A stretch of DNA of 64,000 nucleotides, taken from the NCBI GenBank assembly GCA_030668485.1, contig DAOUTW010000011.1, positions 1 through 64,000 of the forward strand. The letters run 5' to 3'. The notes under the pieces were generated by a model. That model was not told the origin of the DNA. It did not search any database and saw nothing but the letters and a program-made list of their open reading frames with translations. Numbering within the stretch: the stretch's first letter is position 1; each line of letters begins with the position of its first letter. This DNA is from Candidatus Zixiibacteriota bacterium. Its GTDB lineage: Bacteria; Zixibacteria; MSB-5A5; GN15; JAAZOE01. The position numbers and the translations under genes are program-made. Shown here piece by piece: positions 1 through 64,000 of the stretch.

Positions 1-67
1 ACCGACCGGCCAAACCTTCAAGAACGATCTTTGCTTTTGTCTTTGAATCCCATTTACGTCGCTTCAT
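1..67 (-). mobile_element. 5' end of an IS3-type transposase OrfA, truncated by window start
   Basis: Reverse complement of 1-67 reads MKRRKWDSKTKAKIVLEGLAGR, the typical N-terminus of IS3-family OrfA proteins. The element end probably lies upstream near 120-150 (..actgccccctattagtgaca..). Confidence 0.7.
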
Positions 68-150
68 GACTGAACCCCGTTAAATGCCCAGCCACAAAAT
101 ACTATCTTAACTACCTCTTGTCACTAATAGGGGGCAGTATACTGCATCCA

Positions 151-213
151 TTTGGGGTACCCTAAGGTTTCTTTGAAATAGTACCTTTGGGATACCCCAA
201 GATATTTTCGAAA
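151..213. repeat. Imperfect 28-bp direct repeat (35-bp period)
   Basis: tttggggtaccctaaggtttctttgaaa (151-178) and tttgggataccccaagatattttcgaaa (186-213), 22/28 identical by eye. Confidence 0.7.
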
Positions 214-1851
214 TTATGGGCAGCAACCCTCCGACGGCGGGGGGCCACCATTAAATACATAGGCTATCAGATAAACTGCGTCTCCGACATTGCAACTTCC
301 ATCGCCGTTGGCATCCCCGGTACATTCCGGATCAGGCGCGGGGCCGCCTTTGAAGACATAATTAATCAGGTAAACGGCATCTCCAACATTAACCGTCTCA
401 TCGCCATTAGCGTCGCCGCATAAGTATTCGCAGACATCTCCTACGCCATTAGTGTTTGAATCTGTCTGATCGGGATTGTAATCTTCCGGACAGTTGTCAC
501 ATGCATCACCGATTTCATCTCCATCAATATCAAGCTGTTCTACATTACCTACATACGGGCAATTATCAAAGCCTGCAACAATCCCATCCATATCTGAATC
601 CTTCATAAATTCGAAAATGGCCCAAAATATTTCACCTGCACCGGTACCGTTGTCCGTGCTGTTTGTCAGCAGACATAGACCGGTTCGATCAGTTGAATCA
701 AAATACATAAAGGTTTTGCAGCCGCCCAAAAAGCCACTATGGCCCCACACCGACCATCCGGCATCGGAATCAAACGAATGCCCCCAGCCAATACCCTGAA
801 CGAAATGTTCAGGGTTGGGGTTGGCCGCAGGATACTGTTCAGTCATCATATGAGCAACAGTGGAGCTATCAAGAATCCTGGTACCATTAAATGAACCATA
901 GTTCATGAAAGCGATTAAATGATTAGACAACTGAAGTGTACTGGTACGTAATTGTGCCGCCGGATATAATGGTATACCATGATGCCCATATGGAAAATAC
1001 TCAGATCCGTCAAATCCATACGGCATAGCAATATTAAATGTATCAAGATTTGCCAAAAACCATGAGGTTTGATCCATGCCTAAAGGAATAAACAGCGAGT
1101 CCTGGCAAAATTCTTCCAATGATGAGGAAACACCATTATTAATGGCAATTCTTTCTATTATGTACCCTGCCAGAGCAAAGGCGTAATTGCAGTAGACATA
1201 ATAAGTGCCGGGTGGTTGATTCAGATAATTCTCGACAGCGTAGGCTGCCCCCGAAGGATCAAGGTAATTCTCAAGATATTCGCCGAGGTCGCCAGGATAA
1301 TCTTCGCCATAAACCGTATCCAACCACCAGTTTTCATTTTTGCTATCGATACTCGATGTATGGCATAGAAGCATACGCATTGTTATCGGTTCTTCAGGGT
1401 AGTTCGGATTAATTACATTAAATGGCATATAAGTGTTTATATCAATATCAAGATCAAGCAATCCGTCTTCCCAAAGCTTCATGGCAGCATTGGCAACGAA
1501 GGTTTTTGAAATTGATGCAGTAATAAACAGTGTCTGGTGATTAACCGGCTCAAAGTTTTCCAAATTGGCATAGCCGTAATTATTTAGATATACGATTTGA
1601 GAATCCTTTATAATGGATATTGCAACTCCGGGTATATTGTGCAATTCCATTTTGGCATAAATCAGTGAATCAAGCTGGGCGGCATTATAAACAACTAATG
1701 AACCTCTCCCCTTGGCTGAGAAATAATCCCAAAACATGGTTTCTTCATAATACATATCATTATCAAGTTTGGGCTGTTCCGTAAAAGACAGACTCGGCAG
1801 TAATAATATTGTGTATGTTAATATAATTACTTTGGCAACGATATGATTCAT
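214..1851 (-). CDS. Secreted serine hydrolase (beta-lactamase/class C PBP family) with thrombospondin type 3-like repeats and C-terminal dockerin
   Basis: SISK (SxxK) motif, YCNYAFALAGYIIE, WGHSGFLGG; DxDxDGxxD repeats; GDANGDETVNVGDAVYLINYVFKGG dockerin. ATG at 1849-1851 followed by a signal-like sequence. Confidence 0.85.
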   Translation of the reverse strand: MNHIVAKVIILTYTILLLPSLSFTEQPKLDNDMYYEETMFWDYFSAKGRGSLVVYNAAQLDSLIYAKMELHNIPGVAISIIKDSQIVYLNNYGYANLENFEPVNHQTLFITASISKTFVANAAMKLWEDGLLDLDIDINTYMPFNVINPNYPEEPITMRMLLCHTSSIDSKNENWWLDTVYGEDYPGDLGEYLENYLDPSGAAYAVENYLNQPPGTYYVYCNYAFALAGYIIERIAINNGVSSSLEEFCQDSLFIPLGMDQTSWFLANLDTFNIAMPYGFDGSEYFPYGHHGIPLYPAAQLRTSTLQLSNHLIAFMNYGSFNGTRILDSSTVAHMMTEQYPAANPNPEHFVQGIGWGHSFDSDAGWSVWGHSGFLGGCKTFMYFDSTDRTGLCLLTNSTDNGTGAGEIFWAIFEFMKDSDMDGIVAGFDNCPYVGNVEQLDIDGDEIGDACDNCPEDYNPDQTDSNTNGVGDVCEYLCGDANGDETVNVGDAVYLINYVFKGGPAPDPECTGDANGDGSCNVGDAVYLIAYVFNGGPPPSEGCCP

Positions 1852-2888
1852 GCAATTCTCCGGCGAAAGTGCAAAATTGCGGTAATTGTGCCCTAATCTA
1901 TACAACAAATATATGCTGATTCTGCATATTGTCAATCTAATTTGCCTGCAAGAACCCAAGGCATTTGTGGGGTATGACTATTTTGTACATAGGCATACTA
2001 ATGATTGTGGTGTAATTTTTTACAAACAATTTACCAATAACTGGTTCTTGGGGTATTTGATGGAAAAACTCCTTACTAAGCGTTGAGAAATATATATGAT
2101 AAAATTGTAAACCGTCTCACCAGGTCCGTGAGACCACAACAGATAATAAGCTCACAGGCTACAAGATTAATTATGCTACCAGTCGCAAAAAAGTTCGAAG
2201 ATATTCAACTGTGGTACGCCATTTTTACTACTGCCTGCAACAATGCACCAGGATACCCTTAAATTACCTGGAAATATAATTCCCGCATGTTAAAAAAAAG
2301 ATGCCCGACAGGGAGAGCACACACCCTGCCGAGCAAAAGTCCCATTCAACACGATCGGTTGACTGGGGAGGGCCCCCTCCGGTTTTTCGCTTCCGAATAA
2401 CCGAAAGTATCTCTTACAAATTCTATAATTGACAGCCAACAGCTAACATCGTAGCCGGAAACCTGCCTCGGGCACTGTCGGCCATGGAAGTTCCCCTCAT
2501 GGCGTGTGTTGATTGTATGCTTCCCTTAACTTCCGGTGACCTTGCGCCCGTGTGGTAACCGAGTTAATACGGCATTGCTCGCATTCAACTGTCTCTTAAT
2601 ATGTAATCAAACGCCATGCCGCCCGTTACAATTTCACTTGGAGTTCATTAAATATCCGTCAAGTCATTATAGGATAATATATTAAATTACCAAAACCGAT
2701 TTGCCTGACAGTCGTAACCCTTCTTTCAAGCTACACTTTGTCGTCCACTTATTGGACGGTCCGACCAATTCTTCCCACCACCCGGTAATATTGAATTGAA
2801 GGATAAGGACTTGTGGGTAGTTCGATACCGTCCTAAAATGAGACTTCAACTGAACAGAGGAGGCGCTTGTTGAGTCGTTTCGCGCTGC

Positions 2889-4730
2889 TTACTTATCGTC
2901 CTCGGGCTTCTTTCGAGGATCTGTGATATCGTATTTCTTGATCTTATTATAAATGGTCTGTTTACTGCCAAAACCAAGCATTCGTGCGGCGCGAGTTTTG
3001 TTCCAGCCGACGTGATTCAAAACGCGAATGATCTCTTGTTTTTCCGTCTTTTGCAAAGTTGGGCTCTTTTTGCCCCCCTTTTCGCCATAGGCGGCATAAA
3101 ACCGCTTTGGCAGATCGAAGCTGAAGATATACTCTTTGCCACGGGCAGCCAGATCTTTAACAACTTCGCGCAATTCACGAATATTGCCCGGCCAGTCGTA
3201 ATCCATAAGGAGCCTCATGGCTCCGTGCGATATCGCCAGCAGGGGGGGCTCTGATTTATCGATGAAAAAGCAGACCAGAAGCGGGATGTCGGTTTTTCGT
3301 TCTCTCAACGGCGGCAGAGTAATCCATTTGCCAAACCGCTGCAGCAAATCTTCTCGAAAAGCCCCATCCTCGGTCGCCCTGTCCAGATCGACATTGGTGG
3401 CGGCCTGGACCTTGACATCGACCTTGACCGGGGCTGCCGATCCAACCGGAGACACTTCTTTTTCTTCAACGGCCCGCCGCAGTTTTACCTGGACATCGAG
3501 GCTGACATCCCCGATTTCATCGAGAAAAATAGAGCCACCGTCAGCCATCTCAAAGGCGCCCGCTTTGCCAAGATCCGCTCCCGTATAGGCGCCCTTCACC
3601 CAGCCGAACAGTGTGCCGGAGACTATTTCCTTCTCCAGATTGGACAATTCCACCACCACAAAGGGATGGTCAGCCCGGGCCGACCCGGCATGGATCGCCT
3701 GTGCCGTGATCTCTTTACCCGTCCCCGTTTCACCACGCAGCAGAATATTGCTGTCGATATCGCAGGCGGCTTCGATCTCGGCAACTATGGGCCGCATGAT
3801 CGGGCTTTTTGCCACCATTTCGACTTTCCACTCAAACCGCTCCACCTCATCGATCTGGCTCGCAACATCGATCGCCAGGGCCTTGTCAGACAGCTTTCCA
3901 ATCCGCGCGCACAGGAGTTCAAGGAAAAGCTCTTCTTCCTCGGTAAAACTTTCTCCCCGTTCTTTTTCGAGATACATCAGTCCGGATTCCGTCGATCCGA
4001 TATCCAGCATTGCACATAAAACGGCCTTACCGGCGAAAAAAGCATTCACAGGTCCCTTTCCCGATTGCGCAGCCCCAATATATTCGGCGGAGACTCTCAT
4101 CTGCTCGCCCTGCTCGATATCTATACCGCAGAGCGCCAACGGGACCACCGTTTCGGCTGAGCCGCATCTGGCCACCAAACCTCGGCGGGCCGAGAAGGCG
4201 GGAATGATGCAATGCAAGATCTCCTCATAGAAGCCGGGACCGGCAGGTAGTGACCGCAGGCGATGAATAATATCATGAAGCGTCTGCTGCATGCTTTCTG
4301 GAAGATCGCTCGGAAAATCGTCGGGGATGGCATCGAGATATGTTTTGCGATCGCTTCCTCGCACTGTCGGCGAAGCCGAAACCACCCGGATCGCCTGCGA
4401 CAAATCGACCGGGGCCTGTTGATTTTCCGAATAGAATATTTCGAAATTGCCGAGCGTGATCCGATCGGATTCATTCAGGTAATGGCCGTGTACCAGGCGG
4501 CCGTTGACATAAGTCCCATTGGCACTGGCGAGGTCGCGAATGAAATATTTCCCCTTCCGGTCAAGGATAATCGTGGCATGGTACCGCGAGACCCGTCGGG
4601 ACCGATCGGCCAGCGCAAGATCGGGTCTGTCGGAGGATTCGAGATTGTCCCGGCCGATCGTAATAATATCGCTCTGAAACGAGAACCGCCTGACCAGTTT
4701 CCCGGATCGCTTGACAATTAGCTGAGGCAT
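2889..4730 (-). CDS. FHA domain-containing sigma54-dependent transcriptional activator (FHA-GAF-like-AAA+-Fis HTH)
   Basis: FHA motif GRDN..SRRVSRYHATI..ANGTYVNG; Walker A GETGTGKE; GAYTGA loop; Walker B GGSIFLDEIGD; C-terminal NKTRAARMLGFGSKQTIYNKIKKY. Confidence 0.92.
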   Translation of the reverse strand: MPQLIVKRSGKLVRRFSFQSDIITIGRDNLESSDRPDLALADRSRRVSRYHATIILDRKGKYFIRDLASANGTYVNGRLVHGHYLNESDRITLGNFEIFYSENQQAPVDLSQAIRVVSASPTVRGSDRKTYLDAIPDDFPSDLPESMQQTLHDIIHRLRSLPAGPGFYEEILHCIIPAFSARRGLVARCGSAETVVPLALCGIDIEQGEQMRVSAEYIGAAQSGKGPVNAFFAGKAVLCAMLDIGSTESGLMYLEKERGESFTEEEELFLELLCARIGKLSDKALAIDVASQIDEVERFEWKVEMVAKSPIMRPIVAEIEAACDIDSNILLRGETGTGKEITAQAIHAGSARADHPFVVVELSNLEKEIVSGTLFGWVKGAYTGADLGKAGAFEMADGGSIFLDEIGDVSLDVQVKLRRAVEEKEVSPVGSAAPVKVDVKVQAATNVDLDRATEDGAFREDLLQRFGKWITLPPLRERKTDIPLLVCFFIDKSEPPLLAISHGAMRLLMDYDWPGNIRELREVVKDLAARGKEYIFSFDLPKRFYAAYGEKGGKKSPTLQKTEKQEIIRVLNHVGWNKTRAARMLGFGSKQTIYNKIKKYDITDPRKKPEDDK

Positions 4731-4912
4731 GTCCCTGCCTTGTGAGTTTTTCGAAATACCGGTTACAAGATACCACCCGGCGTTAAACCAATCGCTGCCA
4801 AAACCTAAATCAAACCATCGGCTAAGTCAATGTCAATTTAAACCAGAATCTCAATATATGTTGACTAAATGCAAAAACATCTTTACCTTAACAATAAGCT
4901 CTTGAGGGTCAA

Positions 4913-7900
4913 ATGCAATCGGTTCCTAACAACCGCTGGAGTAACCTCGCGATGAAAATATTTTCCCGAATCAAGCTTATTATCTTTTTTGTCCTGGGCG
5001 GACAATTCGTTTATGCCTCGGCGCCACCGACTATAATCAGTCATGCACCGGCGGCGAACGCCATAGGGATAAGTCAAACGGATAATCAGACCGTCACATT
5101 CGATACTGACATGGATGGTCTGACAGTCAATGAGTCTACTTTTCTCGTGTACGGATCGCTATCCGGACCTGTTGTCGGAACGGTCGATTACCAGGTAGGT
5201 ACGCGGACGGCGACATTTTCTTCGCCGGCCTTGTTCTATCCCGGCGAAACCGTAACCGTTACGATAACTGACGGCATACAGGCCGGTAGCGGCGAACCGC
5301 TGGCGGAACCGTATGTCTGGTCATTTATCGTGGAGGTGGCTGGCGGAACCGGTCATTTCGAATACGAGCCGCAGATCCCATTGGAGGGTTTGCCAATTGG
5401 GGTGGCGATCGGATATTTCAACGAGGACACATTCCCTGATGTTGCGGTCGCCAATTACACCTTGAGCTCAGTGACGGTCGCCTTCAATAACGGCGACGGT
5501 TCTTTTGTCATAGATTCGACTTATGATGTCGGCAAAACGCCTCCCCACATCTGTACCGGAGATTTTAATCTCGACGGTGCCATGGATATTGCGACGCCTA
5601 ACTTCGATGACAATGACGTCACAGTTCTGCTCAATGATGGCCACGGTACCTTTGTTCAGCAAACGCCGGTGCCGGCAGGCAATGGGCCTCGGAGCATCCT
5701 GTCGGCCGATATCGATGGCGACGGCGATCTTGATATTGCGACGGCAAATCAAAATTCGGGTGATATTTCGATCCTGATCAACGACGGAACTGGCGCCATG
5801 CTTCTCGATTCCAGCTATCTGATCGGAGCCACCATTTTCTATGTCCATGCTTCCGATCTTGATCGTGACGGTCGTCTCGATCTGGTAGTAGCCAGCAGCA
5901 GCGTTGATAGTATGTATACTCTCATGAATCTTGGACAGGGTATCTTTGCACCCGCCGCTCCATATAACATATCCGGTACTCACCCGCGTGGAACAACCGC
6001 GGCTGATTTTGACGGCGATGGTAACGCCGATATCGCGACCGCCAACGATCATACGGCGAACGTCTCAATTTTTATTAATCAGGGTGACGGAACATTTGGC
6101 GCCGATGTCACATATTCAACCGGAGTCGGGCCGTTCGCCATTTCATATGCCGATCTCGACGCCGATGACGATCTTGATCTGATCACGGCCGACGGTGGTA
6201 ATTTTGGTACTTCAATCCTGTATAACGATGGGAGCGGCAATTTTACTTTCGACCGCTTTTACCACACAGATCGTAATGGTTGCTACGGTATCGCACTGGG
6301 TGATCTCGACGGGGACGGTGATTTAGACATGGCCACCACCGGATACGGCCCGCCGGCCTTGACCATTCTGCTCAACAAGAATAAAAGCGCCATTGCCTCT
6401 GTCTATCCGGCACCAAATGCGACCTCTGTACCGGTGACCGATGAAATCGCTATCAACCTGACCGGGGACCTGGCGCCGGCCACACTGACCGACACGACCG
6501 TTCTGGTGCATTCGCGGGCACGAGGCCTGTTGTCCGGAACGCTTAGCTATACTGGTATGATGATCACTTTCAGTCCCGATCAGCCATTTTTGCCGGGAGA
6601 AGAAATTACCACGACTCTGACCAGCGGACTGGCCGTCACCCATCCCGTATTCGGGGATGTCGACCCTTTATATACATGGTCGTTTACGGCTGCGGTTCGG
6701 GGCGGGGTCGGATATTTTCAGGATGCTATCATGCTGCCGCTCACCCCAGGCGACCAACCGCGAGCCTTGAAAACAGCCGATCTCAATGGTGATGGCCTCC
6801 TTGATCTCGCCGTTTGCAATGGCACCAGCAATGACATCATGGTTCTCATTAACAATGGCGACAGTACCTTTAGCTCGCAGGTCGCCGGTGCGGTCGACCG
6901 TATTCCCTACGATATCGATGCCGCTGACCTCGACAATGATGGCGACCCCGACCTCATCACCGCCAGCCTCGGCGATAGTTCCATATCGATCTGTTATAAT
7001 GACGGCAGTGGTATGTGCGAGTCGATCGTCAACGTTATTGAGGGTGTAAAAACGTCGGCAGTTACCGCCGCCGATTTTGACAACGATGGCCATATTGACC
7101 TGGCTGCTGCAAAAGTATATTCCGACAGCGTCTATGTCTATATCAATGACGGCCAGGGCGGTTTTTCGGTTCCAGGTAATCCTTATTATGTGCAGGGCGC
7201 ACCTTACACCGTCATCAGTACTGATATAGACGGTGATGGCGACATCGATCTCATTGCCGCGATGTACAGCGATTATAATTATGTGACAATCTTGTATAAT
7301 AACAGCCGCGGGGTATTCACGCATTCGGAAACCAAAGAGCTGTACGTTCGGGATTCGGTCGCAACTTACGATTCGGCGCACACCGTCTATGCCAACGACT
7401 TCAACGGTGACGGAATGAACGATATGGTCGTCGGCCATGTCTGGGCGGATGACCTGACGCTTTCGCTCAACAACGGTACCGGTTCCTTCCTCTCTCCCGT
7501 TAACTATGATGTTACGTCGCGCCCGCATGATATTGTCGGGGCGGATTTCGACGCCGATGGCGATATCGACCTGGCTGGCGCCGACCAGACAATTCCCGGT
7601 TCGGTAACCATTCTTGAGAACGATGGCAGTGCTGTCTTCGATTTCACCGGCGTTTACACTGTCGGTGACAGTGCCAATGCAGTGGTCGCGGCTGACATCG
7701 ACAATGACGGGGATATCGACCTGGTGACGGCCAATGGCCTTTCGGACGATGTCTCAATTCTTCTCAATAAGGACAGCGTCCATGTGCTGGGCGGGAATAA
7801 TGTATCGTCGGTCATTCAGGGTGACAGTTGTTTGCTGGAGGTCTGGGTTACCGGGGATCCCGACAACGTTATCTTGCATTACCGGCTTGGTGGAGAAACG

Positions 7901-9406
7901 GCGTGGACCGACACTGTTCTATCGTCTCCCGACAGCTTATATAACTGCCGGATAGCGACCGATCCGCTCGGACTGAGGACGACTGAATACTATTTTGAAG
8001 CCGTGCAGGGCGACCGCTTCCTGACCATTCCCAATACCGCACCAATCTTGCATCCGGAATACATCCGCAGCGAAATCATGACAGCGACAGCCACCAATGT
8101 GCGGGAACGGATACACCAGATGATCGGATTCCCGTTCGAAGTCAATCCCGGACACCCGGAAACGGTATTTGCAGATGACCTCGGGGCATATAATATTGAA
8201 CGCTGGCGTCTCGGACGATGGGATCCCGATCTTCTGCCCGATCCCGGATATGTCGAATATCCGGATCTCGACACGGTGCAGCGAGGAGACGGCTTTTGGC
8301 TGCATACGCGCGTGGGCGTCCACGTCGACGCCTCCGGCATCTCCGCCGTTCCCGATACGACCGTCGGCGATACAGCCTACTGGCGCTGGAATCTCAGCCC
8401 GGGATGGAATCAAATAGCGACACCATTCGCCTTCCCGGTTTCCTGGTCGCACCGCATCGCCGGTAATGATGTTGAAGCCGCAGTTTATACTTATTCGGTG
8501 ACCGAGACCGACACGACCTATGATGTGGTAGATACATTGATGCCGTTCCAGGGGTACTTCGTGATGAATAATGCGGACGGTCCCGAATCGATACTGCTGC
8601 CGTATGTCCGAGCCGACCTCCTGCCGCCTTCACCGGCGGCCCCATCGACACCGAGTCATGATTTCTGGCAGGTGCAGCTAAGCCTCGAATCGGAGGGTGT
8701 CTCCGATATTTGCAATATCATCGGCGTCCGTTCCGATGCTGTCGCGGGGAAGGATAGGCATGACTTCAGCGAACCCCCGCCTCCGCCAGGCAGATTTGTA
8801 TCGTTCAGTTTCGAACAGTCCGACCTCGGCGACGCAAAATTATTGAGCGGTGACTTCCGCGAACCCGGCAATGGCTGGGTGTATACGGTTCTGATCCGAG
8901 GCAATACCGGCGCTTCGACGCGCCTGCGACTGAGTGATTCCCGGCTGCTCCCGCAGGAGTTCAATGTTGTCCTGGAAGATATTGCCTCCGGTGAACGATA
9001 TCCGGTTTCCGCGAATGAAAGCCTGACTCTGCCCTATCGCGCCTCGGTCGAGGGGAGGCGATATCGGCTCCTGGTTGGGAGTGAAGATTTTATCGAGGGA
9101 TACGATGGCGGTCCGGCGGCGGTTCCCGACCGGTTTGGGCTTTATCAAAATGAGCCCAATCCGTTCAACCCCAAAACCGCCATCCGGTACGACCTCCCTG
9201 TTCCCGGTCATGTCCGATTGGAAATATTCAATATCCTCGGGCAAAAAGTCGTTACCCTCGTCGACCGACAGATGGATGCCGGTGCACATCGGGTAACCTG
9301 GAACGGAACCGACCGTGACGGCAACATGGTTGCCAGCGGAATTTACCTGTATCGTCTAAGCGCGGGTACCGAGACCGCCCGACGCAAAATGATGCTTTTG
9401 AAATAA
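4913..9406 (+). CDS. Secreted FG-GAP/VCBS-repeat protein with two bacterial Ig-like (Big_5/SbsA-like) domains and a T9SS-type C-terminal sorting domain
   Basis: Many DxDGDGxxDxxxAN repeats; PPTIISHAPAANAIGI.. Ig-like repeats; C-term NEPNPFNPKTAIRYDL...RRKMMLLK. Start could be the internal ATG (MKIFSRIK) at ~4952. Confidence 0.88.
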   Translation: MQSVPNNRWSNLAMKIFSRIKLIIFFVLGGQFVYASAPPTIISHAPAANAIGISQTDNQTVTFDTDMDGLTVNESTFLVYGSLSGPVVGTVDYQVGTRTATFSSPALFYPGETVTVTITDGIQAGSGEPLAEPYVWSFIVEVAGGTGHFEYEPQIPLEGLPIGVAIGYFNEDTFPDVAVANYTLSSVTVAFNNGDGSFVIDSTYDVGKTPPHICTGDFNLDGAMDIATPNFDDNDVTVLLNDGHGTFVQQTPVPAGNGPRSILSADIDGDGDLDIATANQNSGDISILINDGTGAMLLDSSYLIGATIFYVHASDLDRDGRLDLVVASSSVDSMYTLMNLGQGIFAPAAPYNISGTHPRGTTAADFDGDGNADIATANDHTANVSIFINQGDGTFGADVTYSTGVGPFAISYADLDADDDLDLITADGGNFGTSILYNDGSGNFTFDRFYHTDRNGCYGIALGDLDGDGDLDMATTGYGPPALTILLNKNKSAIASVYPAPNATSVPVTDEIAINLTGDLAPATLTDTTVLVHSRARGLLSGTLSYTGMMITFSPDQPFLPGEEITTTLTSGLAVTHPVFGDVDPLYTWSFTAAVRGGVGYFQDAIMLPLTPGDQPRALKTADLNGDGLLDLAVCNGTSNDIMVLINNGDSTFSSQVAGAVDRIPYDIDAADLDNDGDPDLITASLGDSSISICYNDGSGMCESIVNVIEGVKTSAVTAADFDNDGHIDLAAAKVYSDSVYVYINDGQGGFSVPGNPYYVQGAPYTVISTDIDGDGDIDLIAAMYSDYNYVTILYNNSRGVFTHSETKELYVRDSVATYDSAHTVYANDFNGDGMNDMVVGHVWADDLTLSLNNGTGSFLSPVNYDVTSRPHDIVGADFDADGDIDLAGADQTIPGSVTILENDGSAVFDFTGVYTVGDSANAVVAADIDNDGDIDLVTANGLSDDVSILLNKDSVHVLGGNNVSSVIQGDSCLLEVWVTGDPDNVILHYRLGGETAWTDTVLSSPDSLYNCRIATDPLGLRTTEYYFEAVQGDRFLTIPNTAPILHPEYIRSEIMTATATNVRERIHQMIGFPFEVNPGHPETVFADDLGAYNIERWRLGRWDPDLLPDPGYVEYPDLDTVQRGDGFWLHTRVGVHVDASGISAVPDTTVGDTAYWRWNLSPGWNQIATPFAFPVSWSHRIAGNDVEAAVYTYSVTETDTTYDVVDTLMPFQGYFVMNNADGPESILLPYVRADLLPPSPAAPSTPSHDFWQVQLSLESEGVSDICNIIGVRSDAVAGKDRHDFSEPPPPPGRFVSFSFEQSDLGDAKLLSGDFREPGNGWVYTVLIRGNTGASTRLRLSDSRLLPQEFNVVLEDIASGERYPVSANESLTLPYRASVEGRRYRLLVGSEDFIEGYDGGPAAVPDRFGLYQNEPNPFNPKTAIRYDLPVPGHVRLEIFNILGQKVVTLVDRQMDAGAHRVTWNGTDRDGNMVASGIYLYRLSAGTETARRKMMLLK

Positions 9407-9439
9407 TTTGTTTAGCAGGTAAAGCAATAGCTATAACAG

Positions 9440-11167
9440 ATGGATGAGTGCATGTCCGAAACGACCAATAACATGAATGACTGGACCCCGGATCCCCCCG
9501 ATGATTCTTCCGATCCGCTCGGGATTCTGGGCGAGGTCATCGCCGAGAAATATCGCATCGAATCCTTTATCGGTGAGGGCGGTTTCGGAAAGGTCTACAC
9601 GGGCATCAACATCAAGCTGGTGCAGCAGAAAATCGTCATTAAGTTCTTTACCGAGTCCAAATTGCAGGACCGCTTCGACAAGGAAGCCGAGATTATCTGC
9701 AAGCTCGATCATCCCGGCATCTGCAGCTTGATCGATTACCTGGCGGAGGAACGGGCCCTTGTCATTCCCTACATAGACGGTATCGACCTGCACCGGTATC
9801 TCGAAGAGAACGGGGCACTCGGTGACGCTCTGTATATGCGTGTGGCTCACACGATCCTCGAAGCTATCACCTACGCCCATAGCAAGTCGATCGCTCACCG
9901 GGATATCAAGCCAAGCAACATCATGCTCGACACCAATAACAATGTGTACCTGATAGATTTCGGGATCGCCAAGGAGTCCAAGAACAGCTCCACCGAAACT
10001 ATGTTTTTTGTCGGAACGCCCGATTTCTCGGCCCCCGAAAGGCGGCGGAGAGAGAAGGTATACAATCCGTTTCTCAGCGACATCTACGAACTCGGCGTGA
10101 CCCTTTATTACCTCGCGACCAGAACACACCTTTATCGTGATCGCGACCACCCCGATTGCAGCGACTGGAAGCAGCCGGCGTCGGGCAGGCTGTCGCCCCG
10201 CGTGAAACGGGTGCTTAAGAAGGCGACTCATCCCGATCCGGAGAAGCGATATCAGACCATAGCGGAAATGACCGCCGATTTTCATAAGATCCGGCGGCCG
10301 TATCGTTTGCTGCCGCAGGCTCTTCGCAGAACTGCCACAATGGCGGCGATGGTGGTCATTCTTTTCGGCGTCGATGCACTTAACCAGCAATTTCAAGTGG
10401 CCAACCTCCCGACGCTGATTCCGTGGGGTGTGGCAACGATGGACGCCGAACTAGTTGACGATTCTACTCAAAGCGTGAAACCTGATACAGTGAATGTGCA
10501 GCAGTCGATTGCGGAATTGCCCGAAACGATCACCGAGCCTCAATCTCCCCCACCCGTCGTCGAAACTCAATCCGATACTAAGATACAGCCCCTCGACACC
10601 ACACCGGTAATTCCCCGGATGAAAGTTACGATCGAGCCCGAGGGACCGGTCCGGCTTCGGGTCGACGGAGAGGATCGCCCGGTCGATAATTATTTCACAT
10701 CCTCACCGGGACAGCATGAAATCGTTATCGAGCACGGCGACTTTCCCATTTACCAGACGGTGGCCTCGGTCTCGGCCGATACCGCCCGCCTGTTTTTCGA
10801 TCTCCGTGAGCGCCTGGGGGGACTGGATTCCACCAATGTTATCCTGATTACGCTACCCCGGAATACTGCATACGGATTTAACCTTTTTTGCAACGGGAAA
10901 GACCACCCTTTCCTCAGACCACGTGAATACGGATTTTATTTAATGGACGGGCTCTGGCACATCGCGACCGACGTCAGCCCGCTTGATAAATCAAGCATAA
11001 GCTTGCCGCAAGTCGATTCTATCGTTGTCGGTGTGGTCGGCAAAAGTACAACGTTTACAATTCCGGGGGATGAGGGATTACTGCAGGTCAGTTCCGGCCC
11101 CGCCGGGGATCAAAAAATGAGACTCTTGATTTACTGGTCTGAAGTGCAGACCAATGCCGGGAGGTAA
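9440..11167 (+). CDS. Serine/threonine protein kinase with C-terminal extracytoplasmic region
   Basis: GEGGFGKVYTG, HRDIKPSNIML, DFGIAKE motifs; hydrophobic segment after the kinase domain. Confidence 0.93.
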   Translation: MDECMSETTNNMNDWTPDPPDDSSDPLGILGEVIAEKYRIESFIGEGGFGKVYTGINIKLVQQKIVIKFFTESKLQDRFDKEAEIICKLDHPGICSLIDYLAEERALVIPYIDGIDLHRYLEENGALGDALYMRVAHTILEAITYAHSKSIAHRDIKPSNIMLDTNNNVYLIDFGIAKESKNSSTETMFFVGTPDFSAPERRRREKVYNPFLSDIYELGVTLYYLATRTHLYRDRDHPDCSDWKQPASGRLSPRVKRVLKKATHPDPEKRYQTIAEMTADFHKIRRPYRLLPQALRRTATMAAMVVILFGVDALNQQFQVANLPTLIPWGVATMDAELVDDSTQSVKPDTVNVQQSIAELPETITEPQSPPPVVETQSDTKIQPLDTTPVIPRMKVTIEPEGPVRLRVDGEDRPVDNYFTSSPGQHEIVIEHGDFPIYQTVASVSADTARLFFDLRERLGGLDSTNVILITLPRNTAYGFNLFCNGKDHPFLRPREYGFYLMDGLWHIATDVSPLDKSSISLPQVDSIVVGVVGKSTTFTIPGDEGLLQVSSGPAGDQKMRLLIYWSEVQTNAGR

Positions 11168-11173
11168 CAGTCA

Positions 11174-12124
11174 ATGACATTCCATAAGCGCTTTTATTCG
11201 TCGATATCCCTGATGGTTCTGGGTGCATTCGTGTTTTCCACCTGTTTTCCCCTGAAAGTTATGGCCGCCTCGCACGGTTGTGTTTACGACGAACAGTCAC
11301 CGACCCTGGATCATGCCGTGATGGAATTCATGGACCCGGCCATGTTTGAATGCGCTGAAGAAGAAATTCTCGATGTGTTGAAGATGACACCATTGAGCGA
11401 ACAGTCGACCATCGCCAGAGCGCGCTTCCTTTTGGCCGGCGCCCTCTTCGGGCAGACGTTGACAGCGGACATTTCGCAATCGCTGATTATCGAGCAACTG
11501 GTGAAAGGATTTCTGGCGGAGCCGGACTGGACCGGGACGTGGTATTTTGAGGACATGCCAAATTTTATGGCATTGTTGCCGGTCGCGCGGGCAACTGCCG
11601 ACTCCCTCCTGACCTGCCCATTCAATCCTGAGCAGCCCTCCCCTTCGCATGCCCGCGAGATTATGATGCGGTATGATCTGTATGACTGTGCTGCCGCTGA
11701 GGCCGTGGCAGCGATCAATTCCGAATTGGCCGGTGATGCCGTCGATAGCCTGGCCGTCGCCGAGGGACATTTTGTTCTCGGTCAGGCATACTATGGAATG
11801 AAACTGACTGGTTCCGACATGGCGACCGATTCGGCCGTCATCGACCATTTGACTACCGGCTTCATCTTTACTTGGGAATATCTTGGTAACTGGCTATTCG
11901 ATGATCGCGAAGAATTTATCGGCCTGACTCAGGAAGCTCGTATTCTGGCCGAGGTGGAGCGTGGTGATCGCCGTGGAGGTTTCTTCAGAAAATCGACCTA
12001 CATCGTCGCCGGTATCGGAGTCGCAGTGGCAGGCGTCCTCGTCGCTTTATTGGTATCGGGCGATGACGAACCTCCGGCGGTAGTTGACACGATTCCGTCG
12101 TTCCCACCACCCCCCGGTCAGTAA
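11174..12124 (+). CDS. Hypothetical protein with signal peptide, helical repeat-like region and C-terminal TM segment
   Basis: Begins 7 bp after the kinase stop, suggesting co-transcription. N-terminal signal, C-terminal STYIVAGIGVAVAGVLVALLVSG. Confidence 0.7.
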   Translation: MTFHKRFYSSISLMVLGAFVFSTCFPLKVMAASHGCVYDEQSPTLDHAVMEFMDPAMFECAEEEILDVLKMTPLSEQSTIARARFLLAGALFGQTLTADISQSLIIEQLVKGFLAEPDWTGTWYFEDMPNFMALLPVARATADSLLTCPFNPEQPSPSHAREIMMRYDLYDCAAAEAVAAINSELAGDAVDSLAVAEGHFVLGQAYYGMKLTGSDMATDSAVIDHLTTGFIFTWEYLGNWLFDDREEFIGLTQEARILAEVERGDRRGGFFRKSTYIVAGIGVAVAGVLVALLVSGDDEPPAVVDTIPSFPPPPGQ

Positions 12125-12296
12125 TCCCGGAGGGTTACCGACTCGGGTCAGCAACGCATAAACGACGATAACTTAAATGATTTGAAGATAGAATTGATAG
12201 TTTAGTCATGGGTTGTTTTGCACGCCGGAAGCGGAAGATTAAAATTAACTCTGGCCGCCATTATTCAATTATTTAAACTGGTTGGGATTATCTGAA

Positions 12297-12983
12297 TCAG
12301 GAACCGATGATCAATTTGTAGCCCTTGCCATGGACATTTATTATCTCCACACGGGGATCATCCTTAAGATATTTGCGCAATTTGGAAACGAAAACATCCA
12401 TACTCCGGCCGCTGAAATAACCTTCGTCTCCCCAAATCTGCCGCAGTGCAATATTACGCTCCAGGGTGCGGTTTTGATGGAGACACAGCAATCTCAGGAG
12501 TTCCGATTCTCGCGACGTCAGTTTTACGGTCTTACCTTTCCCCACCAGGACCTGCTTGGAACTATCAAAAGTAAATCGCCCGATTTCAAATTCGCTCCGC
12601 CCATCGTCCCGGTTGGTTCCCTGCACTCGCCTAAGGACCGCCTGAATCCTCAGGAGTAATTCCTCGACGCTGAATGGCTTGGTGATGTAATCGTCGCAGC
12701 CGATTTTGAAGCCCTCGATTTTATCCTCTTTCAGCGATTTGGCGGTGAGGAAAATCAAGGGAATATCGGAATCTTTACGGCGGAGTTCTCCGGCAAAGGT
12801 AAAGCCGTCTATTTGGGGCATCATGATATCGGCCAGACACAGGTCGAAACTACCTTTTTTAAAAACGGCCAACCCCTCCTTGCCATTAACACAGAGCGTT
12901 ACCTCATATCCATTCAACTGGAGATGCTCCTGGACTATAAAACCCAGATTGGGATCATCTTCAACCAGCAGAATTTTATACAT
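12297..12983 (-). CDS. OmpR-family DNA-binding response regulator
   Basis: MYKILLVEDDPNLGF receiver, LADIMMPQ, KPFSVEELLLR; winged-helix C-term ..SMDVFVSKLRKYLKDDPRVEIINVHGKGYKL. Confidence 0.93.
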   Translation of the reverse strand: MYKILLVEDDPNLGFIVQEHLQLNGYEVTLCVNGKEGLAVFKKGSFDLCLADIMMPQIDGFTFAGELRRKDSDIPLIFLTAKSLKEDKIEGFKIGCDDYITKPFSVEELLLRIQAVLRRVQGTNRDDGRSEFEIGRFTFDSSKQVLVGKGKTVKLTSRESELLRLLCLHQNRTLERNIALRQIWGDEGYFSGRSMDVFVSKLRKYLKDDPRVEIINVHGKGYKLIIGS

Positions 12984-14694
12984 CACCGTTCCTCTCAGCG
13001 ATACTCTCATTTATCACCGGGAAAAACAACTCCACTTGAGTCCCCTTGCCCGGCTGGCTTTTAATCATGATACGACCACTATGGGCCTCGGTAATTAATT
13101 TTACATAACTCAACCCCAAACCAAACCCTTTGACATCATGTATATTTCCGGTCGGAACCCGATAATATTTTTTGAATATATGCTTGAGGTGTTCTTCACT
13201 AATCCCTTTCCCCTGATCCTCGATACGAACATATACTCCATGATTCCCGTTCCAGGTCGAGACCGATATTGACGGCTTTTCCGGGGAATATTTATTGGCA
13301 TTATCCAGCAGGTTGATGATTATTCCGGAGAGATGTACCTTATCGGCCCGGATATTATAATTTGAGGCATCGGATGAGAAATTGATTTTCCCCTCCCGGC
13401 TTTCGACCTGAATGGCGATGTTATCGACCGCCTCTTTGATGACCTGGTAGAGGTCCACCCGGTCGAGCTTGATTTCGAGGTCGCCTTCTTCCAGCGCTGC
13501 CATCTGCAGAATTTTTTCGACCTGGTTTCGCATGCGGCGGTTTTCATCGATAATTAGTTTTGAATAGCGGGCGACTTTTTCCTTATCGGAAATGACATCG
13601 GGGCGCAAGACCGCTTCGGAAGCCAGAGCCACGGTCGAAATCGGCGTTTTGAACTCATGGGTCATGTTGTTGACAAATTCAACCATAAGGGCGGCGTTTC
13701 TTTTCTGAGCAAAAATCGTTCTTATGATATAGACCAGACAGTAAATAATTATGGCGAGAAAGGCGATAGTCGAAACCAACATCGGGCTGATTTGTTTCCA
13801 GAGATAGACTTTTCCCTGGGGAAAATGAAGAAGCAAATCGAATCGCGGCGCGAAATAATCGTGGGGGAAAAGTCCGGCTCGATACTCGGTCGCCATCAGT
13901 TCATCGGCATACTCATCGGGACCGAGCCATAAGGAATCGCCTCCGACTTCAGCGATACCATAAGCATAATCCAAATCCAATCCGGCTTCGGTCAGGCGAT
14001 GATGCAGGATGGAATCGAGCACAGTGGAATCCAACCGGTCTTCCAGCGGCTGCCATTCCAGGTCCATAAGCCGATCCAAAACTCGCAAGGCGAATCCGGC
14101 TTTGCCGCTGTCGAGGGCCATTTGATCGATATTGCCGGCGATTTCGAGATCATGCATCTGGATGATCTCAACCATGCTGTCCGCCAGAAGGCGCACGGAA
14201 TAGCTACTGCTGTCCAGAATCTGGGAGCAATCGGGAAACGCGTGCACTCCGGCCGCGCTGAATTGATCCACCAGAGTGGTATCGATCACTCCGGTTGAAT
14301 CCAGGACCTGAATAATTATACGTTGAGGTGAGGGACCACAATATTGGAGCCCTTCTTCTGTTTTCTGGATCGACGGCATGAGGCTGTCGGCGCATTTTAC
14401 AATCTTGACGGCGCTAAGGCTGTCGTTTTGATTTTCCCCGTGGACTCTTGCGAATACGGCGATGTTTTGTCCCTCAATCGTCTGCCCGCCCATCTCGATA
14501 GCCGTATTAACCGTTTCATTTGCCTGCAGGGCCTCGGTCACGGATCCCAGTGTACTGAGGACATCGCGGCGAAAAGTCTGCTCTTTCAGAGTCATGGAAC
14601 TTCGCAGCAGATAAATCTGGAGAATTACCAGTCCGCTAAGAGATATGACAATCAAAGCGACGATCATTCCGACGGTTTTCTTCGTCATGGCCAT
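12976..14694 (-). CDS. Sensor histidine kinase
   Basis: Two TM segments, H-box NNMTHEFKTPIS, N-box NLLDNANKYS, G boxes GKGISEEH and GFGLGLSYV. Start placed at MAMTKKTVG (14692-14694); overlaps the response regulator by a few bp. Confidence 0.92.
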   Translation of the reverse strand: MAMTKKTVGMIVALIVISLSGLVILQIYLLRSSMTLKEQTFRRDVLSTLGSVTEALQANETVNTAIEMGGQTIEGQNIAVFARVHGENQNDSLSAVKIVKCADSLMPSIQKTEEGLQYCGPSPQRIIIQVLDSTGVIDTTLVDQFSAAGVHAFPDCSQILDSSSYSVRLLADSMVEIIQMHDLEIAGNIDQMALDSGKAGFALRVLDRLMDLEWQPLEDRLDSTVLDSILHHRLTEAGLDLDYAYGIAEVGGDSLWLGPDEYADELMATEYRAGLFPHDYFAPRFDLLLHFPQGKVYLWKQISPMLVSTIAFLAIIIYCLVYIIRTIFAQKRNAALMVEFVNNMTHEFKTPISTVALASEAVLRPDVISDKEKVARYSKLIIDENRRMRNQVEKILQMAALEEGDLEIKLDRVDLYQVIKEAVDNIAIQVESREGKINFSSDASNYNIRADKVHLSGIIINLLDNANKYSPEKPSISVSTWNGNHGVYVRIEDQGKGISEEHLKHIFKKYYRVPTGNIHDVKGFGLGLSYVKLITEAHSGRIMIKSQPGKGTQVELFFPVINESIAERNGDV

Positions 14695-14852
14695 GGTGCT
14701 AATATAGGTTATTTTGAAATATCGCGCACCCCTATTAACATTTCTTAACATATGGTAACATATCTTAACTACGACTTCGGAAACTTCTTCTTTATCTATA
14801 CAGTAGAAATAAGCAAGCAAAACAAAACCAGTCTCAAGGAGGATATCTTCAG

Positions 14853-15623
14853 ATGAAAAGCTACTTGAATTCAAGCACATCAACCTTTGCCCGGTTGACA
14901 GTAATGGTCATTATCCTGTCATTGCTGAGCATGTCAGTTGCTTTTTCCCAGAAACGCACCATAAAATTATCCGGCGACCAGGACATGTTCATGCTAAAAG
15001 AGCTGGGGGCGGTTGTCACTGATTCCGAAAATGGTTTGACGGTAATGATGGTTATGCCCGGTGAGCACCGAGCCAAGGCCTACCAGGATGTCAACCTTCT
15101 TGAAGGCGACATTATTATGATGGCCAATGGCAAGAAAATGAAAAATGTCGGCCAGCTTGAAAAGCTGTATGAGAGTCTGAAAATCGGCGGCGAAATCAAA
15201 TTGGGATTAAAAAGGGGTAAGGAAATGATGATCGAATCCCTGACCAAAGCCGATCCCGATGATTTGCCCGGTGAGATAATGATGATGAAAAAGGGCGATG
15301 ACGACGGTTCCATCAGCACCGCCCTGGTCGATGCCGGACTTATCTTGAAGGATGACAACGGGAAATTCATCGTCGAGGATTTCATCGAGCAAATGGCCGA
15401 TAAAATTACCGGCCCTACGCCTGAAAGAGGCGACGTCCTGGTCAAAATCCAGGGAACCGTCATTACGAAGTCAGCGAAGATAAGCGATATATACTCAGAA
15501 ATAAAGGCCGGTGAGAAGGTCGATCTGGTCCTCGATCGCGCCGGTGAAGCCATTAACATCAGTTTCACCAAGCAGGAATGTGGTGGCGACAAGCCCTTAA
15601 TCATTAAAAAACAGGGACATTAA
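14853..15623 (+). CDS. Secreted/periplasmic PDZ-domain protein (two PDZ-like modules)
   Basis: RBS aaggagg at ~14836; signal peptide; repeated GDIIMMANGKKMKNVGQL.. and GDVLVKIQGTVITKSAKI.. patterns. Confidence 0.75.
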   Translation: MKSYLNSSTSTFARLTVMVIILSLLSMSVAFSQKRTIKLSGDQDMFMLKELGAVVTDSENGLTVMMVMPGEHRAKAYQDVNLLEGDIIMMANGKKMKNVGQLEKLYESLKIGGEIKLGLKRGKEMMIESLTKADPDDLPGEIMMMKKGDDDGSISTALVDAGLILKDDNGKFIVEDFIEQMADKITGPTPERGDVLVKIQGTVITKSAKISDIYSEIKAGEKVDLVLDRAGEAINISFTKQECGGDKPLIIKKQGH

Positions 15624-17129
15624 ATGTCGAAATCATTCACCCTGCGCCTGACATTGGTAATCATCTTGATCGGTCTGTTTTCGGCCGCGGCTACGGCGCA
15701 GACATACAATCCCTTCAATCAACGCGACGACCAATATCGGCTGCTGGGATTAAAAAGGGCCAAGGAAGCTTTCGAAGTCGCCCGTACCGAATACGATCGG
15801 CAAAAGAAGCTTTTTGAAAAGGAGTTGATCACGCAGGCGCAGTTGGATCGCGCCCGAATGATCTTCTCTGATGCCGAGGTCAACTACCAGCAATCGCTGT
15901 TGGCGGTCCTATTCGAGAAACAGTACATATCCGTATTTTCGGCAATAAAATATCATAGCGAGGACGGCACCAGACATGTCCGTTTGACGCTGGCCAACAC
16001 TTCCGGAGGTACGGAAGAGTTCCGCAAGTTGATAAATATTGACGATGAACTCTTCCGCACCCTGCAGCCCGACGTCATTAACAATGTTTACGCTTCACTA
16101 CTGAACGACGACAATGCCGTCATCGGCCAGCCATATGAATGCAAAATATCGATGCTTCGCTACGGTGAACCGCAGACGGTCGATTTTACCCTGCTCCAGG
16201 ATGTGGATGCCGCAACCATCTTTCTGGTTTACGGTAACGGAAGTCAGCGCAGCATAAAAATATTCCTCCAGAAAGATGCCACCGTGGACATGGTCGCGGT
16301 GCAATCGGAACAGTTTTCCCAGGAGGTTGATCTCGGCAATTCCGCCTACTACGACCTCACTCTGGAGTTATTCAGCGGCGTGAGCAATACCTATTCGCTG
16401 GAAGTGGTCAATTTGCCGCGGCAAATCAGCCGAGTGTTCAAAAGTGCCTCGAGACAGGTCAGCCTCCGTCAGGTAAAATTCAACGAGAGCAGCCGCACCA
16501 AACAGGCGGTTTTGGAAATCACTCTTCCGGACCGCGCAGGCAGTGAAGTCCTGATGGATGAATCGGTACCGTTTTATGTCCTGGCGATTCCCAATCAGAG
16601 AAAAGCGGAGATACCGGACCTGCATACAAAAACCTGGACCGAAACCGAATTGAATGAACTGGAGATCGGATTCGTCAGGCTGGAATTGCTGCCCCGCGGT
16701 AAAGGCAAACTGGCCGTACGAGCGCCCCAGTTGTTCCATTCCATGCTGGCCGGAGAGACAGCCGAGATCACCATGGAACTGATCAATGAAGGCAGTCGAC
16801 GACTTGATTATATCGAAATCAAAGCAGATCCGCCCTTGAACTGGACCAAAAGCATATCACCAACGATTGTCCCCGCCCTTGATATCGGCGAGGAAAAAAA
16901 GATAGTCCTGGCCTTCACCCCCCCCGAAGATATTGCCGTCGGGAAATATGAAGTGCGTATAGAAACATCCGGATTGACGAACGGACAGCCCGTAACCGGA
17001 AGCGATAAAATTGCCACTATCGAGATAAGGGCCGGTAGTAATATTGTGGGGACGGCTTTAGTGGTCCTGTTTATTATAGTGATCGTCGGGGGAGTCATAA
17101 CTTATGGAATCCGCCTGTCGCGGCGGTAG
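15624..17129 (+). CDS. Membrane-anchored protein: HlyD/MFP-like coiled-coil segment followed by NEW3/COG1470-like Ig repeats and C-terminal TM
   Basis: ARTEYDRQKKLFEKELITQAQLDRARMIFSDAEVNYQQS; LLAGETAEITMELINEGSRRLDYIEIKADPPLNWTKSISPTIVPALDIGEEKKIVLAFTPPEDIAVGKYEVRIE; C-term TM. Confidence 0.65.
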   Translation: MSKSFTLRLTLVIILIGLFSAAATAQTYNPFNQRDDQYRLLGLKRAKEAFEVARTEYDRQKKLFEKELITQAQLDRARMIFSDAEVNYQQSLLAVLFEKQYISVFSAIKYHSEDGTRHVRLTLANTSGGTEEFRKLINIDDELFRTLQPDVINNVYASLLNDDNAVIGQPYECKISMLRYGEPQTVDFTLLQDVDAATIFLVYGNGSQRSIKIFLQKDATVDMVAVQSEQFSQEVDLGNSAYYDLTLELFSGVSNTYSLEVVNLPRQISRVFKSASRQVSLRQVKFNESSRTKQAVLEITLPDRAGSEVLMDESVPFYVLAIPNQRKAEIPDLHTKTWTETELNELEIGFVRLELLPRGKGKLAVRAPQLFHSMLAGETAEITMELINEGSRRLDYIEIKADPPLNWTKSISPTIVPALDIGEEKKIVLAFTPPEDIAVGKYEVRIETSGLTNGQPVTGSDKIATIEIRAGSNIVGTALVVLFIIVIVGGVITYGIRLSRR

Positions 17130-17155
17130 TCAAGCTTTAGATAACAGCGAGGTTT

Positions 17156-17953
17156 ATGATGACTAAAGATCTAATCGACAACACCCTGCCCGCTCTGGAA
17201 GCGACCAATCTGACCAAGAAGTATGAGGACGGAGTCTTGGCTCTGGACAAAGTTTCGTTTTCCGTTAACCGGGGCGAGATATTTGTCATGCTGGGCGGTA
17301 ATGGAGCCGGTAAGACAACCGCTATCAATATTTTTCTGAACTTTATCGAACCGACTTCCGGCGAGGCTAAAATCAACGGTATAGTATCACATAGGGAGCC
17401 GTTGCGGGCCAAACAACATATCGCCTTCGTTTCGGAAAACGTCATGCTCTATCCCAATTTCACCGCCTTGCAGAATCTTGACTTTTTCGCCCGCCTCGGC
17501 GGCAAGCAGGACCTAACCCGCGATGAATTGCAGGCTGTACTCCTGCGGGTCGGCCTGCAGGAAGAGGTTCACCACAAAAGGCTCAAGGGCTTTTCAAAAG
17601 GGATGCGTCAAAAGTGCGGCATCGCCATCGCCATTGTCAAGGACGCCTCAGCCATCCTTCTCGACGAACCCACCTCCGGACTCGATCCCAAAGCGGGCCG
17701 GGATTTCGTCGAACTTCTGAAGACTCTTCGCGATGAAAACAAGGCCATATTGATGTCCACCCATGACATTTTCCGGGCCAGAGAAATCGCCGACACGGTT
17801 GCGATCATGGACCGGGGCAAGATTATCATGCAGCAAGCGGCCGGGGAACTGGCCGGCAAGGATCTGGAAAACCTTTATATGCAGTATATGGCCGGCAGCA
17901 ATAACCATACAACCAATACTACCGGAGGCGTCAATGCTGGGCATAATAGTTGA
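17156..17953 (+). CDS. ABC transporter ATP-binding protein
   Basis: Walker A GGNGAGKTT, signature FSKGMRQK, Walker B AILLDEPTSGLD. Confidence 0.95.
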   Translation: MMTKDLIDNTLPALEATNLTKKYEDGVLALDKVSFSVNRGEIFVMLGGNGAGKTTAINIFLNFIEPTSGEAKINGIVSHREPLRAKQHIAFVSENVMLYPNFTALQNLDFFARLGGKQDLTRDELQAVLLRVGLQEEVHHKRLKGFSKGMRQKCGIAIAIVKDASAILLDEPTSGLDPKAGRDFVELLKTLRDENKAILMSTHDIFRAREIADTVAIMDRGKIIMQQAAGELAGKDLENLYMQYMAGSNNHTTNTTGGVNAGHNS

Positions 17954-19367
17954 AAAAGAAATCCGGGATTTACTCGGTTCGACAAAGTTTGCCATCACTT
18001 TCGCCGCCTGCGCCGTTTTGGTTCTGCTGGCTTTTTATGTCGGCGCCGCCCGCCACAACTTGCACCAGGCCCGTTATGAAGCGTCGCAAACCGAGAACCT
18101 GAGGTCGATGAAAGGTATCTCGGACTGGCAGGAACTCGATGAAATCCGCATCTTTCTCCCCCCGCAGCCGCTGGAATCGCTGGTTTCAGGAGTCTCCAAC
18201 GATATCAACCGGACAGCCATCGTGCGAGGACGCGGAGATATTCCGACCGAGGATAGCCGCTATAATGAAGACCCGGTCTTCGCCATCTTCAGGTTTATCG
18301 ATCTCGAGTTTATTTTCAAAGTCGTGTTGTCCCTCTTCGCCATATTGCTCGGATACGATGCCATCAGCGGTGAGAAGGAACGGGGAACGTTGCGACTATC
18401 ATTTGCCAATTCCCTCCCTCGTCGAACATATATTGCCGGAAAGCTTATCGGAGCCTTTTTGGGTCTGACTGTATCCCTGATGGTAACCATCGCTCTGGGA
18501 ATTTTGATTTTACCTCTAATGGGGATCGTCCTGAGCGGACAGGAATGGATCAAACTGATTCTGGTGATCATCACCGGCCTTTTATATTTCGGTGTCTTTC
18601 TGACCCTTTCGATCTTTATTTCTTCGCTGACCTATCGTTCGGCCAATTCCTTTTTGATTTCACTGGCAGTCTGGGTTATGTGCATTTATATCATACCCGG
18701 GGTATCGGTGCTTATGGCCGCACGTTCGGTGGAAGTACCATCCAGCGACGAAATCGCCTATAAAAAATCTACTCTCGGAATTCAGTTGGCCGAGGAATTC
18801 GACGAGGGGATGAATCATTTCGCCGTGAAAGGCAGTGCCGATCCGGAAGAGTTGATGAGTCAACTCAACTCATACATCGATTCTCTGAACGATGTCCGTG
18901 ATATGAAAATGCAATCCCTTTCATCTCGCCTCAACGAAGACAGGTCCAATCGTCGGCAAACTCAGGAGAATCTTGCCTTCAACCTGGCGAGGATATCACC
19001 GGCCACCTCGCTATCACTGGCAACGTCCCATCTGGCCGGGACATCATTGACATTGAAAAACCGCTTTGCCGATCAGTCTCGTGAATATCAGCGGGCTTTT
19101 GGAGAATTCATGTTGGAAAAAACCGGAATGAATACCGGCGGAATGATCAAACTCCGCACTTCGAAATCCTGCGGCGGTGGCGATGACAAAGAGGACGAGG
19201 AACCTCAGCCCATCAATACCGAGGAACTTCCCAAACCGATGATGAGTTCGTTCACCTTTGCCGAATCGGTCAACCCGGCTCTGACTGACATCGCAATTTT
19301 GATCATTTACAATTTCGTCTTTTTCGCGGGCGCTTTTATAGCCTTTTTGCGTTATGACCTCAGGTAA
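17934..19367 (+). CDS. ABC-2-type permease with large extracytoplasmic insert
   Basis: Internal ATG at 17934 (MLGIIVEKEIRDLL) overlapping the ATPase stop; 6 TM-like segments; LGYDAISGEKERGTLRL motif. Confidence 0.85.
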   Translation: MLGIIVEKEIRDLLGSTKFAITFAACAVLVLLAFYVGAARHNLHQARYEASQTENLRSMKGISDWQELDEIRIFLPPQPLESLVSGVSNDINRTAIVRGRGDIPTEDSRYNEDPVFAIFRFIDLEFIFKVVLSLFAILLGYDAISGEKERGTLRLSFANSLPRRTYIAGKLIGAFLGLTVSLMVTIALGILILPLMGIVLSGQEWIKLILVIITGLLYFGVFLTLSIFISSLTYRSANSFLISLAVWVMCIYIIPGVSVLMAARSVEVPSSDEIAYKKSTLGIQLAEEFDEGMNHFAVKGSADPEELMSQLNSYIDSLNDVRDMKMQSLSSRLNEDRSNRRQTQENLAFNLARISPATSLSLATSHLAGTSLTLKNRFADQSREYQRAFGEFMLEKTGMNTGGMIKLRTSKSCGGGDDKEDEEPQPINTEELPKPMMSSFTFAESVNPALTDIAILIIYNFVFFAGAFIAFLRYDLR

Positions 19368-19388
19368 TATCAACTACGGAGATACGGA

Positions 19389-20849
19389 ATGCTGCCAACA
19401 TTAATCAATAAAGAGCTTAAGGCTGTCATCCTCAGCCCCAAATTCACCGGCACCTTCATCGTCTGCACCATCCTGATTCTGTTGTCTATTTATGCCGGTC
19501 TCACAGAATATAAAGAATCGGTCAGGCGATACGATGCCGCCTCGCAATTGGTTTCCCAGGAATTACAGCATCAGACGACCTGGGCGAGATTGCACACCAA
19601 AGCCTATCGCGCACCTGACCCAATGCAGATTTTCGTATCCGGATTGGAATACGATATCGGCCGCTGGTCCCCCGTATCAAGTCAAAGTACCGCCAAACTT
19701 AAAAACAGCGTCTATTCGGATGACTCCATCTATGCCCTTTTCCGCGTGGTCGACTTTACCTTCATCGTTCAATTTGTACTGACCTTGTTTGCCATCCTCT
19801 TCACATACAATGCCGTCTGCGGCGAGCGAGAAGATGGAACCCTGCGACTGGTCTTTTCCTCTCCCGTATCTCGCGCCCAATACCTGATCGCCAAATGTGC
19901 CGGGGCCTGGCTTGGACTGGTCGTTCCCATCAGTATACCGATCCTCCTGGGCATGTTATTGGTGCTCCTATCCGGAGTTCCCATCACTGCCGACCACTGG
20001 CTGAGGATTGGTTTGCTGACCGGTATTTCGCTTCTGCTTTTCACCTTTTTCATCGTCCTTGGCGTTTTTATTTCTCTCCTGACCCGCCGCACGTCCCTGT
20101 CTCTAATGGTAGCTCTCGTGGTTTGGGTCTTGTTCGCCCTGATTATTCCCCGGGCCGGAGTAATGTTTGCCGGAAACATGGTCGATGTTCCGTCGGTGGC
20201 TGAAATTGAGGGGCAAATCAACGGTTATTCTAAGGACCGGTGGGAAGAATTCTATCTGGGAATGGAGGATCGATTCGCTAAAATGCATGGGTCCGAAGGC
20301 GAAGGGATCGAAATGAGCGAAGAGAAGATGTGGGAGCTGATGCAAGCCGAAGACTCTTTGCGTAAGTTTGTCACCGAGGAGATCAATCGGTACGATTTGC
20401 GGCTACGTGAAGATTTGCGGCAGCGAAAAAACCGCCAGGAAAAGCTGGCCCTGACTCTGGCTCGGCTCTCCCCGGCCTCATCTTATCAAATCGGCGCCAT
20501 GTCCCTGGCCGGGACCAGCCTTGATGTAAAAACAAGATATGAGGAGAGTATCAACGAATATCGCAATCAATTTGTGAAGTATGCCGATCAAATGCAGGCC
20601 GAAACCGGCGACCTGGCCGGCAGGATGATATCAATGGAGGTGAGTGATAGTTCATCGAACTTTACTATGAGTTCCAGTCGTGATAAGAAGGCACTCGATC
20701 TTTCCGGATTACCCCGATTTGATCCGCCTCGAGTTGGCCTGGCCGATGCGATGGCTCCGGCCGTGACCGATTTCGGGATTCTGGCAATCTACATCATCCT
20801 GACTTTCATGGGCGCATTCATAGCGTTTTTGAGATATGATTTGAGGTGA
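19389..20849 (+). CDS. ABC-2-type permease, paralogue of the preceding gene
   Basis: FTYNAVCGEREDGTLRLVFSSPVSR motif and same layout as 17934-19367, ending in the same GAFIAFLRYDLR. Confidence 0.87.
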   Translation: MLPTLINKELKAVILSPKFTGTFIVCTILILLSIYAGLTEYKESVRRYDAASQLVSQELQHQTTWARLHTKAYRAPDPMQIFVSGLEYDIGRWSPVSSQSTAKLKNSVYSDDSIYALFRVVDFTFIVQFVLTLFAILFTYNAVCGEREDGTLRLVFSSPVSRAQYLIAKCAGAWLGLVVPISIPILLGMLLVLLSGVPITADHWLRIGLLTGISLLLFTFFIVLGVFISLLTRRTSLSLMVALVVWVLFALIIPRAGVMFAGNMVDVPSVAEIEGQINGYSKDRWEEFYLGMEDRFAKMHGSEGEGIEMSEEKMWELMQAEDSLRKFVTEEINRYDLRLREDLRQRKNRQEKLALTLARLSPASSYQIGAMSLAGTSLDVKTRYEESINEYRNQFVKYADQMQAETGDLAGRMISMEVSDSSSNFTMSSSRDKKALDLSGLPRFDPPRVGLADAMAPAVTDFGILAIYIILTFMGAFIAFLRYDLR

Positions 20850-20878
20850 GGACTGTATCTTATGGTTGTACGAGTCGA

Positions 20879-22078
20879 CTAATCCTGCTGATATTTGGTT
20901 TTGCGACTGCCTTGATACATCTCGAATTTCAGCAACCGGCATTCTATCGGGCCATTATACATCTGGATACGTTTCGATGTTCGCAATCCGATATGCTTTG
21001 CGGCGGCCAGATTGCCGGTGAAGATAAAGGCATCATAGCCAGTGAAATTCTTCTTGAACAGATCGCCGATCGAATTATAAAACTGCTTTATTTCATTCAC
21101 CGATAGCCGTTCACCATACGGCGGATTGATAATCAAGGTACCCGGCGATGGAGGTGGAATCAGGTTTTTGATATCGCTCGGTTTGAATTCAATATCATGT
21201 CCGACCCCGGCCAGCCTGGCATTTTCGGCCGCTTCCCGAACCTGCATACGATTTATATCCGATCCGATCATTTTGAAACCAAGCTTCGGGATGATCAGCT
21301 TGCGAGCATTGTTGCAGATTGTCTTAAAGAGGTTTACATCATAATCGGGCCAGTTCATGAATCCATATCTTTTCCGGGTCAGCCCCGGAGCGATATTACG
21401 GGCCAGAAGCGCCGCCTCAATAATAATCGTCCCTGATCCGCACATGGCATCGACAAAGGGGCCTTTTCGATCCCATTCAGAATGCATTATTATCCCTGCA
21501 GCGAGAACCTCATTTAGAGGTGCCTTGCCGGTCCTGGTGCGATATCCGCGTTTGAACAACGGCTCCCCCGAGGAGTCGAGAGCAATAGTACATTCGTTTT
21601 GATATACATAGACATTTATTCTGATATCAGGATTTTTTAGGTCAACCGATGGCCTCCGGCCGGTTTCTTTACGAAAATAATCGGCGATGGCATCCTTGGT
21701 CTTTTGAGCCACATAAAGGGAATTGGTGAATCCGGATTTGGTTATAACGGCATCGATAGCGAAAGTCTGGCGCAAATCCAGATATTTCCCCCAGCCAATT
21801 TTAATGACCTTGTTATACAATTCGTTTTCATTGACGGCTTTGAAATCGACTATCGGTTTTATAATCCTGGTGGCGGTACGGCAATAGAGATTAGCTTTGT
21901 ATAGAAGTCTTTGGTCGCCGTAAAATTCGACCGACCGGTTCATCAATCTGATCTTTTTAGCCCCCAAGGCGGTCAATTCTTCGGCCAGAATTTCCTCGAG
22001 GCCAAATAAGGTCTTGGCAATCATGCGGAAATTATACTCGTCTTTTCTTATCTTCATCGACATGATAGAAGGAAGCAA
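20879..22078 (-). CDS. THUMP-domain class I SAM-dependent RNA methyltransferase (RlmL/Trm14-like)
   Basis: N-terminal THUMP-like region, DAMCGSGTIIIEAAL, NPPYGERL motif. Confidence 0.9.
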   Translation of the reverse strand: MLPSIMSMKIRKDEYNFRMIAKTLFGLEEILAEELTALGAKKIRLMNRSVEFYGDQRLLYKANLYCRTATRIIKPIVDFKAVNENELYNKVIKIGWGKYLDLRQTFAIDAVITKSGFTNSLYVAQKTKDAIADYFRKETGRRPSVDLKNPDIRINVYVYQNECTIALDSSGEPLFKRGYRTRTGKAPLNEVLAAGIIMHSEWDRKGPFVDAMCGSGTIIIEAALLARNIAPGLTRKRYGFMNWPDYDVNLFKTICNNARKLIIPKLGFKMIGSDINRMQVREAAENARLAGVGHDIEFKPSDIKNLIPPPSPGTLIINPPYGERLSVNEIKQFYNSIGDLFKKNFTGYDAFIFTGNLAAAKHIGLRTSKRIQMYNGPIECRLLKFEMYQGSRKTKYQQD

Positions 22079-22164
22079 ATTTTACGAGAAAGTCAAACGA
22101 TATGTTTTATGGCCGATAACTATTAACAATCACGGTTATTTCCCGCAATTATGAGATACAGCGA

Positions 22165-24396
22165 TCAGTCCTCGCTATCCTCAGTTTCCGACGTTCCCTT
22201 CCACAAATCCTGGAAGTAATAACTAAGGAACAAAAACAACCCTCCGAACCCCATAAACAATAGAATTCGCCATAATACTTCAAGCTTGGCCAGATCGATC
22301 AGAAACAGTTTCGCCACGACTACGAATAAGGTGACAATAGCTACTGTGCGCAGTCGATGATAATTGAATTGTAAACCTGCAATTAAAAGCAGGGCAGCGT
22401 AAACTCCCCATGAAATCGTGATATATCCCTGCCCGTTTTCCATCGATGAGAACTCGCTTGCGAACCAGGCCAGAAATGCGGTATGCGCCAGCAACCGGTA
22501 TACGATAATCTCCTTGCCGGCCTTAAACCATTTATATATGCCTGCTGAGACAATAAGAGGTAACAGGCTGACCAGAGCATGGATATTCAAGATTGCCGTG
22601 GCATCGGTATCCGGTTTTAATAGCCGATATATCAATAATATCGCTATCACTCCGAAAAATACATGCCCCAAACCGGCTATGATGCGGTCTTTTTTCCATT
22701 TTGCGACAAAATGTACCGCAACCGACAAAGCCAGCATTACCACAAACTCAAAATTTCCTTCAAGCTCCCGAGCGAACCATGCCCCGATAAAAATGAACAC
22801 CGGAATCAGGTACACTCTCTTTTCGACGATCGATCTGAGCCGAAAACTCATTAGGACACCAAGCCCGATTACCCAGAGATCGGTCAAAGCACGAGCATTA
22901 ATTATCGGCGAGGCTGTGGCAGGCTGCATCAATTGTGATATTTCGGTCAGACTAAGCCGGTTCATCAACGCCAAACCACAAATACCGAATAGAATGTGCG
23001 CAAAAACCGAAACTCCCCTGTTGGATATCCGGAGGGCGACCATATGCAGAACCGCCGCCTCCGTTGCGACTGCAATAAATAAGGTGTCACCTTCCAAAAG
23101 CAGACTGAGTGCAATGGTGAAGAACAGAAGGCTCATCATCACATGCGTAAATACCAGATTTTTCAGGTCGGCGATCCGCTTCAGGAAAAAACCGGTCAGG
23201 GCATAAACCGATGCCCCGCCGAGGACAATCCAGCCCCAGACCTCTTTGGACAAATCCGGCCAGATTATACCCGATAAGGCCAGTGAGATTAAAGGTACCA
23301 CGATCGCGAGTACGTAGATATGCACATCAAGTAAACTATTGGCGCTTTTGGATAAGGCGCCGTCTCCAATTCCGACGGTGGCGCCGCGCCAGCGCCCCGG
23401 ATTGGTCACCCACACAATCTCTCGAAATAGCGGAACAAGCCAGAATAAGATCCACCCGGCCAGAACTCCCGCCTGCAATGCCCATTGTTCGGAATTTACA
23501 GATTCGAATGAAATATTTATATCGGCGATGCCAATGATAATAATGATCCATCCACCGACCACCGATAGCCATAACAACAAACGCCAGCCCTGGTAAAAAT
23601 AGATCGCACTGGTACCGGCGAGGATCAGGCAGGTGTATAACATCAATCCGGGTACCGTCCCCCCTTCAGTATACAATAGGAAAGGCGTCCCCAACCCACC
23701 CAGAGTACCGATGAGTGAAAACACCGCTTCATCCTGGCGCAATGAAATCAAAAAGGACAGAACCGTTACACCGATCATAAATCCCAGGGCGACCGGATAC
23801 GATACCAGGGAGAACAATTGGAAGGCGGCAAACCCGGTGATATAATAAGTTGCTATGGCGCCTCCGGTGAGGACCTGGCTGAATTGCTTTTTGCGGCCAT
23901 ATATCCGATAGCCTATCGCCAGCAATGCCGTCCCCAGAGCCAGGCCGAACAGGACACGGATCGGCGGCGTCAGCCAGCCCTGGTCAATTGAATACTTGAA
24001 CAGAAAGACTACGGCAAAAAGGATTAACCCGATCCCTACCTTGTTCAGCCAGTACTCGCTTTTCCGCATATGTTCCGGCATTTCAAACGATTTTTTTGCC
24101 GGTCGAGGTCGATCTGGCTTTATCGGACCAAGCTTCGGCGCCGCCGGCGGTACCGGATCGCCCTGCTTTTTGACGAATGTCCCGGGTGGCTCAGCACTTG
24201 TGGGTTGAACAGTATCAACTTTTTGCTGAACATATGTCCGCGGCGGTTCAACCGGTTGCTGAGCTGCGGCAGAAGCGTCCGATTCCAATCGCTTAAGTTG
24301 GGATACCAGTTGTTCGGTTGAACTTTGTAATTTCCTAACGATATCTTCCAGTGCAGCCACACGATCATGCAGGGAACTTATTTCATGATCATCCAT
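22165..24396 (-). CDS. DUF2339-family polytopic membrane protein
   Basis: N-terminal coiled coil, Pro-rich linker, many TM helices, ..EYWLNKVGIGLILFAVVFLFKYSIDQGWLTPPIRVLFGL.. characteristic of DUF2339. Confidence 0.82.
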   Translation of the reverse strand: MDDHEISSLHDRVAALEDIVRKLQSSTEQLVSQLKRLESDASAAAQQPVEPPRTYVQQKVDTVQPTSAEPPGTFVKKQGDPVPPAAPKLGPIKPDRPRPAKKSFEMPEHMRKSEYWLNKVGIGLILFAVVFLFKYSIDQGWLTPPIRVLFGLALGTALLAIGYRIYGRKKQFSQVLTGGAIATYYITGFAAFQLFSLVSYPVALGFMIGVTVLSFLISLRQDEAVFSLIGTLGGLGTPFLLYTEGGTVPGLMLYTCLILAGTSAIYFYQGWRLLLWLSVVGGWIIIIIGIADINISFESVNSEQWALQAGVLAGWILFWLVPLFREIVWVTNPGRWRGATVGIGDGALSKSANSLLDVHIYVLAIVVPLISLALSGIIWPDLSKEVWGWIVLGGASVYALTGFFLKRIADLKNLVFTHVMMSLLFFTIALSLLLEGDTLFIAVATEAAVLHMVALRISNRGVSVFAHILFGICGLALMNRLSLTEISQLMQPATASPIINARALTDLWVIGLGVLMSFRLRSIVEKRVYLIPVFIFIGAWFARELEGNFEFVVMLALSVAVHFVAKWKKDRIIAGLGHVFFGVIAILLIYRLLKPDTDATAILNIHALVSLLPLIVSAGIYKWFKAGKEIIVYRLLAHTAFLAWFASEFSSMENGQGYITISWGVYAALLLIAGLQFNYHRLRTVAIVTLFVVVAKLFLIDLAKLEVLWRILLFMGFGGLFLFLSYYFQDLWKGTSETEDSED

Positions 24397-24513
24397 GCTT
24401 AGATTCCTGTCAAAGGATTGATATACATAAAATATACGTTCTCTTTTATTCCGGAATCAAGATTTAAATACATTTATCTGTAAGTAATTCCTGCGATACT
24501 TATATAGAAAATA

Positions 24514-24543
24514 AATGCCCGCCGAAAATAATCGACGGGCATT
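24514..24543 (-). terminator. Putative terminator downstream of the LVIVD-repeat gene
   Basis: Inverted repeat aatgcccg...cgggcatt, T-rich on the minus strand (tttattttctat). Confidence 0.45.
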
Positions 24544-24582
24544 CCATGTTCATCGTTGTCGGTAATTATTTATCACCGCGCA

Positions 24583-26754
24583 TTATTCATAGCATCCGCC
24601 GCATGGCGCTTCGCCTCCGCGGAAGGTGAAATCGATCAGGAGGACGGCATCACCTACATTTACATCACCGTCGCAATTTACATCTCCGGCATTTATCGGA
24701 TCGGGAGCAGTACCGCCTTTGAAGATATATGATATCAAAAAGACGATATCGGCCACATCAAAGTCTCCGGCGCCATTAGGACCGGCACAATCACCCTGCT
24801 TAAGGCAAAGGAATCCATTGTCGCAGGTGACATAAATGTTATCGCCGACAACATCCACATCCCAGACCCAACCCGGATAGGTGCTGTACTTGCCTGCCAG
24901 CACCGGTGATTCGGGTGAGCTGATATCGAGGATTTGAAAACCATACACATATGCCGCGACATAAAGATAATTGCCGACCACCTCAATATTACGAGCCAGG
25001 TCAAACCCCAGATAATCTCCAATAAAAACGGGGTTTTGAGGATCACTTACCTCGAAAATACCCAATTGATTATGATAGTCATAATTGACGTAAGCATAAT
25101 TGCCCGAAACGGCAATGGCAGTGGAATACCCGGGAAGGTCGTAACTGCCTTCAACTACGGGTGCGAGCGGATCGCTTATATTGATGATTCTAAAGCCCTC
25201 TTCTCCACCCGACAAATATGCATAATTACCCTGAATCGTCATACGATAGCCATAGCCCAAGTCTTCGAAGCTGCCGGCCAGAGCCGGTGCCTGCGGGCTC
25301 GAAACATCATAAACGAGCAAACCGCTATCTCCCGCGATAGCATAAAGGTAAGAACCCCATGCCAGTAAGTCGTTCAGATAATTGTTCGGAGTGGCAAAAG
25401 ATTCCAGATGAGCCGGATTGAGCGGGTCGGAAACATCGAAAACCATAATACCGATATCACGGCCGCCCAGGTAAATATAATCCCCCACCAGTTCAATTGT
25501 CCTGGCATCACCGGGAGTATCGTACGATGCAACCAACTCGGGATTTTCACTATCGGAAAGGTCAAGAACCTGCATCCCCCTGATTCCGTTCGCCATGAAA
25601 CCGTAATTCCCCGAAATAACCAGATCATAACCCATACCCGGATTGACATACGCGGCGTCCACCAGAGGAACCTCGGGAGATGAGATATCATAGCGTTCGA
25701 TTCCGGCGGTCCAGTCAGACACAAAAGCATCATCGCTTGAGACGTACATGGACGTATTAAAACCCTGTGTGAACCAATCGGCAACGTAGAAGGGATTGCC
25801 CGGATAACTTATATCAAGGATTTTGATCGTGTTATTGTCCAGCAGATACAGATAATCACCGGCAAGTTCAACATCAGTATACCGTTCCGTAGTATCTACC
25901 CAGGTGGCTTGCGTGGTAGGAAATCCTGTCCCTCCGACGTATAGCACATGAAGACCCAGACCACGACTGGCCACGAATAAATAGTTCCCCTGATGCTCCA
26001 CATCATAAGCATCCCCGCCGCACGGTAAATTGCCCATATATTCCGGTGACATCGGATCGGAAATATTCCATACCGACAAGAAAAATTCAGAAGCGATATA
26101 GGCAAAGTCACCGTCTATAACCGAGTTCATGGCCAGACCTTCAGGATCGAAATAATTGACCAGCACCGGATTAGTCTTATCGGAAATATCGATGATGAAA
26201 TAGGACATATGGCCGCTGAGATAGGCATAATCGCCGACGATCTCAACCCCGGTCGCAGTTGGAGACCCCCACGATGACAGACCATCGGTGCTAAAAGTAC
26301 CTGTCAAAAAAGGCGCATAGGGATCGGATACATTAAAAATCATCAATCCCTGATAACCGACCACGTAGACAAAATCGCCGACAAGAACCATATCGCGAGC
26401 CTGCGAGGGATGATACAATTGGGCAATGATGACCGGCGAGGAAGGATTGGATAGATCAATAACCTGAAATCCAAAATACGGATAACAATATGCCAGATCG
26501 CCGTCTCCGACAACCGCATAAGTGCCTTGCCACAATGAGCTGCCACTATAACTGACCGAGAACTCCAGCACCTCGTCGCCGCCCAGTTTCGTAAAATCTT
26601 CACCAAATCCTTCAGATTCGGGTGTATCCGCCGATCTTTCGCCGCTCGGTTGTATTGTTAAGACTTCAGCCTGAGCCGTAAATGATAAAAAAATGAAAAT
26701 AAATAGCGTGACCCCTAAGATAAATCTTGTTCCCTTGCGCATGCGCCCTCCCAT
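24583..26754 (-). CDS. Secreted LVIVD-repeat beta-propeller protein with C-terminal dockerin
   Basis: Repeated GDYAYLSGG..G..IIDISDPxxPxxxG; C-term DVNCDGDVNVGDAVLLIDFTFRGGEAPCGGCYE. Confidence 0.87.
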   Translation of the reverse strand: MGGRMRKGTRFILGVTLFIFIFLSFTAQAEVLTIQPSGERSADTPESEGFGEDFTKLGGDEVLEFSVSYSGSSLWQGTYAVVGDGDLAYCYPYFGFQVIDLSNPSSPVIIAQLYHPSQARDMVLVGDFVYVVGYQGLMIFNVSDPYAPFLTGTFSTDGLSSWGSPTATGVEIVGDYAYLSGHMSYFIIDISDKTNPVLVNYFDPEGLAMNSVIDGDFAYIASEFFLSVWNISDPMSPEYMGNLPCGGDAYDVEHQGNYLFVASRGLGLHVLYVGGTGFPTTQATWVDTTERYTDVELAGDYLYLLDNNTIKILDISYPGNPFYVADWFTQGFNTSMYVSSDDAFVSDWTAGIERYDISSPEVPLVDAAYVNPGMGYDLVISGNYGFMANGIRGMQVLDLSDSENPELVASYDTPGDARTIELVGDYIYLGGRDIGIMVFDVSDPLNPAHLESFATPNNYLNDLLAWGSYLYAIAGDSGLLVYDVSSPQAPALAGSFEDLGYGYRMTIQGNYAYLSGGEEGFRIINISDPLAPVVEGSYDLPGYSTAIAVSGNYAYVNYDYHNQLGIFEVSDPQNPVFIGDYLGFDLARNIEVVGNYLYVAAYVYGFQILDISSPESPVLAGKYSTYPGWVWDVDVVGDNIYVTCDNGFLCLKQGDCAGPNGAGDFDVADIVFLISYIFKGGTAPDPINAGDVNCDGDVNVGDAVLLIDFTFRGGEAPCGGCYE

Positions 26755-26943
26755 GCCTGAGGTATATGATGTAAATGCCCTGTTAACAATTATATATTAC
26801 TGTCATTGTAAGGTATTGTCAAGCATTAAATTACAGAAGCCTGCAGCCCGAGCCTTAACCTGAATTTATTTTTCCTTTTAATTATTTCAAAATCTATTAT
26901 CTTTTAGTAGTCAATTCGACAATTCAGAAATACTCGGAGGTTA

Positions 26944-27120
26944 ACTATGTCTGCCAGGATACCGGCTGTACTCTGCCTGATCCTTATTATGGATGATGTC
27001 GGCATGCCGCTCACCGGAACGTACGATCTGACATTTAAATCTACGACACCTTCGACGCCGTTACTGCCCGTCGGCAGGAGACACACAGATAGGTCGAATT
27101 CAAAGGCGCTCTATTGCCAA
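26944..27120 (+). pseudogene. Frameshifted fragment of a secreted-protein domain
   Basis: + strand reads ..DDVGMPLTGTYDLTFK then in a shifted frame IYDTFDAVTARRQETHR and VEFKGALLPINL; looks like a decayed 'G.PLTGTY.ltFkiYD...WqEth.Vev..G.f.v.LG' domain. Confidence 0.4.
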
Positions 27121-27163
27121 TCAATCTGAGCTGCGAATATCAAAGATATTAACACCGGGGTCG

Positions 27164-27613
27164 TCAGGACCCGATAAGCTCCTTGACCCTGGCCACCACC
27201 AGTTCCGGATCGATCGGTTTATCAATAAACATGTTGGGCTTTATCAATCCCTCGTCCCGCATCTCCCGGATCGATTTGCGCATCGCTTCCCGTAAGGCAT
27301 CAAACGGTTTAACATCGTCGTCCTCGGTCTGAGTATCAAGACCCTCGAGTACCTCCGCGACCCCGGTCAACATTATAACCGGAAGATCCTTAAACTCGTC
27401 GTCCCGGCGAAGCTGCTTAAAAAGCACAAAACCGGTTTTCTTCGGCATCATAACATCAAGCACCACCAGGTCCGGATGTTCACTCCGTATCTTTTCCAGT
27501 CCATCCTTACCGTTAAGCGCCGACAGGGTCTCGTACCCATTCTCCTTCAGGGCCGTGGTCAGGAATTTGACCGTATTTTCATCATCGTCTACTACCAAAA
27601 CCTTTTTTGCCAT
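27164..27613 (-). CDS. Response regulator (stand-alone receiver)
   Basis: MAKKVLVVDDDENTVKFL, LVVLDVMMPKKTG, phospho-acceptor region; no output domain. Overlaps the kinase gene end by ~30 bp. Confidence 0.9.
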   Translation of the reverse strand: MAKKVLVVDDDENTVKFLTTALKENGYETLSALNGKDGLEKIRSEHPDLVVLDVMMPKKTGFVLFKQLRRDDEFKDLPVIMLTGVAEVLEGLDTQTEDDDVKPFDALREAMRKSIREMRDEGLIKPNMFIDKPIDPELVVARVKELIGS

Positions 27614-29057
27614 CGATGATCTCCTTGCTTCTGCTGTTTTCATCTATGGGAAGCACGATGCGAAAGACCGTTCCCTTGTCAGGTTCCGATTCCACATCGA
27701 TTTTCCCGCCGTGGACATCAATCATTCTCGAAGTTATCGACAAACCCAGGCCGGTGCCGGCCTTGCTCTTGGTGCTGAAAAACGGTGTAAATATATGGGC
27801 AATTATATCTTCGGTCATACCGCAGCCGTTATCCCTAATCTCGATTATCGCCTCCTGCCTATCATTATCGGTATAGGCCGACATGGTCACCTCAGGAATC
27901 TCCACTTCGCCATATTCTTTCCAGAAGCAGGCATCCAGGGCATTGGAGACAATATCCATCACCGCCGAATGAATCATCTGCGCATCACAGGAGATATGCG
28001 GCAGCTCCGGCACGTCCTTCAGACTAAATCTGATCCCTCTCTCCTTGGCCGACCGGCCGATAACTTGATCAATACCCGATAACGTTTTATTCAGATCAAC
28101 CTGATCAAATCTTGGTTTCCACTCTTTGACATATTTTAGCATATTCATCGACATGTCGGTCATGCGGGTGATACCTTCCTGGACGATTTGCCACCCTTCC
28201 TCAAGCATTTTCCGGTCATCCTTTTTCAGACCGGTTCTGACCATATAAGCGCCCCCGGTGCAGGCATTCAGCATATTCTTCATCGAATGCTGAATTCCGG
28301 TGAATACCTGACCGATAGCGACAAACCGTTCCGACTGCATCCATTGTTTCTGAAGCCTCAATTCCTCGGTTATATCTTTACTTATGCCGATTGTGCCTAT
28401 GATTTCCCCCGTTGAATTGCGCAGCCGTGAAAGAGTGAGCAGCACATTCCGGGTTTCGCCGCTTTTGGTTAGAAATTTGGTCTTGAAATTAACCACATTG
28501 TCGGTGAATCTCAATTTGGCAATGGCTACCTCACGGTCCTGTGGATTGAGAAACAGTTTTGTTACCGGTTTTCCGATCACATCACGGCGCCGATATCCTA
28601 AAGCGTTTTCGGAGCCGGTATTAAAAGTCCTGATATTTCCCGAGGGTGTTACCGTAATGATAATATCAGCCGAGCTTTCCAGAATCCCATGCAGGTAATC
28701 TCTGGTTTTATCAAGCTCGGTCAGCGAGGATGTAAGCATATCCGCCATGTCGTTGAAGGAAGAGGCCAGCGAGCTGAATTCATCCGTCCCTCTTTCATCG
28801 AGCCGAAACTCAAATTCCTTTTCCGCCAGGCGGTTCATGCCGTTGGCCAACTTTTCAACAGGTTTTTTAACAAAATAAGTCGTAAAAAACCAGGCCGATC
28901 CGAAGGCAAATGCCACAGCTATTATAACCCCCGCCAGAACGGCCGAGATTCCCGGAGGAACCAGATTGGTTGCAATATCCATAGTCATCATGGTAATCAC
29001 GATGATGACCATGAAGGTCACAATCAGTTTCCAGAAGATGTTAATGCGCTTAAACAT
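27582..29057 (-). CDS. HAMP-PAS sensor histidine kinase
   Basis: TM segments, HAMP region, PAS (LESSADIIITVTPSGNIRTFN), H-box GIQHSMKNMLNA, HATPase DNGCGMTEDI..GTGLGLSI. Confidence 0.9.
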   Translation of the reverse strand: MFKRINIFWKLIVTFMVIIVITMMTMDIATNLVPPGISAVLAGVIIAVAFAFGSAWFFTTYFVKKPVEKLANGMNRLAEKEFEFRLDERGTDEFSSLASSFNDMADMLTSSLTELDKTRDYLHGILESSADIIITVTPSGNIRTFNTGSENALGYRRRDVIGKPVTKLFLNPQDREVAIAKLRFTDNVVNFKTKFLTKSGETRNVLLTLSRLRNSTGEIIGTIGISKDITEELRLQKQWMQSERFVAIGQVFTGIQHSMKNMLNACTGGAYMVRTGLKKDDRKMLEEGWQIVQEGITRMTDMSMNMLKYVKEWKPRFDQVDLNKTLSGIDQVIGRSAKERGIRFSLKDVPELPHISCDAQMIHSAVMDIVSNALDACFWKEYGEVEIPEVTMSAYTDNDRQEAIIEIRDNGCGMTEDIIAHIFTPFFSTKSKAGTGLGLSITSRMIDVHGGKIDVESEPDKGTVFRIVLPIDENSRSKEIIDGKKGFGSRR

Positions 29058-29120
29058 GAGTATCCCGTGATTTCTGGTTTCCTGAACCGATAAACGACCG
29101 ATTTAATCCTGGGCATAAAT

Positions 29121-30353
29121 TTACCCGTGAACCTTCATCTCCCTCGGTCGGCTCGGCACTTCCTTCGACGGCGTATGCACGTCTATTCTGGCCTCGGTGG
29201 GAAGTAGTTTCATGTATTTCAACCCCCAACTGAACAAAAATCCGATAGCGCCAAAGACCCCCAGGGCTTGCAGCACTTCGAGAAAACTTATGGAATAAGT
29301 CGCTATCCCCTCCTCGATCACTGAACTTGATATCTCTATCCCGGGAAATAGTTCGGGCGGATGAGTTAACCCCGGAATGACAATTACATATCTTTCGCAA
29401 AGGACTCCAAAGACTACCATCGCGGACGCAATGACAATCCACTTGATCGATTGCCCGGTCTTCTTCCTGAAAAGTATCAACAACGGTATCCCGCATCCGA
29501 CTATCACCAGCCCGAACCAGAAGAGAATGCTGTGCAATCCGCCGAACAGATAATAAACGGCCGCGTCGCGCAATTCGACCACATAAGCCCGATAGGCGTT
29601 CTCCATTACAAGGAAATAGACCACTACCAGAAGACAGATTGCCAGAAACCGGCCCAGCCGGACAATCAGTACATCATCCACATGCCGCTTGGTTATTTTG
29701 AACAGGCCGACAATTAGTAATATCATCAGGGCCGTTCCCGATGCCATCGCCGCCGCGACAAAGGCCGCCGGCAACAATGGCGATTCATAAAGTACCCTTG
29801 CGCCAAATCCAAAAATCGCTCCCGTTCCGCTATGGACACAAAAAGCCCAACCAAATGCCAGTGTTGCCACGACAGTTGTCAGTTTCTTTCTGTTGGTGAA
29901 CAACGCCCACAGATAAACTATACAGATCAGGATATGCCCGATATACAATATCGGATTGATCGAAAACATCGATTGAAGATTGAAATAAACAAATGGCTCG
30001 ACAAAGACCCGATCCATTCTCCCCTGGTCGGTCAGGATCGACAGAAGTCCGGCTATCAGAAAAAGCATCGCCACATAGACGGCAAGCCGCGCAAACGGCT
30101 TGTACTCGGTTTTCCCAAAAACGCCGTAGAGACCGGATATTACCAGTGACCCGGCCGAAAGGCCGATATAATAGACCGCCATCACGATTTGAAGCCCCCA
30201 CGGAACCCGGCTGGTCATTCCGGTCACCCAGATTCCTTCTTCTATCACCACCCAGGTAGCGATCAGTCCGGCAATCACTGCTGCCGCAAAGGCAAACATC
30301 ATCACCCGGTATTGCGTCGATCTTCCTTCAATCCGTTCAAATTCGATTTCCAT
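29121..30353 (-). CDS. dsrP: DsrP/NrfD-family quinol-interacting integral membrane subunit
   Basis: ~10 TM helices, NrfD/PsrC family pattern, directly downstream of DsrJ- and DsrO-like genes. Confidence 0.78.
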   Translation of the reverse strand: MEIEFERIEGRSTQYRVMMFAFAAAVIAGLIATWVVIEEGIWVTGMTSRVPWGLQIVMAVYYIGLSAGSLVISGLYGVFGKTEYKPFARLAVYVAMLFLIAGLLSILTDQGRMDRVFVEPFVYFNLQSMFSINPILYIGHILICIVYLWALFTNRKKLTTVVATLAFGWAFCVHSGTGAIFGFGARVLYESPLLPAAFVAAAMASGTALMILLIVGLFKITKRHVDDVLIVRLGRFLAICLLVVVYFLVMENAYRAYVVELRDAAVYYLFGGLHSILFWFGLVIVGCGIPLLILFRKKTGQSIKWIVIASAMVVFGVLCERYVIVIPGLTHPPELFPGIEISSSVIEEGIATYSISFLEVLQALGVFGAIGFLFSWGLKYMKLLPTEARIDVHTPSKEVPSRPREMKVHG

Positions 30354-30375
30354 ACCGTCACCTCTCGGTACCGGC

Positions 30376-31116
30376 CTACAGGCCGACGTAATATACTTTC
30401 GGCTCTGTACCCAGATCTTCTCGGATACGTTTCACGGCATTGCTCGCAATCAAGCTTGAAACATTGCTTTCAGGATCATTGAGATCACCGACATATATCG
30501 CCCCTGCACCGATCGCATTACATGCCTCGACACAGGCGGGCATCTCTCCCTGATCCAGACGATGGGCGCACAGGTGACACGCCTCGGCTACCCCATGAGA
30601 TCGTTTGGGGCGTTCCTTATTGGGCCACTCTTCATTATCCCTGAAATTAAAACTACGCGCATTATACGGGCAGGCAATCATGCAATACCGGCAGCCGATA
30701 CATCTATGGTGATCCACGATGACAATACCGTCATCTCGTTTATAAGTCGCCCGCACCGGGCAGACCTGTGCGCAGGGCGGCTTATCGCAATGATTACAAA
30801 GCAGTAAAATCGATTTCTCGCCGACTCCGGGATTATCTTTCTTGTGAAGACCGACTTTCCTGATCCAGTGTATATCCCAGCGATCGTCGCCGAATAAAGC
30901 GACATTATTTTCATGCCGGCAAGCATCGAGGCATGCCGTACAACCCGGCTTGCATTTGTTGAGGTCTATCACCATACCCCACCTGTGCCCGGTGGTCACG
31001 ATTTCATCACCTGCCAGGCCTTCGCCGGGAGTGGTCAGGATACGAAACGCGTAGGTAGACGAAACCCCCGCAAATATCGTTCCCCCGGCAACTTTCATAA
31101 AATCTCTTCTTTCCAT
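30376..31116 (-). CDS. dsrO: DsrO-like periplasmic ferredoxin (four Cys clusters) with Tat-like signal
   Basis: MERRDFMKVAGGTIFAG Tat-like start; CKPGCTACLDAC, CNHCDKPPCAQVCP, CIGCRYCMIACP, CHLCAHRLDQGEMPACVEAC. Confidence 0.8.
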   Translation of the reverse strand: MERRDFMKVAGGTIFAGVSSTYAFRILTTPGEGLAGDEIVTTGHRWGMVIDLNKCKPGCTACLDACRHENNVALFGDDRWDIHWIRKVGLHKKDNPGVGEKSILLLCNHCDKPPCAQVCPVRATYKRDDGIVIVDHHRCIGCRYCMIACPYNARSFNFRDNEEWPNKERPKRSHGVAEACHLCAHRLDQGEMPACVEACNAIGAGAIYVGDLNDPESNVSSLIASNAVKRIREDLGTEPKVYYVGL

Positions 31117-31131
31117 CTAGCAACCCGCTTT

Positions 31132-31506
31132 CTACGGATAATGATGACACTCGAAACAATCCGGTGTCATGCTCACAGCATCATGGCATTTATCGCAAAA
31201 CTTTTCTCGGTTCTTATGGCAATCCTGGCATTTTTGCAGGCTTATATCGCCTCGTTTCCCATACCGCACGACTTCTTCCCGGACATATCGCAGGAGTTCC
31301 CAGTGATGGTATCTCATATATGTTGCATCCCGGACACATTCCTCAAATTCCGAATCCGCTTTTTCAAGAAACAACGGCGCATCATTTACATTTCCGGCCA
31401 TAAGAGAAGCGACGGCACTATATCCGAAAGGAAAAAGAATAAACAGCACCGGGATCGCCACGGCAAGTATCCTGATTTTACCGCCTAATATCTTATTGAT
31501 ATTCAT
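31132..31506 (-). CDS. dsrJ: DsrJ-like triheme cytochrome c
   Basis: Signal anchor; ECVRDATYMRYHHWELLRYVREEVVR, a DsrJ signature including the Cys proposed as heme ligand; three CxxCH (CQDCH, CDKCH, CFECH). Confidence 0.85.
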   Translation of the reverse strand: MNINKILGGKIRILAVAIPVLFILFPFGYSAVASLMAGNVNDAPLFLEKADSEFEECVRDATYMRYHHWELLRYVREEVVRYGKRGDISLQKCQDCHKNREKFCDKCHDAVSMTPDCFECHHYP

Positions 31507-31527
31507 TATCTCCTCCGCACCGAAAGT

Positions 31528-32853
31528 TTATTTCGCTACCGCCTTTGTTTGTTCCTCCGCATCGATTGTGTCCCGTTGCAGTAAATTATCTCCATTTACT
31601 CCCCCAACAGAAGTCCGGCCGGTATATTCGGCAAAAACAAGGGCCGTTGTCCGATAAACCAAATGTGCCAGCTTGGAATAGGGAAGGTAAATCAGGACCG
31701 TGAAGGCAAAAACCAGATGGACAAAATAGGCCAGATGCCGATGCGGTTCCAATCTCAGATAATGCAGCGCTTCCGTCATGAAACCGGTAACTACGACCAT
31801 CGACAAAGTCGCAATAAGAGACCAGTCGAAATAGGAACCGGGGCCGACCAATTCGTCGTTTCTGAACCGGTCCCACATCATCAAAACCAGGCCGGTTAGC
31901 AGAGCAATTCCGCCCAGGTTGGCAAGTATTTTCCAAGGACTCAAAAATCCGAACGGATAAATGAAATCGCCCCGAACCATCGGATTTATTTTTGCCGTGA
32001 TCACCCATAAAGAAACCGCGGCCAGAGCCAGGAAGCCGAAGAAGACACACAGATGAGAAACGTAACGCGGCCGCGCAATCGTACATTGATCGAAATTGTC
32101 ATGGATAAAAACCGTTTTCAAAGTGCTGAGGATACTTGCCCCCAATCCTCTGGCCGGGTTGACATATCGTTCCCGTGGAATCGTCGACTTCATCGCTCGC
32201 CAAAATCGCAGGATCCCTGATATAACAACGATAAGCGTCAGCAGACTGAAGAAAGCAAAGAAACTGTTCAACATCCAGTGGGGAAACATGCTGGAATATG
32301 TAAAAAGAATCTGCCCGTCAAGGCTTCGAGTAATGCCCAGCGCATCTTCGATCGGACCGACCAGAAGAAGAGCCAGCGCAAGTAATGCTACCGGGATACC
32401 CAGCAATAGAGGGATAAACTGCGGCCGCTGCATCCAGCGGCCGAAAAAGCTCGGCGCCGAAAAGTTGACAATGCACTCCTGACGTATTGCCGCGAGTACT
32501 TCGCCCGGGCGTGCGCTCCGAGGACATCTGGCGGAACAGTCATTGCACTGATAGCAGAGCCAGATATCGCTGTCTCTAAGGAGACGATCTTTCATCCCCC
32601 ATCTGGCCCAGGCAAGGTCCTTTCGAGGGAAGGGATTGACATCCGAAGAGAGCGAGCATGTGGCCGAGCAGGTACCGCATTGCATGCATTTCATGAATGC
32701 ATCGCCGCTCCGCCGGCCAATTCTCCTGACGAAATCGGAATCCGGTTCGACCAAAATCGGCTGACCGTTTTCAAAACAACCCGGTATCGCCGGCGTATTG
32801 CCCTGCTCCCGGTGTGCCGACTTTTCCTGCAATGTATTCCTGGCAGCCTCCAT
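31528..32853 (-). CDS. qmoC: Quinone-modifying oxidoreductase subunit QmoC (HdrC-like FeS domain fused to heme-b membrane domain)
   Basis: CMQCGTCSATCSLSSDVNPFPRKDLAWARWGMKDRLLRDSDIWLCYQCNDCSARCPRSARPGEVLAAIRQ followed by six TM helices with conserved His. Confidence 0.9.
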   Translation of the reverse strand: MEAARNTLQEKSAHREQGNTPAIPGCFENGQPILVEPDSDFVRRIGRRSGDAFMKCMQCGTCSATCSLSSDVNPFPRKDLAWARWGMKDRLLRDSDIWLCYQCNDCSARCPRSARPGEVLAAIRQECIVNFSAPSFFGRWMQRPQFIPLLLGIPVALLALALLLVGPIEDALGITRSLDGQILFTYSSMFPHWMLNSFFAFFSLLTLIVVISGILRFWRAMKSTIPRERYVNPARGLGASILSTLKTVFIHDNFDQCTIARPRYVSHLCVFFGFLALAAVSLWVITAKINPMVRGDFIYPFGFLSPWKILANLGGIALLTGLVLMMWDRFRNDELVGPGSYFDWSLIATLSMVVVTGFMTEALHYLRLEPHRHLAYFVHLVFAFTVLIYLPYSKLAHLVYRTTALVFAEYTGRTSVGGVNGDNLLQRDTIDAEEQTKAVAK

Positions 32854-32923
32854 TGTAATAATTCCTCCGGTTACTGCCCCGAATTTTCCCAGCGGGAATC
32901 TGCCGTCGCTCTCTACATGCTGA

Positions 32924-35197
32924 TCACATTCCCTTAAATGGGTTCATTCCGAATTGTTCGATTACCTCCTTATGGAAGTTTTCGAATATCTCCGGGATTC
33001 TATAATATTCATTTATCTGAAGCTGATGAAGTTCCACTCTCTCGTTCTCCATCGACATCTGTTGCAATTTTTCCCTGATATTTTCGCCGCGGTAATCCGC
33101 GAGTTCGCTCCCCTTGATAAAATGACATTGATAATCGTCGCCGTATTTGCATCCGATCATTATCACGCCATCATATCCGGCCGATATCGCCTCGGTCACC
33201 CAAACCGAATTGACCGACCCCAGACATCTCACCGGAATAATCCGGACAAACGGGTTGTATTGAAGGCGATGTTGTCCGGCCAATTCCAGCGCCGGAATGG
33301 CGTCGTTCTCACACATCAGCGCCAATATTCTCGGCTTTTCGTCATATTCCTCCGGCACCACGACCGCCTTGATCATCGAGGCTACCATATCAACCGTATA
33401 ATCCTTGAATGACACGATTCTCTCGGGACATGCCCCCATGCAGATCCCGCAGCGGCGGCATCGTGTGGCCTGAAGCAACGGTGTTCCTTTTTCATCCTCA
33501 TTGAGAACCCCGAACGGGCATTCCTCGGTACATCGCTTGCATTGGGTACATTTCTGCAAAAAGAAATCGGGATACGACTTATCACCGGCGCGAGGGTGCA
33601 CAGCTTCTCCCCTTGAGGTCATCTCAACGCATTGAATCGCTTTCAGCGCCGCTCCCGCTGCATCCTGCCTGCTACCAAGACCATCCATAGGCTGACGCAC
33701 ACATCCGGCTGGATAAATCCCGGTCCGCCTGCTTTCGTATGGAAAACAGATAAAATGCGAATCGGGGAAACCGTATTCCAGAGCTGGTAGATCAGGCCCC
33801 TGGCGATATCCCAAATTAAGGATTTCTGTCCCCTCATGATGCTTGAGTTCCTCTACCTTCTTGGCTGCCTCGCCCCGCTGAATATCCGATTCTCCTTCTT
33901 TGACGGTTACTTTCGCCTCCTCCAATGCCCTGATCATCTCGCCGTCGGCTGAGTTAGGTTTCATTCCCGCTGCAAGAACTACGAGATCGACCTTAACCCG
34001 AATCTGTTCACCCGGCATGGTGTTTTTTGCTGTCACCTGCAGAGTTCCGTCATCCCCGGCCGTTATCTCTGCGACCTCTCCCCTTGTGAAATAAATATTG
34101 GGATCTTCCTGGACCCTGCGATAGAAATCCTCAAACTGCCCGGGTGTGCGGATGAATTCATAAAATATGTAAGCCTTAGCATCATCCCCCTGCCCACGCA
34201 GGTATAACGCCTGCTTAAGAGTATTAAGGCAGCATATCGACGAGCAGTATGAATGATGTTCTTTGGCTCTTGATCCGCCACATTGTATGAACGCGATATT
34301 CTTCGCCTCTTTGCCGTCGGACGGACGCGTTATCCGCCCCTGTTCTTTTATCATCGCCTCCAGATCGACATTCAGAATGACATTATCCAGCTTTCCATAT
34401 GGAAGATTATCACGGGGATCGGTCGGTTTCCACCCGGTAGCCTGGATAATGGAACCGACGCGAAACTGATCAACCATTTCGCTCGATGTCCCATTACCGT
34501 TAGATGACAAAGTAACATCGAATAATCCGGGCGCTCCGGAAATCTTACTTGTATATGATGAGGTATAAGTCTTAATCCTGGGATTGGCTTCGATTTCCGC
34601 AAGAAGCGCATCGATTCCGGTATCCTCCAATTCCCGAAACGGCGGCTTGGTGGGAATTGACATATGCTGCTTTGCCAGCCAGCCGCCCAATTTATCGGAT
34701 TTCTCTACCAGTCTGACTTCATATCCGGCGCGAGCGGTGTCAAGCGCCGCTGTCATTCCGGTAATGCCGCCTCCTACAACAAGAATGCTTTTATCAATCG
34801 TCTCTTCCGATTGAAAAGGCTCCACAGGTTCGGCTTTCTGCACCTTCACGATATACATGCGAATGTAATCCGCAGCCATCATCTGAGTGTCTTCATCATT
34901 CGGCGGCTGGCACCACACCACATGTTCCCGCATAGCAACTTTCTCAACGATAATTTCCTGAGGAAAATCGTTTTCACGATATTGCCGAGGAGAAATCCCG
35001 GCGATGACAACTTTATTCAGCCCCTCTGATTTGATATCTTCATTGATCGCTTTCAGCCCGGCGCCTTCGCATGACTCCACCGTCTTGCAGTATGCAACGT
35101 TGTACTCATCCGTTGCCACCTTGCACAGCGCCTCGATATCCAGCGCCTCCGCTATCCCGTATCCCGTGCAGATAAAAACACCGATTTTATCTTCCAT
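32924..35197 (-). CDS. qmoB: Quinone-modifying oxidoreductase subunit QmoB (HdrA-like flavoprotein with C-terminal MvhD domain)
   Basis: VVGGGITGMTAALDTARAGY; CTQCKRCTEECPFG..CRRCGICMGACPE ferredoxin; MvhD-type RCLGSVNSVWVTEAISAGYDGVIMIGCKYGDDYQCHF. Confidence 0.92.
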   Translation of the reverse strand: MEDKIGVFICTGYGIAEALDIEALCKVATDEYNVAYCKTVESCEGAGLKAINEDIKSEGLNKVVIAGISPRQYRENDFPQEIIVEKVAMREHVVWCQPPNDEDTQMMAADYIRMYIVKVQKAEPVEPFQSEETIDKSILVVGGGITGMTAALDTARAGYEVRLVEKSDKLGGWLAKQHMSIPTKPPFRELEDTGIDALLAEIEANPRIKTYTSSYTSKISGAPGLFDVTLSSNGNGTSSEMVDQFRVGSIIQATGWKPTDPRDNLPYGKLDNVILNVDLEAMIKEQGRITRPSDGKEAKNIAFIQCGGSRAKEHHSYCSSICCLNTLKQALYLRGQGDDAKAYIFYEFIRTPGQFEDFYRRVQEDPNIYFTRGEVAEITAGDDGTLQVTAKNTMPGEQIRVKVDLVVLAAGMKPNSADGEMIRALEEAKVTVKEGESDIQRGEAAKKVEELKHHEGTEILNLGYRQGPDLPALEYGFPDSHFICFPYESRRTGIYPAGCVRQPMDGLGSRQDAAGAALKAIQCVEMTSRGEAVHPRAGDKSYPDFFLQKCTQCKRCTEECPFGVLNEDEKGTPLLQATRCRRCGICMGACPERIVSFKDYTVDMVASMIKAVVVPEEYDEKPRILALMCENDAIPALELAGQHRLQYNPFVRIIPVRCLGSVNSVWVTEAISAGYDGVIMIGCKYGDDYQCHFIKGSELADYRGENIREKLQQMSMENERVELHQLQINEYYRIPEIFENFHKEVIEQFGMNPFKGM

Positions 35198-35201
35198 GGA
35201 A

Positions 35202-36464
35202 TCACTCTCCTCCGTTGAGGTATTGCACCGCTTTCATGACCGCCGCCGTCGAATCTTTTGTCGCTCGGGAAACATCGCACGGATGTCCGGCACAACCGGC
35301 TGCGTACACCCCTTCGATTCCGGTCGATCCGTCAATAAACCCATACTCATCGTATTTCAGATCAATAGGAAGCTTCAGGTCGGCTAAGTTGGGTACAATA
35401 CCGGTGGCCAGAACCACCATATCGAACTTCTGATGCAGGTTATCTCCCGAGATTGTATCCTCGACATCAACTGTTAAATCCCCGTTGCCGGAGTCTTTGT
35501 GAATTTCGGCCGCTTTGCCTTTGATGAAAGTAACATGTTCATCTTCCAGCAAATCATAATAGAATTTTTCGAGACGCCCCGTAGTTCTGATATCAATATA
35601 AAAAATCGTCGCCCGAGCGTTCTCATTCTTTTCCCGCAGATATCTGACCTGTTTCAATGACCCCATACAGCATACGGCCGAGCAATACGGGAGATGATTA
35701 TCGTCCCGCGATCCGGCGCATTGCACGAAGGCCACATTCTCCGCCTTCTTGCCGTCTGATGGCCTGATTATCTCCCCCCCGGTCGGACCGGTCGGAGCCG
35801 CTATTCGCTCCATGATAACATTGGTAATCACATCCTGATATTGCCCGAAACCGAGATTATCAAGTTTGACCGCGTCATATGGCCGCCATCCGGTCGCGAC
35901 AATGACGGCGCCGACATCGACTTCGATCTCATCCTCCCTCATATCGAGATCAATGGCCCCTGCCGGAGAAGACTCCCGCAATTTTGCCGCATCTTCATCG
36001 GAAAGCGCCTCTCGATCAAGGACATAAGTATGAGGATACGCCATCGGATGAGGCATATAAAGCGCCTTGGTTTTGGCCATCCCGAGATTGAAATCGTCCT
36101 CCCTCTCGGATGTCATTTGTTCGGCCAGTGATTCGTCAATTGAATACTCCCCGGTCACATATCTCGGCCTTACTTTAATTATCGCTCTAAAGTTTCTCGC
36201 CTTGGGAGTAATTGATTCCAAAGTCGCCATAGTGTGTATCGCTATGCGTGGATTTTGCCTTATCCGGCGGACGTTTATCTCAAAACCGCAAGTAGGCGGA
36301 CACATTTTTGGGAAATACCGATGGGTCCGCATAACACGGCCGCCGAGATAGGCCTCCTTCTCCACCAGGATGACATGATACCCGACTTCGGCCGCTTCCA
36401 CGGCCGCTGTCATCCCAGCGATTCCCCCCCCGATCACAAGAATAGGTTTAGCACTAGCATTCAT
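35202..36464 (-). CDS. qmoA: Quinone-modifying oxidoreductase subunit QmoA (HdrA-like flavoprotein)
   Basis: KPILVIGGGIAGMTAAVEAAEVGYHVILVEKEAYLGGRVMRTHRYFPKMCPPTCGFEINVRRIRQNPRI; 4 bp upstream of qmoB. Start at MNASAKP (36462-36464). Confidence 0.92.
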   Translation of the reverse strand: MNASAKPILVIGGGIAGMTAAVEAAEVGYHVILVEKEAYLGGRVMRTHRYFPKMCPPTCGFEINVRRIRQNPRIAIHTMATLESITPKARNFRAIIKVRPRYVTGEYSIDESLAEQMTSEREDDFNLGMAKTKALYMPHPMAYPHTYVLDREALSDEDAAKLRESSPAGAIDLDMREDEIEVDVGAVIVATGWRPYDAVKLDNLGFGQYQDVITNVIMERIAAPTGPTGGEIIRPSDGKKAENVAFVQCAGSRDDNHLPYCSAVCCMGSLKQVRYLREKNENARATIFYIDIRTTGRLEKFYYDLLEDEHVTFIKGKAAEIHKDSGNGDLTVDVEDTISGDNLHQKFDMVVLATGIVPNLADLKLPIDLKYDEYGFIDGSTGIEGVYAAGCAGHPCDVSRATKDSTAAVMKAVQYLNGGE

Positions 36465-36874
36465 AATACAGTCTCGCGAGTTAAATTGAGAATTTACCCA
36501 CTCATATAAAAACTTATTAGTGAGCATTCGCATTGGTAGATTAAATTTTTGGAAATACCGTTGTTTGATCAGGATGCAGTGCCGTTGCAATACAAAGATG
36601 AATGGCAACCTCTATTTTTACGCCTATGTTAATAGGATACGCGCCTCATTATTCTTTGTCAAGAAAAAAGCGGGACAATCATGATATTACGCATCCATCC
36701 CGGCATATCTTACGATGCATCAAATCGAACCACCCAAAATTACCTGGATTTAGGAATGACTGATTATCGAATGTACTTGCAATCCAACATTAATTAACAT
36801 ACATTTCATGTACGCACTTTGATTTTCTTCCATGACTAAGTTCGCCATCCTATCTCTGCCCGAAGGAGGACACC

Positions 36875-37288
36875 ATGCCGGAAATAGTGAAAAGAGTAGA
36901 GTATTTTTATGCTGTCGTCGAAAATGTACCGGGCGAGGCGCGCCGTCTCCTGGAATTCTGCAGCGCCCACAGCGTCAACCTCGTGAATTTTACTGCCTTT
37001 CCAATCGGCGAAGGCAGAGCCCAACTCGACTTCTTCCCTGCTAATACGGAAAAGCTGATCACCGCTGCCAGTGAAGCCGGAGTCCCTCTGGTAGGCCCCA
37101 AAAAGGCGTTTATGATATGTGGCGCCGATCGAGCCGGAGTTTTGATCGAGTATCATCTACGGCTGGCCGATGCCGGCATTAACCTCTATGCATCAAACGG
37201 CACCACCGATGGTCATGGAGGATTTGGTTATGTCCTTTGGGTAAAGCCGGAGGATTACGAAAAAGCCGCCAAGGCGCTGGGAGTTTAA
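36875..37288 (+). CDS. Small tandem ACT-domain-like protein
   Basis: YAVVENVPGEARRLLEFCSAHSVNLVNFTAFP.. and ..DRAGVLIEYHLRLADAGINLYASNGTTDGHGGFGYVLWV. Confidence 0.7.
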   Translation: MPEIVKRVEYFYAVVENVPGEARRLLEFCSAHSVNLVNFTAFPIGEGRAQLDFFPANTEKLITAASEAGVPLVGPKKAFMICGADRAGVLIEYHLRLADAGINLYASNGTTDGHGGFGYVLWVKPEDYEKAAKALGV

Positions 37289-37323
37289 ACCGGTATACCG
37301 CAGGCTTTGCAATATCCGGTCGT

Positions 37324-37431
37324 CTATGGGCAACACGGGGCCGGACCTCCTTTGAAAACATAACTTATCAAATATACGGTGTCAGCCACATTGGCCTGCT
37401 CGTCAAGGTTGGCATCAGTCAAATATCCCAT
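37324..37431 (-). pseudogene. Orphan dockerin fragment (one module) without a parent gene
   Basis: Minus strand 37431-37324 reads MGYLTDANLDEQANVADTVYLISYVFKGGPAPCCP*, the C-terminal end of a dockerin, starting 6 bp after the stop codon of the adjacent gene. Confidence 0.75.
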
Positions 37432-37437
37432 GGGAAC

Positions 37438-38391
37438 TCAAGTATCGCGGCTTATAGCAGTACCGAAAATTCGATTGGCCTGTTCCTCCCTCAGCTTATC
37501 CCTTAGAATTTCTAAAGATTCCACATAAGCGGGAAAATACTGCTCTGCTCCGGACAATTTCAACCGGATCAGACTGTTCTCTGCGGCCTGTACATGTCCG
37601 ATTACCTCATCGAACAACCGGGTCACCCGGTCGGTGTAAAGCAGGCGCTCGGCCAGAAGCTGAAGAGTATCCTCCCGGCCCTCTCCCCTCGGCTGGGTAG
37701 ATCCCAGAATGAACCGGGCCGCATAATTAAGCCGCTTCCGGCTCATATCCTCATCCATATCATGGAAGTCATCGAGTATCTGACCGGCGATCGCCAACTC
37801 ATCCGAGGCTGATTCCACAATTGATACATCCCGTCCATGTCCGGCCAGATAGCAGATAGCAGCGGAACCGATTTTGAATATTGAAGATACGCGGGCATAA
37901 CCGACTCGCATCCTCCTGAGTGACACGCGACCTCTCTGCTGCATGGCATCCACCTCCCAGAAGGCCGTTATCGTTTCCTTGAGAGAACCGGTAAAAATAG
38001 GCCAGAAGCGAGGTACTCCGTTTAAATGGCGAAATAATATATCGCAGGCTTCACTCAAAAATTGATCGGCCGCAAAGAACAAAGGCGTGGCAATCTCCTC
38101 GCCATCGTACATATCATCCTTAATTCGGATCGACAAGAAGACACAATATTGAGCCCAGAGGATGTCATCGAGAACTTTCTTTGATATTTTACTCGATGTT
38201 TCTTGATTATACTTTTTCCTGAGCCATGTGGGCAAAAAGAACCAATACGGCTGCCGGTGGATGTCACCGACATTATCGCATGCACGGCCCCCTTCCCGAT
38301 AAAAGCGGCGGATATAACGATTCAACTCCCGCCTTATCGAAGGAGGCCACGACTGCGACATCGAACCCAGGCGGGTTGTGAGCGAAATCAT
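37438..38391 (-). CDS. Class I isoprenoid-synthase-like protein (polyprenyl synthetase/ComQ-like fold)
   Basis: Two Asp-rich motifs, IKDDMYDGEE (DDxxD) and AGQILDDFHDMDED (DDxxD), in an all-helical context. Confidence 0.65.
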   Translation of the reverse strand: MISLTTRLGSMSQSWPPSIRRELNRYIRRFYREGGRACDNVGDIHRQPYWFFLPTWLRKKYNQETSSKISKKVLDDILWAQYCVFLSIRIKDDMYDGEEIATPLFFAADQFLSEACDILFRHLNGVPRFWPIFTGSLKETITAFWEVDAMQQRGRVSLRRMRVGYARVSSIFKIGSAAICYLAGHGRDVSIVESASDELAIAGQILDDFHDMDEDMSRKRLNYAARFILGSTQPRGEGREDTLQLLAERLLYTDRVTRLFDEVIGHVQAAENSLIRLKLSGAEQYFPAYVESLEILRDKLREEQANRIFGTAISRDT

Positions 38392-38447
38392 ATTGGACTT
38401 TCTGCCGCTGAATTTATTTGCGGCTTCAGTTATGACTACGTAACCGT

Positions 38448-38711
38448 CTATTTAATGGGAATATCAGGACTCCATGCCGGCGGTGGCGGAAGGGGCGTTC
38501 CCTTCATCACATTACTGAACGCCTCCAGGATTTGGGACGGGCTGGCAACCTGATTGTATCTCATGAAATCGTCGAGCTTACTCATTTCATCCGGGGATAA
38601 CTCCCATTCCTTTGATTTCAATGCGTTGTGATGATCCTTCAACAGGGCTTCACGGAACGAGTCATCCTGAAGTGATTCCTGAAATACATCCATAAATCCT
38701 TTCTGCAACAT
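38448..38711 (-). CDS. Short leader-like peptide (NHLP/Os1348-like) with Pro-rich Trp-containing C-terminal tail
   Basis: MLQKGFMDVFQESLQDDSFREALLKDHHNALKSKEWELSPDEMSKLDDFMRYNQVASPSQILEAFSNVMKGTPLPPPPAWSPDIPIK; ATG at 38709-38711, 20 bp after the kinase stop. Confidence 0.6.
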   Translation of the reverse strand: MLQKGFMDVFQESLQDDSFREALLKDHHNALKSKEWELSPDEMSKLDDFMRYNQVASPSQILEAFSNVMKGTPLPPPPAWSPDIPIK

Positions 38712-38731
38712 GATCTTTTCCCTTTCTTTTA

Positions 38732-41197
38732 TCAATAAGGCTGTCTTCGTAGCGACATCAGACGGTTTTGAATCTTATCCGCATCGCCGCAGGCCGAGTC
38801 CCGGATCAGGTACTCGGTATAGTACTTCACCGCATCGGTCGTATCGGCCAGAGAGTCATGGATTATCCCCAGCATGCGATAAGCTGCCGTGCAATTGGAA
38901 TCAAGGGCCAGAACCGCCTGAAACTCACCACAGGCTTCATCCCAGTCCTTTCCGAGAAATAGAAGTTGCCCCAGTTCGCTGTGAAACGCCGGTTCATCCG
39001 GCTGCGACAAAACTGCAGACTTATAACAACGAATCGCATCGTCGTCAAGATCCATGGATAAATGACTGCTTGCCAGGGAGGCATATACTTCACCGCGACT
39101 TTTCCCCCTGGCATCAAGATCGTGGATATACGTTTTCTCATATCTATCCGCCGCGGCGCTATCCCCTTCCCGCAGGGCCACACCGGCCAGGATTCCATAA
39201 GTATGCTCATACACCGGAGAAATTGATAATGAACGTTCCAGTATCTGCCGCGCCTTTGAATAATCACCGAGTCGGCAGTAAGTAATTCCAAGGAGATAAT
39301 ATGCCGGAGAATATCTCCATTCATTTTTAATAGCGGGCCGCAACGCCCCGGCCGCTTGCTCAAACTCCTCAAGCGTATAAAGCGAACGCGCCAGTTCATA
39401 CAAAAGAACATTATTGCCCGGTGAATATTCCAGCGCCAGGATAAGTGAGTTTGCCTGCCGGCGGGCATCGCTATCGATCAAAGCCCCGGCCCAACTGATC
39501 ATCGCCTGTTCGAATGGATTCGCCTCATGCTCATATTGAAGAAGAACCGCATAATGAGGACGCGCTTCCTCAATTGCTCCATGCATTACCAGACCGGAGA
39601 TCAGATAAATGCGCGGAGCAATAAACGTCGAATCGAGATTTAGAGCACGAGTCAAGTATCGCCCCGAACCGGAAATACCGTTGAATATGAATTCATTAGC
39701 CTGCATGAACGCCTTCAGGGCCTCCAGATTCTGACTCCGATACGACAGCCAGGGTCTGAGATCCAGATCATAATCCTCATGCAAAATTATAGTCTGAAAA
39801 TAGCCGAGAATGTCGCTCGATAGAGAGTCGACAACCTGAGCCAAGGTTTCCTCTCCGCCGGCATTTCCCACACATGAATGGACTACTTCCCCTGCGATTG
39901 GCTCGATAATCTTGGCATGAAGCTGAAACCCGGTTCCCGCTTTTACAATGGTACCGTCAATAACATAAGAAATATCGGCTTCACGCAAAACTCGATAAAG
40001 ATCCCGATTGCGCGGCGGAGGTACGGTGTCGAACCTGCTCTGAAGGATTGCATTGAGGCTCAACGGATCGACAATCCCGATATCGGCGATACCGGTGAGG
40101 TTTCCCACCAGTAAAACCTGAATGAGCGAAGGCCAACCTGACAACTCCTCCTGCGACGTTTGATTATGAAAAGGCAATATCCCCACCCGCCATGCATTCC
40201 GTTCGGGCGTTTTCGCGCTGTCAGGAAGATAAACGCGCAAGACCCAGGCAAAAACAACAATGAATATCATCGATAGCAGAACCAGCATCAGCTTTTTAAT
40301 ACGCTGGTTGTCGCCTCCTTTACGTGCGATTACCTGCGTTGCCGAATCGACTCCCAGGATATCCAGGACCTCGATCATCGATTGCGGTCGTTTGCTCGAC
40401 TTCTTCTCAATACAGCGGCGGTATAAGGTCTGAATCGGATAAGGAATATCATCACGCACCCGGGAAATATCGGACGGACTCGAATGAGTAATTGAATATA
40501 TGATCTCCTGAGCATTTTCACCTTCAAAAGGAAGTTTCTGTGTGAGCATCTTATATATCAGCACGCCGAGTGACCAGATATCGGTCCTTAAGTCAACCTC
40601 GCCTCCGCTTATCTGCTCCGGCGAACTATACCCTAATGTTCCCATGACCAGCTTGGAGTGGGTCAGGCTATCGCTGTCGGCGACACGCGCCAGACCAAAA
40701 TCGAGAACTTTTGCTCGCCCGTCGCGACAGATACAGATATTGCCCGGTTTGATGTCGCGATGAATAACTCCCAATTCGTGAGCCGCTTGAAGACCGCGCG
40801 CCACCTGAATCATAATTCCGGTCGCCTCATCGGGAGTCAACGCATCTCTTTTGATTCTGGAATCGAGGGTTTCCCCCTGGATATATTCCATGGCAATAAA
40901 GGGTTTGCCCCGATGGTTGCCGACTTCGTGAATTGTGACAATATTGGGGTGATTAAGCCGCGCGGTGGCCTGCGCTTCGCGACGGAATCGCGCCATCGCC
41001 TGCTCGTCATCAAGCAGCCGGTCGGGAAGAAATTTAAGAGCTACCCGGCGACCCAGATCAGTATCCTCCGCCAGATAAACCTCTCCCATTCCACCGGCCC
41101 CTATCTTCTCGATTATCGTATACCTGCCAATAATCGATCCTTCGGTCAGAATGGAATACGAGCGGGTCTGCTCGTCATTATTATCATTTGATTGCAA
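38732..41197 (-). CDS. Serine/threonine protein kinase with TM segment and C-terminal TPR repeats
   Basis: GAGGMGEVYLAEDTDLGRRVALKFL, HRDIKPGNICI, DFGLARV; TM helix LMLVLLSMIFIVVFAWVL; TPR-like repeats. Confidence 0.93.
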   Translation of the reverse strand: MQSNDNNDEQTRSYSILTEGSIIGRYTIIEKIGAGGMGEVYLAEDTDLGRRVALKFLPDRLLDDEQAMARFRREAQATARLNHPNIVTIHEVGNHRGKPFIAMEYIQGETLDSRIKRDALTPDEATGIMIQVARGLQAAHELGVIHRDIKPGNICICRDGRAKVLDFGLARVADSDSLTHSKLVMGTLGYSSPEQISGGEVDLRTDIWSLGVLIYKMLTQKLPFEGENAQEIIYSITHSSPSDISRVRDDIPYPIQTLYRRCIEKKSSKRPQSMIEVLDILGVDSATQVIARKGGDNQRIKKLMLVLLSMIFIVVFAWVLRVYLPDSAKTPERNAWRVGILPFHNQTSQEELSGWPSLIQVLLVGNLTGIADIGIVDPLSLNAILQSRFDTVPPPRNRDLYRVLREADISYVIDGTIVKAGTGFQLHAKIIEPIAGEVVHSCVGNAGGEETLAQVVDSLSSDILGYFQTIILHEDYDLDLRPWLSYRSQNLEALKAFMQANEFIFNGISGSGRYLTRALNLDSTFIAPRIYLISGLVMHGAIEEARPHYAVLLQYEHEANPFEQAMISWAGALIDSDARRQANSLILALEYSPGNNVLLYELARSLYTLEEFEQAAGALRPAIKNEWRYSPAYYLLGITYCRLGDYSKARQILERSLSISPVYEHTYGILAGVALREGDSAAADRYEKTYIHDLDARGKSRGEVYASLASSHLSMDLDDDAIRCYKSAVLSQPDEPAFHSELGQLLFLGKDWDEACGEFQAVLALDSNCTAAYRMLGIIHDSLADTTDAVKYYTEYLIRDSACGDADKIQNRLMSLRRQPY

Positions 41198-41489
41198 GAT
41201 GAATCCCTGTTTGCTGACTGCTACCTTAATCTATCACATTTTCATTTCTATTTCAATGTTGATTCACAGTAACGGATACGTTACAACCTTGTCACAACCG
41301 CGATCGGCTGTTAAATTATATACGCATTCTTAGTAAAATTGTATACAGAGAAATAAACAAAATATTCCGGCCGTTACCAATTAATATATACCCCAAGACG
41401 GCCCGGAACCTAATTACCTATAAGTTGGCGATTTTACTCGGTTCTAATATGCGGATAGTGGCGGTAGTATTTGGCGGTTTACCTATATT

Positions 41490-43397
41490 CTACGTCATTA
41501 CCGGATCTTCTGATTTGATTTCCGGCTCCTGTTCATCCATCATGCATTGCGACCAGATGCCGTACATCTCATCTTCCCGGGTCCGTGAATTGATGACCAT
41601 ATCGGCTTTGCCCTCACCGATCATATTGACAAAGCACTGCAAGATTACCGGATCAAAAGTGGTTCCCGATTCCTCATCCATAATCTGGAGAGCCTTGGCG
41701 GTATCGAAGCCGGATCGATAAACCCTGTCGGAGGTTAGGGCGTCAAAGACATCGGCTACACATATGATGCGCGCCCCCAATGGAATTTCTTCTCCTTTCA
41801 AACCATGGGGATAACCCTGGCCGTCATACTTTTCATGATGATGAAGAACCAACGGCTTTATATCCCAGGGGAATTCCTTACCACGCAGAAGCTCCACTCC
41901 CAACTCAGGATGCTTCTTGATCGCTGTAAATTCCTCTTCAGTCAGCTTTCCGGCCTTATTCAAAATTTCATCTTCGATCTTTATCTTGCCCAGATCATGA
42001 AGCAGAGCGGCGGCCACCACCGTTTTTAACATATTGGCACGCAGCCCCAGCTCTTTGGCCAACAACAGTGCCAGGGAAGCCACCCGATCGGTATGACCTT
42101 TGGTATATTTATCTTTCCGGTCAACCTCTTGCGCCAATTTGTCGAACACATCGAGGTACAATTGCTCGATGGAATTAATGACTTCTTCGGTCTGCTCCCT
42201 TTTCCCGTCGGCTTTGACGCTGGTATAAATATGGTATGATGCCTCCAGATCGGTCAGAGAATCAAAATGCTTATCCATCGTCCGATATAATATTCCTCGT
42301 TCCATGAGGACTTCGGCCTCCAAATATTTGGCCCCGATCTCGCGGCTGATATCAAGCGCTTCGGAAAATATCCTCTGCGCCTCATCATAATCCTTTTCAT
42401 ATACGGCTATCTTGCCGGTTATTTTCTTCGTCTCGACCAGATGCCCGTTGATCAATTTGGCTTCAACCATATGCTCTTCGGCGCGGGCACAATGCTTCTT
42501 AGCCTCATCGACATTACGCTTCTTGAGATACAGGTCGGCCAGATTTATGTCCACGATCATAACCAAGGGAGCATCCTTCATGCTGGTCGCGATATCATAG
42601 GCGCTCTCGAAATATTCAAGGGCCTCGTCGTTCTGACCCTGCTCGGCCAGAGTAATCGCCATATTGTTGGTCGTATATGCGCTCTTCCTGACCTCATTGA
42701 GCGATTTATATATCGTCAGCGACTCTCGATAAAGCTCCAATGCCCTTTGCTGATTACCCCTCATATTCATGATCGTTCCGAGGTTATTGACCAGATCGGC
42801 GTATATCATCTTATCTTCTATATCCCCAGCCGCCTCAATCGCTTCCGCGTATGTGCCTTCCGCCTCCTCAAATTCGCCCAGTTCCACATAGACCACGCCC
42901 AGGTTGCGAAGCGCCTTGCATGAACCGGGTAAATCATTCAACCGTCGATATGCCCCGATCGCACGTTGATGATAGCCGAGTGAGCGATCATGATCCCCCT
43001 GCTTGGCCAGGAGCTGACCGATCTGAGTGTACATCTCAGCCTTGATCGACAGATTGTTGGAATCACGGCACAATCTCAGTACTTTCTGATATTCGTAAAT
43101 AGCCTGATCATATTTTCCCTGAGAGGCATAAGCCTTTCCCTTTTCCTTATGTAACTCAAACCGGAGTTCAATGGAAAACTCCGGTAACCCTTTTGAGTCC
43201 CAGATGTTTTCCAGCATGCACAGATAATTGATGGCGCGATCATAATCATATGATTGACCGGCTTCTTTGGCAAGCTTCATCAGGTTATTAATCGTTCTTG
43301 CCCAATCCGACCTGTCATTTAGATTTCCCCTGGAAAAGAGTTTTTCCAGTTCATCCAGACAAACGCCGGTTGTACTCGGAAATGAATGATCAGCCAT
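41490..43397 (-). CDS. TPR-repeat protein with C-terminal HD-GYP domain
   Basis: Multiple TPRs; HTDRVASLALLLAKELGL..LLHDLGKI..HPELGVELL..HHEKYDGQGYPHGLKGEEIPLGARIICVADVFDALTSDR. Confidence 0.92.
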   Translation of the reverse strand: MADHSFPSTTGVCLDELEKLFSRGNLNDRSDWARTINNLMKLAKEAGQSYDYDRAINYLCMLENIWDSKGLPEFSIELRFELHKEKGKAYASQGKYDQAIYEYQKVLRLCRDSNNLSIKAEMYTQIGQLLAKQGDHDRSLGYHQRAIGAYRRLNDLPGSCKALRNLGVVYVELGEFEEAEGTYAEAIEAAGDIEDKMIYADLVNNLGTIMNMRGNQQRALELYRESLTIYKSLNEVRKSAYTTNNMAITLAEQGQNDEALEYFESAYDIATSMKDAPLVMIVDINLADLYLKKRNVDEAKKHCARAEEHMVEAKLINGHLVETKKITGKIAVYEKDYDEAQRIFSEALDISREIGAKYLEAEVLMERGILYRTMDKHFDSLTDLEASYHIYTSVKADGKREQTEEVINSIEQLYLDVFDKLAQEVDRKDKYTKGHTDRVASLALLLAKELGLRANMLKTVVAAALLHDLGKIKIEDEILNKAGKLTEEEFTAIKKHPELGVELLRGKEFPWDIKPLVLHHHEKYDGQGYPHGLKGEEIPLGARIICVADVFDALTSDRVYRSGFDTAKALQIMDEESGTTFDPVILQCFVNMIGEGKADMVINSRTREDEMYGIWSQCMMDEQEPEIKSEDPVMT

Positions 43398-43627
43398 CGA
43401 CTCACCCTCTAAGAAAAGTTTAAATAACCGCCCCCTGTATTTCGTAAGCCCTTGTTCTTCTGCCGGTTCAAGCAGGAGATAAGTCAGCCATGAAAATCAT
43501 AAAAATCTCCGGCATATATCTCCCTATTATTCAATTATCGGTAGTAATATCAAAGACTTAATGGAACCGGATAAAATGAAAAAGTACCCGGCCCGAGAAC
43601 AGGACCATGTTTCGCAATCTTCAGCCT

Positions 43628-44056
43628 CTATTGTGCCGATAACGCCGATATCTTCAGGTTCGCTCTGACAATATCTCTGATTGAGATAACTCCGCAGAGT
43701 TTTTCCTGATGATCCATAATCGGGATATGCTGTATGTTGTTATTGACCATCACCTCGGCAATGAAATCGATTTCATCATCAAGAACCCCGAGAATCAGAT
43801 CGCTGCTCATATTGTCCCTTATCCGCAGATCCACCATGTCGCCGAAATACTTGAAGGCAATGACAAAAATATCACTTTCCGTGATGATCCCGATCGGATT
43901 CTGATGATCGTCGACAACGATCAGGGAACCGCACCTTTTCTCGGTCATGATTTTCATGGCCTCGTAGACTGACTGATCGCCTTCGATCGTCGCCGGCGCC
44001 CGATTTGATTTTAATATTTCACGAACCTGCATCATTTCCCCCTTAATAATTAACAC
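43628..44056 (-). CDS. CBS-domain pair protein
   Basis: VYEAMKIMTEKRCGSLIVVDDHQNPIGIITESDI and ..IQHIPIMDHQEKLCGVISIRDIV. Confidence 0.9.
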   Translation of the reverse strand: MLIIKGEMMQVREILKSNRAPATIEGDQSVYEAMKIMTEKRCGSLIVVDDHQNPIGIITESDIFVIAFKYFGDMVDLRIRDNMSSDLILGVLDDEIDFIAEVMVNNNIQHIPIMDHQEKLCGVISIRDIVRANLKISALSAQ

Positions 44057-44262
44057 TAGCCCCTAAATACTTTATCGTCATTTTCAAGCAAGTTTTAACC
44101 GTACAAGTCAATATCGTCAATCTTTTGACTTCCCACTTATGTATCATCCGGTTTTGCCGATTAATTATATGACAAATGCTTCGTGGGATTACAAGGCACA
44201 TTACATCAATATCAAGTTTTGAGAAAGAAATGCACCTGATTTAAGGGGTGGGGAGGAATTTA

Positions 44263-45465
44263 ATGTCGGTTAAGCGAATTCTGTTCGTCGACGATCAAAG
44301 CTCGGAGGCGGATAATCTTGAATCAATTGTCAAAAGCCTGGGGGACGATTGGGAATCGGAAATTGTCGCCAACGGAGCCCATGCTCTGGAGGTTTTGCAG
44401 CGCTCGGCCTGCGATGTCATCGTAACTGAAATGAAATTGCCGGATATGAGTGGCGTCGATCTACTTAAAAAAGCGATTGTACATTGCCCGGGATCGGTTC
44501 GCTTCATATTGTCAGGCGATTCTGACCGGGGACAAATCCTTCAAAGTGCGGGATCGATTCATCAATTTATTGCCAAACCATATCCGCCGGCAAAATTCAA
44601 GGCAGTCCTCAATAGCTCCTTATCCCTGCGGCAGTTGCTGTCAAATGACACTCTTCAGACCCGAATCGCCTCAATCAGTTCCCTGCCCAGTCCTCCGGAA
44701 ATCTATAACAGCCTGGTCAAGGAACTTCAATCGGAAACAGCCTCTTTGCAGAAAATTGCCGATCTAATTCGACAAGACATCAGCATCACTGCCAAATTGC
44801 TCCAGATCGTAAATTCGGCTTTCTTCGGTCTCTCATCGACCGTAAACAATCCCCTGCAAGCAGTCAATATCCTGGGACTGGAAACAGTCAAAAGCCTGGT
44901 AATGGCGGCGGGAATCTTTAACCAGTTTGACGATTCCAAATCATCGGAATTTTCTATCAACAGCATCTTCAATCACAGCGTTGCCGTCGGTGCCAGCGCC
45001 AGGCTTTTTGCCACTGCGCTGGGGCTGGAAACCAAGGCAACCGAGGATTCACTCTTGGGAGGGATGCTTCACGATGTCGGGAAACTTGTGATGTTCACCT
45101 ATTTCTACACTGAACTTGATAATGCAGCCAAACTGGCCAGGGAAAATTCTATTCCACTGCATGAAGCGGAAAAACAGATTATGGGCGTCACCGATGCCGA
45201 AATCGGAGCCTACCTGCTTTCACTTTGGGGTATTCCCGATGCCATCCTCGAGGCAGTGGCCCTTCATTACCTGCCTCACAAATCGACCAATCCAATTCTG
45301 GATGTTCTGACATGTGTTCATCTGGCTTACGCCTTCAATCTGGAACAGGATAACGATAACACCGACCCATCTCGCTCGGCGCTGGATTTGGAATACCTCC
45401 AGAGTCTCGGTATCGGCGATCAGATCGAGGATCTGCGCAACCTGTGCATGGGTGCGGTCACATAA
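44263..45465 (+). CDS. Response regulator receiver-HDOD domain protein
   Basis: MSVKRILFVDDQSSEADN receiver; ISSLPSPPEIYNSLVKELQSE.., SAFFGLSSTVNNPLQAVNILGLETVKSLVM HDOD. Confidence 0.9.
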   Translation: MSVKRILFVDDQSSEADNLESIVKSLGDDWESEIVANGAHALEVLQRSACDVIVTEMKLPDMSGVDLLKKAIVHCPGSVRFILSGDSDRGQILQSAGSIHQFIAKPYPPAKFKAVLNSSLSLRQLLSNDTLQTRIASISSLPSPPEIYNSLVKELQSETASLQKIADLIRQDISITAKLLQIVNSAFFGLSSTVNNPLQAVNILGLETVKSLVMAAGIFNQFDDSKSSEFSINSIFNHSVAVGASARLFATALGLETKATEDSLLGGMLHDVGKLVMFTYFYTELDNAAKLARENSIPLHEAEKQIMGVTDAEIGAYLLSLWGIPDAILEAVALHYLPHKSTNPILDVLTCVHLAYAFNLEQDNDNTDPSRSALDLEYLQSLGIGDQIEDLRNLCMGAVT

Positions 45466-45526
45466 TAAACGGCCTCCCGGTACGGTACTGCTCAATCAGT
45501 GGTTCATACAATTATCAATTAAGGAA

Positions 45527-45554
45527 AAAGCCCCCAAAACTGGGGGCTTTCTTC
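45527..45554 (+). terminator. Rho-independent terminator after the HDOD gene
   Basis: Perfect stem aaagccccc-aaaact-gggggcttt followed by cttcc; 62 bp after the stop codon. Confidence 0.75.
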
Positions 45555-45650
45555 CGGCAACCTGCCTGGGGGGGTCAGGCTGCCCGACCAACCATCAGAA
45601 AATATCATTTTATCGATATTCCCAGGTTACCGCCTCTTTTCTATTGTTCA

Positions 45651-46547
45651 TTAAGGCTTGCCGACCAGCCTCGTTTCTATACTATAATTCCGCTTCATAG
45701 GGATACTCATACTCTGCGCACCGGAGCCGACTATCTTCCCTACCGCAATACCGTTCGATTCCATCCGCACGAATATCCCCTCATTATAAGCGAAATACCA
45801 GGTATCAGTCCCGGTTATCGTGGCCGTGGTGACCAAATCGACACCTTCTTCCTGTCCCTTGCCGTTTACCGATCCGGTCACGACACCATTAATGACAACG
45901 CATTTTTTGCCATCGATTTTCATGACTCTGTCCAATTTGTTTTCGCTTATGAACACCATTTCAATCCCGAAATCACCCGATTTCTCTACAACGGTATCAG
46001 CCGTGATCCAGGTATCGCCGATCCGAATCGGACGCTGTGGCAAATCGGGAAACAAGGCATGAAATCCCGTAATAACACTCTGCTTCTTTCCCGAATAAAG
46101 CTCATATTGTATCGATTCTCCCTCAGGAAAATCAGTCTCTTTGCCCAGGTCTGAAAAAGTAAAAATAAAACTCTTCCCCACGACTCCGGACATATCAGGA
46201 GAAATCTCCCCTCGAGGCGTGCCCAGCTTTAACTTCATGGAATCGATAGTTAGTCCGACCTTGAAACCGTCCTTGATCTTTCCTGCGGCCCTTACCGAAA
46301 AATGACGAGTCTCATCGGTATCTATCTTGATCGACTTCCCCGCCGCTTCCAAATCCTGACTCGACTTACTCGACATATAATATTTCAGATTCTGGTTTTC
46401 CGGCATTTGATACTTCAGAACCAGACCGGCTTCAGAATCACCTATCATTTTCGTCTTGGCGGCGCATCCGGATATCACCATGATAATCGGGATCATCAGC
46501 ACGATCGGCCACCGGGTCAATAAGCTGCTCTGTCCAGACATATCCAC
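45651..46547 (-). CDS. Putative lipoprotein of unknown function
   Basis: N-terminal hydrophobic stretch with lipobox-like VISGC; beta-rich remainder. Confidence 0.65.
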   Translation of the reverse strand: MDMSGQSSLLTRWPIVLMIPIIMVISGCAAKTKMIGDSEAGLVLKYQMPENQNLKYYMSSKSSQDLEAAGKSIKIDTDETRHFSVRAAGKIKDGFKVGLTIDSMKLKLGTPRGEISPDMSGVVGKSFIFTFSDLGKETDFPEGESIQYELYSGKKQSVITGFHALFPDLPQRPIRIGDTWITADTVVEKSGDFGIEMVFISENKLDRVMKIDGKKCVVINGVVTGSVNGKGQEEGVDLVTTATITGTDTWYFAYNEGIFVRMESNGIAVGKIVGSGAQSMSIPMKRNYSIETRLVGKP

Positions 46548-46725
46548 TCCTCCTCTTTGGAGTTTTAGAATAGAACCTCGTTTTCGGGCACTCTTCTGGT
46601 TATCCCGCCGGGTATAAATATCCCGGCAGGCACCTAATTACCCGGAGTCCGGACGTCCGGTCGTTTATTTAGCAGCTGCTTGAAAATCCTGGATGTTTAT
46701 TTATCTAAATGTATAGCGCTCGACA

Positions 46726-47364
46726 TTAAACAAATTCCACGTCTTCTTTCGCTCTGAAAAATACCAGCCCGTATATTATGCACGTAACCGGAACCAGTAG
46801 CAGAGACAACGGCGAAAGGATTACCGTAACCTCCAGAATACCGGCAATCATCCCCAGATAAGCCAGAGCATTTATCAGATTATTACCCATATCCGACAGT
46901 TTGAACAGTTTTACGGCGAAAATGATATCAATAACACCCATCGAGATCGTCGCCACCGACATAAATGAAATATAGACGATGGTAACAGCAGTCTCGGATG
47001 CCGGCCATATTGTAAAAAGCAATCCCTTCAGCGCCAGCGATCCGATCTGAAACAGGATATTCCATATAATCGCGATGGTGATCAGGACATCCAATTCATG
47101 AAACTGGTAGCGATCGTGAAGTAGTCGTCGGAACATTATCAAGATGTAAACGGAAAAACCGGTGAAAATCACAAACAGAAAATCGCTGGGACCGATTGTC
47201 GGCCCGGTGTACTTGAAAACAGCCGCCCCTATTACTCCCTGAATTATACCAATCCCAAACGCCAGCGGGAATAGAATGGCCATCGAAATCGACAGCCAGC
47301 CGGCAAGATTATAACGGTTTTCGCTCATTCCAGGCATCCCCCAGGTTAAATCATTCTCTAGCAT
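46726..47364 (-). CDS. Small polytopic membrane protein coupled to an HTH regulator
   Basis: Six hydrophobic segments; ATG start (MLENDL) close after the HTH gene stop. Confidence 0.65.
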   Translation of the reverse strand: MLENDLTWGMPGMSENRYNLAGWLSISMAILFPLAFGIGIIQGVIGAAVFKYTGPTIGPSDFLFVIFTGFSVYILIMFRRLLHDRYQFHELDVLITIAIIWNILFQIGSLALKGLLFTIWPASETAVTIVYISFMSVATISMGVIDIIFAVKLFKLSDMGNNLINALAYLGMIAGILEVTVILSPLSLLLVPVTCIIYGLVFFRAKEDVEFV

Positions 47365-47378
47365 AACTGATCCCACGG

Positions 47379-47591
47379 TCAAATAAAATCAGGGATATAT
47401 TCCAGGATATCGCCGGGCTGGCATTCCAACTCCCGGCATATCGCCTCAAGGGTGCTAAACCTTATCCCTTTGACCTTTCCCGTCTTCAATAGCGAGAGGT
47501 TAGTCATCGATATGCCCATTCTTTTCGATAATTCAGTCAATGACATCTTCCTCTTCACCATGATCAAATCAATGTTTATCTGAATAGCCAT
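47379..47591 (-). CDS. Xre/Cro-type HTH regulator (YozG-like)
   Basis: MAIQINIDLIMVKRKMSLTELSKRMGISMTNLSLLKTGKVKGIRFSTLEAICRELECQPGDILEYIPD. Confidence 0.88.
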   Translation of the reverse strand: MAIQINIDLIMVKRKMSLTELSKRMGISMTNLSLLKTGKVKGIRFSTLEAICRELECQPGDILEYIPDFI

Positions 47592-47627
47592 ACGGTAAGT
47601 ATATACCGGATGTTTCAAAATGTCAAG

Positions 47628-47656
47628 AAATATTTTATGTTTCACATAAAATATTT
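47628..47656. promoter_or_regulatory. Candidate operator for the YozG-like regulator
   Basis: Perfect 12-bp inverted repeat aaatattttatg-tttca-cataaaatattt, 37 bp upstream of the HTH start codon. Confidence 0.6.
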
Positions 47657-47790
47657 GTCCTAATACATAAATTGTTTTATGTTTTATCCGTATAATCGTC
47701 AGCTAAGTAATTGCCCATCAACTCTTTGACAATAACAGCCGAGATCCCATATCAATTTTAAAAAATCCGGGATTTTGCCCCTTTTTTATC

Positions 47791-47816
47791 TGCCGCCGCA
47801 ACCTCCTGCGGCGGCA
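47791..47816. other. Strong hairpin downstream of the M28 peptidase gene
   Basis: tgccgccgca-acctcc-tgcggcggca, perfect 10-bp stem; no T-tail on the minus strand. Confidence 0.6.
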
Positions 47817-47845
47817 AATTCTGACATTTTGTCAATACTTTCCGA

Positions 47846-50476
47846 TTAAAGCTGGCAGCAATCATCGACCGGAGCCGAACCGCCTTTGAAAATATGATTT
47901 ATCAGGTAAACGGCATCCCCGACGTCCACATTGTCGTCGCCGTTGGAGTCGCCGACACACAATGGGAATGGCGCCGGCCCCCCCTTGAAAATGTAATTTA
48001 TAAGAAATACCCCATCACCGATATTAAGCTGATAATCCATGCCGGCGTCACCGCAAACAAACGGCTTCCAGATATGAAAACTGTAAGTCCTCTCACTGGG
48101 AACGCCATTCCCGTCTTCCGCTCTGGCGGTAAATGAAACAATTCCGGTATCGGATGGAACTCCGGAAAGGAGTCCGTCTGTCGACAGGCTCAACCCGGTG
48201 CCGTCCAGATCGCTGTTTATGTCCATCCACGTCACAGGATCATGACAACTCGTGACATCGAGTTGCTGATTATATGGATTCCCGAAAATCTCGTCGGGGA
48301 GCAAGTCAGTCAGAATATGCGGTGCATAGGAGTACACTGTGATTTTCACTGCATCAACAGCCGCCTCCACCTCCGAATCATAGTTCAGGTCACAGGCATC
48401 GAAACGAAGCCGTACTGTCGATTCCGGCGTGAAAAAATCGCTGACCCAATGTTTCCGATAATACCAGTCACCGGAAGACTCTCCCGTCGGACCGACCACC
48501 TCCACCAGATTAATCTGTTCCCCATGGAGGAGATACACCTTAAATATATCCTCGTAGCCTGAGGCGCCGAGATCATTGGAAAACCAGCGAGCATACTCAA
48601 CAATTGCATCCCCGGGGAAGATATCGATAGCCGGTGATATCAGGGCGGTAGTACCGTTATCGACATCGGAAAATATCGAATGATCGGTAATATAACATCT
48701 GCCGGAACCGTCATAATCGAACTTGGGAACCGACCCGTTGCCGCTGGCCTTATATCGTTCCCAATCTCCACTGGTAGCGTTGCCCGTCACCGACCACCCC
48801 AAATCGGTTTCAAAATTATCATCAAGAATCGCCGTGACATTCGAGGCCTTGAGCGCTTGAGTCGGATTGAGGGGATCGGGATAGAAACATACTGTACTGG
48901 TTACGTCCTCAGAGGCCATGACATAATAATCAAGACGCTCACCGCATTCAAGAGATGGGAATGGCACGGTATAAATTCCATCACCGCAATCAGCTAAGGG
49001 GAACGTTATTGGGGATCCGCCATCTATGATACAAACCAATTGAGCGGTGCCGGGTGACAAAACGCCTCCGGCGTACTCCTCAATATTGACCGTCAGGGAA
49101 TCGGCCGAGCCGGGAAGGAAAAACGTCGTAGGTCCCTCGGGACAACTGATCAATAGAGTCGGGTCGGGAACATAGCTGCCGTCCACATAGTAAGCGGTAG
49201 CAAGTGAAGCCATCGTCATCCTTGTCATATAATCAAAATCCAGATAAGTGGTGCTATCCCGCGCCGAATGATAGACATTTGAGAATATGGCTTCGTGAGC
49301 GAAAACCACATCATAACCGAGCTGTGAGAAGGGAGCATGATCGGAGCCACCGCTTGCCCCGCTGAGATGTCCCTCAATACCGACTGAAGGCAGAGAATCC
49401 GACAGAGCGGCCCAAATAGAAGCATAGGCGGTGGAAGGACCATGGTAAAGCTTGGCGTGGGCCGAATTCCGATAGAATCCGATCATATCCAGGTTTAACA
49501 TAAAAACTATTCTGTCGTTATTCTCAACCGCTTTCTCCGCATAATCATAAGCTCCCAATAACCCTTCTTCTTCGCAGTCGAAAAGAATAAAGACAATTTC
49601 CATGTTGGTCTCGATATCGCTCAAGACTCGTGCAATTTCTAAAACCCCGGCGGTACCCGAACCGTTATCATCCGCGCCGGGGCTGACCGCCTCGGTATCA
49701 AAGTGAGCTCCGACTATAATCTGGTCGTGCGGATAGAGAGTGCCGGCTTTTCGGGCGACAACATTCCACCCATGATACAAATGCGTACCATACCAATCCA
49801 GTCTCCAGAATTCATCCAGATAGACCGAGTCATACCCGAACTCTCTAAACTTATCCTCCAAATCGCCTGCCACCCCTTGATTCGATCCAGCCGGCCTTCC
49901 TCGGTAATTCTGCAGCCAGTAAGAATACGATTCTATCGAATCCTGAGAAATCAGCTCTACCAGCGAATCAAGTTCGATACCGAGATCCGGCGCTCGCAAT
50001 CGCTTGCCCAACTCATCCTGATCCTTATAGACAATTCTTAGATCGGCTGCGGGTATCGGAGCCAGACCCAAATCATCTCTGGCATCCATAGCCTCAGACG
50101 GTTTGACCAGGAACAGCCGAAGCCCTTCCTCCTCAAACACCAAAGGAAAACGACCGACATTTGACCGATCATGTCGAATATCCAAAGCCAGATGCCTGCG
50201 ATCGACATCGCTTGTTATGAGCGTATATTTCAACCCTGATCTGGCAAGTTGATCGGCATGAACCGGGCCGGCCAGAATAAGATATCCATCTCCGACCCGC
50301 AAAATGGCATTGGCGCCAAACCCGGACAGCAGCCCCGCTTCTTCATGACTACCGACCTCGACATGATAAAGATCGGTCGCGATTGATGGCCGGTCACTTC
50401 TATCAGTGTCCTGCGCAAAACCGATACTGACAAGTATAAGCATTGCGATAAGCAACCAAATTGAACGATGAAGCAT
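47846..50476 (-). CDS. Secreted M28-family zinc peptidase with Ig-like domain and C-terminal dockerin
   Basis: IIVGAHFDTEAVSPGADDNGSGTAGVLEIARVL, DCEEEGLLGA, GGSDHAPFSQLGYDVVFAHE; C-term GDSNGDDNVDVGDAVYLINHIFKGG. Confidence 0.92.
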   Translation of the reverse strand: MLHRSIWLLIAMLILVSIGFAQDTDRSDRPSIATDLYHVEVGSHEEAGLLSGFGANAILRVGDGYLILAGPVHADQLARSGLKYTLITSDVDRRHLALDIRHDRSNVGRFPLVFEEEGLRLFLVKPSEAMDARDDLGLAPIPAADLRIVYKDQDELGKRLRAPDLGIELDSLVELISQDSIESYSYWLQNYRGRPAGSNQGVAGDLEDKFREFGYDSVYLDEFWRLDWYGTHLYHGWNVVARKAGTLYPHDQIIVGAHFDTEAVSPGADDNGSGTAGVLEIARVLSDIETNMEIVFILFDCEEEGLLGAYDYAEKAVENNDRIVFMLNLDMIGFYRNSAHAKLYHGPSTAYASIWAALSDSLPSVGIEGHLSGASGGSDHAPFSQLGYDVVFAHEAIFSNVYHSARDSTTYLDFDYMTRMTMASLATAYYVDGSYVPDPTLLISCPEGPTTFFLPGSADSLTVNIEEYAGGVLSPGTAQLVCIIDGGSPITFPLADCGDGIYTVPFPSLECGERLDYYVMASEDVTSTVCFYPDPLNPTQALKASNVTAILDDNFETDLGWSVTGNATSGDWERYKASGNGSVPKFDYDGSGRCYITDHSIFSDVDNGTTALISPAIDIFPGDAIVEYARWFSNDLGASGYEDIFKVYLLHGEQINLVEVVGPTGESSGDWYYRKHWVSDFFTPESTVRLRFDACDLNYDSEVEAAVDAVKITVYSYAPHILTDLLPDEIFGNPYNQQLDVTSCHDPVTWMDINSDLDGTGLSLSTDGLLSGVPSDTGIVSFTARAEDGNGVPSERTYSFHIWKPFVCGDAGMDYQLNIGDGVFLINYIFKGGPAPFPLCVGDSNGDDNVDVGDAVYLINHIFKGGSAPVDDCCQL

Positions 50477-50765
50477 TATAAACCTCCTAAATGCGGCGGC
50501 GAAGAAGTCTGCACTTAACTGTAGCTATCTAGCGGGATCAATCCTACAACAGGGCGATTGGTGGGAATCGCCTGTTTAAATATTATAGCTTTCGGCGGTC
50601 GATTTGTCAACGATTAAGAAAATTGCAGGGATTGACAAGTGGCAGACCCGATTAATTACCTCAGGCATTGAACCAATCATTCCTTGATATCATGGAAATG
50701 AATCCGCTACGACATTTTTTATAATTTTGATCAGTCAATCAAATCATTTTCTTGTCGTCAAAATG

Positions 50766-52202
50766 TCAATGCCGACTGCACTTAATCTCAATCGCCTCAG
50801 CATCAACCGACTCGTCAAGGTAATCATTGAGATGATCACCGTTGATGCATTCATGTTCCTGTCGGCGAGCAATCCGCTGAATATTGAGCAAGTGTTTGGC
50901 GCTGATATTATCGGTCGTAGTATTTTTGCCGCCGCTCCCGCAGGCCAGCGTCATCGAAGGCTGAAGCGCATTATAAGTCCCGCCCAGAGCTCCATGCGAA
51001 GCCGGCGTATTGACGAGGATCCGGCCGGCGTTCATCACCGACGCGAAATATTCTATTCTTTCCTCATTATTGGAGAAAATACTGACCGTATGCCCCAGCC
51101 CCCCATTAATATTGATCTTGCGGCAAAGATCGATAGCATGATCGATTCCATTGGCCTCGTAAAAAGCCAGAACCGGGGCCAGGATTTCCAGCGAAAGCGG
51201 CGAATGAAGTCCGACTTCCGTCAATTTCGCAATAAGCAGGGTCGTATCGGGAGGAACATCAATCCCGGCCATTTTGGCTATAGTCGTTGCCGACTGCCCG
51301 ATAACCTCGACCCTCATCACTTTCGACGCCTTGTTGAATGCGACCGGTTCAAGCTTCTCGATCTCCTCGGGTGAAAGGAAGTACGCCTTGCGCTTTTTTA
51401 ATTCCGTAATCATTTCTTCGACATGGCACTTCCTGACCACCAGCGCCTGCTCGCTGGCGCAAATGGTGCCGTTATCAAAAGTCTTGGAGATAAAAATCTG
51501 CTCCACCGCAAAAGGGACATCGGCGCTTTTACCGATAAATACCGGAACATTACCGGGACCGATTCCTATGGCAGGATTTCCGGAACTATAAGCGGCGCGA
51601 ACCAATGCGGTCGATCCGGTCGCCAGAATCAGCGCCGTCTTCCGATGCCGCATAAATTCAATCGTCTGCTCTTCGGTCGAACGCTTGATCCACTGAATAC
51701 AATTCTCCGGAGCGCCCGCCTCCAGCGCAGCCTCATAGCATACCCGCGCCGCCTCAATGGAACATTTTTTCGCCGCCCCGTGAGGGCGAATAATAATCGG
51801 ATTCCGCGTTTTCAGAGCGATGAGTATTTTGAACAACACTGTCGACGTCGGATTGGTAATCGGTGTAATAGTAAAAATCGGTCCGATCGGTTGAGCGATC
51901 TCAACAATCTCGTTTTCTTTGTCCTCGGCAATGATTCCGACCGTTTTGAGATCTTTTATATCCTTATATACAAAACGCGTCGCGATCACGTTCTTGATTA
52001 CCTTGTCTTTCCAAACGCCCAAGCGAGTCTCTTCATAGGCCATCTTGGCCAGCTTAATTCGGTTATTGAAACCGGCTTTATATGCCGCCTTCACAATCTT
52101 ATCCGTCTGCTGCTGATCATACTTGCGAAACTCGATCCCGGCCCGCACCGCATCATTCATCACAGCGTCTACATCGAGACCCTTTTTAACCGTATCACTC
52201 AT
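50766..52202 (-). CDS. CoA-acylating aldehyde dehydrogenase-like protein (AdhE N-terminal/EutE type)
   Basis: PIGPIFTITPITNPTSTVLFKILIALKTRNPIIIRPHGAAKK; KTFDNGTICASEQALVV catalytic Cys; no alcohol dehydrogenase domain. Confidence 0.85.
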   Translation of the reverse strand: MSDTVKKGLDVDAVMNDAVRAGIEFRKYDQQQTDKIVKAAYKAGFNNRIKLAKMAYEETRLGVWKDKVIKNVIATRFVYKDIKDLKTVGIIAEDKENEIVEIAQPIGPIFTITPITNPTSTVLFKILIALKTRNPIIIRPHGAAKKCSIEAARVCYEAALEAGAPENCIQWIKRSTEEQTIEFMRHRKTALILATGSTALVRAAYSSGNPAIGIGPGNVPVFIGKSADVPFAVEQIFISKTFDNGTICASEQALVVRKCHVEEMITELKKRKAYFLSPEEIEKLEPVAFNKASKVMRVEVIGQSATTIAKMAGIDVPPDTTLLIAKLTEVGLHSPLSLEILAPVLAFYEANGIDHAIDLCRKININGGLGHTVSIFSNNEERIEYFASVMNAGRILVNTPASHGALGGTYNALQPSMTLACGSGGKNTTTDNISAKHLLNIQRIARRQEHECINGDHLNDYLDESVDAEAIEIKCSRH

Positions 52203-52641
52203 TTCATTCCACCCCAGATAAAAGAATAACCAAAACAGACCCATTCAGTAATTTATTACAAGATAGTAATCCCATAGAATCAGAGCAAACAGAAAGAGAC
52301 CCAAAACCAAGTAGGTAATTAACTGAATAATATGCTTGACAAATCACCTCAAATGTTGTTATTTACATCCACTTGTAGAGCATTCACCTCGCACTTCAAT
52401 AATTTTGACCTACAACAAATTCTTCGGAATTAACTATCTGGCCGGTACCACTCGTACTCGCGAAATGTAGTTGAGCACGTGAAAACCAAAATGGTCTCTA
52501 TGGGCAAAAGACAGGAGCACTGGTATAGTAAGCTTGGCAGGCGAGATGTCCGTCAACCACAAAAAAGTACATTTAGTGCGAAGAGATAATGAACATAGGA
52601 GAAATATTATTATTCTCAAAGCTTAAGGATGGAGGTAATCA

Positions 52642-55365
52642 ATGAAACCAGCCACAAATCGTCGAATTATTCTTTCGGGGCTGATACTACTAATGTTTTT
52701 TGCTGCTTCTGCGCATGCCCTAAAATACCAATCTACAAGTAACGGTTATTATTATGATCCATCCAATTGGCAGGTATCCACCGATGGGGGTATCACCTAT
52801 CAGCCAGCCACAAGCGCCCCGACGAAAGATGACGACGTGGAGATTGTTGGTGGCCATGTAATAGAGCTTGTTCGGTTTGAGCCTTTGGTTGCGAAGAATT
52901 TGATTATCACAAACGGGGATATCACAGGCTCATCACCTGGCGTAGATGTCCTCATTAATGTATCAGGAAAAATATCCATCGGCAAAAATTGCAATATCAC
53001 GGCTCGGCCGGGTGCCAATAGTGCCTTAGAAGGCGGTAATATTAGTGTTACCGCGGGCGGGAATATTGTGGTGGATGGTGATATCAAAACGCCTGACGGT
53101 TCGGATCATCATACCGGAAGTATTTCTATTACTGCTGGAGGCGACATTAATATCGATGGCGATGTAAAAACAGGAAAAGCCGAGGGAAATGCCGGGTCAG
53201 ATGGAGCATGTTCGGGAAACATAGATATAAAGGCCAAAGGCAAAATTTACAAGAAGGACGACTGCCATATTGAGACCGGCGATGCGGCCAATGACGGCAA
53301 ACCGGCCAGCTTACCCAGCTTTCCAGCCGGTTATGGTGGCTCTTCGGGTAACATTACCATAGCAGGTGGAGGGAAAGCGGCAAGCGAAGGGCTAACTGAG
53401 AATGTGAATACGAAGAAGCTTAAAACGGGTACCAAGGGCAATAAGGGTTTGGACACCACTGGAGATACAACGTTCCCCCCCCCCCAAGACGGCACAAAGG
53501 GGAAAATCAGAGAAAGCGAGACCCATACAGTCAGCATCTGTGCGAATCCCCTCATACCGGGATCGGCCGGCATGGATGCCGGATTGATTACATTGGCCGC
53601 CTTCGATTCCATCATAATTCGCGATCTTAGCGAGGCGGCGATAACCGCTACTGGTGCAATCCATATATGTGTTTCGGGCGGCACTTTGTTTCTAACGGGA
53701 TGCGCACCAGGATCTATCATCTCTGATGATTCAATCTATATCGACGCGGCGCAAATAATCACCGACCCGGGAGTTACAATTAATGATATTATGGAACCTG
53801 ATCCGGTCCTTTGTCCTTGCCCTATTTCAGAGCTATATGATTTCACCATAGTCAACATTAGCAAAATGCATGATGTTTTACAGGGCCACTATATCGATGT
53901 CCCGATCACCATCGAGAATAGTGATCTCGACATGGGCGGCTTCGATTTCCTGATTGCATATGACGCCTCGGCGCTGGCCTTTACCGAAGCTGAACCGGGG
54001 CAGTTGCTCGAGGACTGCGGCTGGGAATACTTCACCTATCGCTACGGTGTCGATGGTAATTGCGGCGATGCCTGTCCGTCAGGCCTATTGCGGATAATAG
54101 CCATTGCCGAAACCAATAACGGTCCCAATCACCCCTCATGCTATGGTCCGCCGGATACTGATCCCCATGAATTGGCAAAAATGAAATTCTTTGTAACCAA
54201 TGATAGAACCTTTGAATGCCAATATGCCCCCATTTATTTCTTCTGGGATGATTGCAACGACAACGCCATATCCAGTATTGACGGAGAGATACTGTTAATT
54301 GACCGTGCCATCTATGATTTTGAAGAAAATCGGATCATCTGGGATGAAGACGATGACGATCAGTTCCCTGAAGATGAACGCATCCCGTTTGTCGGAGCGC
54401 CTGATTTTTGCCTGAATCCTGACCCGGACAAACCCTCGGCACTGAGGGCCATTGATTTCGTCTACGGCGGTATCGATATCGTTTGCGCCGACTCAATCGA
54501 CCTTCGCGGTGATATCAACTGCAACGGCCTTCCCAACGAAATCGCCGATGCCGTTATGTTCACCAATTTCTTTATCAGCGGGCTGAGTGCATTTGGTGAT
54601 CATGTCGAAGCTTCAATCGCGGCTTCCGATGTCAATGCCGACGGAATCGCGCTCTCGGTGGCTGATCTTGTCTATATGGTTCGCGTAATCATCGGCGATG
54701 CCAACCCCTACGCAAAAGCAACTCCGTATGCTGAAGCCGCATCGGTCCATACCTCGGTCAACCATTCCGCCTTCGGAGTTTCGACCAAGGCACCGGTGGC
54801 CATTGGAGCCGGATATTTCGTCTTCGAATATTCCGGATATGAAGTCGGTGAACCGCAGCTGATCAACGGCGCTTCCGATATGACGCTCATTTACAGCAAC
54901 GCCGACGGGGTACTGAAAGTCCTGGTGTACAGTATGGAGAAGGGCGTCAGGATCCCTGCCGGCACGGAAAGCGTTTTTGCCGTTCCGATTGACGGCCAGG
55001 GCGAAATAGTGATGACCTAGGCACAGCTGTCTGACTATGATGGCAATCTTCTGGAGGTCACTCTCGACAAACAAGGTATTCTGCCCTCAGAATACTCCCT
55101 GCATCAGAACTACCCGAATCCGTTTAATCCCTCGACCACGATCTTCTATGAATTACCGGCTCCCTCTCATGTCAGGATTGAGGTCTTCAATGTCCTCGGT
55201 CAAGTAGTTGCGACCCTTCTCGATGGTCAGGAAGAGGCAGGAATTCACAGCGTGCAATGGGATAGCAAAGACGAATCGGGAAGCAGGGTGGCCAGCGGTG
55301 TTTACTTCTACCGCATCACCACACCCGAATTCACCTCTGAAAAGAAGATGGTGCTTATGAAGTGA
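52642..55365 (+). CDS. Secreted protein with beta-rich N-terminal region, cohesin-like domain, dockerin and T9SS-type C-terminal domain; interrupted by in-frame TAG at 55018-55020
   Basis: ORF 52642-55020 ends GEIVMT*, but the same frame continues AQLSDYDGNLLEVTLDKQGILPSEYSLHQNYPNPFNPSTTIFYELPAPSHVRIEVFNVLGQVVATLLDGQEEAGIHSVQWDSKDESGSRVASGVYFYRITTPEFTSEKKMVLMK* to 55365. Dockerin-like RGDINCNGLPNEIADAVMFTNFF; cohesin-like GHYIDVPITIENSDLDMGGFDFLIAYD. Confidence 0.8.
53475..53485. repeat. C11 homopolymer within coding sequence
   Basis: acgttccccccccccCaagacgg; encodes TFPPPQD. Confidence 0.85.
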
Positions 55366-55824
55366 TATGGATTCGGTAACCAACGGATACTTTTGAGGGG
55401 TCGGCGATTGGCCGGCCCCTTTTTTGTTCTGTCTATCCCGCATGCAAAACAGCCCATAAATCGGACGATATATTCTTGTTATTTCACCCATAATTGCAAA
55501 GAATAGAACGTTGAAATATTGATGTCGATATTTTCGGATATTTGCTTGCGAAACCATGCGAGAAGATGAAGACAAGGAGAATCGTTAATCAGCGCGGCGG
55601 CCCAAAGAATTGCCCATGTCGACCTTTTTAATTAGCCCACATAAAATAGCAATCCGCATATCATATGGCAATTAGGAGATGATGATCTTCATCACGATTT
55701 TTGCCTTCCCATGCCAAAAACTCCTATTGCCCGGGAATAATTTCAAAATGGAATTTGTATCGTCATCGTTTTTTGCTTATTATGCGATAGAAGAGATTTT
55801 CGGTCTTTTTAAATTGAAAGGTAA

Positions 55825-58800
55825 ATGACCTTGAACAAGAAATATTTTGTCTCCATCCTGCTGCTTTCAGCTCTGGCCCTGTCAACCGCTGCCTTTGCTG
55901 AACCACCGGCCAGTTTTGACCTTCGCAATGTCGACGGTCATTGCTATGTAAGCCCGGTAAAAAGTAAAGACTGCGCCTCATGAGGCGGTGCTCTCCCGCT
56001 GTGCTGGACGCACGGCCCGATCGCGGCAATTGAAAGCAACCTCCTCATAAACGGCAACTGGGCGGCAACCGGACAGGAAGGCATGCCCGACCTGTCGGAA
56101 AATCACCTCGACTGGTGGAACGGCTTCAATTTCTTTTACAACGGTGATATTGATTCCATCGGTCCCGACGCTCTCTATTTCGGCTCCGGCAATTACAAGG
56201 TTGCCGCCGCCTACCTGTCCCGTGGAGCCGGCCCGATATGGGAGCTGGGACCCTGGACCGACGAAACCGCCCCTCCAAAATACGACATCAGCTACGATTA
56301 TTACTATGCCGCCGATATCGAATGGTATTTTCTCGAACCGGACCTTGGCAATATCGATCTCCTCAAACAAAAAATCATGACCGATGGCGCCCTGACCTCA
56401 TGCATTAATTGGAATGAGGGCGAATATATCACCGGTTTCGATCATTATCAGCCGCCTGAGACCTTCCCTCCCCCGAACCATGCCATCGCCATAATCGGCT
56501 GGGATGACGAAAGGGTCACCCCTGCACCCTTACCCGGTGCCTGGTTATGCAAAAACAGCTATGGTGAGGCATGGATGGACGGCGGCTATTTTTGGGTGTC
56601 GTATTACGACAAACATTGCTGCCGTCACTCTCAGACCGGAGTTATTTCTTTCCACAATGTTGACTACCTTCCCAACGGACACTACTACAACCATTTCTAT
56701 TATTACGACTACCACGGCTGGCGCCGGACCAAAACCGACTGCGACCGGGCCTTCAATGCCTTCGTAGCTCCCCGCGATCAATCGCTTGGATCGGTCAGTT
56801 TCTATACCGCCGCCGATAGCGTATCCTATACGGTTATTATATATGACAATTTCGAATCGGGTCAATTAACCGGCGAACTGGCAACCGCAACCGGTTTGAT
56901 CGAACACCTAGGCTTCCACACCATCGATCTGATTGAAAATGTCAGTCTTTCGGCTGGAGACAATTTTTATATTTACCTTGAGCTCTCCTCGGGGGGTCAG
57001 GCCTACGACTGCACCGCACCGACGGATGCCACTCTGGGTATAATCAGTTCCGGGATACCGGTTCCTTCCCGTTCCGCCCCCGGACAAAGCTATTTTTTCA
57101 ACGGCTCGGCATGGCAGGACCTGTATGAAATCGATTCCACGGCGAATTTCTGTATCAAAGGCCTTGCCACCGAACTTGCCCCGCTGCCGGTTTACGTAAT
57201 CTCCGTCCGCGACGGAGGCGACGGCCAATCACTCATGGCCGTAATTGATCCTCCCGATCCGGCTGCAATAAACCATATTATGGTTTATTGTGAGGAAACC
57301 GCATCGAAACAGCGAGATTCACTAATGCTCAATGCCGGCGAATCCGAAGCGGTCTTTACCGGACTTACCGAAAGCCGGGAATATCAATTATTCGCCGTCG
57401 CCGTCGACGATTTCGACCGCCACTCGCTTGCCTATGAAACAGCCTACGGCATTCCCTATTCACTACCGACCCAGCCTCAACAGGTGGAAATCCATACTCT
57501 TCACAACGCTATCAGATTGAACTGGGGAGCCGTAAATACCGAACTCGATTTCGACCATTATGGCATTGTACGCGATGGTAATCTTTTGCCGGTAAATGTC
57601 GCCGATACTTTTTTCATCGATGACGACCTCGTTCTCGGTCCCGATTATCACACCTATCTTATCATGGCTGTCGATGCCGAAGGAAATATCTCCGATACCA
57701 CCGGAATTGAAACCGTAACCATGCGGGCCGCCACGCTACGTCCCGGAACAGTCCTGGCCATAAATCGATCAGGCAGTAACTCGACTGCCCTGGTCGATGA
57801 AGCCGTCACCGGCGAATTGATGATCGAGGCCCTTGAGGGCCTGACATACGAATACCTCTCCGATTCTTCCTCCTCAAACGAAGAACGAGCCGACCTGATG
57901 AGTTTTGTCGATTACAGCCTGATTGTGATCGGATGTGAATCGGCACGACAAGATGATATTGGTAACGATCCCACCTTCGGCGGCATTCTCGATGAAATCA
58001 GCTATTACCTGTCAATCGGAGGCAAGGTTGTCATCTTCGGACGATGGGGCAATATCGCCATCGACAATACTACCGTTGATACTGTTCGCTATTTCCCCGG
58101 TGCGCATGATGGCGGTTATAATGAATATTTCAATATCGACTGCCGTGTCATTCCCCGGACTTACATCCGCGCTGTCGATGTGGTCCTTGAATCAGATTTT
58201 ATAGGCGCCCATAGCCAGTCGCCGGAATATCCCGACCTCGTCTGGGATTCCCTGGCATCCAGCGATCACTCCGGCACTCTGAATAATATTACCGGCATTC
58301 CCTGTCCCTCCTATCCAATCCTGACCGGCTCCGATTATGAAGTAATATACACTTATAATTCCTCCGTCGACTCATTCCTGACCGAAGGCAAACCGGTGGC
58401 CTGGCGCTCAGTTGACGGCCCCCATGAATACGTCTTCTTCGATATCCCCCTTTCATTCATCGATCGCGGCACGGCCATCGCCGCCCTGCGTCAGGCGGTC
58501 GGAGATATGGGTATTGTGCTGGATGTCGATGATAACGAAAACTCCGCCCTGCTACCGCGCGAGTTCACTCTATCGCAAAACTATCCCAACCCCTTCAACC
58601 CGACCACAGTGATCGAGTTCTACAACCCCGAACGCGGCAGCGCCAAAGTTACTCTCGAAGTTTTCAATATCCTCGGCCAGCAGGTTAGGGTACTCCTCAA
58701 CGGTCCCGCGTTGCCGGGATTGAACCGTATCGAATGGGACGGATGCGACCGCTCAGGAGAAAGCGTCGCCAGCGGCATTTACTTCTATCGCCTCAAAACC

Positions 58801-58842
58801 GACCACACGGTTATGACGAGAAAAATGATGCTGCTCAAATAA
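55825..58842 (+). CDS. Secreted C1A (papain-like) cysteine peptidase with lectin-like/FnIII regions and T9SS-type C-terminal domain; interrupted by in-frame TGA at 55981-55983
   Basis: ATG 55825 gives MTLNKKYFVSILLLSALALSTAAFAEPPASFDLRNVDGHCYVSPVKSKDCAS*GGALPLCWTHGPIAAIESNLLINGNW..., in frame with ORF 56083-58842 (LPGAWLCKNSYGEAWMDGGYFWVSYYDKHC; C-term NYPNPFNPTTVIEFYNPERGSAKVTLEVFNILGQQV). The first 34 codons after the TGA, including the Cys-Trp active site, are missed if the start is taken at 56083. Confidence 0.8.
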
Positions 58843-59033
58843 AGACCATCCTGCAGGGGCAGGCCACCGCCTGCCCCGTTCTTGCTTTTAACTCAATCAT
58901 TACTTTCGATTTTTGCTCAATATCACTTGTGTTTTTTCAAAAACGATATAATTTGAGCGGAGATTTATTGTAATTTCTCGATACTCCCTCCCAATATGAC
59001 GGGAGTATTTGAAAGGACTAAAGGAGGCATGCT

Positions 59034-60161
59034 TTGATAGATCCACGCAACGATAAACTGGCCGACCTGCTTGTAAACTATTCATGCGCCGTCAAAAAAG
59101 GCGACCTGGTTTACCTCGCCATCAAGGGCCGCGACGCCCTGGAATTGGGCAAAACTCTCATCCGCAAAGTAACCGAGGCTGGCGGCGTACCGTTCTGGTA
59201 TTATAACGACGATGCCATGATCAGGCAGTTTCTCCTGAACTGCTCCGAAGATCAGATCAGGAAATTTGCCGGCTTCCACCTCGGCATGACCAAAAAAACC
59301 GATTGCTACATCAGCATCGCCGGATCCAACAACGCCTTCGACTTAACTGACATCCCGGTCGAAAAAATGAAGGCCTTCAAAAAAATCTATGGCACGCCGG
59401 TGATCATGAATCAGATCATCAAAAAGGCCCGCTGGGTCGCGATGCGCTTCCCCAACGACTCTATGGCTCAATTGGCACAAAAGCCGCAGGAAATCTTCGA
59501 GAAATTCTATTATGATGTCTGTTGTATCGATTACCGCAAAATGTCAAAAGCGATGGATCCTCTTGTCAAGTTGATGAAGAAAGCCGACCGGGTCCATATC
59601 AAGGGCCGCGGCACCGACCTCACCTTTTCAATCAAGGGCATAAACCCGGTCAAATGCGACGGCCACCGCAATATCCCCGATGGCGAGGTCTTCACTGCCC
59701 CCGTCAAGACGTCAATCAACGGCGTGATCACTTATAACACCCCGTCTCTCTACGAAGGTGACGTCTACGAAAATATCCGTTTCGAATTCAAAAACGGAAA
59801 AATCATCAAGGCTACCTGCTCCACCAACGAAAAGAAACTGAACAAAATCCTCGACTCCGATCCCGGTGCCCGCTATGTCGGCGAATTCGCCTTCGGACTC
59901 AACCCGATGATCAAAGAACCGATGAAAGATACCCTCTTCGACGAAAAAATTGACGGCTCCTTCCACCTCACCCCCGGACGATGCTACGACGACGCTCCCA
60001 ACGGCAACAAATCCGTCATCCACTGGGACCTGGTCAATATCCAACGCAACGATTACGGCGGCGGTGAAATCTGGTTCGACAAGCGCCTCATCCGCAAAAA
60101 CGGTCAGTTTGTCATTCCGGAACTGAAAGGTAAATTCACCAAAAAAGCTCTGGGAGGATGA
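59034..60161 (+). CDS. M29-family aminopeptidase (AmpS-like)
   Basis: LLVNYSCAVKKGDLVYLAIKG; KADRVHIKGRGTDLTFSIKG; HRNIPDGEVFTAPVKTSINGVITYNTP; VGEFAFGLNPMI. Confidence 0.88.
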   Translation: MIDPRNDKLADLLVNYSCAVKKGDLVYLAIKGRDALELGKTLIRKVTEAGGVPFWYYNDDAMIRQFLLNCSEDQIRKFAGFHLGMTKKTDCYISIAGSNNAFDLTDIPVEKMKAFKKIYGTPVIMNQIIKKARWVAMRFPNDSMAQLAQKPQEIFEKFYYDVCCIDYRKMSKAMDPLVKLMKKADRVHIKGRGTDLTFSIKGINPVKCDGHRNIPDGEVFTAPVKTSINGVITYNTPSLYEGDVYENIRFEFKNGKIIKATCSTNEKKLNKILDSDPGARYVGEFAFGLNPMIKEPMKDTLFDEKIDGSFHLTPGRCYDDAPNGNKSVIHWDLVNIQRNDYGGGEIWFDKRLIRKNGQFVIPELKGKFTKKALGG

Positions 60162-60204
60162 TCTGAAGATAGCGCTTTTAATATAAATTCATTTTATGAT
60201 AACG

Positions 60205-60234
60205 ACGGCCGATTTTTTGATCGGCCGTTTTTTT
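60205..60234 (+). terminator. Rho-independent terminator after the M29 peptidase gene
   Basis: acggccgat-tttttg-atcggccgt followed by a T-run. Confidence 0.8.
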
Positions 60235-61627
60235 ATAAATCCAACTCGAAACTCTCGCCGAATTCAGGAACAATCGTTTCCCATCCGAACTTAGACCGAA
60301 TCTTTTCCGCCAGCGACGCCGACGCCTCCGGTTCGCCATGAACCAGGAAAGTTTTCTCCGGCGGCCGATTGAATCCCATCAGCCAGGCCAGGATTTCATT
60401 GTAATCGGCATGCCCCGAAAACCCCAGAATGGTTTCCACTTTTGCCTTTACCGGAATTTCCTTCCCGTGGATTTTGACTTTCTCAGCCCCTTCCAAAATC
60501 GCCCTTCCCCTTGTCCCATACGCCTGGTACCCGATCAGCAGAATTGTGTTCCTGGGGTCGGAAAGGCGTTTTACCAGATGATGCAAAATCCGCCCGGCCG
60601 TCGCCATTCCGCTGGATGAAATAATTATCGCCGGGGTTTTGACTTCATTGATCGCCTTGGACTCATTACGGTCTTTGCATACTTGAAGCTGCTTCGGCCT
60701 GAAAATCTTTTTGCCTCTCAGGGTTTCCAATCGGCTTTCCATATCCATCTCAGGAATACGCTTTTCAAACACCTCGGTGGCCCTGATTCCCATCGGAGAA
60801 TCGATATAAATCGGCAGAGTTGGGATTTTCCCCTCATCTTCCAATTCCCGCAAAACATACAATAACGTCTGCGTCCGACCGATAGAAAAGGCCGGCATTA
60901 CTATCACTCCACCCCGGTCAACGCATTCGTTGATAATTCGGACCAGCCCCTCGGTCGGCGGACCTTCGTCATGCAATCGATTTCCATAAGTCGATTCCAG
61001 GACGAGGTAATTGACATTGAAAGCCTGCTCCGGATCGCGCAGTATCGGCAAATTGGAACGCCCCAGGTCGCCGCTGAACAGTATCTTCCGTCCCTTGTCG
61101 CTTCGACTGGTCTTGATATCGATAAATGATGATCCCAGGATATGCCCCGAATCTCTGAATTTTACGCGGATATCATCGTCAATCCTGAAACGCTCGCCAA
61201 AATGAACCGGCGAAAAAAGTGACAGGGCCCGTTCGGCATCCTCCATCGTATACAACGGCCGCGCCGGCTTATGTTTGGAAAACCCCTTTTTATTCGCCCA
61301 GTTAGCGTCTTCTTCCTGTATATGGGCGCTGTCTTTGAGCATAATATCGCACAAGTCTCCGGTCGCGTGAGTACAATGTACCTTCCCGGCAAAACCGTTT
61401 TTGCATAATCGCGGCAGGTATCCGGTGTGGTCGATATGAGCATGAGTCAGCAGCACCCGATCAATCGTCGACGGTGTCACCGGAAATAGCTCCCAGTTTT
61501 TGAGTCGGTTCTTTTTGGGTCCCTGAAACAGGCCGCAGTCGACCAGCAGCTTTTTATCGTTTATGTCAAGCAGATGTCTCGATCCGGTTACCGTACCGGT
61601 CGCACCATAGAATGAAATCTTGGCCAT
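60233..61627 (-). CDS. MBL-fold/beta-CASP RNA-processing exonuclease-like protein
   Basis: TGSRHLLDINDKKLLVDCGLFQG, LTHAHIDHTGYLPRL, DSGHILGSSFIDI, FSGDLGRSNLPIL, FSGHADYNEILAW. Confidence 0.93.
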   Translation of the reverse strand: MAKISFYGATGTVTGSRHLLDINDKKLLVDCGLFQGPKKNRLKNWELFPVTPSTIDRVLLTHAHIDHTGYLPRLCKNGFAGKVHCTHATGDLCDIMLKDSAHIQEEDANWANKKGFSKHKPARPLYTMEDAERALSLFSPVHFGERFRIDDDIRVKFRDSGHILGSSFIDIKTSRSDKGRKILFSGDLGRSNLPILRDPEQAFNVNYLVLESTYGNRLHDEGPPTEGLVRIINECVDRGGVIVMPAFSIGRTQTLLYVLRELEDEGKIPTLPIYIDSPMGIRATEVFEKRIPEMDMESRLETLRGKKIFRPKQLQVCKDRNESKAINEVKTPAIIISSSGMATAGRILHHLVKRLSDPRNTILLIGYQAYGTRGRAILEGAEKVKIHGKEIPVKAKVETILGFSGHADYNEILAWLMGFNRPPEKTFLVHGEPEASASLAEKIRSKFGWETIVPEFGESFELDL

Positions 61628-61707
61628 ATCATCCTCTCAGACGGGTTAAATACCGGATTAACCTACGAAATAATCGCCCCCGATACAACAACAACTATCC
61701 CGTTAAA

Positions 61708-61808
61708 GGGCTTGTTGATAAACCTCTCAAAATTGGGTGCCGCACCGCTTGCGGTGCGAATTCTTGCTCAGTGATCGCCACGCTTCATAGGGGCCATACC
61801 TCAAATAT
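61708..61808. repeat. ~100-bp direct repeat, copy 1
   Basis: gggcttgttgataaacctctcaaaattgggtgccgcaccgcttgcggtgcgaattcttgctcagtgatcgccacgcttcatagggg... nearly identical to copy 2; internal palindrome cgcaccgc-tt-gcggtgcg. Confidence 0.92.
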
Positions 61809-61983
61809 TTAGTATCGTAGGGCAGGATCCGTGTGATCCTGCCTCTTGGGTCGACCAACGGTCGGCCCATTTCTGCCGCGGCGTCTGGAACCCTTTCCTG
61901 ACGCCATACCGTCGTTTCGCAAGGTCCTTCCCGCTCGGGTCCGCCATCGGCGGATGACCCTGCGGCGGGTGCCCCGCCCCTTG

Positions 61984-62083
61984 GGGCTTGTTGATAAACC
62001 TCTCAAAATTGGGTGCCGCACCGCTTGCGGTGCGAATTCTTGCTCAGTGATCGCCACGCTTCATAGGGTCATATCTCAAATAT
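61984..62083. repeat. ~100-bp direct repeat, copy 2
   Basis: Same sequence as 61708-61808 with one 1-bp indel and a few substitutions near the 3' end; internal palindrome at 62017-62034. Confidence 0.92.
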
Positions 62084-62136
62084 CTAAAGGAGTCTTCCAT
62101 CAATAACTTCTAACCGACTTTTTCAACCAGCCCGTT

Positions 62137-62170
62137 AAAAAGGCCGGGCACTGATTAACAATGCCCGGCC
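62137..62170 (-). terminator. Rho-independent terminator for the multiheme cytochrome gene
   Basis: On the minus strand ggccgggca...tgcccggcc followed by TTTTT. Confidence 0.75.
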
Positions 62171-62200
62171 AGGAGAGAATGTGTACGTGCCTAGAGTATA

Positions 62201-63364
62201 CTAATGAGATTTAGCCTTCATCAAAAACGTCCCGGGAGGTGTCTCTTTATGATTTATGTCATCATCATGGCAATTGTCGCAGGTAGGAGTTTTTTCATAA
62301 TGCAGTTCCATATGGCAGTCAATGCAATCGGCTTCAATATGGATTTCATCCAGTCGCAATCCGGTTACGGAATGCTCGAAATTGGATTGATCCCACCCCG
62401 CATGGCATGAGGAACAACTATTATCCAGACGTGATATCTTTTTCCCGGTCGGATGGCAGGCGCGGCAATCGAGATTTTCATGAAACTGATTCAGTTCCCA
62501 GCCTGTCATGGAATGCGAGAACGGCGGCCGCTCCCGGGAGTCGTGGCATTTATCACAATTGTCGTTGTCATGGCAGTTGTTACAAGTGGCATGGATTTCC
62601 TCGGGTGATTTGGCTATCACCGACGGACTGCCTTCCGGAGACGACTTGGCCAGATCATGACAGTAGCTGCAGTTCTCGTCCTGATGGCAATTGGCGCATT
62701 TCAGGCCGTAAAGTTCGACATGCTGTTTATGATAAAACGTAACGACATTACCCTCATCGCAGGATATATGATACACTTTCTTGACCGGCTCGGTGATAAT
62801 GGGATGCGATATCCCCAGAATATCGGTCGAATCATACGAGTCCGTACTCAGCGACCCATTGGCCGGGAGGTGACAGATGACACATTTGGTGTCATGGCTC
62901 CATTCCCGGTGGCAGGAAATGCATTGGCGATGATAGGCTCCCTTCAGGGCCGGCTGCCGCAAGCTGTTCGGATTGGCCTCGCCGCCGTGACATTCCCGAC
63001 AGGCGGGTATGCGACCCGGAGGACTGTAATGATGACAGGTTGCGCATTTCAGACCCATCTCGGCCATATCGGCATGAATCTTATGATCAAAGCGCACCGC
63101 CTGATACTCATCGGCGATATAGTCAAGAAATATCGTTCCCGGCGCCTCCGACAAATTATGATCGGCGGTCACATGAGTCATGGAAAAACTAGGGCAGGAT
63201 TTCAAGCATCTGTCCTGAGCCGTTGGCGTTTCGCAGGAGTGACATTCGGCGCAGTTCAAATCCGTGTCGCCGGGATTGAAGGCCACGGCGAAGCCGTATA
63301 ACAGAATTGATATCAGAAACAGGATACCCGCCACGGTTGTCGATTGTAGTAATCTGCATCTCAT
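62201..63364 (-). CDS. Secreted multiheme cytochrome c (13 CxxCH by eye)
   Basis: N-terminal signal/anchor; CAECH, CATCH, CRECH, CISCH, CVICH, CANCH, CSYCH, CNNCH, CDKCH, CRACH, CSSCH, CIDCH, CDNCH. Confidence 0.92.
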   Translation of the reverse strand: MRCRLLQSTTVAGILFLISILLYGFAVAFNPGDTDLNCAECHSCETPTAQDRCLKSCPSFSMTHVTADHNLSEAPGTIFLDYIADEYQAVRFDHKIHADMAEMGLKCATCHHYSPPGRIPACRECHGGEANPNSLRQPALKGAYHRQCISCHREWSHDTKCVICHLPANGSLSTDSYDSTDILGISHPIITEPVKKVYHISCDEGNVVTFYHKQHVELYGLKCANCHQDENCSYCHDLAKSSPEGSPSVIAKSPEEIHATCNNCHDNDNCDKCHDSRERPPFSHSMTGWELNQFHENLDCRACHPTGKKISRLDNSCSSCHAGWDQSNFEHSVTGLRLDEIHIEADCIDCHMELHYEKTPTCDNCHDDDINHKETPPGTFLMKAKSH

Positions 63365-63371
63365 TATGGCT

Positions 63372-64000
63372 TCACTCCTGATAATTTACTTTCAGTTGAG
63401 GTTCTCCGTTGTCGACCTCGGGCTTTTCGACCGGCATCGAAATTACCGGAAAAACTATCACCATCGCGCGGTAAACCAAAATCAGCGCCGCGATCAGCCC
63501 GGCCGTGAGCAGGATTTCATAAACGGACGGAAAATAAGTCTTTTCGGAATACAGGGGCTGGTAGGCCACCAGGAAAACGTTGATCCGGTTGAGCAGCACT
63601 CCGAAAATCACCATCGATGCGGCCGTGAACAATCCGCCGACGGATTTGCGGTATTTGCTCCCCGCCAACATAATCATCGGTACGATCACACCGACCCCGA
63701 TTTCAATCATGAACATGATCGACTGAAAGGAAAACTCGGTCAGGTACGGCCAGGCATCGCGCAGGGTTAGATCGCCGAGCTTGATAAACAGGTAAACACC
63801 GAGCAAAACCGGCGTGTAACGGGCGATAGACGACAGAAGACGTGTCTCCGGTTTTAACTTGAAGGACCGCGAGGACAGAATCGACTCGAAGATCACCATT
63901 GGAAACCCCACTGCTACCGCTGAGAGCAAAAACATCAACGGCGATATGGGAGAATACCACAACGGATGCATCTTGGTCGGAGCAATCACCATCAGAGTCC
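63372..64000 (-). CDS. NrfD/HybB-type membrane subunit, N-terminus truncated by window end
   Basis: Multiple TM helices, TKMHPLWYSPISPLMFLLSAVAVGFPMVIFES..FGVLLNRINVFLVAY; frame appears open to the window end. Confidence 0.75.
   Translation of the reverse strand, partial: TLMVIAPTKMHPLWYSPISPLMFLLSAVAVGFPMVIFESILSSRSFKLKPETRLLSSIARYTPVLLGVYLFIKLGDLTLRDAWPYLTEFSFQSIMFMIEIGVGVIVPMIMLAGSKYRKSVGGLFTAASMVIFGVLLNRINVFLVAYQPLYSEKTYFPSVYEILLTAGLIAALILVYRAMVIVFPVISMPVEKPEVDNGEPQLKVNYQE

Follow-up and report, generated by a model that had tools for sequence, protein, structure and literature searches.

We describe here a conserved run of genes in which qmoABC is joined to homologs of dsrJ, dsrO and dsrP (JOP), two membrane electron-transfer modules whose genes usually lie apart. 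It occurs in uncultured bacteria of many phyla that probably reduce sulfate, and it suggests an apparently undescribed respiratory complex through which electrons from outside the membrane would enter sulfate reduction. No published description of a qmo-dsrJOP cluster was found in the literature searched, which took in few subscription journals and did not extend to supplements. Energy conservation at the APS-reductase step of sulfate reducers has long been debated, and the published answer is a redox loop formed by Qrc and Qmo, which are separate complexes in Desulfovibrio (PMC6303296). A conserved Qrc/JOP-like quinone reductase module joined to Qmo would be an independent solution; it would also show that JOP is portable and more than an accessory of Dsr, and would caution against taking metagenomic dsrJOP genes as proof of DsrMKJOP.

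The qmo-JOP locus and its source genome

The cluster lies at 29121-36464 of the window, the 64,000-nucleotide stretch of a Candidatus Zixiibacteriota contig that was analysed. There qmoA, qmoB, qmoC, dsrJ, dsrO and dsrP are tightly packed on the minus strand with gaps, from qmoA to P, of 4, 70, 21, 15 and 22 bp (Table 1), in agreement with the positions and gaps given in an earlier note on this DNA. The unit is larger than these six genes, as a kinase and a regulator follow in the same orientation (27164-29057); this pair is kept after P in 10/10 members of the phylum, although one ends with its contig inside the kinase. Scans of the locus for promoters and terminators gave promoter-like sites at chance level and no clear operon ends. 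Genes for DsrM or DsrK were not found beside the window J-O-P genes, nor was an aprBA neighbor found in the window or in the inspected rest of its contig (C83).

Table 1. Features of the qmo-JOP locus in the window
Feature	Coordinates	Strand	Basis
qmoA, HdrA-like flavoprotein, 420 aa	35202..36464	-	HdrA2 profile, 330 bits, below cut-off
qmoB, HdrA-like flavoprotein, 757 aa, two Fe4S4 motifs and C-terminal FlpD/MvhD domain	32924..35197	-	FlpD, 1e-35
qmoC, HdrC-like Fe-S domain and six-helix heme-b membrane domain, 441 aa	31528..32853	-	QmoC equivalog
QmoC residues 361-373 (EALHYLRLEPHRH), helix 5-6 turn with H364, H371 and H373	31735..31773	-	Alignment of QmoC rows
dsrJ-like membrane-anchored triheme cytochrome c, 124 aa, three CxxCH	31132..31506	-	DsrJ profile
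dsrO-like ferredoxin subunit, twin-arginine N-terminus, 246 aa	30376..31116	-	DsrO profile
dsrP-like NrfD-family membrane subunit, 410 aa, ten predicted helices	29121..30353	-	DsrP/NrfD profiles
Histidine kinase, two N-terminal hydrophobic segments, HAMP, PAS, HATPase	27582..29057	-	Gene after P
Receiver-only response regulator, start probably 27613, overlapping kinase gene	27164..27643	-	Gene after kinase

Two of the proteins pass the NCBIfam equivalog cut-offs, QmoC with 358.7 bits (cut-off 300) and O with 292.2 bits (cut-off 200), whereas J (74.2 bits against 100) and P (79.8 against 350) stay below those of DsrJ and DsrP. QmoB, like QmoA, matches HdrA-type NCBIfam profiles below cut-off. 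Identity to the proteins of the other clusters in the phylum is 63-74% for QmoA, and QmoB is 67-79% identical to its counterparts in other clusters. The three CxxCH motifs and residues C57, M64 and H68 are invariant in both the Qmo-linked and the MK-linked (DsrMK-associated) types of J, C57 matching the conserved extra cysteine of DsrJ. P matches the Pfam NrfD family (PF03916; 158.6 bits, 3.7e-46), and its structural model has ten helices and finds its best fold match in ActC of alternative complex III (TM 0.74), in keeping with the two four-helix bundles of the NrfD/PsrC superfamily. The nearest named family of P is DsrP (79.8 bits, with at most 49 for the other NrfD proteins of the genome), and a profile comparison of P with MK-linked DsrP gave E 5e-20 over 354 columns. 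P retains the ER motif with an arginine where MK-linked DsrP has lysine; that arginine is described as the proton gate in the NrfD literature (PMC8076601). PDB searches returned no useful Qmo or DsrMKJOP chains.

The source genome was searched family by family. On another contig (C57) it carries a complete sulfate-reduction set that includes ordinary qmoABC and a dsrMKJOP with all scores above cut-off (DsrM 538.7, DsrO 309.1, DsrJ 170.1 and DsrP 459.3 bits), and dsrAB, dsrC, aprAB and sat are present too. Thus all the genes that the earlier note had proposed to look for (dsrMK, dsrAB, aprAB and sat) exist, its description of the cluster as lacking dsrMK holds locally but not genome-wide, and a loss of dsrMK from the genome is ruled out. 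The same note had named, as a finding that would speak against its reading, a complete dsrMKJOP elsewhere together with J, O and P genes that cluster in an unrelated NrfD family. This was borne out by half: the second set exists and J and P fall below their cut-offs, yet O passes, the cysteine typical of DsrJ is retained in J, and no named family is nearer to P than DsrP. On the same three points an unrelated NrfD system is unsupported. Among the seven NrfD proteins of the genome none reached the QrcD cut-off. Large multiheme cytochrome-NrfD complexes are also encoded (window position 62201 onwards).

Distribution, phylogeny and aprBA linkage

The cluster was found in 10/132 Zixibacteria genomes and also in Acidobacteriota, Gemmatimonadota, Planctomycetota, Latescibacterota, Calditrichota, Electryoneota and LCP-89, with gene order and spacing maintained over about eight phyla. 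As the earlier note had suggested, we surveyed the adjacency of qmoC and dsrJ: in 31 of the 35 genomes with the window DsrP type, qmoC-J-O-P is contiguous with the same order and orientation, three of the other four being interrupted by contig ends and one having an orphan P. This recurrence in 31 genomes rules out a chance neighborhood, and misassembly or contamination of a single MAG is unlikely given that independent assemblies from about eight phyla carry the cluster. Within Zixibacteria, the ten cluster genomes all have ordinary QmoC as well (against 37/122 of the remaining ones; Fisher p 1.7e-5) and nine have dsrA (against 38/122; p 3.9e-4), p values that are indicative only, as the genomes are related. 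A second, canonical-type DsrO is present in 10/10 of them.

In the QmoC tree the 30 JOP-linked rows form one clade (99/88). H364 is found in all of these rows and in 0/36 others, position 364 being an arginine in the 35 rows without a JOP link and in a divergent one (L173), and H371/H373 are present in 29/30. L173 belongs to an acidobacterium whose cluster is qmoC-O-P, lacking both J and the histidine motif. Other near-invariant histidines (H192, H251, H267, H379 and H397) are common to ordinary QmoC. Counting helices from the cytoplasmic HdrC domain, the helix 5-6 turn should face the periplasm. The AlphaFold model of QmoC has a mean pLDDT of 64.6, and with it a fold search gave weak HdrC, NarI and EtfD matches only. 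In trees built without Desulfobacterota, Chlorobi or archaeal references, Qmo-linked rows lie on one side of a branch both for J (SH-aLRT 99) and for O (SH-aLRT 100), and this split holds although most of the genomes also have MK-linked copies. Of the phylogenies proposed in the earlier note, those of QmoC, J and O thus separate the Qmo-linked clades, whereas very long branches leave the place of P among other NrfD families unsettled. QmoA and QmoB of the window type each group on a long stem (SH-aLRT 100), separate from the aprBA-linked types, and therefore their partner may have changed.

Several relatives have the cluster next to the APS reductase genes. Acidobacteria Ww172 has aprB-aprA-qmoABC-JOP followed by dsrAB, dsrL, dsrC, dsrMKJOP, dsrN and sat; in Planctomycetota SZUA-1497 the same run is followed by sat, dsrC and dsrMKJO; and in Yes70-25 sat comes first, the run containing small insertions. 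A second clear QmoC was not found in these three genomes, which leaves the JOP-linked Qmo as their sole clear one. In all, qmo genes neighbor aprBA in L151, L153, L156, L161 and L162, the last two being acidobacteria in which the window-type cluster, aprBA and ordinary qmoAB(C) adjoin. No aprA or aprB was seen in the fragmentary or gapped assemblies G138, G140 and G144, whose sole QmoC is of the window type; the assemblies with no visible aprA (G144 and others) carry N gaps, for example inside dsrA.

Proposed electron path and alternatives

We think it probable that the cluster encodes another respiratory complex of the Qmo type, made up of QmoABC and JOP, built like DsrMKJOP with QmoABC as its cytoplasmic half and working reductively towards AprAB. 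The observed basis consists of the genes, their conserved order, the separate J and O clades, the co-occurrence with sulfate-reduction genes and the aprBA linkage in relatives. The chain from an HdrA-like flavin module through the QmoC b hemes to JOP, put forward in the earlier note, fits this order and the extra QmoC histidines. When the complex works reductively, the triheme DsrJ would receive electrons from c-type cytochromes of the periplasm and hand them on, by way of the DsrO Fe-S clusters, to the NrfD-type DsrP. As has been shown for QrcD, DsrP would then reduce menaquinone close to the periplasmic side of the membrane and take up the protons from the cytoplasm. QmoC would reoxidize the menaquinol, its two b hemes moving electrons inward to the HdrC-like Fe-S domain and then to QmoB/QmoA and AprAB, with AprAB presumably served by the diverged copy in the window too. 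The net result would be a Qrc-Qmo redox loop within one operon, perhaps controlled by the kinase/regulator pair, and a direct prediction is that Qmo co-purifies with J, O and P. We advance only tentatively the wider proposal that QmoABC-JOP is one stable complex in uncultured sulfate reducers from eight phyla or more, holding the whole redox loop and driving APS reduction with periplasmic electrons by joining a periplasmic cytochrome input, an electrogenic NrfD subunit that reduces quinone and a cytochrome b that oxidizes quinol. Points against our preferred reading are the lack of aprBA beside the window copy, the ordinary Qmo in the same genome, the separate clades of window-type QmoA and QmoB, and the absence of J and the histidines in L173; nor do the incomplete G138, G140 and G144, with no apr gene seen, lend it help.

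The complex could also form as proposed and serve a disulfide, ferredoxin or another HdrA-type client, leaving APS reductase to the Qmo of contig C57. This would agree with the separate, long-stemmed QmoA and QmoB clades, with the ordinary Qmo of most window-type genomes (several adjoining aprBA), with the cluster's own kinase/regulator pair and with the failure to find apr genes in the incomplete G138, G140 and G144; we nevertheless consider it rather unlikely, given that the window type is almost confined to genomes with dsr/apr genes, that the clusters closest to it in QmoC and JOP follow directly on aprBA and that L161 and L162 have aprBA adjoining. Somewhat less likely still, JOP might be a complex of its own that reacts with menaquinone, in the manner of a small Qrc-like dehydrogenase, and be co-transcribed with qmoABC because the two share a quinone pool, with no physical joint. 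The homologous module of DsrMKJOP is part of one purified complex, the diagnostic QmoC histidines arose on the branch where JOP is linked, and order and spacing are constant over about eight phyla, all of which argue against such independence, while the separate action of Qrc and Qmo in Desulfovibrio (PMC6303296) and the portability implied by JO(P) occurring with DsrMK favor it.

An outward flow, in which electrons from sulfite oxidation by reversed AprAB or from another cytoplasmic reductant would reach cytochromes in the periplasm and serve disproportionation or extracellular acceptors, appears improbable to us. Qmo/Apr is regarded as reversible and the multiheme cytochrome-NrfD complexes of the genome would suit this direction, but the genome has the reductive set (sat, aprAB, dsrAB and dsrMKJOP), and passing electrons from menaquinol to periplasmic cytochromes of low potential would have to be paid for with proton motive force. 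Finally, the earlier note had suggested that QmoC may stand in for DsrMK, in which case the cluster would be the organism's functional DsrMKJOP. The local absence of dsrMK speaks for this idea, which is contradicted for this genome by the complete dsrMKJOP on contig C57 with dsrC, dsrAB and ordinary qmoABC; moreover, QmoABC-JOP and DsrMKJOP lie in one island of Ww172.

Comparison with known systems

The cluster shares with QmoABC the three subunits in their usual order, the FlpD domain of QmoB and the two HdrA-like flavoproteins directly before qmoC; it differs in the added J-O-P and, in most members, the two-component pair, in the extra histidines of QmoC and, for the window copy, in not adjoining aprBA. 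With DsrMKJOP it has in common a plan of Hdr-like cytoplasmic part, heme-b membrane subunit and J-O-P in identical order, a J with three CxxCH and the extra cysteine, and an O above the DsrO cut-off. However, DsrM and DsrK are missing from it, J and P score below their family cut-offs, P has arginine instead of lysine at the proposed gate, and J and O fall outside the MK-linked clades. The DsrO/DsrP homologs of the cable-bacteria TMH1-DsrOhPh-tetraheme module (PMC13047784) likewise occur away from dsrMK, with a multiheme cytochrome and in a Dsr-pathway host, but there the cytochrome is tetraheme and not triheme, and qmo genes are not reported with it. QrcABCD acting with QmoABC (PMC6303296) is alike in having a periplasmic multiheme cytochrome, an Fe-S protein and an NrfD protein that feed menaquinone for Qmo, which is the same function as we propose. 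J is triheme, in contrast to the hexaheme QrcA; the cluster has no QrcB-like (molybdopterin-family-like) gene; and the profile matches are weak and below cut-off (O, 153/400 bits for QrcC; P, 42.5/570 bits for QrcD). Moreover, JOP and Qmo are here encoded in one cluster.

Identity of the cluster and its genomic context

As the earlier note had placed them, qmoA, qmoB, qmoC and the J, O and P genes (for DsrJ-, DsrO- and DsrP-like subunits) lie on the minus strand, separated by 4, 70, 21, 15 and 22 bp; the unit is larger by two genes, one for a kinase with HAMP, PAS and HATPase domains and one for a regulator made of a receiver domain alone. QmoC and DsrO are above the curated NCBIfam cut-offs. 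J scores 74.2 bits where the DsrJ profile requires 100, and P scores 79.8 where the DsrP profile requires 350. As J, O, P and M of a second cluster in the same genome all pass (170.1, 309.1, 459.3 and 538.7 bits), this shortfall marks a distinct subfamily rather than a weak model.

It had been proposed that QmoC may stand in for DsrMK, and that dsrMK, dsrAB, aprAB and sat be sought elsewhere. We have found all of them in this genome (4.5 Mb, 139 contigs, 99.95% complete) on another contig, C57, which carries sat, aprBA, an ordinary qmoC (not of the JOP-linked type), dsrMKJOP, dsrC, a dsrL-like gene, dsrN, dsrBA, qmoB and qmoA. The substitution is thus not borne out, dsrMKJOP itself being present. 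Because C57 carries the full sulfate-reduction pathway, the window cluster is a second Qmo set beside it, and its JOP is no replacement for DsrMKJOP.

Coordinates of the cluster and of other features (C83, contig of the window; C51, another contig of its genome; L156 and L173, loci in other genomes)
Location	Strand	Feature
window 24583-26754	minus	beta-propeller protein with LVIVD repeats; dockerin-like repeat at C-terminus
window 29121-36464	minus	qmoABC-J-O-P
window 36875-37288	plus	ACT-like protein, divergent from qmoA; relatives near the cluster in loci L052, L058, L160
window 38448-38735	minus	small ORF, 22 bits (below cut-off) to Frankia-type ribosomally synthesised peptide family; adjoins unannotated 317-aa ORF and Ser/Thr kinase-TPR protein
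window 62201-63364		Hmc-like transmembrane complex at window's end, continued in next row: 13-CxxCH cytochrome, then HmcC/HybB-like NrfD protein and DsrO/HybA-like ferredoxin
C83 63372-65518		same complex, continued
C51 5335-7050		Fe-S/NrfD pair related to the Hmc-like complex
L156 4914-15705		Yes70-25: qmoABC-JOP interrupted by TauE-family exporter and DNA methylase genes
L173 2759-6367 (and L145)		acidobacterium G137: second, divergent qmoC-O-P; no J, no QmoC histidine motif

Distribution and linkage to APS reduction

Across the 132 genomes of the phylum, QmoC matches form two groups: in nine genomes the protein shares 53-59% identity with the window QmoC, and the others reach 40% or less, except for one short fragment at 48%. 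The order qmoABC-J-O-P-kinase-regulator is identical in those nine and the window genome, one of the loci being truncated where its contig stops. All ten phylum genomes with the cluster also have an ordinary QmoC and a second DsrO, of the MK type (encoded with dsrMK), and nine have dsrA. Many cluster kinases (L059, L077, L078, L079, L080, L082, L084, L086 and L088) have one N-terminal CxxCH in a predicted extracytoplasmic region, which suggests that these are c-type haem redox sensors; that region is absent from the window kinase.

Scanning a GTDB-based collection with an alignment of P gave 32 loci in Zixibacteria, LCP-89, Calditrichota, Electryoneota, Acidobacteriota, Planctomycetota, Latescibacterota and Gemmatimonadota. 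The survey of qmoC-J adjacency that the earlier note had suggested showed an unbroken qmoC-J-O-P run in 31 of 35 genomes; in three others the locus stops at a contig end, and one has a broken orphan P adjoining a sigma factor gene (L091). An aprA match was present in 26 of the 35, and dsrA above cut-off in 29. Among 396 sampled Acidobacteriota, 20 have any QmoC at E < 1e-60 and about five the JOP-linked type (genomes G246 and G395 counted by QmoC type alone). The divergent genes of G137, which also carries a window-type cluster, are possibly a separate or stripped-down version.

In Ww172 (Acidobacteria; L151, L152) one island reads aprB-aprA-qmoA-qmoB-qmoC-J-O-P-dsrA-dsrB-dsrL-dsrC-dsrM-K-J-O-P-dsrN-sat, in SZUA-1497 (Planctomycetota; L153) the order is aprB-aprA-qmoABC-J-O-P-sat-dsrC-dsrM-K-J-O, and in Yes70-25 sat-aprB-aprA-qmoA-(TauE and small genes)-qmoB-qmoC-J-O-(DNA methylase)-P. 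Searches of these three genomes yielded no second clear QmoC, Ww172 having one extra match with only 28% identity. In two acidobacteria (L161, L162) the window-type cluster adjoins aprBA and ordinary qmoAB(C).

Phylogeny and sequence signatures

In trees built without Desulfobacterota outgroups, a branch splits Qmo-linked from MK-linked proteins across phyla for both J (SH-aLRT 99) and O (SH-aLRT 100, a quick tree). The 30 JOP-linked QmoC rows form a clade of their own (99/88), placed beside the ordinary QmoC of Acidobacteriota and Gemmatimonadota; within the clade, aprBA-linked members branch first and the window type (27 rows, 100/97) after them. In the QmoA and QmoB trees, window-type sequences group together on a long stem with support 100, and aprBA-linked members are close to ordinary QmoAB. 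From these trees we infer that the qmo-JOP join arose beside aprBA, and that a derived, separately regulated copy later spread between phyla.

JOP-linked QmoC is characterized by the motif TE-x-x-HYxRLEPHRH in the helix 5-6 turn: H364 is present in 30/30 rows of the clade and 0/36 others, and H371 and H373 in 29/30. Five histidines common to JOP-linked and ordinary QmoC are near-invariant in both. Since the HdrC domain is cytoplasmic and the predicted model of the window QmoC has six helices, this turn is predicted, by helix count and analogy to NarI, to be on the periplasmic face close to the outer haem, which is also the expected place of J and O. The model of P has ten helices, with ActC of alternative complex III as best fold match (TM 0.74), and P has Glu-Arg where MK-linked DsrP has Asp/Glu-Lys; the Arg/Lys of that site is a possible proton gate (PMC8076601).

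Proposed function and known systems

We found no description of the qmo-JOP arrangement in the literature searched, and our claim of novelty extends as far as that search. A large study of the Dsr, Apr and Qmo families described two Qmo types and also noted DsrO homologues whose function is unclear and whose NrfD neighbours vary (PMC10504309); these may include some of the Qmo-linked ones.

Gene content, gene order, the association with the sulfate-reduction pathway and the aprBA linkage in relatives were observed directly. In the simplest model, electrons would pass from periplasmic cytochromes to APS reductase in a self-contained redox loop; the assembly of the complex, the quinone step, the electron direction and the partner of the window copy are the parts of this model that we infer. 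By its QmoC profile and gene content the cluster belongs with Qmo; lacking MK, and with J and P under cut-off, it is not DsrMKJOP. Neither is it Qrc, and no QrcD over cut-off was found in the window genome. QrcABCD takes up cytoplasmic protons to reduce menaquinone at the periplasmic side, and a coupling with Qmo is possible (PMC6303296). J-O-P has equivalent part types (a multihaem cytochrome, an Fe-S protein and an NrfD subunit) and is encoded with Qmo, and by this analogy the cluster could function like Qrc and Qmo together.
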